From Verrucomicrobiota bacterium (GTDB lineage Bacteria > Verrucomicrobiota > Verrucomicrobiia > Limisphaerales > UBA9464), in assembly GCA_947471985.1 (NCBI GenBank), contig CANIZL010000046.1, forward strand, positions 1-50,366: a DNA stretch of 50,366 nt. Direction: 5' to 3'. How positions within the stretch are numbered: position 1 is the stretch's first letter; each line of letters starts with the position of its first letter. Below, one piece after another: positions 1 through 50,366 of this stretch. The notes under the pieces are model-generated. The model saw only the letters and a list, made by a program, of their open reading frames with translations, did no database searches and was not told where the DNA came from. The translations under genes were made by a program, and so were the position numbers.

Positions 1-126
1 AAACTTCCGGCAATCGTGCAATTGACCGCCCAGTTTATCCGGGCGCTGCGCAACGGAATTATCCGCGCTCTGCGCTGGACGGCCGCCCTGAGCCACTTCC
101 GCATTGCAATGAAAGCTTACCTGTGA
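1..126 (+). CDS. C-terminal tail of an unidentified gene (5' end outside the window)
   Basis: An open frame runs from the first base to a TGA at 124-126 and gives 41 residues. It is rich in Arg, Ala, Ile and Leu and ends in RIAMKAYL. The tail is amphipathic or weakly membrane-like, with no domain I can name. The next gene starts 36 bp later on the same strand. It may be a real C-terminus or a chance open frame; the visible part is too short to decide. Confidence 0.35.
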   Translation, partial: KLPAIVQLTAQFIRALRNGIIRALRWTAALSHFRIAMKAYL

Positions 127-162
127 AACTAGACAGACACCGTTGCCCATTAGCAACCACTA

Positions 163-1131
163 ATGCCTATGAATAATCTGCGATATCCGCTCGCTGCACT
201 GCTGATCTCTCACGCCGCTCACGCCGCCTCACTGGGCTTTGCCTCCGCCTACGTCGACAATGCTCACACCCTCAGTTCAACGATCACCGGGCCCACCAAT
301 CAATGGGTTTATGTCGAACGATTGAAGTACGACACACAGGTCTGGCAAATCGTCAGCACCAATTGGATCGGCGCTTCCGGTTCCCTCTCTTTCACCAAGA
401 CGAATGCGTTGGACGGCAATTTCTACGGCATTTATCGAGCGCGAACGACTAATAGCGCTTATCAGTCCACCAATGCTTTTGGGGCCGTGGCCGGCTTTTT
501 GCCGCAGGGCTATACCATGATTGGCAACCCTTTCGACACGTCGGGCACTAATAGTGTCGCGGATGTCCTGCGGCCCCCGAATGATCCGTTGAGCACGTAT
601 GTTTGGCGCAGCGGTGGTTACCAGGACGCCGGAATCTACACGGGAGGATCGTGGATCAGCTCCGTTGCCCTGAATCCCCTCGAAGGCTTCATGGTCTATA
701 ATCAGTCGACCAATGCCCAACACTATATTGTCAGTGGTCTCTTTTCCACGAACTCCTTCAATCTGTCGCTGACCAACTACAATTGGATCACGTCCCCCCT
801 GTTTCGCCTTCAGTCGCCAAATACGAACGCAACAGCCCGGGCGCAGCCATACTTTGCGCAGCCGGTCGACACCCTGACCGCCGGCAACCTGGGCGGTGCC
901 TCGGGACTGCCCGTGCCGATCACAGCCTACTACACCAATATCCTCTCGCTCTCCCAGATCACCAACACCGCTACGCCCACCTATCAGTCGAGTCAGTTGC
1001 CGTGGGGCGGCACGAACTGGCTCCGGAGCAGCAACAGCGTCACGATCCGCCCGAATCTTTCCGAAGCGTTCTGGCTCCACCTCCCCACCAATCGCACCTG
1101 GACCGTGCCGTCACGGGCCATCTGGCCCTGA
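163..1131 (+). CDS. Secreted protein of unknown function upstream of the giant RHS gene
   Basis: The 322-residue product starts with a short signal peptide (hydrophobic stretch LAALLISHAAHA, likely cut after Ala). ATGs at 163 and 169 are both possible starts. The mature part is rich in Thr, Asn, Ser and Tyr, with many short beta-strand-like segments. It contains a GNPF...GFMVYN pattern of a kind seen in extracellular beta-sandwich proteins of Verrucomicrobia and Bacteroidetes. No catalytic motif is visible. The giant secreted RHS gene begins 85 bp downstream on the same strand, separated by a strong hairpin, so a functional link such as a surface partner is possible but is only inferred. That it is secreted is fairly sure; its function is unknown. 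Confidence 0.75.
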   Translation: MPMNNLRYPLAALLISHAAHAASLGFASAYVDNAHTLSSTITGPTNQWVYVERLKYDTQVWQIVSTNWIGASGSLSFTKTNALDGNFYGIYRARTTNSAYQSTNAFGAVAGFLPQGYTMIGNPFDTSGTNSVADVLRPPNDPLSTYVWRSGGYQDAGIYTGGSWISSVALNPLEGFMVYNQSTNAQHYIVSGLFSTNSFNLSLTNYNWITSPLFRLQSPNTNATARAQPYFAQPVDTLTAGNLGGASGLPVPITAYYTNILSLSQITNTATPTYQSSQLPWGGTNWLRSSNSVTIRPNLSEAFWLHLPTNRTWTVPSRAIWP

Positions 1132-1146
1132 TTACGCCGTTCCTCT

Positions 1147-1181
1147 GAGTTGATCCTCAACAGTTTGATGAGGATCAACTC
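1147..1181 (+). terminator. Perfect 13-bp hairpin between the two secreted-protein genes
   Basis: The arm at 1147-1159 (GAGTTGATCCTCA) is the exact reverse complement of 1169-1181, with a 9-base loop at 1160-1168. It begins 15 bases after the stop of the upstream gene and ends 35 bases before the RHS start. No T-run follows, so it is not a classical intrinsic terminator. It could act as a processing site, an attenuator, or a 3' stabiliser of the upstream mRNA. Confidence 0.5.
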
Positions 1182-1216
1182 GCTGAGTCCCGTTTGATCC
1201 TCCGTCCCCGATCCCC

Positions 1217-4200
1217 ATGTTTACCTCGTCCTTGAGCGCACTTTTGCGAGTCTTGATCGCCACCCTGCTGGCTGCCGGCCTGATCGGTTGGGCACAGGCC
1301 CCGTCGGACGCGACGGTCGTGCCTCTGTCCGAGGCATCGGCCGCGCCGGAGAGCGACCGTCTCCTGCAGGATGCCCAACATCCCGAACGCGTGCCCAACA
1401 GCGAGGGGGAACGGATCAAACTGCCCGTCGGGCCGCACCACCGGATTCATCGCAATGACGCCTGGCACACGAACCAATTGGGGGAAGTAACTCCGTACGT
1501 CAGCGAAGTGGTGCAGATCGAAACCGGCCTCAACCGGCAAACGGCCACCGGAGAGTGGGTGGAGGCGAGTGACGAGCTGGAGATTCAGGGCAATCAAGTG
1601 CTGTCCCGCAAGGCCCGGCACGGCGTGAAGATCGCCGGGCAATTGAACCGGATTGGCGCCATCGAGGTGACCGGACCGGACGGCAAGACGCTGTCGTTCA
1701 CCCCCATTGGCCTCATCTACTACGATCCCGTCTCGGGCAAATCCGCCGTGATCGCGCAGCTCAAAAAGAAGGTCACGGGCCGTAAAAACGGCGGCAATGA
1801 GATGATCTTCCAGGACTGCTTTGAAGGGGTCAACGTGGATATCCGGTATCGGAACTCGAAGTCGCGCTTTGAGCAGGACGTTATTATCAATCAGCAGCTC
1901 CCGGATGCCTCGGAGTACGGACTCGATCCGGCCACTGTCCGATTGCAGGTGGCCACCGAGTTCTTCACGTATCCGGAGCCCAACAAACGCAAGGCGAGCC
2001 GGCGGGACATCGCCAGCGACGACAAATGGGCCAAGGCCGTCGATCCCGAATTGGTCGATGAAAACCTGTCCTTCGGGGATCTCAAGATCAACGAGGGCGA
2101 GATTTTGGGACCGGACCCGGAGCGCCGATCCCCCAAAACGACGCTTTCCAGCAAGGAATTCCACAAAACGGCCGACGGACGGACCATCCTGTTTGAGGTG
2201 ATACCGATGCAGAATGCGGTGGGCCTGTTCCAAGGCTTGCCCGCGCCGGCACCCACGCCCGACGGCGGCCCGCGGGGTGCCGCCCTCCCGGGTAAATTCC
2301 ATCTGCCCCGGATCTCCAATCCCGTCCCGGACGACGAGCGAATCGTGGCCGCGGTGGATTATACACCCAAAGGGGTGGTGATGGACTTTCCCATCACCGT
2401 GGTCTCGCAAGCCAGCCTGACGTTGGCCGGCGACACCACCTACCTCGTGACCGGTGCCATTGAGGTCAACAATTTGGTGCTGGAAGGGGGCGCGGTCATC
2501 AAGAGCACCAAACCGGCGAGCTACAACGGACCGTACACGTGGATTCGGGTGTCGGATGGAACCTTTACCTCGCGGACGTCGCCCTTCCGGCCGGCGGTGT
2601 TCACCGCCTTCGAAGACAACACCGTCGGGGAAACCATCCCGAACTCCGTCGGCATCACCAACACCGGTGTGCCCTCTGGCTTCTACGGCACGCGCAACCT
2701 GGTCTTCGCCGGGATGCCGGGGGGCGTGGTCCTGGAAAACTGCCGCTTTCGTTACAGCCGGGAATCCATCTGGGCCTTGGCGCCATTCACCGTGCGGCAT
2801 TCGCAGTTCTACAATTGCGGTTTTGCCCTGATTTCCACCGACAATGACAGCATCATCGAGAACTGCCTGGTCACCGCGACGCAGGCCGTAAATAGCTACC
2901 AGCCGCCCGGATACACCTTTGCGGGACCGTGGGGCCCGACCCTCGTTGCCATCAATGAAGCCTCGACGCCCCATGTGCACGCGGTTCGGCAATGCACCCT
3001 GCGCGGCTTGTCCGATCTGACCTGGACCGATAGCACCGTCGCGTTCACCAATTTATGGCGCAATAACCTGATTGTGGGTGTCGGCGGTACCACCGGTTAC
3101 GTCAACAAGGTCGCCGATTACTACTCCGCCAGCGACCAGCCGGCGCTCTTTCAGCAAGTCGGCCTCGGGCTGCACTACCTGGCCGCCGGGAGTCCTCACG
3201 CCAATGTGGCGGGCCTGGACGCGAACATCGGCGCGGACTTGTTGGCGTCACTCCGTCAAAAGACCACCGCCCCCCCGATTCCCGTCAGCGTCGCGACGTC
3301 CCAGAGCTATTATCCCCGGGGAATCGGCGATACCAACGCGCTGGATCGGGGCTATCACTATCCGGTTATCGATTACACCCTGTCGGATCAGCAATATTAC
3401 CCTCCGAGTGGATCCGATGTAGCAACCTTCACCTTTGGCGGGGGTGTTGCGGTGGGGATTTATGGCTCGGTCGGCCTGACGCTGAACAACGGGGAAATTC
3501 TGCTCAGCGAAGGCACTCCGCTGCTGCCCAACCGGTTTTTTCGCCTGAACCTCGTTCAGGAGGCGCTACCCACGGCGTCCAACTGGTACACGGGCACCGA
3601 GTGGCTGCTGGGAACCGCCTGGGGGACTCGGGGAATGCGTCTTCGTTTCACGGAGTTCACCGCGTTGGCGGGTAACCCCACGGTTCGGGCCATCTTCGAT
3701 GAACGTCACCAGTATCCCTTTCCCGCCGGCATGGAAAGCTGGTTCCAGGAGTTCAACAATCCATCAACCCTTTGGGTTCAGGATTGTTCGTTCGCCGGCG
3801 TCTCCTTCACGCTCCCGATGTCGGCCGGGACCTGCCATGTTAACATGTTTATCAACAACGTGTTTGATCGGGCGCCTCTGGGTTTATACAAATACAACCC
3901 CAACACTTTCAACACGGTCAGTGTCTCGCTGCAAAACAATCTCTTTTATCGCGGTTCGCTCACCCTCGTCCATCCCAACACGAATATTCAATCCGGCGGT
4001 GAACTGAAGAATAACGTATTTGATGGCACGGTGTTCCCCGCCGCCTTCAATCCGGTCACCAACATTACGCTGAGCAACAACGGCTACGTCTACCCCACGT
4101 CAGCACCGGGTTTCGCCGAAAGTACCCGGACACTCGCCTACAGCTTTCAGTATGCCAATGGCCCCTTGGGACCGTGGTATCAAGCCTCCACGGATTTCGT

Positions 4201-7200
4201 GAACAAAGGATCCGGCTCCGCGGTGATCGCGAATCTGGCCTTCCACACCACCCGGGCCGATCAGATCCGGGAAGCGACCTCCCTCCTGGACCTGGGATTC
4301 CACTATCCCGCATTGAACTCCGGGGCGCTCTGGGATACCGACAACAACGGGTCCCCGGACTGTCTGGCCAATCTGACCGGATCCTCAGGAGTGCCGATCA
4401 CCCTGAATTGGATCAGCCCGGTGCATCATCAAACCAATTCCGGCGTTGTCACCTTCCAAACCAGCGTCACCGGCCCGGCGATCTCCCGCATTGAGTATTA
4501 CAAGTGCACGGAGTTTCTCGGATCCAACACGGCAGCGCCTTATACCTTTAACTGGTGCCCGAACGCCTCCGGCGCGGATCTCTTTTGGGTGCGGGCCGTT
4601 GGTACGGATGGATCGTTCTGGTTCTCGCCGCCCCGGATCGTGACGTACAGCTGTTTCGGCACCCAACCCCCGACCATCAGTTGGGAATCGCCGCTCGCCG
4701 GCACCACCTGGCCCATCTCCCCCACCAATGTTTTCCTAAAGGCGATTGCGTCCGCCGGGGCCGGCAACGGCACGATCACCCAGGTGGAGTTCTCCACCGG
4801 CAGCACCCTCATCGCCCAGGTGCCGTTGCCGCAAATTACCAACGCCTACACCTACTCCTGGCTGGATCGGACGAACGGCACCTACCCCCTGAAGGCCAAG
4901 GTGTACACCAGCACCGGTGCCACGGCGGAAGCCACCACCACCCTGGTCCTGAATGAACTGCCCAAGATCGCCTGGGTGGATCCCACCCGGAGTGCCAGTC
5001 TGCCGGCACCGGGCAATGTGAATCTGAAGGTATGGGCGGTGAACGGAGGCGCCGGTGGACCGCCCGCCAAGGTGGAATTCTTCAAATTCAAACCGGGAGC
5101 CCACACGCTGCTGGGCACCTTGACGGGTCCGACCTCTAGCGGCACCAACTACCTGCTGAATTGGAACGCCCTGAGTGAAGGCCAGCACTCGGTATTCGCC
5201 CGGGCGACGGACAACCTCGGGGCGACCCGGGACACGGACCTGCGCTTGATCGATGTTGGCGCCCGACCGACGGTTACCATCGTCAGTCCCACCAACGGCA
5301 CGACGCTCAAGGCCTACTCCTCCCCGACGATCGGGGTCGAGGCGTCCATTGCCGGCGGCCAGATCGCCTACGTCGACTTCTACGCCGGAACGAACTTTCT
5401 GGGCCGGGACACGACCGTGGGCACGAACGGATTCGGCGCAGCCAACTTCTACGAGCTGGAATTGAGCGGACTGGCGCCAGGGACATATGATTTCACGGCA
5501 CACGCGTTTGATGCCAGCAATCCACCCAAAAAGAAGACATCAGGCGTGGTTCATGTTGTTGTCGCACCGCCTCTGCCATCGCCGGGTAACGGTGAGTGGG
5601 ATTTCCAATTTGGAAATGTGCCAGGATTCAGAACGGATTCTCAAAAGGGCGCGTCGGTCGAGTACGATTCAAATGGTACACTCCATTTTACTGGAGGATA
5701 TCTTTCTCCCAGCGGCTACACCACAAAGTTATTAAAGTTCTCAAACTGTACTTGGTCGGAAGCATTTGGTGGGCAGGAAGGAAGTGGCTTATATGCCGCC
5801 AAGTACTATAAAGGAAACATGTGGTACGGCGGAGGTGGAAATTTCATCGGTGGACTGTCATTCAATTTCGCCAGAAGCTCTGGAACCACAATGTCACCGG
5901 CAGGCGCTGAGCTGGACCTTGCAGGAGTGGGCGGCGCCCTCTGTACAGGTGGCTGGAGTTGGGAATTCGGCGCGGGCATAATGACCATCTTGCCATGGAA
6001 TGGTGACATATTAATTGGTGGCCGATTTGATGGAGCAATATCTGACGCGGATCCTACCGTATTTGACACTTCCATCAGCAATATTGCCGCGCTTCGCGGT
6101 ACCGATTCTAATTGGTCGAAAGTTGGCATTGGAGATTTAAACGGCACCGTTCGCGCATTGGCGGTATACAACGGTGAACTTTATGCAGGGGGATACTTTA
6201 CCTTTGGCCCCCAAGCTAATTCATCGTACTTGGCCCGATTGGTCAATAATTCCTGGCAACCCGTGGGGACGGGTGTGAATGGACCGGTCCTGGCATTGAA
6301 AGTATACGCAGGCCAGCTTTATGTTGGAGGCGAATTTACCACTGCGGGAAATATCTCTGATGTTAACTGCATTGCCGTTTGGAATGGCAGTAAATGGTCA
6401 GGCGTTGCGGGTGGTGTTTTCGACGGTGGCGCCGGTCAGCCTGGTCAATGTAACCAACCAACACGAATATGCGGAATCGCCAACCATGGCGAAACTCTCT
6501 ATGTTACCGGCCACTTTCGCACTGCTGGTTCGGGGACTGGTGCAGTTTCTGCACGTCACATCGCACAGGCTACGTGGGACAGCGTCGAGCGAAGGTGGAC
6601 TTGGTCCCCGATGGGAGCAGGGCTGGCGGGTGGCACTGGTGATTTTGGTTGGGTGGGAACGGAGACCTGCGGATACAGCCTCGCGATTCGGGATTTCACG
6701 AGTAATGCTGGTTACGAAGTCGTTGTCGCTGGTAACTTTACAGAGGCTGGAGGAGCTCCTGCCAAATACGTGGCTCGCTGGATTGTCGGTGGGGAGATCG
6801 CTGCCGGTGAGAAATGCACTCCGTCAAGTTCGTCTGTGACCCTCATTACCCCTGCAGATGGTGCCACATCCTTCAGCAGTGTTGGAACCTTTACTGCAAG
6901 TGTGAATCTGCCGTCCAATACCACCCATACGATTGCCAGTGTCCTTTTCTGCGTAGACGGAGACCAGGGTACTACGGGGACGTTGCAATTCGGAAGTAGT
7001 GACATTTGGTATGCCACCGCGGCTAACCCTTTGGCTCCCGGGACCCACACAGTCCGCGCTGTGGCCACCTGTAATGATGGCTCGGCGTTCTCCGGCAAAA
7101 CTGTCACCTTTACGGTTCCCCAAGATTCTTCCACTATTGTTTTCGCTGATTCATTTGAAGTGCTTTCCCGTAATGTCGCCACGAATCTTCTCGTTCTGGC

Positions 7201-10200
7201 CAATCACAGTGGCGGGGCAAACCTGAGGGTGACATCGACTACGATTTTCGCCGATCCCTATGGTGGCTCGAGCTTGGGGAGTGCCTCTGTGGCCCCACAA
7301 GGAACACACATCATTTTCCAGCCGCGCCCCTACTCCTTCGGTCGGTGCGTTGTGAACTATGTTGCGAAAGACGCCGTTGGGGTGAATAGCGGCATTGCCA
7401 TCGTTCAGGTCAAAAGCCCCCCGGTAGTATCGATTGACAGCCCGACCGATGGTGCAGTCCTGCCAAGCCTCGCAGTGACAAGCATCCTTGGCTCTGCCAA
7501 GGACTACGATGGATCCATCAGTAACGTCGTTCTGTGGGTGGACGGTTCTCCCATCGCCACAGTTAATACCACCCCAGGGTTCTCCTTCCCGTGGATCCCA
7601 AGTGGGCCGGGCCATCACGTGCTGACCGTGGTAGCGAAGGACAATGACGGGTATACGACAACTTCGGCGCCGGTTACGGTTAAAATACTTGGGTCTGAGA
7701 CCAATCTGGTGGCGAAAATTAGCAGTCTTCAAAACTCCCAAACAAACTACAGCAGCCTGCCGGTGACCGACTACCCGGTGATCCCGGATGGGATTCTGTC
7801 ACTTCAAGGCCTCGCATATGCAATTATTGCGGGGCAGCCAAATCGGAGTACGAACACAACGTCCTTTCGGGTGATGCTCCAACCCACCTATCAAAGCGCC
7901 GCCAACGGGGTTTCTCCGTCGTACATTCTTACCAAGGGGCCGGATTGGGCGCAGGGGTTTGTTGGGGGCGGTGATACCAATGGGGCGCTGGGTACCTTCG
8001 ACCTGAGTCAGATTGAGAATGGTGTCTACGATCTGACCCTGACCGTTCGCTCCCAGAGATACGAATTGTCCGATTCAGTGACGGTGTCCCTCCGAAACAA
8101 TCTGAAGCTGGGCAACTTTAGCTTCAGTGAGCAAGACCTGGTGATTCCCGTCAACGGCATTCCCCTGACTGTGGTTCGGAAGTACGACACCTTGGGCGGC
8201 CAGGGAGGGGATTTCGGCCGTTGCTGGAGCATGACGATCAACGACATGGACGTACGGCTTGATGAGGATCGGACTTCCACTCCGGTCGTCGTCTTCAACG
8301 GAGCCGATCCCGGGGAAGGCGGCGTCCCGATGTTCAGCTTGCGCACCGGGGGTGGGCGCAATGTCAGTCTCATGCTGCCCGATGGTCGCCGGGGTGATTT
8401 CCTCTTTCGACCGCGGTTTTCCGCTTTTCCGGAGAAGCCTGTAGCGTGGGCTGAATGGCAGAGTCCACCCGGCGTTTCTGCACGATTGGTCGTAGCCGGC
8501 ACTCAGCCCGGCGATGAGAGCAACGCCAAGACCATAAATTTCTCCGCCAACGGCATCAACAAACCGGTTTGGTCCAACGGCGAGGCTCGAACTCCTTTCG
8601 AAGCGTATGACATCCCCGGTTTCGACCTGATCCTCAAGGATAGTACGAAGTTCGAACTGCGTCGGGACCCTGATTATGGGACCAGCACCAGTGCGGATTG
8701 GGTCACGTACGATGCCAACGGCTCCGGTTTGCTGGTGCCCGTCAGTCCGTATTCCAATCCCCTCAAGCTGAGGAACATCGTCCAACCCTCGGGCGACCGG
8801 GTGGAAATCAAGGCCGATGGTGTCAGTCACTACCTTGGAAGCAGCACTTCGCCAACTCGGAAGATCACATTCATCCGTGATGATCGCGGCCGCATCAGTG
8901 CCCTCACTGATCCTTTGGGGAACGCGAATCTTCCCTCTGTCCGTTACCTCTACAACGACGACAAGTACGTCCTGGTTCAAGTGCTCCGCCTCGTGGATCG
9001 AACCACCGGCCTGTACGCGACCAACCGCTACTACTACGACCACGCCCAGTACCCCAGTTACCTGACGCGCATCGTCGATGCCCGGGGCATTACCGTCGCC
9101 CGGAATGAATACGATGCCACGGGCAGGTTGACCGCGGTAGTCGATGCCTTGGGGCGCACCAATCGGTTCATCCATGATTTTGCCAATCACGTCGAGAAGA
9201 CCGTCGATCGCCTCGGATACACCAACAGCCTGGTCTACGACACCCGGGGTAACGTACTCGTCATCACCAATGCGCTGAACGAGGTGCGGTATATGGGCTA
9301 CGACAGCCTGAACAACAAGGTCGCCGAAACCAATTACCTCGGCGGCGCACCGGTGGTCACCAGCTGGCAGTACGATACGAATCGAAACCTGCTGACGGCT
9401 ACCATTGATTCCCTGAACAATACCAATCGGTTCGAATACAATGACTTATATCAATTGATTAAGCAGACGGATACGCGAGGCAATGATACCCAAATGGGCT
9501 ATGATTCCGGCCAGGTGGCCACGGTTTCGGACAGTTTGGGATCCATCCAAAGCAACACGTTTGCCAATGAGCTCCTGTCGACGTCCACCGATGGTGTCGG
9601 CACACTCACTGTTTTGACCTACGACGCCCTTCGGCAGGTTCAATCTACAATCGTCAAGGCAGCTAATGGATCGACCAATGCCATTTCTGCCACCACGTAC
9701 GATGACAATGGGAACACCAAAACCAGCACGTTGTACCGGGCAGGCGCCAGCGGGCTGATCCCCGATCTTACCACCTACTACTACGACGCGCAGGGAAGGG
9801 TAACCCACACCATTGGACCGGACTCGTTCACCAACCGCGTGGTTTACAACGAAGCCGGGATGACCCTGGAAACGTATGATCCGTACAATCGCCGGACCCA
9901 ATTTGTGTACAATGAGCTGGGCCAACGGATCCAGACCATCTATCCGGACACCAACATTGTCGAGCTGTCCTATTACGATGCCGAGGGACGGGTGACCAAC
10001 AGCGTGGATCGGTTGAATCGGAGCACGCGGACGGAGTACGATCAACTGGGCCGGGTGAAAAAGGTCATTTTCGCCTTTGGCACCGCCAACGTGACGAGCA
10101 ATCAGACGTTCTACGATTCGTTGGGACGGATTTCCAAGACCATCGACGCCCGGGGCATCATCACCACCAACGTCTACGATTTGGCCGGACGCCGCACGTC

Positions 10201-12607
10201 CGTCGTCAACGCCTGGAATACGACGGTCGCGCAGACAAATTCGTATCGCTACGACGCGGCAGGATCCGTCACGAACATGTTGGACGCACTGGGGCGGTCG
10301 ACGGACTACGAGTACGATCAGCGGGGCCGATTGGTCCGGACCTACGCTCCGGCGTTGACCGTTGGTGGCCCAAGATTGGTGTCCACCGTGGTCTATGATG
10401 CCGCGGGGCGGCGTACGATGGAGACGAGCGCGGCGGGTTTGATCAAAGCGTTCGGCTACGATGGCGCCGGGCGTTTGATTGCGGTGACCAATGGCCTGGG
10501 GAACTGGGCGGGTTATGCCTCCGCCACAAACTGGGCTCGGTTCGAGTACGATTGGGCCGGCAATATGGTGGCCCAGACCGATGCCTTGGGTCGGACCAAT
10601 TGCTTCAAATACGACGCCATGGGGCGCCGGATCTGGTCGAAGATGCCGGGCGGGCAGACCAATGGATTCGGCTACGATGCCGTGGGAAATCTGATCCTCA
10701 GCACCAATGCGGATAACGTGGTCATCTCCCACGGCTACGACGAGTTCAATCGCCTGAAATGGCGAAAGTCCGCGGGGATTTTGGTCCTGACCAATAACTA
10801 CACCGCCAGCGGACGATTGGCGCGACGGGTCGATGAAGCGGGGACCAACACCTGGGTGTACGATTCCCGGGACCGGGTTATCACGAATACGACGCCGGTT
10901 GGGACACTTTCCTATTCCTACGATGCCAATGGCAACCAACTGACACTCAAATCCGGGCTCAGCAATGGTGTGGACCTCAGCTTTGGCTACGATGAGTTGA
11001 ATCGCCTTATCAACAGCACGGACAATCGCCTCAGCACCGCGAATAAGGGCACCAGCTACAAATACGATTGGGTGGGTAACCTTACAGAACTGGATCAGCG
11101 ACCCGCGGGAATAAAGACCCAATATGCTTACGATGCGCGGAATCGGCTGACCAATTTGAGCACCACGAACGGGCCGGGTACGGTCCTTGGGAGCTTTGCG
11201 TACAGCCCCAATATTCTTGGCAACCGGACGAGCCTGACGGAATCGGTGGGAGGAGTGGCTCGGACGTACACTTGGAGCTACGACGCTTTGCAGCGCCTGC
11301 TGGGTGAAACCCATGTGAGTGGAGGGATCACGAGCAGCCTTGGTTACGGCTTCGATCTGGTCGGCAACCGCACCAACCGGACCGGCAGTTTGGGATCGAT
11401 GACGGCAACAAATTGGCTGTTTGATCTGAACGATTGGTTCTACAGCGGTGCCGTAACGACCAACCTCAGTCCCTATTTCGACGCCAAGGGGAATACGAAG
11501 GTTTTTGGAACGACAACCAATTCCTACGACTGGGCCAATCGGCTGACGAACGGGACGACTGTTTCATCCATCGTGTACGATGCGGAGGGGAACCGGATCA
11601 AGAAGGTGGCCGGCGGTACGACGACGTGGTACCTGGTGGCGACGGTGAATCCGACCGGGTATCCGCAGGTGGTGGAGGAGTTCACCGGAAGCAGTCCCGG
11701 GACCAGCACGCTGAGCCGGGTGTACGGGTACGGCCTGGACCTGTTGCATCAACGCCAGATGCCGGGCAACACGCCGAACTTCTACGGATACGACGGCCAG
11801 GGCAGCGTTCGTTTCCTGGTGGGCACCAACAGCACGATCACGGACACCTACGTCTACGACAGCTACGGCAATCTGGTGTCGTCCACGGGCAGTACTTCAA
11901 ACAACTACCGCTACACGGGTGAGCAATGGGATGCGGACCTGGGCATGTACTACCTGCGGGCCCGGTACTACCAGCCCTCCGTCGGCCGCTTCTGGACCCG
12001 CGACACTTACGAAGGGGATTCGTCGGATCCGCTGAGCCTGCATCGGTACCTCTATACACAGGGGAATCCGGTGAACTGGGTGGATCCGTCGGGACATGAA
12101 ACCCTGAAAACAAAAATTGGAAAGGAAGTCCATAAAAAGCTAGGCGAGATATTCACCGGGAACGGCACCATTCCGCTTCGCTTTTCGGGACCTTCGATAG
12201 CCACAATTGGGGGCAAGCTCAAACTTCCCATTCCGGATGGCCTCCAAGTTCTGTTTCCCGACTTGCTTGATGCGGGCAAAAAGGAAATTTACGAGATCAA
12301 GCCACTTACGGCATATGGCATCGCCACCGGATACTTTCAAGCAATCGGCTATCAAAGCCTGCTAAATCAGATCGACCCATCAGGTGGATGGCATTTAGGA
12401 AGCACTTGGACGCCGCCAAATTTCATAATCCTTACTTCAGGAGTCGCATATATTACACCAGTTGTGGGTGGAGTCATTTACTATGAGGCAATGACAATTC
12501 AAGACATTGCCAAGAGGGGTGCGCGAACAGTTCGACAATCTGACGAAGGACGACTGCAACAGATGACGGGAATTTCCTCAGTTATTTCGTTGCTAGGCGG
12601 ATTCTAA
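1217..12607 (+). CDS. Giant secreted RHS/YD-repeat polymorphic toxin with a PD-(D/E)XK nuclease-like tip (3,796 aa)
   Basis: The protein begins with a signal peptide (residues about 1-27). About 410-1030 is a right-handed beta-helix-like region of repeated short strands. About 1055-1450 holds tandem Ig-like domains. About 1457-1867 is a propeller-like region with recurring AGGxF or VGGEF blades, and more Ig-like modules follow to about 2160. A DUF6531-like segment starts near 2296 (VIPVNGIPLTVVRKYD) and opens the RHS shell, followed by many YDxxGR/NR repeats. The conserved core (YLRARYYQPSVGRFWTRD) ends with DPSG at 3623-3626. The last 168 residues are a distinct tip with D3682, E3693 and K3695 in a PDLLD...YEIKP arrangement, typical of restriction-endonuclease-fold toxins. 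RHS shells are known to encapsulate C-terminal toxins. The signal peptide suggests Sec export rather than T6SS loading. The target and nuclease activity are inferred. The likely immunity gene follows 22 bp downstream. Confidence 0.93.
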   Translation: MFTSSLSALLRVLIATLLAAGLIGWAQAPSDATVVPLSEASAAPESDRLLQDAQHPERVPNSEGERIKLPVGPHHRIHRNDAWHTNQLGEVTPYVSEVVQIETGLNRQTATGEWVEASDELEIQGNQVLSRKARHGVKIAGQLNRIGAIEVTGPDGKTLSFTPIGLIYYDPVSGKSAVIAQLKKKVTGRKNGGNEMIFQDCFEGVNVDIRYRNSKSRFEQDVIINQQLPDASEYGLDPATVRLQVATEFFTYPEPNKRKASRRDIASDDKWAKAVDPELVDENLSFGDLKINEGEILGPDPERRSPKTTLSSKEFHKTADGRTILFEVIPMQNAVGLFQGLPAPAPTPDGGPRGAALPGKFHLPRISNPVPDDERIVAAVDYTPKGVVMDFPITVVSQASLTLAGDTTYLVTGAIEVNNLVLEGGAVIKSTKPASYNGPYTWIRVSDGTFTSRTSPFRPAVFTAFEDNTVGETIPNSVGITNTGVPSGFYGTRNLVFAGMPGGVVLENCRFRYSRESIWALAPFTVRHSQFYNCGFALISTDNDSIIENCLVTATQAVNSYQPPGYTFAGPWGPTLVAINEASTPHVHAVRQCTLRGLSDLTWTDSTVAFTNLWRNNLIVGVGGTTGYVNKVADYYSASDQPALFQQVGLGLHYLAAGSPHANVAGLDANIGADLLASLRQKTTAPPIPVSVATSQSYYPRGIGDTNALDRGYHYPVIDYTLSDQQYYPPSGSDVATFTFGGGVAVGIYGSVGLTLNNGEILLSEGTPLLPNRFFRLNLVQEALPTASNWYTGTEWLLGTAWGTRGMRLRFTEFTALAGNPTVRAIFDERHQYPFPAGMESWFQEFNNPSTLWVQDCSFAGVSFTLPMSAGTCHVNMFINNVFDRAPLGLYKYNPNTFNTVSVSLQNNLFYRGSLTLVHPNTNIQSGGELKNNVFDGTVFPAAFNPVTNITLSNNGYVYPTSAPGFAESTRTLAYSFQYANGPLGPWYQASTDFVNKGSGSAVIANLAFHTTRADQIREATSLLDLGFHYPALNSGALWDTDNNGSPDCLANLTGSSGVPITLNWISPVHHQTNSGVVTFQTSVTGPAISRIEYYKCTEFLGSNTAAPYTFNWCPNASGADLFWVRAVGTDGSFWFSPPRIVTYSCFGTQPPTISWESPLAGTTWPISPTNVFLKAIASAGAGNGTITQVEFSTGSTLIAQVPLPQITNAYTYSWLDRTNGTYPLKAKVYTSTGATAEATTTLVLNELPKIAWVDPTRSASLPAPGNVNLKVWAVNGGAGGPPAKVEFFKFKPGAHTLLGTLTGPTSSGTNYLLNWNALSEGQHSVFARATDNLGATRDTDLRLIDVGARPTVTIVSPTNGTTLKAYSSPTIGVEASIAGGQIAYVDFYAGTNFLGRDTTVGTNGFGAANFYELELSGLAPGTYDFTAHAFDASNPPKKKTSGVVHVVVAPPLPSPGNGEWDFQFGNVPGFRTDSQKGASVEYDSNGTLHFTGGYLSPSGYTTKLLKFSNCTWSEAFGGQEGSGLYAAKYYKGNMWYGGGGNFIGGLSFNFARSSGTTMSPAGAELDLAGVGGALCTGGWSWEFGAGIMTILPWNGDILIGGRFDGAISDADPTVFDTSISNIAALRGTDSNWSKVGIGDLNGTVRALAVYNGELYAGGYFTFGPQANSSYLARLVNNSWQPVGTGVNGPVLALKVYAGQLYVGGEFTTAGNISDVNCIAVWNGSKWSGVAGGVFDGGAGQPGQCNQPTRICGIANHGETLYVTGHFRTAGSGTGAVSARHIAQATWDSVERRWTWSPMGAGLAGGTGDFGWVGTETCGYSLAIRDFTSNAGYEVVVAGNFTEAGGAPAKYVARWIVGGEIAAGEKCTPSSSSVTLITPADGATSFSSVGTFTASVNLPSNTTHTIASVLFCVDGDQGTTGTLQFGSSDIWYATAANPLAPGTHTVRAVATCNDGSAFSGKTVTFTVPQDSSTIVFADSFEVLSRNVATNLLVLANHSGGANLRVTSTTIFADPYGGSSLGSASVAPQGTHIIFQPRPYSFGRCVVNYVAKDAVGVNSGIAIVQVKSPPVVSIDSPTDGAVLPSLAVTSILGSAKDYDGSISNVVLWVDGSPIATVNTTPGFSFPWIPSGPGHHVLTVVAKDNDGYTTTSAPVTVKILGSETNLVAKISSLQNSQTNYSSLPVTDYPVIPDGILSLQGLAYAIIAGQPNRSTNTTSFRVMLQPTYQSAANGVSPSYILTKGPDWAQGFVGGGDTNGALGTFDLSQIENGVYDLTLTVRSQRYELSDSVTVSLRNNLKLGNFSFSEQDLVIPVNGIPLTVVRKYDTLGGQGGDFGRCWSMTINDMDVRLDEDRTSTPVVVFNGADPGEGGVPMFSLRTGGGRNVSLMLPDGRRGDFLFRPRFSAFPEKPVAWAEWQSPPGVSARLVVAGTQPGDESNAKTINFSANGINKPVWSNGEARTPFEAYDIPGFDLILKDSTKFELRRDPDYGTSTSADWVTYDANGSGLLVPVSPYSNPLKLRNIVQPSGDRVEIKADGVSHYLGSSTSPTRKITFIRDDRGRISALTDPLGNANLPSVRYLYNDDKYVLVQVLRLVDRTTGLYATNRYYYDHAQYPSYLTRIVDARGITVARNEYDATGRLTAVVDALGRTNRFIHDFANHVEKTVDRLGYTNSLVYDTRGNVLVITNALNEVRYMGYDSLNNKVAETNYLGGAPVVTSWQYDTNRNLLTATIDSLNNTNRFEYNDLYQLIKQTDTRGNDTQMGYDSGQVATVSDSLGSIQSNTFANELLSTSTDGVGTLTVLTYDALRQVQSTIVKAANGSTNAISATTYDDNGNTKTSTLYRAGASGLIPDLTTYYYDAQGRVTHTIGPDSFTNRVVYNEAGMTLETYDPYNRRTQFVYNELGQRIQTIYPDTNIVELSYYDAEGRVTNSVDRLNRSTRTEYDQLGRVKKVIFAFGTANVTSNQTFYDSLGRISKTIDARGIITTNVYDLAGRRTSVVNAWNTTVAQTNSYRYDAAGSVTNMLDALGRSTDYEYDQRGRLVRTYAPALTVGGPRLVSTVVYDAAGRRTMETSAAGLIKAFGYDGAGRLIAVTNGLGNWAGYASATNWARFEYDWAGNMVAQTDALGRTNCFKYDAMGRRIWSKMPGGQTNGFGYDAVGNLILSTNADNVVISHGYDEFNRLKWRKSAGILVLTNNYTASGRLARRVDEAGTNTWVYDSRDRVITNTTPVGTLSYSYDANGNQLTLKSGLSNGVDLSFGYDELNRLINSTDNRLSTANKGTSYKYDWVGNLTELDQRPAGIKTQYAYDARNRLTNLSTTNGPGTVLGSFAYSPNILGNRTSLTESVGGVARTYTWSYDALQRLLGETHVSGGITSSLGYGFDLVGNRTNRTGSLGSMTATNWLFDLNDWFYSGAVTTNLSPYFDAKGNTKVFGTTTNSYDWANRLTNGTTVSSIVYDAEGNRIKKVAGGTTTWYLVATVNPTGYPQVVEEFTGSSPGTSTLSRVYGYGLDLLHQRQMPGNTPNFYGYDGQGSVRFLVGTNSTITDTYVYDSYGNLVSSTGSTSNNYRYTGEQWDADLGMYYLRARYYQPSVGRFWTRDTYEGDSSDPLSLHRYLYTQGNPVNWVDPSGHETLKTKIGKEVHKKLGEIFTGNGTIPLRFSGPSIATIGGKLKLPIPDGLQVLFPDLLDAGKKEIYEIKPLTAYGIATGYFQAIGYQSLLNQIDPSGGWHLGSTWTPPNFIILTSGVAYITPVVGGVIYYEAMTIQDIAKRGARTVRQSDEGRLQQMTGISSVISLLGGF

Positions 12608-12629
12608 ACTTGGCAATGCGTTTAAATTT

Positions 12630-13391
12630 ATGACCTACGCTGAAGCTCAAAATGAATTTAGCACTCGCCTTTACCGCTGGGCAAAGGGCGCTTTGGAAAG
12701 GGAAGTGATCGAGGGATTTCCTCGATTCCAGGGTATCAAAGATTGGTCGCGATTGAGATGCCTTTTCTTTCAAAGTCTCGACGATGAGTCGCGAACTTTG
12801 TTCGCACAGCACATCCTTCGAATGCGTCATCAAAATGCAGCTGAGGCTTTTGGGGAGGAAGTGTCCACAAAAGCCGAGGTGCTAGTGCGTCTCGAAGAAG
12901 ACTTTCGTAGCGAGAGCAACGCTTGGTTCAGAGTGTCAGGTTCAGACGCTGATCGTACCAGGAAAACGTTGGCATCGCGCCGAGAGATTAAGAAGGCTGT
13001 AGGTGATCGTTTTTGGACGGCTTTTGGCAAAGATTGGATTCGTTGCGATTCGGAAGCGGGGAAGACCGGATTGCGTTATAGGAACGAATATCATGGGTGG
13101 GTAGTTTTAACGGAATTTGAGTTTGGCCGATGGGATCCGGAAATCACCTGTGTCCACGATATTTGGACTGGAAAGTTGATTACACGTGAAGATCCCCAAG
13201 TCTTGGTTGCGAATTGCCTGGGGTTTCAAATGAACTACGGTAACGAGATTGGAATCGGGTCAGGATGGGAACGTATAGCGGTTGATGACGTCGATCAGAC
13301 CTGCTCCATTGTGATGGAGCATTGCCAACGATTGTTCGATATTCTGCCAATGCTGCTGGAAAGCTTAGATCTGAAGTCTTTGGTCAAGTGA
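12630..13391 (+). CDS. Probable immunity protein for the RHS toxin tip
   Basis: This 253-residue cytoplasmic-looking protein has no signal peptide or membrane segment. It starts 22 bp after the RHS stop codon on the same strand. It is rich in Trp, Phe and Glu, with segments such as WVVLTEFEFGRWDP and a helical, acidic C-terminus (HCQRLFDILPMLLESLDL). I cannot assign it to a named family. The immunity call rests on position: polymorphic toxin genes are normally followed directly by the cognate immunity gene. It also rests on base composition, because this gene and the toxin tip share the same AT-richer stretch, unlike the RHS shell. A role unrelated to immunity is possible. Confidence 0.65.
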   Translation: MTYAEAQNEFSTRLYRWAKGALEREVIEGFPRFQGIKDWSRLRCLFFQSLDDESRTLFAQHILRMRHQNAAEAFGEEVSTKAEVLVRLEEDFRSESNAWFRVSGSDADRTRKTLASRREIKKAVGDRFWTAFGKDWIRCDSEAGKTGLRYRNEYHGWVVLTEFEFGRWDPEITCVHDIWTGKLITREDPQVLVANCLGFQMNYGNEIGIGSGWERIAVDDVDQTCSIVMEHCQRLFDILPMLLESLDLKSLVK

Positions 13392-13673
13392 AATGCATTT
13401 TGTTGCTGTAATGAATAGCACTGGTTGTGGACGCTTCAGTTTTCAAGGCGCTGATTATTTCGGTGCATACCTGTTCTTCAAGCGACCCGTGGCGGAGCCG
13501 GGCATGGCGCGCTGCGCGCGCCTCGCCCGACTCTGCCGCGGGACCCGGGCTGGAAGTAGGAAGGTTGAATTATGAAGGATGAAACTAGATTCTGAACCAG
13601 AAGAGGACACACGGGTGCGGGCGCGTGGCCGAACCCGGCGTCCGGGGATCCCTGGCCAGTTTTGGTGAAGTGA
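13392..13673. other. Intergenic stretch before the MITE-like element
   Basis: Apart from the palindrome at 13486-13542, this stretch has no convincing gene. A 60-codon frame (13393-13575) runs through the palindrome and changes composition abruptly. A 29-codon frame (13579-13668) gives a short charged peptide. Neither has a clear ribosome site or a recognisable product, so neither is called. Confidence 0.5.
13486..13542. repeat. 57-bp imperfect palindrome downstream of the immunity gene
   Basis: The centre is a 7-bp perfect stem, GGCGCGC (13506-13512) and GCGCGCC (13516-13522), with a TGC loop. Further out, CGGGC pairs with GCCCG across a 2-base bulge, and CCGTGGCGGAGC pairs partly with a matching segment up to 13542. 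The whole 57 bp is symmetrical about 13514. It lies about 95 bp after the immunity stop codon and could serve as a terminator or a REP-type extragenic palindrome. No T-run follows. Confidence 0.6.
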
Positions 13674-13937
13674 GGGTCCGCGAAAGAATTACTTGGTCAT
13701 TTGCTGGCGGCGATGGCTCGTGGCAAGACGCGACGAAGGAACATAGCTGGCTCCGTGACTGAGCAGCAACGCAGCCAGTAGCCCAAATCGCCCCAGCCCG
13801 ACGGGGCGGTGCGGCACTTGGCCATCTGCTGCGTTGCTCGTCGGTTACAGCCCGTTGACGGGATGCGCCCTCCTCGCGCCTTGCATATGGCCAGTTGGCG
13901 CACCCGCCAAATGACCAATTAATTCTTTCGCGGACCC
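13674..13937. mobile_element. MITE-like element with ~30-bp terminal inverted repeats and TGA flanks
   Basis: The left end starts GGGTCCGCGAAAGAATTA at 13674. The right end, ending at 13937, is its reverse complement, with one mismatch over the first 30 bases. Both ends are flanked by TGA (13671-13673 and 13938-13940), which looks like a 3-bp target duplication. The interior is also largely self-complementary: a segment with gagcagcaacgcag near 13760 pairs with ctgcgttgctc near 13830, and there is a G/C hairpin near 13789-13808 at the tip. No transposase frame fits inside 264 bp, so it would be non-autonomous. On the minus strand its right end interrupts the HUH-like frame described next. Confidence 0.65.
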
Positions 13938-14272
13938 TGACCCGCCGCGTTCAGTCGGGGGTCAAAAAGTGTGATGCGGGCCATGCCGCCCTTGAGGTTC
14001 TCCCAGTGGGCCATGAGCCAGAAGCAAGTTTGCTGGTTGACCGCTTCCGGCGGCAGTCCGGTCAGGAGGAAGTGGAAGTGACGCCGGCCGGTGGTCTCGC
14101 CGTCTTCCTGGCGAAGGCACCAGGGAAGCTTGGGAAAGTGGCGGTGGAAGTGTTTGGCGGCCCGGCGGAGGAGCGCAAACCACAGCCCCAGGCGGACGCG
14201 TTCCGGCAAACGTTCGGATTTGAACGTGAGCGTGCCGAAGAACTGCCAGCGGATCTGGCCGAGCAGGAACAC
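13919..14272 (-). pseudogene. Interrupted HUH-endonuclease / Rep-like protein
   Basis: The 117-residue minus-strand frame contains FFGTLTF near residue 11, resembling motif I of rolling-circle Rep proteins. Further on, GRRHFHFLLTG contains a His-hydrophobic-His (HUH) metal-binding motif. After FDPRLNAAG the frame runs into the right end of the MITE-like element and stops within seven codons, before a catalytic tyrosine region could be encoded. The start near 14272 is a GTG; the frame upstream lies in the edge of the palindromic repeat array. In RAYT and Rep systems, HUH proteins act on hairpins like those next door. This specific link is inferred. The family call rests on two short motifs only. 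Confidence 0.5.
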
Positions 14273-14286
14273 GTCCGGATGGCGTG

Positions 14287-15790
14287 CCAGGTTTATTGTT
14301 TCGCCCCGTCAGGGCTGGGCTCTGGGTGGGGGGTAACCCAGGGCGGATTGCCATGGGCTAAGTCATTGCGCCCTGTTGGGGCTGGGGAGGGCCGGCCGAG
14401 TACGGTTGTCGCCCGGGGAGGGAAGGAATCCTGTTAGGATCGGGGTGCGTGGAAGGGGGGGCAGGTTCACGATTCGGCGGTGCCGTGGCGGGCGTGCTAG
14501 GTTCATTGTTGGAGGCGGCGTCGATGCAACCCCGTTGGAGTTGGGGGATATTTTGAGGACGTCAACCAGGGTAGCGCGCAATGCGCAACCCTGGGCTGAA
14601 GGATTCAATCCCGTTGGAATGGGGGACCGCCGAGGGATGGGGCGGGTTCACCCTCCGGTGGTGCCGTCGATGGCGTGCCAGGTTCATTGTTTCGCCCCGT
14701 CAGGGCTGGGCTCCGGGTGGGGTGGTAACCCAGGGCGGATTGCCCTGGGCTAAGTCATTTCGCCCCGTTGGGGCTGAGGAAGGCCGGCGGGCGGGGTGCC
14801 GCCGGGATCGGGTTGCGCGGATTGGGGGGGGTGGTTGATTCAACCCCTTTGGGGTTGGGGGATTTTACGGGGATATCACCCAGGGTAGCGCGTCACGCGC
14901 AACCCTGGGCTGGAGGATTCAATCCCGTTGGGATAGGGAAGGCCGCGGGATGGGGCCGGGTTCGGCATTCGTTGGTGCCGTGGAGGGGGTGCCAGGTTCA
15001 TTATTTCGCCCCGTCAGGGCTGGGCTCCGGGTGGGGTGGTAACCCAGGGCGGATTGCCCTGGGCTAAGTCATTTCGCCCCGTTGGGGCTGGGGACGATCG
15101 GCGGGGGGGCGCCGGGAGCGGATTGGGCCGGTTGGTTGATGCAACCCCGTTGGGGTTGGGGGATATTTTGGGGTGGTGACCAAGGGTAGCGCGTCACGCG
15201 CTACCCTGGGCGGGAGGATTCAATCCCGTTGGGATGGGGAAGGCCGGGAGGAGGGGACACATGCCGACTGGAAAGTCAGCGCTACCGTAACGCCGGTTTT
15301 TAACCGGCCTCAGACGAACGACGGGCGGGGGCGCGGCGAGTGGATTGGGCGGGTTGATTGATACAACCCCGTTGGGGTTGAGGGATTTTGCGGGGAGATG
15401 ACCCAGGGTAGCGCGCCACGCGCAACCCTGGGCTGGAGGATTCAATCCCGTTGGGATTGGGAGGGCCGGGAGGTGGGGGCACACGCCGTCTGGAAAGTCA
15501 GCGCTACCGTAACGCCGGTTTTTAACCGGCCTCAGACGAACGACGGGCGGGGGCGCGGCGAGTGGATTGGGCGGGTTGATTGATGCAACCCCGTTGGGGT
15601 TGGGGAGATTTTACGTGGAGTGACCCCGGGGTAGCGCAGGGGCGCAACCCCGGGGTTGAGGATTCAATCCCGTTGGGATTGGGGATGCGGGTGAATCGGG
15701 CCAGGTTCGCCATTCGGTGCCGCGGTGGATGGAGTGCCGGGTTCAAAGTTTGCCACGCCGTTGATGCAACCCCGTTGGGATAGGGGGCCG
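14287..15790. repeat. Array of REP-like palindromic hairpins in ~180-314-bp units
   Basis: A mosaic of short palindromes recurs in the same order. CAACCCCGTTGGGGTTG-type hairpins start at 14527, 14841, 15142, 15364, 15586 and about 15767 (spacing 314, 301, 222, 222, 181). After each of the first five comes a longer hairpin of the form CCCAGGGT-A-GCGCG...CGCGC-A-ACCCTGGG (14565-14595, 14879-14909, 15180-15210, 15402-15432, 15624-15655), and then a CAATCCCGTTGGGATTG-like hairpin. A separate block, CCCAGGGC-GGATT-GCCCTGGG with a CCCCGTTGGGG neighbour, occurs near 14330 (decayed), at 14729-14749 and at 15043-15063. The hairpin at 15624-15655 has both arms changed to CCCCGGGGT/ACCCCGGGG, so pairing is preserved. 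Short open frames across this region are by-products of the repeats. No gene is seen. Confidence 0.85.
15263..15599. repeat. Near-identical 115-bp direct repeats, 222 bp apart
   Basis: The segment 15263-15377 recurs at 15485-15599 with very few differences (for example GCCGACTG versus GCCGTCTG, and ATAC versus ATGC). Each copy contains the hairpin GCCGGTT-TTT-AACCGGC and ends in a CAACCCCGTTGGGGTTG palindrome. Because the array hairpins between the copies keep the same 222-bp spacing, this is best read as a recent tandem duplication of one array unit. Confidence 0.8.
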
Positions 15791-15984
15791 GGTTCAGAGT
15801 GAGAGGTCCGGCGAAGCGCCTTTGGGTTGCGGGACGCCGTCGTTGCCTTTCCCAGACCGAAAAAGGGCGGGCAAGGGGCGCGGGGAGGGGAAGTTATTCC
15901 CAAAATGAACCAATCGGATTGACCCACCATGGGTTGTAGGGTAGCTACAGCGCGACCACTGCCGGTTGGGGTGGTTTGGTTACT

Positions 15985-16506
15985 ATGCGATGTCCCAAAT
16001 GTGGCGGCGAAGAAGACCGCGTGATCGATTCCCGTGCTTCCAAGGAAGGCGCGACGATCCGGCGCCGTCGGGAATGCCTGGGCTGCGAACATCGCTTCAC
16101 CACCTACGAAGAGATTGAACGGGAACAGCTTACCGTGCTCAAGCGGGATGGGCGGCGCGAGCCGTTTTCCCAGGAGAAACTGCGGAAATCCATGGAGCGG
16201 GCGTGTCAGAAGCGGCCGGTTTCCGCCGAGGACATCGACGGCGCCGTGGAACGGGTGCTCGATGATCTGGGACGGACGTTCGATCGCGAAGTGCCCGGTA
16301 CGGAAATCGGCGAACGGGTGATGCGGGAGCTGCGGCAATTGGATCCGGTGGCGTACATCCGGTTCGCCAGCATCTACCGCCAGTTCGCCGAGGTGAATGA
16401 TTTTGTCCAGGAGGCGACGCGGATTGCCAGCCTCCCCCGGCCGGACAAACGACAGATGACGCTGCTCGAGGACCTCGAAGCCGAGGCCCGCGCAGCCAAA
16501 CCTTGA
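15985..16506 (+). CDS. nrdR: Transcriptional repressor NrdR
   Basis: This 173-residue protein starts at the ATG at 15985, giving MRCPKCGG, the normal NrdR start; a TTG nine bases upstream is less likely. The zinc ribbon uses C3, C6, C31 and C34, with RFTTYE directly after. An ATP-cone follows from about residue 49 (VLKRDGRREPFSQEKL...). NrdR represses ribonucleotide reductase genes according to the nucleotide bound by its ATP-cone. No ribonucleotide reductase gene is in the window. The gene sits just downstream of the palindromic repeat array and 7 bp before an unknown gene on the same strand, probably its operon partner. Length and motifs match the family well. Confidence 0.96.
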   Translation: MRCPKCGGEEDRVIDSRASKEGATIRRRRECLGCEHRFTTYEEIEREQLTVLKRDGRREPFSQEKLRKSMERACQKRPVSAEDIDGAVERVLDDLGRTFDREVPGTEIGERVMRELRQLDPVAYIRFASIYRQFAEVNDFVQEATRIASLPRPDKRQMTLLEDLEAEARAAKP

Positions 16507-16513
16507 ACCCAAC

Positions 16514-17179
16514 ATGATCCAACTCCGACAGGACTGTCTCTGGTTGAAAGGCGAGGACGGCGAGGTGATTCCCTGCTCCGTGGAGCAGATCACCCTCGAG
16601 ATCATCGGCGGCGCGAAGGGCGGTCTGGATCCCGAGGTCCTGCGGCATGCCGCGGCCGCGGTCCTGCATTATTTCAAGGTGGAACTGTCCCGGGAAACCG
16701 TGACGGTGACGGAGTTTGCCGAGGCGCTCAGCCGGGTGCTGGCGGGCTTCGGGCTGACGCTGGAGGTTACGGATGTGAAATCCGAGCCGCCGGCGCTGGT
16801 GACGGCGGAGTCCCCGGAGGGTTTCCTGGACGCCCCGGAGTCGGAACCCAGCACGATTGAGGAGCTGGCGCAGGGCGGGAGCGATGGGCTGGAGGTGCAC
16901 GAAGTGCACGTGCAGAGCGCGGACCTGCGGGAGTTGGCGACGCTGGCGGGGAAGTTGGGTGAATTGGAATTTTTCCCCCGCTTGCACGACGCCCTGCTCA
17001 AGGGCCTGGACGCGAGTCCCGAGGTGGTGGAGTTCAATCATCTGCGCAGTGCGGTGAAACAACTGCTCGGCCGCAAGCACTGGACCAACGGTTGCCGGGA
17101 GTTGGAATCCCGGATTGTGGAAGCCCTCCGAACCTGGCTGGTCGAAGAACGCAAGCGGGCGGCACTCGTCGTACACTGA
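16514..17179 (+). CDS. Conserved-looking hypothetical protein co-transcribed with nrdR
   Basis: The 221-residue protein begins seven bases after the nrdR stop, which implies translational coupling or at least one mRNA. It has no signal peptide or membrane segment. Residues 1-85 look like a mixed alpha/beta domain (WLKGEDGEVIPCSVEQITLE, then helices). A Pro/Glu-rich linker lies around 95-125, and the C-terminal half is helical (LATLAGKLGELEFFPRLHDALL, then RELESRIVEALRTWLVEERKR). The tail is rich in charged residues. I do not recognise the family. The neighbour suggests a link to nucleotide or replication control, but this is inference only. Confidence 0.75.
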   Translation: MIQLRQDCLWLKGEDGEVIPCSVEQITLEIIGGAKGGLDPEVLRHAAAAVLHYFKVELSRETVTVTEFAEALSRVLAGFGLTLEVTDVKSEPPALVTAESPEGFLDAPESEPSTIEELAQGGSDGLEVHEVHVQSADLRELATLAGKLGELEFFPRLHDALLKGLDASPEVVEFNHLRSAVKQLLGRKHWTNGCRELESRIVEALRTWLVEERKRAALVVH

Positions 17180-17198
17180 CCCGCACCGGCGGTGCCCG

Positions 17199-17222
17199 GC
17201 GAAACCGGTTCGAGGGTTTCGC
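17199..17222. terminator. 8-bp hairpin between convergent genes
   Basis: GCGAAACC (17199-17206) pairs exactly with GGTTTCGC (17215-17222) around an 8-base loop. It lies in the 93-bp gap between the end of the nrdR-linked gene and the end of the minus-strand PQQ-like gene. The position fits a shared bidirectional terminator. No T-run is present on either strand. Confidence 0.4.
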
Positions 17223-17272
17223 CCGCCGAGCGCTCTCTGGGAGCACCCGGGTGCGCCGCAAACGTGCGCCCG

Positions 17273-18493
17273 TCAGAGCGCGCTGGAGCGGCCGATGCGC
17301 CAGAGCTTGCCGTCGCTCCGCAGAAAGAGCGAACCCGCCGCGATGGACGGCGTGCCAATAATGGTCTGGCTCAGGTCGTATTCGCTCACCACGGCCCCGT
17401 CGGGCTTCGCGGGATCAACCACCTGCAGCAGACCCTTTTCATTCACGCAATAAATCAGGCCGCCGGCCGCCACGGGGGTGGCACTGAAGGATCCCTGGAG
17501 CCGGAGTTGCCAGAGGCGCTTGCCGTCCTTGGCGTCGCCGCAGCTGAGAATTCCGCCGTCATTCAGGGTCAGGACGCGGCCATCGACCACCAACGGGCTG
17601 GAGGTGCCGGGGCGGAGTTGCGCCGAACGCCAGGATTGCTTGGGCGCCTGTCCGGCGGCGCCGGGTTCCAGGACCGTCAGGCCCTGCGAGGGCACGTAAA
17701 GCTTGCCGTCCGCACTGGCGGGCGAGGCCACGGTGGAGGCGCCTTCGTCGTAGGACCAAAGCACCTTGCCGGTCGCGGGATCGACCGCGGCGAGGCCTTT
17801 CGAGGATTGCAGCGCGACGAGCGTTTTACCGCCGGCGCCGGGAAAGAGGGTGGGCGACGTCCAGTTGGCGCGTTTGGGCCGATCCAGCTTCCAACGGTTG
17901 GCGCCCGTGGTGGCTTCGAGTCCGGCGGTGAAGGATTCACTGTCGTTTTCCACCTGGGCAATTACGACGCCATCGGTGACCACCAGCGACGAGGACATAC
18001 CGAGCGAATTGCTCGCGTTGGGATAATCCCGGCCGAGCCCGCGGAACCATTGCAGGTTGCCTTCCAGGTCCAGAGCGAAGCAATCGTTCGACGAGAAGAT
18101 GGCGAATACGGAATGTCCGTCGCTGGCGGGCGTGGGCGTCGCACCGCTGATTTTCTCGTGGGTCATCGTGCGTCCGGTGGCCCAGAACTGGCGTTCCCAG
18201 CGCAGCGAGCCATCGCGCAGGTTGTAGCACAGGATGTGGAGTCGACCGTGCTTCGGACCGCTGGTGGCGGTGACGAAAACCCGCTCGCCGACGATGATGG
18301 GCGAGGAAACCCCGCGACCGGGCAGGTCGGCGGTCCACACGACCGACTGGGCATCGATCTTGGCCGGGAGCTTCGAAGTGGTGGAGACGCCGTCGCCACC
18401 GGCGCCGCGGAATTGCGTCCAATCGTCGGCGGTGGCGCGACCGTGCAGGACAATCGTGAGGGCCAGGGCAGAAAGGAGATGGGGAAGCTTCAT
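17273..18493 (-). CDS. Secreted PQQ-like beta-propeller protein
   Basis: The 406-residue protein starts at the ATG at 18493 (MKLPHLLSALALTIV), which gives a clean signal peptide; the longer open frame upstream is Arg-rich and lies inside the preceding gene. After the signal comes DDWTQFRGAGGDGVS, the usual opening of PQQ-like repeat proteins of Verrucomicrobia and Planctomycetes. Blades with patterns such as AVDPATGKVLWSYD, KHGRLHILCYNLRDGSLRW and GKRLWQLRLQG follow. Many relatives do not bind PQQ and may act as scaffolds, so an enzyme activity cannot be claimed. It is the second gene of a minus-strand pair, 8 bp after the HEAT-like protein, so the two are almost certainly co-transcribed. A paralogue with the same layout is at 39171-40445. 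Confidence 0.88.
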   Translation of the reverse strand: MKLPHLLSALALTIVLHGRATADDWTQFRGAGGDGVSTTSKLPAKIDAQSVVWTADLPGRGVSSPIIVGERVFVTATSGPKHGRLHILCYNLRDGSLRWERQFWATGRTMTHEKISGATPTPASDGHSVFAIFSSNDCFALDLEGNLQWFRGLGRDYPNASNSLGMSSSLVVTDGVVIAQVENDSESFTAGLEATTGANRWKLDRPKRANWTSPTLFPGAGGKTLVALQSSKGLAAVDPATGKVLWSYDEGASTVASPASADGKLYVPSQGLTVLEPGAAGQAPKQSWRSAQLRPGTSSPLVVDGRVLTLNDGGILSCGDAKDGKRLWQLRLQGSFSATPVAAGGLIYCVNEKGLLQVVDPAKPDGAVVSEYDLSQTIIGTPSIAAGSLFLRSDGKLWRIGRSSAL

Positions 18494-18501
18494 GTTTCGG
18501 G

Positions 18502-19638
18502 TCAGTTGGACTTGGAGGAGGCCAGCGGGGTGCCTTCGGCGTCGGTGATGCGGACCTGGAATTCCCATTCCTTGGTCCAATCCTCCTTCTGCTCGTTTTG
18601 GCAGCACTTGATCAGGAGCACGTTTTTCCCGGGCTTCAGATCGGCGGTGAGTCGGTACTGATCGATCTCGACGCCGCGGTGGTATTCGTCGCGACCGAAG
18701 AGCAGCTTGCCGTTCAACCAGACCTTCCAACCGTTTTTGCAACCCAGCCGGATCTCGGCGGTACGGCCTTTTTCGGTCCAGAATTCGGTGGAGGCGTAGG
18801 CGGTGACTTCTTTGAGGGCGTCGAGGGGTTGATTGAAATCGATCAGGCCGTACTCGCTCTTTGTCTGATAGTCCTGCCAGCGCACTTTTCCGGCCTTGCC
18901 ATCATACTCGGCGGTGGCGTCGACGGATTGTTCCGGGGGAAAGGCCTTCTCAAAGCCCGCCCCGCCGGTGTTGTCGAAGGGACCGATGATTTTCCAACGG
19001 GTGAGCCAGCCGAAGGTTTTCTGCAGATCGACCTTTTGGCCGAGATCGGTGAGGGATTTGGCGATGGACTCGATTTGGTCGGGATCGCGGGCGTGTTTCA
19101 AGGCGTCCCCGAGGCCGGCCGCGGCGGCGGTGCGATCGCCGGCCTTGGTCTGGGCGGCGGCGGCGTCGACGAGCAGCTGAACGGCATCGCGGCGGAGTTC
19201 GTTGCTGGGGTCGTTGAGGAAACCCGGGAGCAGGGCCTTGGCGGTGGCGGGGTCTTCGCGGGCGATGAGGTCGTAGGCCAGGCGGCGGGCCTGGGGATGT
19301 TCGCGGGTGTTGGCGAGGAACTGCTTGAGCTCGGCGAGGGGCAGGGGATGGCGGGCGGCGGACTCGTGTTGGGCGATGGTTTCGACCGCGGCGCGCAGCC
19401 AGTTCAGGGCGTAGTCGTTGGCGCCGTTCATGGCGCCGAGGATGGCGGTGAGGGATTTGCCACCGCCCTTGGCGAGTTCCTGGAGGGCCCGGTTGGCGTC
19501 GGCGTTGCCCTGGCCTTCGGCGCTCACGGCTTTGATGCGCTGGACCAGCGCGGCCACCGGCGGCTCGGCGGCGGTGGCGGTCGACGCCAGGACCGTGAGA
19601 CAGAGCAAACCGGAGCTCAGAAGGAGGCGGGGTTCCAT
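18502..19638 (-). CDS. Secreted protein with helical (HEAT-like) and beta-sandwich domains
   Basis: The 378-residue protein starts at the ATG at 19638 (MEPRLLLSSGLLCLTVLASTATA), a typical signal peptide. Residues about 30-190 are Ala/Leu-rich helices of about 35-40 residues, resembling HEAT-type repeats. Residues about 205-365 look like a carbohydrate-binding or PA14-like beta-sandwich (WKIIGPFDNTGGAGFEKAFPPE, WKVWLNGKLLFGRDEYHRG, LKPGKNVLLIKCCQNE). That second part is common in Verrucomicrobia/Planctomycetes secreted proteins that open with IGPF. It is the first gene of a two-gene unit with the propeller protein. A role in handling extracellular carbohydrate is a fair guess but not shown. 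Confidence 0.8.
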   Translation of the reverse strand: MEPRLLLSSGLLCLTVLASTATAAEPPVAALVQRIKAVSAEGQGNADANRALQELAKGGGKSLTAILGAMNGANDYALNWLRAAVETIAQHESAARHPLPLAELKQFLANTREHPQARRLAYDLIAREDPATAKALLPGFLNDPSNELRRDAVQLLVDAAAAQTKAGDRTAAAAGLGDALKHARDPDQIESIAKSLTDLGQKVDLQKTFGWLTRWKIIGPFDNTGGAGFEKAFPPEQSVDATAEYDGKAGKVRWQDYQTKSEYGLIDFNQPLDALKEVTAYASTEFWTEKGRTAEIRLGCKNGWKVWLNGKLLFGRDEYHRGVEIDQYRLTADLKPGKNVLLIKCCQNEQKEDWTKEWEFQVRITDAEGTPLASSKSN

Positions 19639-19971
19639 ATGGTGCCGGGTATGTTGGACGGCACCCGCGAAGCGGGCAAGCGCGAGCGGAGGCTTCTCCG
19701 GTGAGAGGGGTGGGATGGAGTTCAAAACGGAAGACTTACGGCGATGGCGGACCCGGAAGGTATTGGTGATCGGTTGGTTCGCACGCCGGTCTCCAAAGCG
19801 TCAGCGGACTGCCGCAGTCCAATACCTGGCGGATTCCCCCCCCCACGCCGCGAGAGACCTCGCGGATTTCGGTGGCGGCGTGGAGTGAGGGTGACTGACG
19901 ACTGCGATGGCTTGGATAGGGGCGCTTCCGGGCATTGACTCGGGCCGTCCACCCGGGAGAATGGCGGCCGC
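19639..19971. other. Divergent intergenic region holding a dispersed repeat copy
   Basis: This 333-bp gap separates the minus-strand secreted pair from ppnP and must contain promoters for both. About 19774-19880 resembles the 197-bp repeat unit at the right end of the window: both have CCAAAGCG, then GGACTGCC..CAGTCC, then ATTCCCCC and a CGCCGCG-GAGA element. Short open frames here follow the repeat and are not called as genes. Confidence 0.6.
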
Positions 19972-20292
19972 ATGTCACTTCAGTTTAACAATGTTACCGC
20001 GGTTGCGAAGGCCAACGTCTATTTCGGCGGCAAAGTGGTCTCGCACTCCATCCTGTTTCCCGATCAATCCAAGAAGACCTTGGGCCTGATTTATCCCGGC
20101 AAGTTCCACTTCGGCACCGATCAGGCCGAGCGCATGGAGATCGTGGCCGGCGAATGCGCGGTGAAACTCGACGGCGAGACCGCCGTGAAGACCTATCCGG
20201 CCGGGACGCACTTTGACGTGCCGGCGAAATCGGGCTTCGACATCGAGGTGTCGACCGGCATTTGCGAATACGTCTGCTCGTTCCTGAGCTGA
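19972..20292 (+). CDS. ppnP: Pyrimidine/purine nucleoside phosphorylase PpnP
   Basis: This 106-residue single-domain cupin is close to the family's usual size of about 95 residues. It shows the family pattern ANVYFGGKVVSHSILF, GLIYPGKFHFGTDQAERMEIVAGE, YPAGTHFDVPAKSGFDIEV and a final YVCSFLS. PpnP (DUF1255, E. coli YaiE) cleaves nucleosides with phosphate to give free base and ribose 1-phosphate, in the cytoplasm. It heads a plus-strand run with the ROK protein (31 bp gap) and pgsA (99 bp gap). No regulatory site is obvious upstream apart from the repeat copy. Confidence 0.93.
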   Translation: MSLQFNNVTAVAKANVYFGGKVVSHSILFPDQSKKTLGLIYPGKFHFGTDQAERMEIVAGECAVKLDGETAVKTYPAGTHFDVPAKSGFDIEVSTGICEYVCSFLS

Positions 20293-20323
20293 ACGAAGGC
20301 GCGGCGAACGATTGGCCAGCTCC

Positions 20324-21256
20324 ATGAATCTCATCGGCATCGAGATCGGCGGGACGAAGCTCCAGGTGGTGGTGGGCACTGCCGCCGGTGAGATTCTGGT
20401 GCGGCGCCGGCGCGACGTCGATCGCGCGAGCGGCGGCGCGGGCATTCGGGCCCAGATCGCGGCGGTGCTGCCGGAATTGCTGTCCGCGTACCAACCTGCG
20501 GCGGTCGGCGTGGGGTTTGGCGGACCCATCGATTGGCGCTCCGGGCGCATCGAATGTTCGCATCAGATTGCGGGCTGGGCGGAGTTTCCGCTGGGCGACT
20601 GGCTGCGGGAACAAACGGGATTGCCCGTGGCGGTGGACAATGATGCCAATGTGGCCGCCCTGGGCGAGGCCCGCTTCGGCGCCGGTGTGGGTGCCGACCC
20701 GGTGTTTTACATCACCATGGGCAGTGGCTCCGGCGGCGGGCTGGTGGTGAACGGCGCGCTCTATCACGGCGCCAAACCGGGCGAGGCCGAGATCGGACAC
20801 GTCCGGTTGGATCGGCAGGGGACCAAGTTTGAGGATCGTTGTTCCGGTTGGGCGGTGGATCGGCGACTGCGCGCGGCGGCCCAGGCGAACCCCGGTTCGC
20901 GGCTGGCGGCATTGCTGGGAGCGGCGACGGGCGGCGAAGCGCGATTCCTGGCGCCGGCGCTGGCGGACGAGTGCCCGGTGGCCCGGCAGATTTTGGCGGA
21001 GGTGGCGGATGACATCGCCTTTGGTCTGTCGCACGTGGTGCAGTTGTTTCACCCGGAGATTATCGTGCTCGGCGGCGGGCTTTCCCTGGTGGGCGAACCG
21101 TTCCGGCAAGCTGTGGCGGAAGTTCTGCCGCGCTATGTCATGGACTCCTTTCAACCCGGGCCGCGCGTGGTGCTGGCGGGTTGCGGGGAAGATGCGGTGA
21201 CGATCGGTGCCCTGGCCCTCGCGGGCTCGGGTGGCGGGTCGGAAAAGGTCGGCTAA
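20324..21256 (+). CDS. ROK-family sugar kinase-like protein lacking the usual zinc cysteines
   Basis: The 310-residue protein starts at the ATG at 20324 (MNLIGIEIGGTK); a TTG four codons upstream is less likely. Residues 4-12 form the phosphate-binding IGIEIGGTK motif. DNDANVAALGEA carries the probable catalytic Asp106, and TMGSGSGGGLVVNG is the ATP-binding segment. EIGH (to His159) is present, but the usual C-x-C-G-x2-G-C zinc motif is missing; only one Cys (C173) remains. There is no N-terminal helix-turn-helix, so a kinase is more likely than an NagC-type repressor. The sugar substrate cannot be read from the sequence. Confidence 0.9.
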   Translation: MNLIGIEIGGTKLQVVVGTAAGEILVRRRRDVDRASGGAGIRAQIAAVLPELLSAYQPAAVGVGFGGPIDWRSGRIECSHQIAGWAEFPLGDWLREQTGLPVAVDNDANVAALGEARFGAGVGADPVFYITMGSGSGGGLVVNGALYHGAKPGEAEIGHVRLDRQGTKFEDRCSGWAVDRRLRAAAQANPGSRLAALLGAATGGEARFLAPALADECPVARQILAEVADDIAFGLSHVVQLFHPEIIVLGGGLSLVGEPFRQAVAEVLPRYVMDSFQPGPRVVLAGCGEDAVTIGALALAGSGGGSEKVG

Positions 21257-21355
21257 GCGCCGGGCCCGCGTGCCGACGGTGTGAAATCTGCGGCGTCGGG
21301 GCGGGGCGGCTTGCCCTGCGCGGCCGGGCACCGCAGTATCCCGACGGGCGCATCG

Positions 21356-21946
21356 ATGACCACCGCCAACAAGATCACCATCCTCCGCATTCTGCTGATC
21401 CCGCTGTTCATTTTCGAACTGCTGGGATATCGCGGCTCGGGCGCGGAGTGGCAGCGGTGGCTGGGGCTGTCCGCGTTTGCCCTGGCGGCGATTCTCGACG
21501 GGGTGGATGGATTTGTGGCGCGGCGTTTTCACCAGCAATCCGAACTGGGCGCCGTGCTGGATCCGGCCGCGGACAAATTGCTGTTGGTTTCCTCGGTTAT
21601 TCTGCTGTCGCTGACGCACACGCACCTGGAACCGCTGCCGCTGTGGTTCGGGGTGACGATTTTGTCGCGGGACGTGCTGCTGTCCTTGGGCGCCCTGGCC
21701 GTGTATTACGCGGTGGGCAAGGTCCGGGTGCGTCCGCGTTGGCTGGGTAAGGTGGCCACGGTGCTGCAAATGTCGGTGATCTCCTGGGCGCTGCTGAAAT
21801 TGCCGGCGCCATGGCAGTACTGGATCGCGGTGGCGGCGGCGGTCTGCACCGGAGTGTCCGGATTGCAGTATTTGTTCGACGGCATGCAGCAGTTGAGCAG
21901 CAGTCCGCTGAGTCACGCCGCGAAGCCGCCGCCGCCCAAGTCGTAG
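21356..21946 (+). CDS. pgsA: CDP-alcohol phosphatidyltransferase (phosphatidylglycerophosphate synthase type)
   Basis: The 196-residue integral membrane protein starts at the ATG at 21356 (MTTANKITILRILLIP), a start typical of PgsA; the open frame upstream lacks homology. It contains the full CDP-alcohol motif D48-x2-D51-G52-x2-A55-R56-x8-G65-x3-D69-x3-D73. About five to six hydrophobic segments are visible. PgsA transfers phosphatidyl from CDP-diacylglycerol to glycerol 3-phosphate in the inner membrane. A related enzyme such as a cardiolipin or archaetidyl-type synthase is possible because the acceptor cannot be read from the motif. It ends 21 bp before the convergent FGE-like gene. Confidence 0.87.
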   Translation: MTTANKITILRILLIPLFIFELLGYRGSGAEWQRWLGLSAFALAAILDGVDGFVARRFHQQSELGAVLDPAADKLLLVSSVILLSLTHTHLEPLPLWFGVTILSRDVLLSLGALAVYYAVGKVRVRPRWLGKVATVLQMSVISWALLKLPAPWQYWIAVAAAVCTGVSGLQYLFDGMQQLSSSPLSHAAKPPPPKS

Positions 21947-21967
21947 GGGTGGAAATCCCGCGCCCGC

Positions 21968-23116
21968 TCAGGGCTGGTGGCGTAGGCAGCGGAAACCCAC
22001 GTGGCTGGATCCGGTATCGATCGCGCCCTTGCCCCGCGTGCCGATGAGATAGCGGGCGCAGTATTGATCGCTGCACAGATAGGATCCCCCGCGCTGCACC
22101 CGCTTCGGGATGCCGGGTTCGTCCGGATCGAAACTATCCCCGGGTCCCGTAGGATTGCGAGTGACCGCGGCGGTCGCTTGGGCATAGGTGTCGGGTCGAT
22201 ACCAATCGCGGCACCATTCCCAGGCGTTGCCGGCGACATCGACCAGGCCGTAGCCATTGGGGGGGAATTGTCCAACGGGCGCGAGGCCGGTGAATCCGTC
22301 CGCGCCCGTGTCGTGGTGGGGAAATTCTCCCTGAAAGGTGTTGGCAAGCCAGTGGCCTTGCGGATTCAAATCGGTGCCCCAGGCGTAGGCCTGCCGATCG
22401 AGTCCGCCCCGCGCTGCGTATTCCCATTCCGCTTCGGTGGGCAGTTGTTTGCCGGCCCAGCGGGCGAAGGCCTCGGCGTCCTCGAAGGCGACGTGCACCA
22501 CCGGGTGCTGCGCCCGTCCGTGCAAATTGCTCCCGGGACCTTGGGGAGCGCGCCAGTAGGCGCCGGGGACATAGTGCCACCAGGCGGAAAAATCCTGGAG
22601 ATCCACGCGTCCCTCGGGCGGTGTAAAGACGACGGAGCCCGGCACCAACAGGGACGGATCCGCGCCGGGAAACTGCGCGGCGTCGGGCTTTCGCTCGGCG
22701 ACGGTCACGTAGGCGGTGGCGCGGACGAAGCGATCGAAGGCCTCGTTGGTGACCTCGGTGCGGTCCATCCAGAAGCCTTCCACGGCCACGCGATGACTGG
22801 GTTGGGCGTCGGGAAAACCCTGGGCCAATCCGGAGCAGACGGGTTCGTCGGGTCGTTGGGTGAGGCGTTGCTGGGCGCTGCGATCCGGCGGAGGACCGCC
22901 CATCCAGAATTCGCCGCCCGGGATCCAGGCCATGCCCTCGGGCGCCGGGCCCGGGGCGGGAGTGGACGTGGGTGCCGGGCTCGCGATGGCGGGCGCCGTT
23001 GCCGCGGGTGCCGAGGTGGAAGCGGGTGCGTCGGGTGCGGACGGACGCGAACAGCCCACCAGGCTCAACGCCAGGAGGCCCGACCCAACCCATGGTTTTT
23101 CACTCGACCACCGCAT
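21968..23116 (-). CDS. Lipoprotein of the formylglycine-generating enzyme (FGE/SUMF1) family with both active-site cysteines
   Basis: The 382-residue product begins with a lipoprotein signal (LALSLVGC, lipobox Cys22) and an Ala/Pro/Ser/Thr linker to about residue 60. The FGE-sulfatase fold follows: [41 protein letters not shown] and [10 protein letters not shown]. In the C-terminal part, [12 protein letters not shown] has Cys348 and Cys353 in the C-x4-C spacing of the copper-binding cysteines of true FGE; many family members lack them. FGE oxidises a cysteine of sulfatases to formylglycine. The enzyme call is therefore better supported than for a typical FGE-domain protein. No sulfatase is in the window. 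Divergent from luxE. Confidence 0.88.
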
Positions 23117-23267
23117 TGGCCGAACCTGCCGCGCACTCCGGGCCGGGGACAGCCCGAAAGTGATCCGGCGCGATGGGGCGGGACGGGATTTCCGTTGTTG
23201 TCCGGACGCGGAACGGGAGTTAGTGGTTGGGTTCCGGCGGTCGCGGACAACCCGCCGGAGGTCGCCG

Positions 23268-23283
23268 GGAACACCGGTGTTCC
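23268..23283. promoter_or_regulatory. Perfect 16-bp palindrome just upstream of luxE
   Basis: GGAACACCGGTGTTCC is an exact inverted repeat with no spacer, ending 17 bases before the luxE ATG. It lies in the 184-bp gap between the divergent FGE-like gene and luxE. Size and symmetry suit an operator for a dimeric repressor, or a hairpin that could hide the ribosome site. No regulator gene is next to it. Confidence 0.45.
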
Positions 23284-23300
23284 AGCACCTTCAAAACCGC

Positions 23301-24470
23301 ATGTTGGATCCCCATTCTCTTGGGACGCGCCGTCTGGCACCGGCGATCGTCGAGTACATCCACCGGACTTCTCCGGCGGCGGCCCCGGCGCACCGACTGA
23401 CGGCGGAAGCGGCGGACGCGCAATTTGAACAGCTGGCGCGGGAGTTGTTTGCGGCCCAGTTCGCGGCGAATCCGCCGTACCAGGCCTGGTGCCGCAGCCG
23501 CGGGGTGGATCCGACGCGGATCCGTTCCTGGCGGGACATCCCGGCCGTGCCGACCGCCGCCTTCAAGGAATTCGACCTGACCTGCCTGCCGCCGGCCGGG
23601 CGCACCCGGGTGTTTCACTCCAGCGGCACGACGGCCCAGCGCCCGGGGCGCAACTTTCATGATGCGGAGTCGCTCTCCGTATATGAAGCCAGCCTGCGGC
23701 CCTGGTTTGTGGCGCACGTGCTGGGGGAGTTGCCCGAGTTGGAGGCGGAGGAGTTGCTGGCTCCGGGACAAGATCCTGCCTTTCTGTCGCTGACGCCGCC
23801 GGCGGAGGCGGTCCCGCATTCGTCGCTGGTGTACATGTTCGATACGATCGTGCGCCACCATGGCGCGCGGGATTCGGTGTTTGCCGGTCGGCTGGATGCC
23901 GGGGGCGGCTGGGAAGTGGACCACGACCGCGCGCTCTTTGCCCTCCGGAAATCGATGTGCGCGAATCGGCCGATTCTCCTGCTGGGTACGGCCTTCAATT
24001 TTGTGCAACTGCTCGATCACTTCGCGGCGGGCAATATCCGGTATCGCCTGGCGGAGGGCTCGCGGGTTTTGGAAACGGGCGGCTATAAGGGCCGTACCCG
24101 GGTCGTACCGAAGGCCGAACTCCACGCCCTGATCACGCGTCATTTGGGTATTTCTCCGCGCCGAATCGGCTGCGAGTACGGCATGTGTGAACTGGCCAGT
24201 CAGGCGTACGATGACCCTGGAGCGGATCACCGGCGCTTCCATTTTCCCCCGTGGGCGCGGGCCCGGGTGATTTACCCGGAAACCGGCGCGGACGTTCCGG
24301 ATGGGCAGCCGGGCCTCATCCAGATTTGTGATCTGGCGAATGTCGCGTCCGTGGTGGCCGTGCAAACCGGCGACCTGGGCGTGCGCTCCGGCGACGGCAG
24401 CTTCGAGCTGCTGGGCCGCGCGGAAGCGGTGGAACCCAAAGGCTGCTCGCTCAACTCGGCGGACGTCTGA
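23301..24470 (+). CDS. luxE: LuxE-family acyl-protein synthetase
   Basis: The 389-residue protein is taken to start at the ATG at 23301 (MLDPHSLGTR); the longer open frame overlaps the divergent gene and lacks homology. It shows the LuxE (PF04443) pattern: IPAVPTAAFKEFDLTCLP, then FHSSGTTAQRPGRNF (about 105-119, adenylate-forming loop), CEYGMCELASQAYD, and a C-terminal ELLGR...KGCSLN with Cys382 placed like the acyl-carrying cysteine of LuxE. In luminous bacteria LuxE activates a fatty acid as acyl-AMP and passes it to LuxC, which reduces it to aldehyde. luxC follows after 22 bp. No luxA, luxB or luxD is in the window, so the product probably serves another pathway. Confidence 0.9.
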   Translation: MLDPHSLGTRRLAPAIVEYIHRTSPAAAPAHRLTAEAADAQFEQLARELFAAQFAANPPYQAWCRSRGVDPTRIRSWRDIPAVPTAAFKEFDLTCLPPAGRTRVFHSSGTTAQRPGRNFHDAESLSVYEASLRPWFVAHVLGELPELEAEELLAPGQDPAFLSLTPPAEAVPHSSLVYMFDTIVRHHGARDSVFAGRLDAGGGWEVDHDRALFALRKSMCANRPILLLGTAFNFVQLLDHFAAGNIRYRLAEGSRVLETGGYKGRTRVVPKAELHALITRHLGISPRRIGCEYGMCELASQAYDDPGADHRRFHFPPWARARVIYPETGADVPDGQPGLIQICDLANVASVVAVQTGDLGVRSGDGSFELLGRAEAVEPKGCSLNSADV

Positions 24471-24492
24471 TCCTTCATCCCTGTTTTTAACC

Positions 24493-25908
24493 ATGACTCT
24501 CCCCAACCTCTATCTCGCCGACTTGGGCCCGGGCTTGGAACTCTCGCCGTCGACGCTCCACGAAGCTGCGTACGCGATCCGTCGGAACCGGGAGCAATGG
24601 CTGCGTCGGCAGCGCACGCGCACGCTCGTGGAATTGCTAGCGTACGCGGCGGATCGCTGGCGGGATCCGCAGAATAGTTTTCGGTTGCGGGCGTTGAGCG
24701 AAGGCGCGGCCGATGCGGGATTCGGTCCGGCCACCCTGGCGCGCGGACTCGACGCGTTTCTCGCGAGTGTGACGGCGGAGAATCTGGAAGGGCTCATCGT
24801 TCAGGACCTCGGCGACGCGAAGCGGCTGGATGGCTTTGCCGGGACGATGCCGGAACTGCGCACGGGCCGGACGAGTTTCGCCCGCGGGCCGGAACTGCTG
24901 GTTCATTTCTGCGCCGGCAATCTGCCCACGCCCACGCTGATGAATCTGGTACTGGGCGTGCTGACCAAGTCGGCGCAGTTTTTCAAGCTCCCGACCCGCG
25001 GCGGCTTGATCCCCCGTTTGTTTGCCCACTCCCTGGCCGAACTGGAGCCGAAGCTCGGGGCCTGCCTCGAATTCGCCACCTGGCCGCGCGAACGATTGGA
25101 TCTGGAGGACGCCCTGCTGGCCAACGCCGATTGCGTCACCGCCACGGGGTCGGACGAACGCATTCAGGCGGTGCGCCAGCGGATGCCGGTGCGGACGCGC
25201 CTGGTGATCTACGGGCATCGCGTCAGTTTCGCCTATATTGCGTCGGAGATGCTCACGCTGTACGGCTTGAAGCGCCTCGTGGCCGACGCGGCGGCGGATA
25301 TCGTTGCGTGGAACCAACTGGGCTGTCTCTCGCCGCACGTTATCTACGTGCAGGATCAGGGGGTGGTTTCGCCCGAGGGATTCGCTTCCGCCCTGGCAGA
25401 TGAATTGGCCCGACTGGAGAAGCTGGAACCGCGTGGGGAATTGAGTCCAACGGAGGCTGGCGCCATTCTGTCGGCCCGGACGGTTTACGAAATGCGTCGG
25501 GCCGTGGGACCGGGCCCGCTGGATCTGGCGCGGCAGGAGTCGGTGTTTTTTGAATCCGCGCACACGGTGCATCTCTGGCAGAGCGAGGAATCCACGGCGT
25601 GGACGGTGGTGCTCGACACGGATCCCACCTTCAAGCATTCCTGTCTCCAGCGCTTTATTTACATCAAGCCAGTCAAACAACTGGCGGCGGTGCTGCGTTT
25701 TGCCGAGCCCATTCGCTCGCAGCTTTCCACGGTCGCGCTGGCGGCGCAGGAGGATATCGGCGCCGCCCACGCCCTGGAACTGGCCCGCTGGGGTGCGACC
25801 CGCATTTGTCCCTTGGGCCGAATGCAGGCGCCGCCCCTGCTGTGGCGTCACGACGGTCGCCCGGCCTTGGGCGATCTGGTCACCTGGACCGATCTGGAAT
25901 CCTGCTGA
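24493..25908 (+). CDS. luxC: LuxC-family acyl-CoA/acyl-protein reductase
   Basis: The 471-residue protein is taken to start at the ATG at 24493, 22 bp after luxE; the longer frame runs back through luxE. It matches the LuxC family (PF05893), with [19 protein letters not shown] (about 135-153), an NAD(P)H-binding aldehyde-dehydrogenase-like core, and [13 protein letters not shown], where Cys278 occupies the place of the catalytic cysteine. LuxC reduces an activated acyl group to a long-chain aldehyde with NADPH. Together with LuxE it would form a fatty-acid reductase giving aldehyde. Possible uses are plasmalogen, wax or special lipid synthesis; none can be chosen from this window. queD follows 74 bp later. 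Confidence 0.92.
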
Positions 25909-25982
25909 GCCTTGAACCTGAATTCGAATCCGCCCCGCTTCTGCCGACTGTTGGCGCCCCGGCGGGAACCCTTTCTTTTACC

Positions 25983-26348
25983 ATGGAATTAAGAAAAACC
26001 TTTCACATTGAAGCCGCGCACCGGCTGCCCCACGTGCCGCCGGGGCACAAGTGCGGCCGCCTGCACGGACACAGTTTTACGATCGAAGTAGCCCTCGTCG
26101 GACCGGTGGGCGCGGAGAGTGGCTGGGTGATGGATTACGCCGACATCAAGGAGGCGTTCAAGCCCCTGTATGAACGCTTGGATCACCATTATTTGAACGA
26201 GGTGCCCGGCTTGGAAAATCCCACCAGCGAACACCTTGCGCTGTGGGTGTGGCGGGAATTGAAGCCGCGACTGCCGGCCCTGACGGAGGTGGTCGTGGCG
26301 GAGACCTGCACCAGCCGTTGCGTGTACCGGGGCGAACGCCTGGCCTAG
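25983..26348 (+). CDS. queD: 6-carboxy-5,6,7,8-tetrahydropterin synthase QueD
   Basis: The 121-residue protein starts [13 protein letters not shown] at the ATG at 25983. Zinc ligands are His13, His28 and His30 (HGHSF), and Cys24 in HKCGRLHGH is the catalytic cysteine of the QueD/PTPS family. The segment [21 protein letters not shown] and the late Glu in [10 protein letters not shown] complete the active-site pattern. QueD converts dihydroneopterin triphosphate to 6-carboxytetrahydropterin for queuosine or archaeosine-type tRNA bases. The window has no queC or queE, so the other steps must be elsewhere. A eukaryotic-type PTPS role is less likely with this Cys/Glu pattern. Confidence 0.94.
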
Positions 26349-26415
26349 CGGGAGCCGGGGCCGGGAGTTGCCGCGACGGAGGGGGCGCCCACCTCCGGCA
26401 GCGGCGGCTGAAAGC

Positions 26416-26436
26416 CGGTGATTGGGGTAATCACCG
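26416..26436 (+). terminator. 8-bp hairpin between queD and ftsH
   Basis: CGGTGATT (26416-26423) and AATCACCG (26429-26436) form a perfect stem around GGGGT, about 68 bases after the queD stop. There is no T-run. It separates queD from the ftsH promoter candidate and could be a weak terminator or a mRNA 3'-end element. Confidence 0.3.
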
Positions 26437-26450
26437 TATGCCTCAGGCCA

Positions 26451-26479
26451 TTGCGTGCCGGGGCAAACGTGCCTAGTAT
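26451..26479 (+). promoter_or_regulatory. Candidate sigma-70-type promoter for ftsH
   Basis: TTGCGT at 26451-26456 and TAGTAT at 26474-26479 are 17 bases apart. They match the -35 consensus at TTG and four of six bases of the -10 box. Transcription would start near 26486, giving a leader of only about 12 bases before the ftsH ATG, so a start further upstream remains possible. Confidence 0.3.
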
Positions 26480-26497
26480 GCGTAGGTTTTTATACAC

Positions 26498-28504
26498 ATG
26501 TCTGAGGATAACAACATGCCGCCCGGGGATCGCCGTCCCTCCGAGCCCCGGATGCAGGCGAAGACTTGGATCTTGCTCATTGCGTTGGCGGCGTTGGTGC
26601 CGGCGCTGATGTTTGCCAATGCACGCCGGGGTCCGACCTCGAAGGAAATCTCGTACAAGGAGTTGCTGGACGAGGCGCGAGCCGGGCGCATCAAGGACGG
26701 GGCCATGCGGCGGCTGGAGGGATCGGGAAGCTTCGAAGTCACGGGACGCCTGATGGATGTGGAGGGCGGCAAGACCAACTTCACGCGCTTTCACACGCAG
26801 TTGACGCTGACGGATCGCGTGGCGGATGAGCTGCAACAGTCGGGCATCCAGACTGCCACGGCGTCCGGGCTGTGGGTGCCGGTTTTGTTGAATTTCCTCC
26901 TGCCGCTCCTGTTCCTCGGGGCGCTTTTCTACTTTTTCATCTTCCGCCAGATCCGGAATGCCGGTCGCGGCGCGATGAACTTCGGCAAATCGAAGGCGCG
27001 GTTGCTGAGCAAGGATCGCAACAAAACCACGTTTAAGGACGTGGCGGGCGTGGAAGAGGCCAAGGACGAAGTCGCGGAATTGGTGGAGTTCCTCAAGGAT
27101 CCCAAGAAATTCCAGAAGCTCGGCGGACGGATTCCGAAGGGTATTCTGATGGTCGGTCCTCCGGGAACGGGCAAGACGCTCATCGCCAAGGCCATCGCCG
27201 GCGAGGCGGATGCGAGCTTTTTCAGCATCAGCGGATCCGACTTCGTCGAGATGTTTGTCGGCGTCGGCGCCAGCCGCGTACGGGACATGTTTGAGCAGGC
27301 GCGGAAGAACACCCCGTGCCTTATTTTCATTGATGAAATCGACGCGGTGGGTCGTTCCCGCGGCCACGGGCTCGGCGGCGGCAACGACGAGCGCGAGCAG
27401 ACGCTGAACGCGTTGCTGGTCGAAATGGACGGCTTCGATACCCAGGAGGGCATCATCATCATTGCGGCCACCAACCGGCCCGATGTGCTGGACCCGGCGT
27501 TGCTGCGCCCGGGCCGTTTTGACCGCCAGGTGACGGTGAACCTGCCGGACGTGCGGGGTCGGGAAGCCATTCTGAAGGTTCACGCCAAGAACGTGAAGCT
27601 CGATGCGGCGGTCGATCTGTCGGTCATTGCTCGGGGCACGCCGGGATTCTCCGGGGCGGAACTGGCCAACCTTTTGAACGAGGCCGCGCTGCTGGCGGCG
27701 CGCACCGGTAAGAAGTCGATCAACATGCCGGAGTTGGAAGAGGCGCGGGACAAGGTCCGCTGGGGCCGCGAACGGCGCAGTCTGGCCATGACCGAGGAAG
27801 AGAAGCGCCACACGGCGTGGCACGAGGCGGGTCACGCGCTGGTCAACGTGGTGCTCAAGCAGACGCATCCGCTGCACAAGGTCACCATCATTCCCCGCGG
27901 TCGGGCACTGGGCATGACCATGATGCTGCCCAAGCAGGATATTTTGAGCCAGCGCCGCAAGCACTTGATGGACGAACTGGCCGTGACCATGGCCGGTCGC
28001 ATCGCGGAGGAGATCGTGGCCGACGACATTTCCAGTGGCGCTTCCGGGGACATCCAGATGGCGACCGCCACCGCCAAGGCGATGGTGATGCACTGGGGCA
28101 TGAGCGAAAAGCTCGGCATGGTGTTGTACGGGGAGGCGCAGGAGTATGTGTTCCTCGGGCGCGACATGATGCGGTCCAAGGAATACAGCGAACGCACGGC
28201 GCAGGAGATCGATGGCGAGGTGAAGCGGATCATCGACGAGGCGTACGAGCGGGCGCGGGCGGTGATTGTGACGCACCGGGTGCAATTGGAACTGGTGGCG
28301 AAGGCGCTGCTGGAATACGAGACCCTGGAAGGTTCCCAGGTGGAGGAGATCGTACGGACCGGAACCTTCACGCCGCCGCAGATGCCGCCCAAGGATGTGG
28401 ATCCGCCGTCGGGCGCGCAGGCGGTGACGCCGCTGCCCGAGGTGGTGAAGCCGTTGCCGCCGAAGATCGGTGGTTTGACCAGTCCGGCGCCCTCGCCGGC
28501 CTAG
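26498..28504 (+). CDS. ftsH: ATP-dependent zinc metalloprotease FtsH
   Basis: The 668-residue inner-membrane AAA+ protease has two membrane segments (about 22-40 and 125-149) flanking the periplasmic FtsH-extracellular domain ([13 protein letters not shown] and following). Walker A is GPPGTGKT (220-227), Walker B is LIFIDE (275-280), and [20 protein letters not shown] follows. The zinc site is HEAGH at 442-446, with a downstream Asp-containing [11 protein letters not shown] helix. FtsH degrades misfolded and regulatory membrane and cytoplasmic proteins as a hexamer. The tail after about residue 625 is Pro-rich and variable. A promoter candidate lies directly upstream; kamA follows after 158 bp. 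All key residues are intact. Confidence 0.98.
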
Positions 28505-28515
28505 GCCGATTTAGC

Positions 28516-28548
28516 GCGGGAGGGTTTCCGGAAGGGAACCGCTCCCGC
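28516..28548 (+). terminator. Imperfect hairpin after ftsH
   Basis: GCGGGAG..GGTTTCC (28516-28529) pairs imperfectly with GGGAACC..GCTCCCGC up to 28548, starting 12 bases after the ftsH stop. There is no clear T-run. The position favours a terminator or mRNA-stabilising hairpin. Confidence 0.35.
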
Positions 28549-28662
28549 TGCCGGCCCCCGCCGAACTTACGGCCGTTCTCGGACGCATTGAATTCTCCCT
28601 TATGTTTCCAACGGCCGCGTGCTTGACCCTTTGTGTGATCGCCATACCGTCCGCCTTCTGAC

Positions 28663-29937
28663 ATGCAAACATCTCAGACTTTGGTTCCCAACTACCACCC
28701 TCCGGTGACTCCGGAGAATTCCGCGGCGGTGGATCGGGCCCGGGCCCTGAAACAATTCCGGCCGGCCGGGCGGGGGTTTTGGCACGATGTTTCGGACGAG
28801 TTGTGGAATGACTGGCGCTGGCAGTTGAAGAACCGGGTCACCTCGTTGGAGCAGTTGGAGCGATTGCTGCCCACCCTGACGCCCGAGGAACGTGCGGGTG
28901 CGTTGCTGGCCGGCCGGTCCAAGCTCGCCGTCGCCATCACTCCCCACTTTTTCAACCTCATTGATCCCGCGGACGAGAACTGTCCGATCCGCCGTCAGGT
29001 CATCCCACGCATTGAGGAGACGTACACGGCCGGTTGGGAGATGAGTGATCCCTGTGGCGAGGATTCCCATTCACCGGTACCGGGTTTGGTGCATCGGTAT
29101 CCGGATCGGGTCTTGTTTTTGGTGACGGACCGCTGTGCCGCGTATTGTCGTTACTGCACGCGCAGTCGGCTGGTCAGCAATGCCAGCGGCTATGATTTCC
29201 ATCCCGAGTTCGATCGCCAGATCGCCTACATCGAGGCGCATCCTGAGGTGCGGGACGTGTTGTTGAGCGGGGGCGATCCGCTGTTGTTGAGCGACGACAA
29301 GTTGCGGCAGTTGCTGACCCGGCTGCGGGCGATTCCGCATCTGGAATTCCTGCGGATCGGCACGCGGATCCCGGTGTTTCTGCCCCAGCGGATCACGCCC
29401 GAGCTGTGTGCGATGCTCCGGGAGTTTCAGCCGCTGTTCATCAGTTTTCACAGCAACCATCCGCGGGAACTGACCACCGAGGTGCGGGATGCGTTGGGCC
29501 GTCTGGCGGATGCGGGCATTCCGTTGGGGAATCAGTCCGTGCTGCTGAAGCACGTGAACGATGATCCCGAGGTCATGAAGGCGCTCGTGCAGAAGCTGCT
29601 GCTGTGCCGTGCCCGGCCGTACTACATCTATCAGTGCGACCTGATCGAGGGCAGCGCCCATTTGCGCACCAGTGTGAAGAAGGGCCTGGAAATAATGGAA
29701 GCCTTGCGCGGGCACACCACCGGGTATGCCGTGCCGCAGTACGTGATTGATGCGCCCGGCGGCGGTGGCAAGGTGCCCATCAATCCGGGATACATCCTTC
29801 GGCAGGAAGAGTCGCGGGTGATCATTCGTAATTTTGAGGGCCGGGTTTTCGAATATCCCGAACCGCCCGCCGAGCAGGCCCCGCCGTTTGTCCCGGTCGG
29901 ACATTCCTTTGTGCCCGATTTGGGCGGCAAGGATTGA
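28663..29937 (+). CDS. kamA: Lysine 2,3-aminomutase
   Basis: This 424-residue radical-SAM, PLP-dependent enzyme has the cluster motif C158-x3-C162-x2-C165 (CAAYCRYC) within the KamA family sequence TDRCAAYCRYCTRSRLV. The PLP lysine is probably K370 in APGGGGKVPINPGY. VNDDPEVMKALV (about 298-309) and YYIYQCDLIEG (about 320-330) contain the two acidic positions that bind lysine in KamA proteins. The short paralogue EpmB (about 340 residues) lacks much of this, so true lysine 2,3-aminomutase is favoured. It would make beta-lysine, used as an osmolyte after acetylation by AblB or in lysine fermentation. No ablB is adjacent. Confidence 0.93.
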   Translation: MQTSQTLVPNYHPPVTPENSAAVDRARALKQFRPAGRGFWHDVSDELWNDWRWQLKNRVTSLEQLERLLPTLTPEERAGALLAGRSKLAVAITPHFFNLIDPADENCPIRRQVIPRIEETYTAGWEMSDPCGEDSHSPVPGLVHRYPDRVLFLVTDRCAAYCRYCTRSRLVSNASGYDFHPEFDRQIAYIEAHPEVRDVLLSGGDPLLLSDDKLRQLLTRLRAIPHLEFLRIGTRIPVFLPQRITPELCAMLREFQPLFISFHSNHPRELTTEVRDALGRLADAGIPLGNQSVLLKHVNDDPEVMKALVQKLLLCRARPYYIYQCDLIEGSAHLRTSVKKGLEIMEALRGHTTGYAVPQYVIDAPGGGGKVPINPGYILRQEESRVIIRNFEGRVFEYPEPPAEQAPPFVPVGHSFVPDLGGKD

Positions 29938-30020
29938 GCCGGCGCGGTGGGGGCGAAGGAAAACTTCCTGGTCCCATTACCAGTTCGTGACAAGCGCCTG
30001 AAACCGGCAAGGTTCCCGGC

Positions 30021-31052
30021 ATGTTTTCCAAGAATATGCTGGGCCGCGTTGCCGCGGCAGGTTGGGCGCTTTCGCTGGTAACCCGTCTGCTGGCGTCGCC
30101 GGTTGAGGAGATGACGTCCGCGGCCAAGAATCTGCTGGCGGCATTGAATCCGGAACAGCGGGCCAAGGCCAGCTTCGCCATGGAGGCGGATGAACGGCAG
30201 AACTGGCACTTCATCCCCAAGGACCGCCTCGGCCTGACATTGAAGGACATGACGCCGGCGCAGCGCCATCTGGCGTATGGCTTGCTGAACTCCGCGCTGA
30301 GTTCCCCAGGCTACCTGAAGGCCACGACCATCATGTCGCTCGAGCAAATTCTGCAGGAGATGGAAGGACCGAGCCGTCGCTTTCCACGGGATACCGAGCT
30401 GTATTACTTTAGTATTTTCGGCACGCCGGATGCCCGGGGCACCTGGGGTTGGCGGGTGGAGGGACATCATTTGTCCCAGAATTTCACAATTGTAGACGGC
30501 AGTTTTGCCGCGGCGACGCCGAATTTCATGGGGACCAATCCCGGTGAGGTGAAGCAGGGACCGCGGGCGGGCGTGCGGGTGCTCGGCGTGGAGGAAGATC
30601 TGGCGCGGGCCCTGGTCAAGTCGCTGGACGAAGCGCAGCTCAAGACGGCGGTGTTCAGCAAGCTGGCGCCCGAGGACGTGGTCACCGGAGCGGCCCGGGT
30701 GGCGGCGATCACCAATACTGTGGGCATCGCGGTGGGGCAGTTGAACGTCGGTCAGCAGGCCATCGTGGAACAGTTGCTGAAGGAATATTGCGGCCGCTTG
30801 CGCGCGGAGTTGGCGACGGCGGATCTGGCCAAGATCGACGCGGCGGGCCGGGGCTTGATCCGCTTTGGCTGGGCGGGTGGATTGGAACGGGGCGAGAAGC
30901 ATTACTTCCGGCTCCAGGGTCCCACCTTCCTGCTGGAGTACGACAACACCCAGAACGACGCGAACCATGCGCATTCCGTCTGGCGAGACTTCAGTAACGA
31001 CTTCGGTCGTGATGTGTTGAAGGCGCACCTGGACGCCGGTCACGCGAAGTAG
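30021..31052 (+). CDS. Secreted DUF3500 protein
   Basis: The 343-residue protein starts with a signal-like N-terminus (MLGRVAAAGWALSLVTRLLAS). It shows the DUF3500 (PF12006) pattern: LLAALNPEQRAKASFAM, RQNWHFIPKDRLGLTLKDM, PAQRHLAYGLLNSALS, YYFSIFGTP, WGWRVEGHHLSQNFTIVDG, and YDNTQNDANHAHSVWRDFSNDFGRD at the end. The conserved His and Asp/Asn residues (EGHH, NDANHAHS) suggest a metal or active site, but the function of the family is not established to my knowledge. It follows kamA on the same strand after 83 bp, and the next gene is convergent. Confidence 0.88.
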   Translation: MFSKNMLGRVAAAGWALSLVTRLLASPVEEMTSAAKNLLAALNPEQRAKASFAMEADERQNWHFIPKDRLGLTLKDMTPAQRHLAYGLLNSALSSPGYLKATTIMSLEQILQEMEGPSRRFPRDTELYYFSIFGTPDARGTWGWRVEGHHLSQNFTIVDGSFAAATPNFMGTNPGEVKQGPRAGVRVLGVEEDLARALVKSLDEAQLKTAVFSKLAPEDVVTGAARVAAITNTVGIAVGQLNVGQQAIVEQLLKEYCGRLRAELATADLAKIDAAGRGLIRFGWAGGLERGEKHYFRLQGPTFLLEYDNTQNDANHAHSVWRDFSNDFGRDVLKAHLDAGHAK

Positions 31053-31089
31053 GCCGCCCCTTGGTTGGGGCGCCGGCGGGGACGGGGAT

Positions 31090-31800
31090 TCAGGCTTCTT
31101 CGGCCGAATCCTGGCTGGTGCGAAAGAGCCGACCCACCCCGAATGCCGCGGACAACAGGTGCGGCATGTCGATCCACACGGTGGCTTTCAGCATTTTCTC
31201 GCAGGCCTTCTTCTCGCTGGCGTCGATGATCTTGTGGCGGGTTAGCTCCCTCTGGGCGATGCCGCTGGCGCCGTACTCGACCGGCAGAGTGAGCAATTGG
31301 ACCAGAATAAACGCTCCGTAGATGCTGGTGCCCGCGATCAGGAAGGAGCGATAGGAATCGCCGGGATCCAGGAGGCCGATGATCAGCAGGATCAGGGCGG
31401 CGTTGGTGGCCAAGCCGGTGGCGCGCATGGCGACCATGCGGAGCCGGAAGAAACGGTGATCCTGCCGGAACTGGGAGCCGTGGGCTACGACATGGGTGGC
31501 GACCGCCACCGCCGCAATGGTGGTGCTGGAAGCCACTTCCGACGAAAGAAAGATGCAGCGACGGCGAGGATCGTAGTGATCCCCCAGGAACTGACTCATT
31601 TCGTACAGTTCCACGTTCGCCATGCCGATCCGATCCAGCAGCGCACGGGCCGCCTGGGCGCCGGAAACCTTTCCCACGGTGGGCACGCCCGAATAGTGCT
31701 GGTAGGCCCGTCCAAATCGCCAACGGCCGTAGAGGGCCAGCAGGATGCCGGGCACAAATACCAGTCCCCAGTACGAGCGCGCTATAATCTGATCGAGCAT
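31090..31800 (-). CDS. YugP-like membrane protein with a degenerate zinc-protease motif
   Basis: The 236-residue protein starts at the ATG at 31800, because AGGGAG lies six bases upstream; a longer frame adds ten residues. It has a membrane segment at about 10-25 and two or more near 130-170. It resembles neutral zinc metallopeptidase 2 (YugP, PF04298): HYDPRRRCIFLSSEVASSTTIAAVAVATH matches the region before the HExxH motif. Here the site reads H103-V-V-A-H107 rather than HEVGH, so the catalytic glutamate is missing. It is probably an inactive relative, or the match is partial. It is transcribed divergently from ruvC. Confidence 0.75.
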   Translation of the reverse strand: MLDQIIARSYWGLVFVPGILLALYGRWRFGRAYQHYSGVPTVGKVSGAQAARALLDRIGMANVELYEMSQFLGDHYDPRRRCIFLSSEVASSTTIAAVAVATHVVAHGSQFRQDHRFFRLRMVAMRATGLATNAALILLIIGLLDPGDSYRSFLIAGTSIYGAFILVQLLTLPVEYGASGIAQRELTRHKIIDASEKKACEKMLKATVWIDMPHLLSAAFGVGRLFRTSQDSAEEA

Positions 31801-32084
31801 TGATTCTCCCTGGCCTTGATTCATCCGCATGGCCGGGAACGCGTTGAATTAGGCGCGAGAATGGGCTGGGGGGAAATAATTGCTTTCCGGGTGGGCGCCG
31901 GGTTTTTCGCGGATCGGTCGACGGGGTGGACGGATGCACCCGGAATGTGGGCGGACTTCGAATTGGAATCCCCGGGTTCGCCGCGCAGTTTGCCGGAGTG
32001 GGCATCTCCAGTGGTGATTTTGCGAAACTCCAGCAACGGGTGGCGGGGGGGCGGTCGCCCACGACTCCGCAGGGCAAGGCGGAA

Positions 32085-32618
32085 GTGGCGGCGGTCGACA
32101 ACCTGCCGGTAGTGCGGGTGGTGCTCGGGGTGGATCCTTCGTTGCGGGGGACGGGCTGGGGGGTGCTGCGGGCAGGAACACCGCAGCCGACGGTTCTGGC
32201 GCAAGGCACCATCGCGTGTCCGCAACGCTGGGAACGATCCCGCTGCCTGGCGTTCATTGCCCAGACGCTCACCGACGCGCTCCGGACCTACCCGGCTGAA
32301 TTGTGCGCGGTGGAGGGACTCTTCCATGCCCGAAATCTCCGCACCGCGCTGATCATGGGTGAGGCGCGCGGGGCGGCATTGTCGGCCGTCGCGGCGACCG
32401 GGATACCCGTTTATGAAATCGCCCCCCGGCGGGTCAAACTCGCGGTGGTGGGCTTTGGCGGCGCCCAGAAACTCGCCGTCGCCATGATGGTGCAGCGGTT
32501 GACGAATCTGGCGGAACTGCCCGCCCCGGATGCGGCCGACGCCCTTGCGCTCGCGTTAACCTACTTGCAGGAAGCCGGCCGGTTCAGTCGCCTGGGCCGG
32601 GGCATCATGCGGGTCTAG
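32085..32618 (+). CDS. ruvC: Crossover junction endodeoxyribonuclease RuvC
   Basis: I chose the GTG at 32085 because it gives 177 residues, close to the usual 173; the frame is open further upstream to about 31926, but that part is Gly-rich without homology. The first acidic residue is in VLGVDPSLRGTGWGV, the second in CAVEGLFHARNLRTALIMGEARGA, and the last pair in APDAADALALAL. RuvC resolves Holliday junctions as a dimer with RuvAB, which are not in the window. EIAPRRVKLAVVGFGGAQK fits the DNA-binding region. It ends 17 bp before the convergent subtilase gene. The start is less certain than the identity. Confidence 0.9.
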   Translation: MAAVDNLPVVRVVLGVDPSLRGTGWGVLRAGTPQPTVLAQGTIACPQRWERSRCLAFIAQTLTDALRTYPAELCAVEGLFHARNLRTALIMGEARGAALSAVAATGIPVYEIAPRRVKLAVVGFGGAQKLAVAMMVQRLTNLAELPAPDAADALALALTYLQEAGRFSRLGRGIMRV

Positions 32619-32635
32619 CGCGTCGAGTGCTGCGG

Positions 32636-35600
32636 TTATTCCAGTTGCACCCGATAAAACACGGCGGATCCGGAAATGGGTTCCGGATCGGTGAGCGCGT
32701 TGGCGGGCGGCGTGGCGACGACATTGCGGGCCACGGGGCGGAACGGGGTGTTCAAGGTGTCCGCGCGCCAGAGCGAATAGGAGTGGCCCGCCACACTTTG
32801 CCAACGAACCGTGGTGTCGCCGATGGCCGGGGGCAGGAGGACCAGGCGTGATTGCGGATCCCGGGGATCCGTACCCGCCAGGAATTCCGCCGCGTCCGGG
32901 AAACCGTCGCCATCGCGATCCGCGGTGGCCAGTCCGGTGGAATCCAGATCCCCCAGATTCAGAAGTTCCCACGCATCCGGGAGTCCGTTCCCATTAACGT
33001 CTTCGGTGGTGAGATTCAGCCGCAGCCGCTGATAACCGGCGGCGGCGTTGTGCTGCGGGATCACCATGACTTCTGCGATCGTACGACCGGCGGCGGCCGA
33101 CCGGTTGACCTGAACCCGCGCATTGGTGGCATCGCACCACGGCGTGCTGCGCAGACCAAACGGCGTGGCATCGACGAAGGGTTGCGCGTAGTCGAACACG
33201 TGCCAGGCGGTCGTCAGTGAACCGCCTGTGGCGGAGCCGTCCACCACACCGCGGTAACGAAAGGAGGTCTGGCCCTCGGGCAATCCCAAGAGGTCTACTT
33301 TTGCCGCCAGCACCACCCGGCCGGCCGGCTGGGACGCCGTATCGCGAAAATCGGGCGGCAGGGCGTTCCAGACTTCCCCAATCTCTGGTTCGGACCCGTC
33401 GGAATACTGCACCCCGGTCACCAGACCGTCGTTGGCGGAATCATAGTCTTCGATCCCGCCCCCCCCAAGGCTGCCCACGTTGCCGTTGGAAAGAGTGAGG
33501 TCGGCGATTCCGTCGTCATCGATGTCGAGTTCAATGTCGAGGTTTTGGGTGTAGCGCTGGGGGGTGATCCAGCCGGGAGTGGTGGCCAGAGCGAAGAAGA
33601 CGCGGGGACTGGTATTGGCGTCCGTCACGGCGGCATCGGATGCCGCGCCCACTGCCAGAAAGCTGCCGGCTGCCCCGTTGGTTTGGCTGCCGAATTGAAA
33701 CAAGCCCAGCAGGGGTTGGGGCACGACCCGATCACCCCGCACCGGCACGGTGACCACCGGAGTGGGTCCCTCGGGCAGGCCCGCGGTCACCGCCGACAAG
33801 GCGAGTTTGGATGCGGCCCGCACCACCACGTGCCAGGGCAAATGCAGGTTCTCGGAACCCGCCGGCCCTTCGCGCAGCCACAATTGGCCGCTCGCCTCCG
33901 GGATGCCGTAGCGGGGACTGCCCCCGCGCACGGTGGCGGGTGAAGAACGGTCGGCGTCCGCGACCAGACGGGTCGGATCCAGTTCCAGGGACACATTCAC
34001 CAGCACGGATCCACCGGCCGGGATCGTCACCTGCTCCACAGCGGGCTCCAGGCGTGCGCCCGGTTGATCCAGGGTGTTGCTGCTGGAGAGCCGGTACGAG
34101 GCGGCGACGGTTCCGTGATTGACGATCCGGACCTTGGCGGGCAGGGAGACCGGTGCGGAAATCACTTGAAAGGGGAAGGACAGGGAGACCCGCCCGGAAT
34201 CGTCCGCCACCTTGGCGATGACGGAGGTCTGCACGGCGCCGAACACATTCAGCGCACCGGCGCCGACCCGGGATTCCGGATACGCCGCCCCGGAGGTGTC
34301 GCGCATCGGGCCCGTCGCCGTGTTCATCAACGAGGCCTTGAGATCCTCCGCGGACCACGTCGGGTGAGCCTGTCGCACGAGCGCTGCGGCGCCGGTCACG
34401 TGGGGTGCGGCCATGGAGGTCCCGGACAATTCGATGCCCGTAAAGCCATTGCCCGCCTCGGCGGACTGGATGGAGCTGCCGGGTGCGGCGATGTCGGGTT
34501 TCAGCGAGCCCGAGCCGAGGGACGGACCCCGTGAGGAACCTTCGTTGAGAGTGTTGGCCACCTCGGGCTGCCGCAGCCGGACGCCGTTCTTCAAGGTGAC
34601 GCTCAGGCCCTGGCCAACCTGGGCGCGCAGGCGGAGGCCATCGGCGCGGGTGATCATGACTCCGGGAATCGTGATGTCCGAGGTGTCGCCGGAGCCGCCC
34701 ATGACGATCGGCGGGCCTTCGACGTTGTTGACCATGATGACGCCGATGGCCCCGGCGTTCTGCACGGCGCGGATCTTGTCGGCGAAGAAGCAGGTGCCAC
34801 GATCGATGAGCACGATCTTGCCGTTGAGCTGCGCGGTATTGCGGATGGTGTCGCAGGCGTCGATGGGATTGCAGGCGACCACCTGGGCCGTTACGGCGGC
34901 ATGGCTGGCGAGGGACGGCGTGAAGCTGCCTTCCACCATGCCCAGTTCACCGGCGACGGCGGCCGGTGCATTCACCTGGATGGCGGTGAGTTCGAAGCCG
35001 TCGTCGTACGAATTGGCCACCGTGATGCCCCGGGCAGCCGTTCCGGGGGAACTCGTGATGTAGGCGGTGTTCCCGCTGTTGCCCGCCGCGATGGCCACCA
35101 CCACACCGAGCCGGGACAGGCGGTCCACGGCGCCGGATTCGACATCGCTGAAGACATCGTCACCGAACGGACTGCCGAGCGAGAGATTCACCACGTCGAG
35201 ATGATCGCTGGTGTCGCCGTCGTCGTTGGGATCGGCGGCCCAGTTAAGGGCCTTGAGGATTATCGAAGACGAAGAGGAGCCGCCGGAGCCAAAGATTTTG
35301 AGAGCATAGAGGCTGGCTTCCGGAGCCACGCCCGGACCGATATCGAAATCCGCCGGAGCCAGGGTGCTGGTGTAGGGTCCATTAAAAGTCTTGCCGAGCT
35401 TGGTCACTCCCTGTCCCGCCGCGATGCCGGCCACGTGGGTGCCGTGACCGTTGGCGGAGGGATCGAGGGGATCCGGATCCGGAACAGGCGTGGCGCTTCC
35501 CGTGACGCCTCCCGAATCGTAATTGTCGCCTACGAAATCCGTGCCGCCGACCACCTTGGCGGTGGGAAACGAGCCGGCCTCGATGATTTTGGCGTTGTTC

Positions 35601-36106
35601 TTCTGGTAGGCCGCGACGGTGCCCACCCCGCCGAAATCGGCGTGGGTATAGTCGATGCCGGAATCGATGATGGCGATTTTCCGGCCCCGGCCGGTGAAAC
35701 CGCCGCCGGGCAGGCTCCAGGTGCGGGCGGCGCCGACGAACGGGGCGCTGGTGCTGGTGCAGCGTTCGAAATGGCGTTCGGGCTGGATGGCTTTTACGCC
35801 GGGCAGGGCGCGCAGGGCGGGAATCTCCGCGGTGGGAACCTCGATGAAGAGCGCGTTGTTGAGCACCGTGTAATGCTCCAGCACACGTCCCGCACGGCGT
35901 TCGACCTCCGCGGCCAGGGATCCCTGCTCGCCGGCCAGTTGCGCGCGTCGATCCGACACGGCCGCCGCCGCTGCCCGGCGTCCGGGTTCTTGCAGCGCCG
36001 CCAGGGGTTCACGTTCCAGAACCACAAACACCCGTGTGGTCTCGGAGACCGCCAGCGTGCGAAAACTGCTGACGGCGAGCGCGAACGCCCAAAGGAATGG
36101 TTTCAT
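32636..36106 (-). CDS. Large secreted subtilisin-like serine protease (S8) with PA domain
   Basis: The 1,156-residue protein starts at the ATG at 36106 (MKPFLWAFALAVSSF), giving a signal peptide. An I9-like propeptide region covers about 25-112. The S8 triad is Asp148 (AIIDSGID), His221 (NGHGTHVAGIAA) and Ser564 (LSGTSMAAPH). A PA-domain insert lies at about 400-500 (GKIVLIDRGTCFFADKI), as in many cell-envelope or extracellular subtilases. Beyond about 660 are beta-rich modules. Near the C-terminus VNGNGLPDAWELLNLGDLD and DRDGDGFPDAAEFLAGTDP form calcium-binding thrombospondin-3/EF-hand-like repeats, followed by a short domain common at Verrucomicrobia C-termini. All catalytic residues are intact, so an active extracellular protease is likely. 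Confidence 0.93.
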   Translation of the reverse strand: MKPFLWAFALAVSSFRTLAVSETTRVFVVLEREPLAALQEPGRRAAAAAVSDRRAQLAGEQGSLAAEVERRAGRVLEHYTVLNNALFIEVPTAEIPALRALPGVKAIQPERHFERCTSTSAPFVGAARTWSLPGGGFTGRGRKIAIIDSGIDYTHADFGGVGTVAAYQKNNAKIIEAGSFPTAKVVGGTDFVGDNYDSGGVTGSATPVPDPDPLDPSANGHGTHVAGIAAGQGVTKLGKTFNGPYTSTLAPADFDIGPGVAPEASLYALKIFGSGGSSSSSIILKALNWAADPNDDGDTSDHLDVVNLSLGSPFGDDVFSDVESGAVDRLSRLGVVVAIAAGNSGNTAYITSSPGTAARGITVANSYDDGFELTAIQVNAPAAVAGELGMVEGSFTPSLASHAAVTAQVVACNPIDACDTIRNTAQLNGKIVLIDRGTCFFADKIRAVQNAGAIGVIMVNNVEGPPIVMGGSGDTSDITIPGVMITRADGLRLRAQVGQGLSVTLKNGVRLRQPEVANTLNEGSSRGPSLGSGSLKPDIAAPGSSIQSAEAGNGFTGIELSGTSMAAPHVTGAAALVRQAHPTWSAEDLKASLMNTATGPMRDTSGAAYPESRVGAGALNVFGAVQTSVIAKVADDSGRVSLSFPFQVISAPVSLPAKVRIVNHGTVAASYRLSSSNTLDQPGARLEPAVEQVTIPAGGSVLVNVSLELDPTRLVADADRSSPATVRGGSPRYGIPEASGQLWLREGPAGSENLHLPWHVVVRAASKLALSAVTAGLPEGPTPVVTVPVRGDRVVPQPLLGLFQFGSQTNGAAGSFLAVGAASDAAVTDANTSPRVFFALATTPGWITPQRYTQNLDIELDIDDDGIADLTLSNGNVGSLGGGGIEDYDSANDGLVTGVQYSDGSEPEIGEVWNALPPDFRDTASQPAGRVVLAAKVDLLGLPEGQTSFRYRGVVDGSATGGSLTTAWHVFDYAQPFVDATPFGLRSTPWCDATNARVQVNRSAAAGRTIAEVMVIPQHNAAAGYQRLRLNLTTEDVNGNGLPDAWELLNLGDLDSTGLATADRDGDGFPDAAEFLAGTDPRDPQSRLVLLPPAIGDTTVRWQSVAGHSYSLWRADTLNTPFRPVARNVVATPPANALTDPEPISGSAVFYRVQLE

Positions 36107-36207
36107 CGAATCCCGCCAGTCTACGCAGGACGCGGGATGATTCAACCCGCGGACGCGATCGGGTGCGCCAATGCGGGGGTAGAAGTGGGCGGAAAGTGGA
36201 CGGGCCC

Positions 36208-36480
36208 TCAGGCCGGGGTGGGGGCCTGATTTTGCACCGCCGTGGCGATCGTGAGGACGTTGATCAAGGTCTGCTGCGCCACGGCCGTGTCGGTGATCTT
36301 GAGACCGTACCGTTTGTCGAGGGCCACCACGATCTGGAGGGCGTCCACGGAATCCAATCCCAATCCCCCCGGACCGAACAAGGGCTGTTCCGCGGCGATT
36401 TCGGCGGCGGGCATCGGCAGCATCAGGGTTTCCACCAGGAGGGCGCGGATCTCATCCTGCAGCGAAGTACTGGGACTCAT
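36208..36480 (-). CDS. Stand-alone acyl carrier protein
   Basis: The 90-residue acidic, helical protein carries GLGLDSVDALQIVVALD, with Ser44 in the DS(V)D motif as the 4'-phosphopantetheine site. The order of helices matches an ACP. It differs from housekeeping AcpP (which has DSLDTVELVMA), and no fatty-acid synthase genes are nearby, so a specialised role is likely. It lies 101 bp upstream of the subtilase on the same strand and is divergent from the secreted protein at 36715. The LuxE/LuxC pair 11 kb away would need an activated acyl donor, but a link is speculation. Confidence 0.9.
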   Translation of the reverse strand: MSPSTSLQDEIRALLVETLMLPMPAAEIAAEQPLFGPGGLGLDSVDALQIVVALDKRYGLKITDTAVAQQTLINVLTIATAVQNQAPTPA

Positions 36481-36714
36481 TGTGACAGGCGAAATCGTAT
36501 CGGGCGCGCCCGGTGGGTTCCAACGTAAAATGCCGGAACCCGGTGGCGGACCGATGGGTTGGCCCCGGATTCAACCGGCACGGAAAATCGTGAAGCGGGG
36601 ACGGACATCCCGAGGCGGTGGGCCCGGCAGGTGCGCGGAGGAAATCCACCGCCTTGACGGCGGGCGCGGGAGCACAAATGATGGAGGAGCCGGTTTCGAT
36701 CAAACTTCCGCACC

Positions 36715-37590
36715 ATGCACACAACACCGCTTTCGTTGGCCACGGCCGCCGGGCTTCTGGCCCTCTTCGTCGGCACCCCGACCCTCGCTCAGTCGCAGGT
36801 GGTCTTCGACAACTCCGCCAATCTGCTCAACAAGACCCCGGATATCCTCCCGACCCAGGAATATGGTGACGAGATTTTTCTGGCCGGCCGGGCGCGGTTG
36901 GTGACGGAATTCGATTTCGCCTACTTCGCGAGTGTCGGCACGACTGCCGGCGTGAGCTATGCGGTGCGATTCTACGTGAATGACGGTACGGACGCGCTGC
37001 CCGGGGCGGCCACCGCCCTGCGGCCGAAGTCGCTTTTGTGGGACAGTGGCCTGCAGGATATCAACAATGGCGTCAACAAGGTGGCCCTGACGGTTCCCAA
37101 CATTTTGGTGCCGGATCATTTTACCTGGACGATCACCTTTCAGGGTCTGAACGGAACGTCGGGAAAACAGGCGGCCCTGGAGTTGGCGGATCCCGCCACC
37201 GTGGGCGCGGTGCTGGCACCGGCGACCGCGACGGAACCGGCGCTCATCGGCAGTTATGATGATTTTTGGAAAAAGGAGGTCGCCGCTGACGCCGACAGTT
37301 GGACCCTCTATACGCTGGGCTCCGCGCCGACGGATCCCAAGGGTAACTTCTTCGCCGTGGTGAAAGCCCTACCGTACGATCCGCCGGTTCAGATCACGCG
37401 GGCGGGTTCGAACGTGGTGCTCTCCTGGCCGGCGATCCTTAGCGGCTATGTACTGGAAGCCAGCGCGGACTTGAAGTCGCCGATCAGTTGGTTGCCCGTC
37501 GCCACACCGCCCGTCAATGTGGGCGGGATCAACTACGTCACCAACGCTGTGGTGCCCGGAGTGCAGTTTTATCGTTTGCATCATCCATGA
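36715..37590 (+). CDS. Secreted protein of unknown function, coupled to a DUF4038 glycosidase
   Basis: The 291-residue product has a signal peptide ([20 protein letters not shown]). The mature part is beta-rich with no enzyme motif, and segments such as [20 protein letters not shown] resemble a beta-sandwich. The C-terminal end ([20 protein letters not shown]...[10 protein letters not shown]) resembles the Ig/fibronectin-like C-terminal modules that recur in Verrucomicrobia secreted proteins. Its stop codon overlaps the start of the next gene in ATGA (37587-37590), which implies translational coupling and therefore a shared role, perhaps polysaccharide handling. Confidence 0.75.
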
Positions 37591-38990
37591 AAAAGGCCGT
37601 TCTGTTTCTGCTGTTCGCCTGGTCGACGACGTGGGCCGCCGCCCCGCTGGCGCGCCTCAAGGTCAGTGAGAATCGTCGCTTCCTGGTCACGGAAACCGGA
37701 CGTCCGTTTTTTTGGCTGGGCGATACCGCCTGGGAGTTGTTGCACCGTTTGAATCGGGAGGAAGCCGAGCGGTATTTGAAAAACCGCGCGGCTCTCGGCT
37801 TCAATGTCGTGCAGGCGGTGGCGCTCGCGGAGTTTGACGGTCTGACCGCGCCGAATGCTTACGGTCAATTGCCGCTGGTGGACAACGATCCGCTCCGGCC
37901 CAATGAAGCCTATTTCCAACACGTGGATTGGATCGTGGCGCGCGCCAACGCCCACGGGATCTATGTGGGCTTTCTGCCGACCTGGGGTGATAAGTGGAAC
38001 AAGAAATGGGGTGCCGGCCCGGAGATCTTCACCCCGGCCAATGCCGAAGCCTACGGCGAGTGGATCGGCCGACGCTATCGCGAGGCCGGGCTCGTGTGGA
38101 TCCTGGGCGGAGATCGTCCCGTGGAGACCGAGCCACAGAAGGAGATCGTCCGGGCCATGGCTCGGGGACTTCGTCGGGGCGATGGCGGGGCGCACCTTTG
38201 CACGTTTCATCCCACTGGGGGCAGTGGTTCCAGCGTGCCGTTTCACCTCGACGACTGGCTGGATTTCAATATGCGCCAGAACGGGCACTCCGCGGAGTTT
38301 ACCGGGCGCTATGATCAGACGCGGGTCGATTATGATCGATCGCCCGTAAAACCGGTGCTCGACGGTGAGCCCATCTATGAGGGACATCCGGTGTCCTTCG
38401 ATGCCAAAAAATATGGGCACTCGGTGGCGGCCGACGTACGCCGCCCCTTTTATTGGGATGTCTTCACGGGTGCGCTGGGGCATACGTACGGTCACCACTC
38501 GGTGTGGTCGATGCATGCGCCGGGACGGAAGCCGGTGAATTCCCCGTTGATGCCGTGGACGGAGGCGATCGATGAACCGGGGGCATTCCAAATGGGCGTG
38601 GGGCGGCGTCTGCTGGAGTCGCGACCGATGCTGACGCGCGTGCCGGATGATTCCGTATTGGTCCCCAGCGAGTATCCCACCCTGGTTCCGGGGGCCGGCG
38701 TGCGGCGCTTTGTCGCCACCCGCGACGAAGGCGGCAGCTATGCCTTCGTGTATGTCCCGGTGGGCCGGCCGTGCACGGTGCGCATGGACAAGATTTCGGG
38801 GCCCCGTGTGAAGGCCTGGTGGTTCAATCCCCGCAACGGTCAGGCGCAGATCATCGGAACGTTCCCCAATCAAGGCGAACGCGCGTTTGTCCCGCCGACC
38901 CCGGGGGAATTGCTGGACTGGGTGCTGGTGCTGGATGATGCGTCGCGGGGATTTCCCGCGCCGGGTCGTCCGCTGAAGCCGCTCCGTTAG
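37587..38990 (+). CDS. Secreted DUF4038 (GH140-like) glycoside hydrolase
   Basis: The 467-residue protein has a signal peptide ([18 protein letters not shown]). It follows the DUF4038 pattern: [32 protein letters not shown], then [56 protein letters not shown] and [22 protein letters not shown]. The C-terminal beta domain (about 375-467) matches the collagen-binding-type module that often follows DUF4038. Some characterised members of the related family GH140 are apiosidases acting on pectin RG-II; the substrate here is not known. Conserved acidic residues ([14 protein letters not shown]) are candidates for the active site. A terminator follows 67 bases after the stop codon. Confidence 0.88.
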
Positions 38991-39057
38991 TTGAGGGAAT
39001 GGATTCGCGCGGGGATCGCGCTTCTAATTTCCCCAACGGAAAGCGCGGAAACTACGA

Positions 39058-39081
39058 CGGCAGCTTGGGCTGCCGCTTTTT
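39058..39081 (+). terminator. Intrinsic terminator after the DUF4038 gene
   Basis: CGGCAGC (39058-39064) and GCTGCCG (39069-39075) form a perfect stem with a TTGG loop, followed by C and a run of five T. The T-run is on the plus strand, so it ends transcripts from the 36715-38990 pair. Confidence 0.78.
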
Positions 39082-39170
39082 CGCCCGGGACCAGACCTTT
39101 CCGCTGGTGCCGCAATAAATAGGATGACCGTTGCCCTCGCGCGGATTCTTCGTTTCCTTGGATTCCTTCT

Positions 39171-40445
39171 GTGAAAACAACTCTGGTTAATCGGGTCACG
39201 CGAATTTTTGGCTGGCTATCCCTCGGTATCGCTGTGGCGGGGCGGGGTGAGAATTGGCCGGAATTCCGCGGGCCGGGCCATCAGGGTGTCTCCTTGGAGA
39301 AAAATCTGCCGTTGCGCTGGAGCGCCACGGAGAACGTGGCTTGGAAGGCGGAAATTCCCGGGGACTCCTGGTCCTCACCGGCGGTCTGGAAGGATCGCGT
39401 TTTCCTCACGACAGCCACCGACAACGGCGAATCCTGCCGGGTGCTCGCGCTGGACACGCAGTCGGGTAAAGTGCTCTGGAATCGGGCGGTTTTCCCGCAG
39501 GTGCCGCGTCGCAAGGAGGACCGGAACAGCTATGCCACTCCGACCCCGGCCACGGATGGTGAGCGGGTGTATGTGTGTTTCGGTGATGGCAGTTTTGCCG
39601 CCCTGAATTTTGCCGGCGACGTCGTGTGGACGAACCGCGACTACAAGTTTTATAGCAAGCACGGCCTGGGCACGTCGCCGATCTTGCATCGGGGCCGGCT
39701 GATCATGGCCCGGGATGGCAGCAGTGATGGCGAAGACAAAAAGCTCGGCTGGCAGAAACCCTGGGATCAGTCGTTTGTGGTGGCGCTGGACACGGCAACG
39801 GGGCGTCAGCGGTGGAAGACCGGGCGCGGGCTTTCGCGCATCTCGCACGGCGCCCCGACGATTTGGGAGCACGACGGTCACGCGGAAGTCGTCAGCGAAG
39901 CGGGTGATGTGGTGCAGGGCTTCGATGCGGACACCGGCGAGCGGCTCTGGACGCACCAAGTCACGGGTGAGGGGAAGGTGCCGTCCACGATCGTCGGCGA
40001 AGGACTGGTGTTCACCTGTGGGGGCTGGGGTGGCAAGGAAACCACCAAGGCCTTCCGCTTGGGCGGCCGCGGGGATTTGGAAGAAAAGCAGTTGGTCTGG
40101 GAGCAGAAGAAAGGCATGCCCCGCGTGCCGTCTTTGGTGTACGTGGCTCCGTACCTTTACGCGGTCACGGATGGCGGCATCGCCAGTTGCCTGCGGGCGG
40201 CGACGGGTGAGTTGGTTTGGCAGGAGCGGATCGGCGGGAATTTCTCCGCCTCGCCGGTAGCTGCGGAGGGACGGATCTATTTTCTGGATGACGCCGGGGA
40301 GACGGTCGTGGTGGCGGCCGGCCCGGAGTTCAAGATCCTCGCCCGGAATCCGCTCGGCGAAAAGACCCAAGCCTCCCTGGCCATCGCCCAAGGCCGCATC
40401 TTTCTGCGCACGGAACACAATCTGTACTGCCTGGGCCGCAACTGA
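39171..40445 (+). CDS. Secreted PQQ-like beta-propeller protein (second copy)
   Basis: The 424-residue protein starts at a GTG (39171) and has a signal-like N-terminus (VTRIFGWLSLGIAVAGRG). The mature part opens NWPEFRGPGHQGVSLEKNLPLRW, and blades follow with RVLALDTQSGKVLWNRAVF, SFVVALDTATGRQRWKT, VVQGFDADTGERLWTHQV and GKEVTT-like loops. It has the same architecture as the protein at 17273-18493, so the two are paralogues. As for that one, PQQ binding is not assured. No operon partner is visible; the zinc-ribbon gene downstream is convergent. Confidence 0.88.
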   Translation: MKTTLVNRVTRIFGWLSLGIAVAGRGENWPEFRGPGHQGVSLEKNLPLRWSATENVAWKAEIPGDSWSSPAVWKDRVFLTTATDNGESCRVLALDTQSGKVLWNRAVFPQVPRRKEDRNSYATPTPATDGERVYVCFGDGSFAALNFAGDVVWTNRDYKFYSKHGLGTSPILHRGRLIMARDGSSDGEDKKLGWQKPWDQSFVVALDTATGRQRWKTGRGLSRISHGAPTIWEHDGHAEVVSEAGDVVQGFDADTGERLWTHQVTGEGKVPSTIVGEGLVFTCGGWGGKETTKAFRLGGRGDLEEKQLVWEQKKGMPRVPSLVYVAPYLYAVTDGGIASCLRAATGELVWQERIGGNFSASPVAAEGRIYFLDDAGETVVVAAGPEFKILARNPLGEKTQASLAIAQGRIFLRTEHNLYCLGRN

Positions 40446-40478
40446 TGCGAGCCTGCGCCGCACGGCACACCCACCTCT

Positions 40479-41201
40479 TCATCCGCGGGAGACTTCGCCA
40501 GGCACGGGGCGATCCTGGATGCCGAGGGCCTTCTCCAGCGATTGTTCGATAAACAAGGCGGCTTCCATGGAGGCGCCGAGACTGGCGAGCTTGCGCGGCT
40601 GGCCGGTTTGGAAGTTGACCCAGACTTCGTAGTTCCAGGAAGGGCCCTGCTTGTTGCGGGTGATGGTTTCCTTGCAGAACAACTGGGTAATTTCGTGGGT
40701 TGCGAACTCCGCATTGCCCCGCCACGGCAGGGGAGCATGGGTGATGCGCAATCGCCCGCGCCCGGCTTCGATGACGGTCCGGTTCACCAGGGTGGCGAGG
40801 GTGGTGTAGGTGAGGCCGATGCCGACGGCGACGTGGGCCAGCGGGAACACGAAGAAGATCCACGGCGGATGGATCCGAAGGGACAGGCCGTACCAAAAAA
40901 TCAGGAAGCTATCCCAAGCCACGCAGAAGAAGATCATCAGGTAGACCAACGGGGTGAACCAACGACGGGTGATCACCGTGGTGGTGCCGTCGAAGTTGAC
41001 CTGGATGCGGGGTGGCAGGGGGATCTCGGCGCGCGGGTGGAACGAGGTGCGATCCGTGGTGGCACCGCCGGGCTGGCTGCCCGGCAGGGTAGAGATCGCG
41101 CGGCAGAAACTGCATTTGATGATCCCCGCGGCTGTGTCCCAATCCTCCAACCGAAGCGGCGAGCCGCAGCCGGGGCATTTCAGCGCCTGGGGTTTGGACA
41201 T
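40479..41201 (-). CDS. Zinc-ribbon membrane protein of unknown function
   Basis: The 240-residue protein has an N-terminal zinc-ribbon-like motif (C9, C12, C30, C33). A Pro-rich linker follows, then about two membrane segments (about 80-105 and 110-140: FTPLVYLMIFFCVAWDSFLIFWYGL, WIFFVFPLAHVAVGIGLTYTTL). The C-terminal part is soluble, with a GNAEFATHEITQLFCKETI pattern. I do not know the family. It is the last gene of a five-gene minus-strand unit and starts nine bases after the GT2 stop codon. It may be an accessory of the glycosylation system, or simply be carried along. Confidence 0.75.
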   Translation of the reverse strand: MSKPQALKCPGCGSPLRLEDWDTAAGIIKCSFCRAISTLPGSQPGGATTDRTSFHPRAEIPLPPRIQVNFDGTTTVITRRWFTPLVYLMIFFCVAWDSFLIFWYGLSLRIHPPWIFFVFPLAHVAVGIGLTYTTLATLVNRTVIEAGRGRLRITHAPLPWRGNAEFATHEITQLFCKETITRNKQGPSWNYEVWVNFQTGQPRKLASLGASMEAALFIEQSLEKALGIQDRPVPGEVSRG

Positions 41202-41210
41202 GAACGCGGA

Positions 41211-42194
41211 CTAGGCTCGGGGTTCAGGGGGATCCGCGGGCGGATGGGATTCGTTCCAGCGTTGGTTCTGGACGATCTGCCGGACCACCGACTGCGGCCG
41301 CTTGTTCGCGGTCAGATAGATCCGCCCGATGTATTCGCCAGCCATGCCCAAGACCAGAAGCTGGGTGCCGGAAAAAACGAGCAGGGCCGCCATGAGCGAA
41401 CCCCAGCCGAGCGGGGTGCCGTAGATGAAACGCTCGCCCACGACGGCCAGCGTCGCCAGGAACCCGGCCGCGGCCACGGTGAAGCCGAGGAGCGTCGCCA
41501 GGTGCAGCGGGATCACCGAGAAGTTCACGAACATGTTCAGCCACAGCTTGACCAGTTTGGCCAGCGTGTAGCCGCTGCGCCCTTCCTGACGCGACGCATG
41601 TTGGACGAGCAGCCGGCCGATGTTCTGGGTCACTTGCAGCACCAGGCCGTCGACGTAGGCGAAGGGGCCGTCGTAGCGGCAGACTTCACGGGCCACGAAG
41701 CCGCTCAGGCACCGGAAGCTGGAAAGATAAAGTCCCTTGGGCTTGTCGAGCAGTTCATCGGCCACGCGGTTCGTCAGCCAGCTCCCCAGGTTCCGCCAGC
41801 TCTCGTGCTTCTTGGCTTCGTAGTAACTGTAGACGGCGTCGTACTTGTGGGTCTGGGCATACGCCAGGAGCTTCAGGACCTCCGAGGGCGGGTTCTGGAG
41901 ATCGTCATCCATGGTGACGACGTAGTCCCCGGTTACTTGGCGCAGGCCGGCCATGACGGCGTTGTGTTCGCCGAAGTTGCGGGAAAGCTTCACCAGCTTC
42001 ACTGGGATGGACGCCTTCGCCATCAGGCGTTCGCACACCGCAACGGTGTCGTCCTTGCTGCCGTCGTTGACGAGCACCAATTCGCAGCCGCCCGGGACGG
42101 GCAGGGCACTCAATTCATTCAGCAGCCGCTCCAGCGTGGGGGCTGAATTGTAGAGCGGGACAACAATGGTGAGGGCGGGGTTCACGGTCGCCAA
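41211..42194 (-). CDS. ArnC-like polyprenyl-phosphate glycosyltransferase (GT2)
   Basis: The 327-residue protein has a GT2 domain at the N-terminus: LTIVVPLYNSAPTLERLL, LVNDGSKDDT, LSRNFGEHNAVMAGL, MDDDLQNPP (DxD) and SYYEAKKHESWRN. Two membrane segments are near the C-terminus (about 220-250 and 260-290, ending GEYIGRIYL). This GT2-plus-two-membrane layout is that of DPM1/ArnC/GtrB proteins, which move a sugar from a nucleotide to polyprenyl phosphate. It overlaps the upstream aminotransferase gene by 13 bp, so the two are translated together. Confidence 0.9.
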   Translation of the reverse strand: MATVNPALTIVVPLYNSAPTLERLLNELSALPVPGGCELVLVNDGSKDDTVAVCERLMAKASIPVKLVKLSRNFGEHNAVMAGLRQVTGDYVVTMDDDLQNPPSEVLKLLAYAQTHKYDAVYSYYEAKKHESWRNLGSWLTNRVADELLDKPKGLYLSSFRCLSGFVAREVCRYDGPFAYVDGLVLQVTQNIGRLLVQHASRQEGRSGYTLAKLVKLWLNMFVNFSVIPLHLATLLGFTVAAAGFLATLAVVGERFIYGTPLGWGSLMAALLVFSGTQLLVLGMAGEYIGRIYLTANKRPQSVVRQIVQNQRWNESHPPADPPEPRA

Positions 42195-43309
42195 TCCTTC
42201 AGGTGTTGGAGCACGAGGGCGATATCTTCTTCCAGAAGATGCGGATGCAGGGGCAGGCTCAGGACCTCCCGGCTGGCCCGCTCGCTCTCAGCCAGTCCGC
42301 CGGCGCCGATGGCGATCCGTCCCAGATAGGCGGGCTGCACATGGACGGGCTGCGGATAGTGGATCGCCGTCGGGATGCCGCGCGACAGCAGGAACGCCCG
42401 CAAGGCATCGCGATGGGCGCTGCGGATCACGTATTGATGGAAGACGTGCGTGGCCCCCGGGCGGATGGCCGGCGGGGTGATGGGCAGGCCGGCCAATCCG
42501 GCGGTGTAGAGCCCGGCCAGCGTGCGGCGGCGTGCGTTGTCCGCGGCAAGGCGGCGGCACTTCACCCGCAGGATCGCCGCTTGCAGTTCGTCCAGCCGGC
42601 TGTTCAAGCCCGCTTCGTCACTGATGTAACGTTCCTTCCAACCGTACTCCCGCAGGCGGCGCACGCGGGCCGCCAGCTCGGCATCGTTCGTGGCCACGGC
42701 CCCGCCGTCGCCGATCGCTCCGAGGTTTTTGGTGGGATAAAAGCTGAAGGCCGCCACGGCACCCCAGGTGCCGATGCTCCGGCCCTCAAACGCGGCACCG
42801 TGCGCCTGCGCGCAATCCTCGATCAACGCGATTCCGTGGCGCTGACAAATCGCCGAAAGGGCCGGCAGATCCGCGGGGTGGCCGTAGAGATGGACGGCAA
42901 TGACGGCCTTGGGCTTGGGGCCGGTCCCGCTGGCCAGGGTGGCTTCGAGGCGTTCCGGGCTCAGGGTGTTGGAGACTGGATCGATGTCGACCAGGATCGC
43001 TTGCGCGCCGGTGAGTTCGATGGCGGCCACGGTGGCCACGGCGGTTTGGGATACGGTGATCACCCGGTCGTCCCGGCCGATGCCCAGTGCCCGCAGCGCG
43101 AGGACCAGCGCATCCGTCCCGTTGCCAACGCCGATGGCCTGCGTCGTGCCCACGAACGCCGCGAATTCCTTTTCAAAGGCCTCGACCTCCGGGCCCAGAA
43201 TGTAGCGGCCACGGGCCAGCATATTCTGGATCGCCTCATCGATCTCCGTCTTGGAGGCGAGGTAATCGGCCAGGGGCTGCGAGGTCAGTCGGATGTTTTG
43301 GGGAATCAT
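42182..43309 (-). CDS. DegT/DnrJ/EryC1/StrS-family sugar aminotransferase
   Basis: The 375-residue PLP enzyme has the family pattern LGPEVEAFEKEFAAFVGT, GVGNGTDALVLALRALG, VDIDPVSNTLSPE and EDCAQAHGA. K194 in SFYPTKNLGAIGDGGA is the PLP-binding lysine. It transfers an amino group to a keto-sugar nucleotide. Its substrate is probably supplied by the dehydratase-like protein encoded directly upstream, whose stop codon is two bases before this start. The product would then be handed to the overlapping GT2 gene. The exact sugar cannot be read. Confidence 0.93.
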   Translation of the reverse strand: MIPQNIRLTSQPLADYLASKTEIDEAIQNMLARGRYILGPEVEAFEKEFAAFVGTTQAIGVGNGTDALVLALRALGIGRDDRVITVSQTAVATVAAIELTGAQAILVDIDPVSNTLSPERLEATLASGTGPKPKAVIAVHLYGHPADLPALSAICQRHGIALIEDCAQAHGAAFEGRSIGTWGAVAAFSFYPTKNLGAIGDGGAVATNDAELAARVRRLREYGWKERYISDEAGLNSRLDELQAAILRVKCRRLAADNARRRTLAGLYTAGLAGLPITPPAIRPGATHVFHQYVIRSAHRDALRAFLLSRGIPTAIHYPQPVHVQPAYLGRIAIGAGGLAESERASREVLSLPLHPHLLEEDIALVLQHLKDWRP

Positions 43310-43311
43310 GT

Positions 43312-44310
43312 CTACACGTAGCGTTGCTGGTGCTGGCGATAGAATTCGATCGTCCGCTTCAAGGCCTCGTCGAGGTTGGTGCGGGGTTGCCAGCCGAAGG
43401 TTTCGCGGATGCGGGTGAAGTCGGAATAGTAATCCCCGATATCGATGGCCTTCCGTTCCGGGGGAAACGTGCGGATGCTGTAGGAACCGGATCCGTTGAT
43501 TTGGACCAGTTTCGCGGCCAGATCGCTGAGGCTGATGGTGCCGTCGCCGCCGAGATTATAGACCTGTCCGTGGCCAATCTCGCACGGCGCGACGGTCAGC
43601 AGGGCCTCGACGACATCATCCACGTAGGTGAAATCGCGCAACTGGGCGCCGCCCCAGACTTCGATCGGCCGGTTCTCCAGCAATTGCCGGATCCAAACGC
43701 CGACGAACGTCTGTCGCGCGTCGCGGATGCGCATGCGTGGACCGACGGTATTGGTCAGTCGGAGGACGCAGCTTCGGATCCCGTAGACCTGATCGTAGAG
43801 GCGGTGATAGAACTCGGCGGCCATCTTGTGGATGCCGTTTACGTCCACCGGATTCAGCGGGTGGGCCTCATTGACCGGCAGGTATTCGGGGCGCCCATAG
43901 ATCTGCCGGGTGCTGGCGAAGACCAGTTTCACGTCCGGATTGTACTTCCGGCAGGTGTTGAGGATGGAGAGCTGGGCGGTGCAGTTGATGGCCAGGTCCG
44001 TTTCCGGATCCTCCATGGAATCCAGGTGACTCGTCTGGCCGGCGAGGTTGAAGATGTAGTTCACCCCCTTCACCAGATACTTGAGACTGTGCTGGTCGCG
44101 GACGTCGGAGATATTGACCTGCACGCGATCCTCCAAGCCGGCGATGTTGAACAGGTTCCCGCCGTATTCGGGAATCAGGCTGTCCACCAGTAGGACGGAG
44201 GCGCCACCGTCGACCAGACGGCGGGCGAGATTGGAGCCGATGAAGCCCAACCCTCCGGTGATCAGGACCCGCTGATTGCGGAACCGCTCAATGAGTTCTT
44301 GCATTCCCAT
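43312..44310 (-). CDS. NAD-dependent nucleotide-sugar epimerase/dehydratase (extended SDR)
   Basis: The protein of about 332 residues starts at the ATG at 44310 or 44304; the longer frame adds hydrophobic residues that belong to the upstream gene's end. GGLGFIGSN is the NAD-binding glycine motif, DSMEDPETDLAINC and STRQIYG follow, and NGIHKMAAEFYH holds the catalytic lysine in an NGI-x-K form instead of Y-x3-K. To my knowledge this Asn form recurs within one subgroup of these proteins, so it need not mean inactivity. It is likely to make the keto-sugar nucleotide for the aminotransferase. Its start overlaps the end of the upstream membrane-protein gene by about 20 bases. Confidence 0.88.
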   Translation of the reverse strand: MGMQELIERFRNQRVLITGGLGFIGSNLARRLVDGGASVLLVDSLIPEYGGNLFNIAGLEDRVQVNISDVRDQHSLKYLVKGVNYIFNLAGQTSHLDSMEDPETDLAINCTAQLSILNTCRKYNPDVKLVFASTRQIYGRPEYLPVNEAHPLNPVDVNGIHKMAAEFYHRLYDQVYGIRSCVLRLTNTVGPRMRIRDARQTFVGVWIRQLLENRPIEVWGGAQLRDFTYVDDVVEALLTVAPCEIGHGQVYNLGGDGTISLSDLAAKLVQINGSGSYSIRTFPPERKAIDIGDYYSDFTRIRETFGWQPRTNLDEALKRTIEFYRQHQQRYV

Positions 44311-46105
44311 GGGACTTGAAGCGTCGATGCGCAAATAGTAGGAGGAAAACGAGAAAGGGAAGCACAAAAGCCGGTACGGATCGGGACTGGTAGATCCAGT
44401 CGGCGGTGCTGGCTTCGTACCCGATGGTCACGTGCAAGGTGAGCACGCAGGCCGACAGAATCCCGGCAAACAGAGCGGGAAGACGGCCGGGGGCCAGTGC
44501 TCCCAGGGCCACCGCCCAGATGGGATACCAGGGCCAGATCTCGGTGATGATGAAATAGTAGGACGCCAGCAGGCTGGCGCCGGACCAGACGAGGAACTGT
44601 TGAAAGTTGGTGGTGCGCCACGCTGCCAGCAGCCCGAAGAGGGCAAAGCCCGCCCACGTGACACCGCGGATCCAGCGGTTGGCCAGCTTGACGGTAGCCC
44701 ATTCCATGAGCGGCGCCTCCCACCGATCCAGTTCCGGGTCCGCGGGCATATCCTTGGGCCGGGCGACGCTGTCAAACCGGGTGGAATCCACCCATCCGCG
44801 CTGTCGCGAGGCGGGATCATAGACGCGGGCGTGGGTTGTCTTTTGTCGGGCGATCACGAAGACCCGGCTGCCGGGTGCGAGTGGACGTCGAGGAGACGCT
44901 TCGGTGGGGAGTTCCGCGAGATCCGCACCGGTTTTGGTGACCAGCCACCACCCTTGAAAATAGATGTCGTGGTGCAGCGATTCCTCGTCCTCTCCCAGCA
45001 GTTGCCTCAGGCCCTTGAAGATCAATTCGTGGTAATTATTGCCGTAGAAATCGGTCGCCGTGGCCGCCTGGGAGGCGGGGGATTCCTTGTTGGCGCCCGC
45101 GCCAAAGATGGCCATTACCGCGATCGCCCCGGCGGCGAGCCCGCTGCGGGCCAGAAAGCGGGCGCGGGCTCCCCAGGACTGGGATTCGCGGAGCACCAGC
45201 CAGATATAGAGCGGGATCAACATCCCGGTGAGAAACTTCACCAGGGTGGAGAGCGTCAGGGCGACCACCGCCATGGCCTTCCAGCCCCGCAGATGAAGGG
45301 AGATGGCGAACAGGACAAACGACAGCATGATGACGTCGTTGTGCGCACTGAGTCCGGTCTCGAGAACCATCAGGGGATTCCAAAGAAACAGCACCAATCC
45401 CTGCGTGGCCCGCTCGGGGTCCAGCCGGCGCAGGGCCAGCCAGATCAGACCGGCCGTGACCAAAGCCGCGCCCACCGCCAGCAGCCGGAAGGTGAGGATC
45501 GTCACCCCGACGTTCTCCCCGGTGACGCGGGTCACGCCGGCGCAAATCAGCGTCCACAACGGCCCGTACCACGAAGGCAGGTACTTCCCTTCCAGCAGGC
45601 GTCCGAAGGGGTCGGTTGGGGGGTAGTTGATGGCGTCGAGGTACGGACTCGCTCCGTGCACGGACAGGATTCGTCCGTACAAGGCGTAGAAGTAGACGTC
45701 GGACGACAGCATCACCGGCGCGACGGCGAGGATTAGGAGGAATACGGCCCCGGCGACAAACACCAGTGTGTTGACCCGGGACGACTGACGTCCGCGGGTC
45801 AGTCGGAGCATGCCGAAATAAACTCCGAAAAGGGCGACGATGAGCAGGAGAAATTGGATCGACGCCTTGGCGGTAGCCTCGGATTCCCGATCCGCCTTGA
45901 GAGTTTCGTAAGTCACCGCCTTGATTCCGGGAATCGCGGTGCTGAGGAAACTTGGCTCCGCGCCGAAGAGACCATGGGCGACGCCCGGCAGCAGCAGGTA
46001 GAAAACCGCCGAGGCCAGAATCCCGAGCAGCAGCAGCCAACCACGCCGGGGTGATCCGGATTCCCCCGGCGTTGCGGTTTCGGGCGAGATCGTCCTTTTG
46101 TTCAT
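44288..46105 (-). CDS. GT-C-type polytopic membrane glycosyltransferase with an SH3-like insert
   Basis: The 605-residue protein starts at the ATG at 46105 (MNKRTISPE); a TTG three codons upstream is possible. More than ten hydrophobic segments are visible. SSDVYFYALYGRILSVHGASPYLDAINYPPTDPFG in the first big loop and WYGPLWTLICAG fit GT-C enzymes such as mannosyl- or ArnT-like transferases that use lipid-linked sugars. Around residues 395-447 a soluble insert (LAPGSRVFVIARQKTTHARVYDPASRQRGWVDSTRF) resembles an SH3-like fold, which is odd for the family. It is the first gene of the minus-strand operon and would be the final transferase on the outer face of the inner membrane. Confidence 0.8.
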   Translation of the reverse strand: MNKRTISPETATPGESGSPRRGWLLLLGILASAVFYLLLPGVAHGLFGAEPSFLSTAIPGIKAVTYETLKADRESEATAKASIQFLLLIVALFGVYFGMLRLTRGRQSSRVNTLVFVAGAVFLLILAVAPVMLSSDVYFYALYGRILSVHGASPYLDAINYPPTDPFGRLLEGKYLPSWYGPLWTLICAGVTRVTGENVGVTILTFRLLAVGAALVTAGLIWLALRRLDPERATQGLVLFLWNPLMVLETGLSAHNDVIMLSFVLFAISLHLRGWKAMAVVALTLSTLVKFLTGMLIPLYIWLVLRESQSWGARARFLARSGLAAGAIAVMAIFGAGANKESPASQAATATDFYGNNYHELIFKGLRQLLGEDEESLHHDIYFQGWWLVTKTGADLAELPTEASPRRPLAPGSRVFVIARQKTTHARVYDPASRQRGWVDSTRFDSVARPKDMPADPELDRWEAPLMEWATVKLANRWIRGVTWAGFALFGLLAAWRTTNFQQFLVWSGASLLASYYFIITEIWPWYPIWAVALGALAPGRLPALFAGILSACVLTLHVTIGYEASTADWIYQSRSVPAFVLPFLVFLLLFAHRRFKSHGNARTH

Positions 46106-46143
46106 TTGACTCAATTTCGCAAGGAACAGTAAGGTAACGAATC

Positions 46144-47004
46144 GTGAAAGTCAGCATCTCTCTCTCGCCGAAGAAGCTCGGTTGGCTCCTTGCCGTAACC
46201 GGCCTTTTGCTCATGCTGCTCAACTTTTCCGCGAACATCTACGGCCACTATTATGACGGGGACCAGATCTGGCCGGTCTCCCGGCAATTCGATTTCAGCG
46301 AGGAGGGCAATTTCGCGAATTGGTATCAGTCGGTGACCCTGCTTTTCTGTTCGGTCCTGCTGTTGGCCAATGCCGCGGCCGTGAATCGGGGGGCACCGTT
46401 TCGCAAGCATTGGATCGGGCTGGCCCTGGTGTTCCTCCTGGTGTCGATCGACGAAGCCGCCCAGGTGCATGAAACCACGGTGAGCCCGTTGCTGTCGCTC
46501 CTCAAACCGCATCGGGAAGCGGCCAAATCCGAAGCCAAGCCGGGCGCGAAGACGGTTCCCAAGGCCGCGGCCAAACCGGGAGCCAACGCCCCGGCAAAGA
46601 CCGCCCCAGCGGCGACCGCGGACGCCGAAGGGGATGCGCCTGCTCCGGATGCGGAATCCGAGGGGTCCTCCAAGATTCTGTGGATCTCCCTCTATGCCGC
46701 GATCTTCGTGACCCTGGTGCTGGTTTATCTCAAGTTCTTCTTCCACCTCGCGTTCAACGTGCAGGTGTTCTTTGTCCTGGCCGCCGTCTTGTACATCGGC
46801 GGCGCGGTGGGGATGGAGTTCGTCTACAAACACCTGACGCTGTCCCACAGCGAGACTTCGTTGATCTGTCAGTTCACCAGTGCCTGCGGGGAACTCGGGG
46901 AGATGCTGGGGGTGGCCGCGTTTGTTTACGCGCTGACCACCAATCTGGCGCAGAATGGCTCGGTGCTGGAAGTGAGCTGCGGCACGGGCAAGCCGCGCGC
47001 CTGA
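46144..47004 (+). CDS. Membrane protein of unknown function with a Lys/Ala/Pro linker
   Basis: The 286-residue protein starts at a GTG (46144), 38 bp from the divergent GT-C gene. About five membrane segments are visible: 12-30, about 60-80, 90-105, 180-200 and 205-225. Between the third and fourth lies a low-complexity stretch (about 125-175) of Ala, Lys, Pro and Glu, for example AKPGAKTVPKAAAKPGANAP. DEAAQVHE precedes the linker and FKHWIGLALVFLLVSI-like helices border it. No function is recognised. The shared divergent promoter region suggests it may be regulated with the glycosylation operon. Confidence 0.75.
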   Translation: MKVSISLSPKKLGWLLAVTGLLLMLLNFSANIYGHYYDGDQIWPVSRQFDFSEEGNFANWYQSVTLLFCSVLLLANAAAVNRGAPFRKHWIGLALVFLLVSIDEAAQVHETTVSPLLSLLKPHREAAKSEAKPGAKTVPKAAAKPGANAPAKTAPAATADAEGDAPAPDAESEGSSKILWISLYAAIFVTLVLVYLKFFFHLAFNVQVFFVLAAVLYIGGAVGMEFVYKHLTLSHSETSLICQFTSACGELGEMLGVAAFVYALTTNLAQNGSVLEVSCGTGKPRA

Positions 47005-47064
47005 GTTGGGCGCCGCGCGCGGTTCGTCCGGCTCGTCCGGTCCGGACTGGGCGGGCGGGACGTT

Positions 47065-49764
47065 TCAGCGGGGATTGAACTGGATCCAATCCAGATTCAT
47101 CAACCCGCTCTGGCCCGGGTTGACGAACACCACATAGACATCGTCCCGATCCTTGCCGGGAGTGCCTTCCTGAAGTGGCGCACTGACTTCGATCCATTTG
47201 TCCCAGCCGCCCGTGGGCCGGACGGCCAACTCGGCCAGCAGTGGGCCACTCACGGAACCGGCGTGGAGTTGGATCCGGCCGCCCGCGCCGGCACTGGCGA
47301 CGCGGCAGGTCACCGTGCCGCTGTCCCGCAGATTGAGTTGCTTGAAGCGAGCGGAGTGACCATCGGCGATGGCCCCCAGAAAGCTTCCCAGAACTTGCAC
47401 TCCAGTTTTCTCATCCGCGGACTCCGCCTGGAGCCGGCGGTTGCGCAGGTGCACCGTAGCTTGACCGGAAAGGCCGGCGGCAGGCCCGTGACCCAGATCG
47501 GTGTAGGAGGCTTCCAGTTGGGCGGTGCTCAATTGTTCCTCGGGCGGAACCGGCAACTCGCCCCGCAAGCCACGAACCAGATCGGCGGAACCCCGACCGG
47601 GCTCCAACGCAAACACCCAGCGGACCATCAATTGAACCTGGTCCGCCGTGAGGGATTCGTGCGGTAGCATCGGAACCTGCCCCCAGACGCCGGTGGAGCC
47701 CTTGATGACGCGTTGGACGGTGGTTTCCAAGGCGCCCGCCTGGCCGCGGTATTTGGCGGCCACGTCCAGCAGCGGTGGACCGACAATGCGGGTGTTCACC
47801 GCGTGGCAGTTGAAGCAGTCGTTTTGTTTCATCAACGCGAGTCCCGGTTCCGCCGTGCTTTCCCGGCCATCGCCACGGCTCCAACGGGCTCCCACAAAGA
47901 CCCGCGGATCGATCATCTCGTCGTCGCGCGCCGAATCGCCGTCCTCGGCATCGATCACCCCGACGCGGTACCCGACGGTTTTGCCCGGGGTGAAAAAGTC
48001 GCCGTCCTGGGGACTCAGAAAGCGAACCACCGGTGCGGTGTTGCCCACCGTGACCGGCACGCTGGTTCGGCCAGTCGCGCCGGCGGGATCGGTGACGATC
48101 AACTCCACCACGTAGTTGCCTGGCTCCCGGAGGGTGACGATGGGGGCGGCGTCGTGCGACAACACCCGGTTGCCCGGATGGAGGCGCCATTCGTACCGGA
48201 GTGGGTCGCCGTCCAGGTCCCGGGAGCCTTCTGCCGAGAGAGTGAAGGTCAGGGGCTCACGTCCCGAGGCCGGGGTCGCCCGGGCGTGCGCCACGGGGGC
48301 CAGATTGCCCCATTGATAGGAAATCTTGATCAATCGTGCGTCCGGGTTGATGCCCCAGGTCTCCCCGTAATCCAGCAGGTACAGGCATCCGTCCGGGCCG
48401 AATTGACTGTCGACCGGGCGGCGGATCACGAATTGCCCGGCCCGCTCGGCGGCGTTGATGCGATCCCGGGCGTTGGCCAGGGTGACGGCCGAGGTGAAGG
48501 GTTCGATCCCCTGAAAATTAGCCGCCGCATCGAGCCGTGCCCATTTGAGGAACGGACGCTGCCAGTCGTAGAACAGCAGGCAGTTGTCGAAGTACGCGGG
48601 GAACCCCCCGGTGTTGGTGAAGGACGCGGCGAAGTGAAACACGGGTCCGGCGCAGGCGGTCCGACCGCCGCTGCCCAGCATGGGAAATTCCACGGAGTCG
48701 CCGTACGGCCAGTAGATCATGGCCGATTGGGCCGGTGGCAATTCGCGGGCGCCGGTGTTGTTGCGACCCTCGTTCACCGGATGAAGGGGATCGTACTTCG
48801 CGCCGGGCTTTCGGGTTGCGAAATCAAAGCGGGCATACGGCGCGTTGCTGCCGACGAAATACGGCCAGCCGAAATTGCCGGGGCGTTTGGCCTGATTGAT
48901 TTCATCGTAACCCCGGGAACCGCGTGGACCGTCACCGCCGGCATCCGGTCCGACTTCGCCCCAATACACGACGCCGGTTTTGGCGTCGACGCTCATGCGC
49001 CACGGATTGCGGCAGCCCATCACGTAAATCTCGGGCCGGCCCTGCGAGCCGTCGGCGGGGAAAAGATTACCTGCGGGAATGCTGTAGCCGCCCGCGGGAT
49101 CGGGGTGAATGCGCAGGATCTTGCCGCGGAGATCGTGCGTGTTGGCCGGTCCATCCTGGGCATTGTATTCCTCCCGCCCGGGCCGTTCATCAATCGGGGC
49201 GTACCCGTCGGAATCCCCGGCGGGATGCGTGTTGTCGCCCGTCGAAATATAGAGGTTGTCCCCGGGACCGAACTCCACGGAGCCCGCGTGATGGCAGCAA
49301 TCCTTGCGCTGCTCGCCGAACTCCAGCACCACCTTTTCGCTGGTGGCATCCAGGCGATCGCCGTTCATGACAAACCGGCTCAGGCGCTGACCGACATGGT
49401 TCGTGGGCGAATAATACAGGTAAATCCAGTGGTTTTGGGCAAAGGCGGGATCCAGCGCGAAGCCGAGGAATCCATTCTCCTGCGCGGTGAACACGGGTAG
49501 CGTGCCCGCTTCCACGACGGAGCCGTCCGGTTTCCAAATGCGGAGTCGACCGGTGATCTCGTTGAAGAAAATCCGTCCGTCCGGCGCGAGTTCCAGTTCC
49601 ATGGGCTGGGACAGGCCGGTGGCGAAGGTTTCGGCTTTGAAGCGAAAATCGGGCGGCGGCGTGGGCGCGGGCGTGGGTGTGGGCGGCGTTGTGGCGATCA
49701 ATGGATGCGGCCAGGCGTGCAGCAGAAACAGCAGGAGCAAAGGAAGCCGCGAAAACCGGAACAT
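47065..49764 (-). CDS. Secreted glucose/sorbosone dehydrogenase-like protein fused to PKD, cytochrome c and CBM-like domains
   Basis: The 899-residue protein starts at the ATG at 49764 (MFRFSRLPLLLLFLLHAWPHPLIA), a signal peptide. From about 35 to 470 is a GSDH-type propeller (FATGLSQPMELELAPDGRIFFNEITGRLRIW, DCCHHAGSVEFGPGDNLYISTGDN, and GPDAGGDGPRGSRGYDEINQ near the middle). A PKD-like domain follows at about 490-575 (VAHARATPASGREPLTFTLSAEGSRDLDGDPLRYEW). A c-type cytochrome has haem motif C650-F-N-C653-H654 and a later Met-containing QVPMLPHESLT as possible axial ligand. The C-terminal about 130 residues are a CBM6-like beta-sandwich. Electrons from sugar oxidation could pass directly to the fused cytochrome. 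PQQ dependence and the substrate are inferred from the family only. Confidence 0.9.
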   Translation of the reverse strand: MFRFSRLPLLLLFLLHAWPHPLIATTPPTPTPAPTPPPDFRFKAETFATGLSQPMELELAPDGRIFFNEITGRLRIWKPDGSVVEAGTLPVFTAQENGFLGFALDPAFAQNHWIYLYYSPTNHVGQRLSRFVMNGDRLDATSEKVVLEFGEQRKDCCHHAGSVEFGPGDNLYISTGDNTHPAGDSDGYAPIDERPGREEYNAQDGPANTHDLRGKILRIHPDPAGGYSIPAGNLFPADGSQGRPEIYVMGCRNPWRMSVDAKTGVVYWGEVGPDAGGDGPRGSRGYDEINQAKRPGNFGWPYFVGSNAPYARFDFATRKPGAKYDPLHPVNEGRNNTGARELPPAQSAMIYWPYGDSVEFPMLGSGGRTACAGPVFHFAASFTNTGGFPAYFDNCLLFYDWQRPFLKWARLDAAANFQGIEPFTSAVTLANARDRINAAERAGQFVIRRPVDSQFGPDGCLYLLDYGETWGINPDARLIKISYQWGNLAPVAHARATPASGREPLTFTLSAEGSRDLDGDPLRYEWRLHPGNRVLSHDAAPIVTLREPGNYVVELIVTDPAGATGRTSVPVTVGNTAPVVRFLSPQDGDFFTPGKTVGYRVGVIDAEDGDSARDDEMIDPRVFVGARWSRGDGRESTAEPGLALMKQNDCFNCHAVNTRIVGPPLLDVAAKYRGQAGALETTVQRVIKGSTGVWGQVPMLPHESLTADQVQLMVRWVFALEPGRGSADLVRGLRGELPVPPEEQLSTAQLEASYTDLGHGPAAGLSGQATVHLRNRRLQAESADEKTGVQVLGSFLGAIADGHSARFKQLNLRDSGTVTCRVASAGAGGRIQLHAGSVSGPLLAELAVRPTGGWDKWIEVSAPLQEGTPGKDRDDVYVVFVNPGQSGLMNLDWIQFNPR

Positions 49765-50366
49765 GATCCCGGAGTGGTTCACGAAATTCGCGAACGACGC
49801 CAATATTAACCGTGGTCTTCCCCCGCCGCGTGAGAGGTCGCGCCAGCAGTCCTGGACTGCGGTAGTCCCCTACCGCTATGCAATGGAGGGTGACTGGAAC
49901 CCGAGGCCTTCGCAGAACTTCAGTGCCCGCCCGCTGGGGATTTCGGCGCCCGTTCGGTTCGCGCGTTTTATTTCCAAAGCGACAGAGGACTGCCCCAGTC
50001 CAAGACCTTGCGGTATTCCCCCGCCGCGTGAGAAGTCGCGAAGCGTCGTGGACTGCGGTAGTCTTCTACCGCTTTGCAACGGAGCGTGACCGGCACCCAG
50101 AGCGTCCGCAGAACTTCAGTGCTGGCCCGCTGGGGATTTCGGCGCCCGTTGGGCTCGCACGTTTTATCTCCAAAGCGTCAGAGGACTGCCCCAGTCCAAG
50201 ACCTTGCGGTATTCCCCCGCCGCGTGAGAAGTCGCGAAGCGTCGTGGACTGCGGTAGTCTTCTCTCATCCTTACCCACATTTCTTGGTGCTATACTTCCG
50301 AGGTGGTTTTGCCTTGGCTTGCGGGGTGAACGGAGGCGTTGTTGGGCCGTCTCGTGTTTGCCGTTG
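49765..50366. other. Right-end intergenic region with tandem repeats
   Basis: No gene is supported in these 602 bp. The first 50 bases should carry the promoter of the dehydrogenase gene. Most of the rest is the 197-bp-period repeat. From about 50264 to the end the sequence is unique and shows no clear open frame; a gene beyond the window may start there. Confidence 0.5.
49818..50263. repeat. Tandem repeat of ~2.2 copies with 197-bp period
   Basis: The start motif TTCCCCCGCCGCGTGAGA occurs at 49818, 50015 and 50212, exactly 197 bp apart. Each unit contains the hairpins GGACTGCCCCAGTCC and GCGGTAG-TCTT-CTACCGC (or a near variant). The second and third copies are almost identical over their shared part; the first has diverged more. 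A relative with the same motif order is at 19774-19880. Confidence 0.85.

What the first reader, a model, noticed from the sequence alone, without database searches (positions are those of the whole stretch)
11900..13391. RHS shell with a swapped nuclease-like tip and adjacent candidate immunity gene
The RHS core ends at DPSG (residue 3623). The 168-residue tip then has D3682, E3693 and K3695 in the PD-(D/E)XK order, and a 253-residue gene follows 22 bp later. Tip and neighbour are visibly AT-richer than the RHS shell, as expected when toxin-immunity modules are exchanged. Polymorphic toxin families are known; this immunity protein is not one I can name. Toxicity and immunity are inferred.
Basis: partly seen in the sequence, partly recalled or inferred. 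Interest (0 to 1): 0.72.

Follow-up and report, generated by a model that had tools for sequence, protein, structure and literature searches.

The report
RHS toxin tip with immunity gene
A giant bacterial protein ends in an exchangeable piece that is probably a DNA- or RNA-cutting toxin, followed at once by the gene that probably protects its maker; the kind of system is well known, but this protective protein matched no catalogued family.

Summary
A 3796-residue RHS protein (window 1217-12607) ends its core at DPSG (residue 3623), then carries a 168-residue tip and, 22 bp later, a 253-residue gene. Both are AT-rich (48% and 49% GC; shell 58%). The tip is related to Tox-REase-9: below Pfam's cut-off (20.2 against 27.3 bits), but a profile comparison with two true Tox-REase-9 tips of the same order gives E 3.1e-5, and it has GxxxH, PD and ExKP. 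D, E and K are kept in its relatives. The 253-residue protein matched nothing at E<=1 in Pfam, NCBIfam, PHROGs or PADLOC. It is linked to this tip: in 4 of 11 genomes with a homologue (the window's included) a tip or tip remnant lies directly upstream, 9-31 bp away. In 6 of 11 no tip lies in the stretch held, so solitary copies are common; one copy sits at a contig edge. RHS shells of the same taxonomic family carry other tips. Best reading: an RHS polymorphic toxin with a Tox-REase-9-like nuclease tip and an uncatalogued immunity family. Toxicity, cleavage and neutralisation were not tested; AlphaFold2 models were too weak to show either fold. New member of a known kind; modest interest.

The parts
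1217..12607 (+). Giant RHS protein, 3796 aa: hydrophobic N-terminus that looks like a signal peptide (by eye, no predictor run), Ig-like Big_7 repeats, DUF6531, RHS/YD repeats, Rhs-associated core, variable tip
   Evidence: ORF; Pfam RHS_repeat E 3.8e-60, Big_7 E 1.8e-31, DUF6531 E 2.2e-5; NCBIfam Rhs_assc_core E 2.4e-20 at residues 3547-3627
11855..12097 (+). Rhs-associated core, residues 3547-3627, with D-P-S-G at 3623-3626, behind which the tips differ between relatives
   Evidence: 72.8 bits, cut-off 32.5; DPSG position; different tips
12101..12604 (+). Tip, residues 3629-3796: Tox-REase-9-like predicted nuclease; GxxxH, PD (D3682), ExKP (E3693, K3695)
   Evidence: Pfam PF15650 E 7.1e-4, below cut-off; profile comparison with two true Tox-REase-9 tips E 3.1e-5; conserved motifs
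12630..13391 (+). 253-aa candidate immunity protein, no catalogued family found
   Evidence: No family at E<=1 in Pfam, NCBIfam, PADLOC or PHROGs; homologues directly behind homologous tips in G681 and G467 and behind a tip remnant in G448
13670..13941 (.). 43-nt inverted repeat pair (86% complementary) about 280 bp behind the immunity gene, possibly a small mobile element; link to the module unproved

Best explanation
It is an RHS polymorphic toxin locus. The giant protein has a hydrophobic N-terminus (export inferred). Its RHS repeats presumably form a shell around the last 168 residues, which are probably released by cleavage at the conserved DPSG end of the core (inferred from RHS proteins in general, from memory). 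The tip is probably a metal-dependent nuclease of the restriction-endonuclease fold, a sister group of Tox-REase-9, with D3682, E3693 and K3695 as active-site residues. It would cut nucleic acid in rival cells. The 253-residue protein made from the next gene most likely binds the tip and keeps it inactive in the producer and its kin. Tip and gene travel as one cassette into different shells. Shown: anatomy, sequence relationship, pairing in four genomes (one of them with only half a tip), different tips on related shells. Inferred: export, cleavage, nuclease activity, target, neutralisation.
For: RHS core by Pfam and NCBIfam. Tip: Tox-REase-9 hits at E 7.1e-4 (window), 2.2e-3 (G681), 1.7e-3 (cyanobacterial piece) and 0.24 (G694, cut tip), all below cut-off; profile comparison E 3.1e-5. 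The published Tox-REase-9 signature is GxxxH, E, D, ELKP, YxxE (PMC3482391, passages seen); the tip has GKEVH, PDLLD, EIKP. Pairing: tip and gene adjacent in G000 (22 bp), G681 (14 bp) and G467 (9 bp), and C-terminal half of a tip plus open gene in G448 (31 bp) (gaps). Exchange: of 30 RHS core loci read, only the window's carries this tip; the two nearest cores end in a 202- and a 205-residue tip of other sequence. AT-rich module.
Against: Pfam score below the family cut-off (20.2 against 27.3 bits); YxxE of the family reads YxxL here; the relatives G467 and G634 have no Tox-REase-9 hit at E<=1. AlphaFold2 model of the tip unusable (pLDDT 39.7, pTM 0.26). Six of 11 genomes with a homologue of the 253-residue gene show no tip in the stretch held, so the gene may also do something else. 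Besides the window only two tip-gene pairs with a roughly whole tip were found (G681, G467), both on short ORFs without a large shell. G634, a distant tip relative, is followed by a different gene with MORN repeats. No experiment.
Confidence: 0.82

Rival explanations
1. The tip is a toxin, but the 253-residue gene is a mobile neighbour with another function that has hitch-hiked next to it.
For: Homologues without a tip in the held stretch in 6 of 11 genomes: G001, G040, G587, G572, G645, G461.
Against: Adjacent, same strand, 9-31 bp behind homologous tips or a tip remnant in four genomes of four taxonomic families; where the tip is half lost (G448) the gene is still open, as expected of protection kept after toxin loss. 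Tip relatives are rare (6 of 320 genomes), so repeated adjacency is unlikely to be chance (no formal test made).
Confidence: 0.12
2. The tip is a decayed or non-catalytic C-terminus, a surface-protein ending with no nuclease activity.
For: Low-scoring family match; poor model; several relatives are broken or cut (G448 half tip, G467 short ORF, G694 leaving the alignment near a contig end, cyanobacterial frame break).
Against: Open frame, and D, E and K kept between genomes at 40% (G681), 33% (G467) and 35% (cyanobacterial piece) identity.
Confidence: 0.1
3. The tip is a nuclease used inside the cell, for instance as a defence or toxin-antitoxin module, rather than delivered.
For: G681 and G467 carry the tip on short ORFs (339 and 199 aa) without a large shell.
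Against: The window's copy is the end of an RHS giant with a hydrophobic N-terminus, and the G681 short ORF also begins with a signal-peptide-like stretch (by eye); no PADLOC match.
Confidence: 0.06

Closest known systems
Tox-REase-9 (Pfam PF15650; Zhang et al. 2012, PMC3482391)
   Same: RHS-borne C-terminal toxin with GxxxH, D, ExKP; profile match to two members of the same order that pass the cut-off, L084 and L085
   Different: Score below the curated cut-off; YxxE replaced by YxxL; the chain runs on well past the part that aligns with the two members; followed by a different neighbour family (the two members here are followed by DUF4304 proteins)
Imm54 (listed partner of Tox-REase-9 in PMC3482391)
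   Same: Lies directly behind the toxin tip
   Different: The 253-residue protein has no Pfam match, and its family shows no profile similarity to the DUF4304 neighbours of the two Tox-REase-9 tips (hhalign probability 0.1). That DUF4304 is Imm54 is from memory.
RHS polymorphic toxins in general
   Same: Long RHS shell, Rhs-associated core ending in DPxG, variable tip, small gene behind it
   Different: Nothing essential found

Membership tests
RHS polymorphic toxin | RHS/YD repeats and Rhs-associated core domain | tested here: met
RHS polymorphic toxin | Variable C-terminal tip after the core on related shells | tested here: met
   of 30 core loci read, the 29 others have other tips
RHS polymorphic toxin | Specific neighbour gene that travels with the tip | tested here: met
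   adjacent to a tip or tip remnant in 4 of 11 genomes with a homologue; 6 of 11 without a tip in the held stretch, 1 at a contig edge
RHS polymorphic toxin | Toxic tip neutralised by the neighbour's product | not testable with these tools
   needs expression
Tox-REase-9 (PF15650) | Score over the curated cut-off (27.3 bits) | tested here: not met
   20.2 bits, E 7.1e-4
Tox-REase-9 (PF15650) | GxxxH, D and E-x-K-P in this order | tested here: met
   GKEVH, PDLLD, EIKP (EIKP where the paper prints ELKP); signature from PMC3482391
Tox-REase-9 (PF15650) | YxxE behind the catalytic lysine | tested here: not met
   YQSL in the window; YLQL, YLGL, YLQV, YLSK in four relatives; YLQE in L084 but YMKG in L085, which passes the Pfam cut-off
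Tox-REase-9 (PF15650) | Restriction-endonuclease fold | tested here: inconclusive
   pLDDT 39.7, pTM 0.26; no convincing solved relative by sequence
Imm54 or another catalogued immunity family | Match to a curated family | tested here: not met
   no similarity to the DUF4304 neighbours

The most novel reading that the evidence does not exclude
The 253-residue protein founds an uncatalogued immunity family specific to a Tox-REase-9 sister group in this order of Verrucomicrobia; the many solitary copies are kept as stand-alone protection against toxins delivered by neighbours.
Probability: 0.6. Interest if true: 0.42.

Novelty: new member of a known kind. Interest (0 to 1): 0.33.

Why it matters
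It adds a probable immunity family without a name, and a nuclease clade that shares its motif with Tox-REase-9 but has another partner: a small natural test of how immunity proteins change when related toxins diverge. It also documents tip exchange on RHS shells in a group of Verrucomicrobia known mostly from uncultured genomes (that last point from memory). The system type itself is described in PMC3482391 (2012).

Tried and rejected
Weak tip matches in long ORFs of relatives (loci L018-L036): eight of these 19 loci were read (L018-L022, L024, L030, L032) and are repeats of another secreted-looking protein matching only residues about 84-156; treated as chance, and the rest not read. PDB sequence searches gave nothing convincing: best E 0.26 (tip) and 0.19 (neighbour) alone, 1.1 for the tip profile. 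The neighbour profile reached E 0.006 to a 41-residue stretch of a sucrose-phosphate synthase-like protein and 0.011 to a DNA helicase, taken as chance. Foldseek with the neighbour's low-confidence model found nothing (best E 0.36). The tip's model (pLDDT 39.7) was not searched because matches would be meaningless. The idea that the neighbour is a distant DUF4304 protein found no support. Plasmids gave no match, viral contigs none out of 187 candidate stretches; the genome-contig scan gave 2 relatives out of 259 candidates. The phage and E. coli collections were not searched. The 387-genome phylum searches found only the window's own copies.
Full report
Observation. ORF 1217..12607 encodes 3796 residues and ORF 12630..13391 encodes 253. 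GC falls from 0.582 (shell) to 0.477 (tip) and 0.486 (neighbour), third-position GC from 0.703 to 0.462 and 0.498. The D...E-x-K pattern by itself is common in this protein (13 places, 3 in the tip), so other evidence was needed.

Anatomy. Pfam finds RHS repeats, Big_7 Ig-like domains and DUF6531; NCBIfam places the Rhs-associated core at 3547-3627. The N-terminus looks like a signal peptide by eye (no predictor was run). No second copy was found in the window's own genome: the tip search gave one other place at E 0.18 over 41 residues, taken as chance; the neighbour search only the window's copy at E <= 0.01; the end of the core only the window's at E <= 0.001.

The tip. Pfam Tox-REase-9 matches at E 7.1e-4 (20.2 bits; cut-off 27.3). 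Relatives: G681 (RHS core end plus tip on a 339-residue ORF, 40% identical), G467 (core remnant ending DPSGH plus tip on a 199-residue ORF), G694 (RHS core plus the first about 100 positions of the tip; it leaves the alignment and stops about 100 bases before the contig end), G448 (C-terminal half only, behind an unrelated ORF start), G634 (distant, E 7.5e-4; MORN-repeat gene behind it) and a cyanobacterial contig with the reading frame broken inside the tip. So 6 of 320 genomes of the order have a tip match, three of them (window, G681, G467) being rows of the query alignment and matching by construction. Of five relatives or pieces scanned against Pfam, three hit Tox-REase-9, all below cut-off (G681 E 0.0022, cyanobacterium E 0.0017, G694 E 0.24), and two (G467, G634) do not. 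Tox-REase-9 members over the cut-off exist in 2 of 195 genomes of the order. A profile comparison of three tips of the window's kind with these two gives probability 73% and E 3.1e-5 over 50 columns, aligning PD, ExKP and the stretch behind (one pairwise comparison of shallow alignments). Zhang et al. 2012 list for Tox-REase-9 the signature GxxxH, E, D, ELKP, YxxE, the partner Imm54 and RHS repeats (PMC3482391, passages seen). The window's tip has GxxxH, D and EIKP, but YxxL. I therefore call it Tox-REase-9-like, not a member.

The neighbour. No family at E<=1 in Pfam, NCBIfam, PADLOC or PHROGs. Of the eight members of alignment A2 (the window's included; the broken copies of G001 and G013 left out) none has a convincing Pfam match, best E 0.14. 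Homologues occur in 10 of 293 genomes of the order by single-sequence search (the window's genome included), and a profile search of 195 genomes of the order found 6, of which one, a remnant in G461, is new: 11 genomes in all. Only the window's own was found in a 387-genome sample of the phylum. Context: directly behind a tip or tip remnant in 4 (G000 22 bp, G681 14 bp, G467 9 bp, G448 31 bp); 238 bp from a contig start in 1 (G013, internal stop); no tip in the held stretch in 6 (G001 broken, G040, G587, G572 with only about 1 kb to the contig end, G645, G461 a deletion remnant with about 1.5 kb held). The two Tox-REase-9 tips are followed by DUF4304 genes, with no detectable similarity to this family. 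So related toxin tips use different partners.

Exchange. In 49 genomes of the taxonomic family, 23 (own included) have a match to the end of this RHS core at E <= 1e-5. Of those matches 30 came as loci, and all 30 were read: 19 and the 11 with the core on the other strand. Only the window's own has this tip; the best other score in a profile search of the stretches behind the core is E 0.13. In a few of these the blast match to the core was partial (for instance L071, L074), so the stretch read there includes RHS sequence. G003 has a 4392-residue open frame alignable from residue 9 to 1050 and from 2966 to 3628, with an unrelated 205-residue tip; G001 (core 56%) has an unrelated 202-residue tip and a different small ORF behind it. 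Neither of these two tips has a Pfam match below E 0.09. G001 also holds a broken copy of the 253-residue gene elsewhere.

Structure. AlphaFold2 with 3 and 2 sequences gave pLDDT 39.7 / pTM 0.26 (tip) and 49.9 / 0.47 (neighbour). The order of elements in the tip model would suit an endonuclease core, but at this confidence it is no evidence. Foldseek with the neighbour found nothing.

Host.

Literature. Searches for Tox-REase-9 (1 paper), for polymorphic toxin + Rhs + immunity + restriction endonuclease fold (2) and for Verrucomicrobia + polymorphic toxin (12) were made; only passages of PMC3482391 were seen, the rest as listing. I did not search the literature for the 253-residue protein itself, which has no name to search by.

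Verdict. It is an ordinary kind of system with an uncatalogued probable immunity partner.

Noticed in passing
13670-13712 and 13899-13941: A 43-nt inverted repeat pair (86% complementary) with a smaller one inside (13755-13775 / 13828-13848), about 280 bp behind the immunity gene; looks like a small mobile element.
   Followed up: no
13922-14272 (-): 117-residue ORF with a sub-threshold match to REP_ORF2-G2P (E 2e-5, 25.2 bits, cut-off 27.8): possibly a remnant of a mobile-element replication protein.
   Followed up: no
163-1131: 322-residue gene just upstream of the RHS giant without a Pfam family at E<=1; no match beside the G003 shell.
   Followed up: partly
L084 1495-3090 and 3-902 (-): Two consecutive RHS-core-plus-tip ORFs with partly identical core sequence, the first with a Tox-REase-9 tip followed by a DUF4304 gene: looks like a cassette array.
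   Followed up: no
24301-25908: LuxC-type acyl-CoA reductase (E 2.2e-58); an FtsH-like AAA protease (Peptidase_M41) lies at 26498-28504.
   Followed up: no
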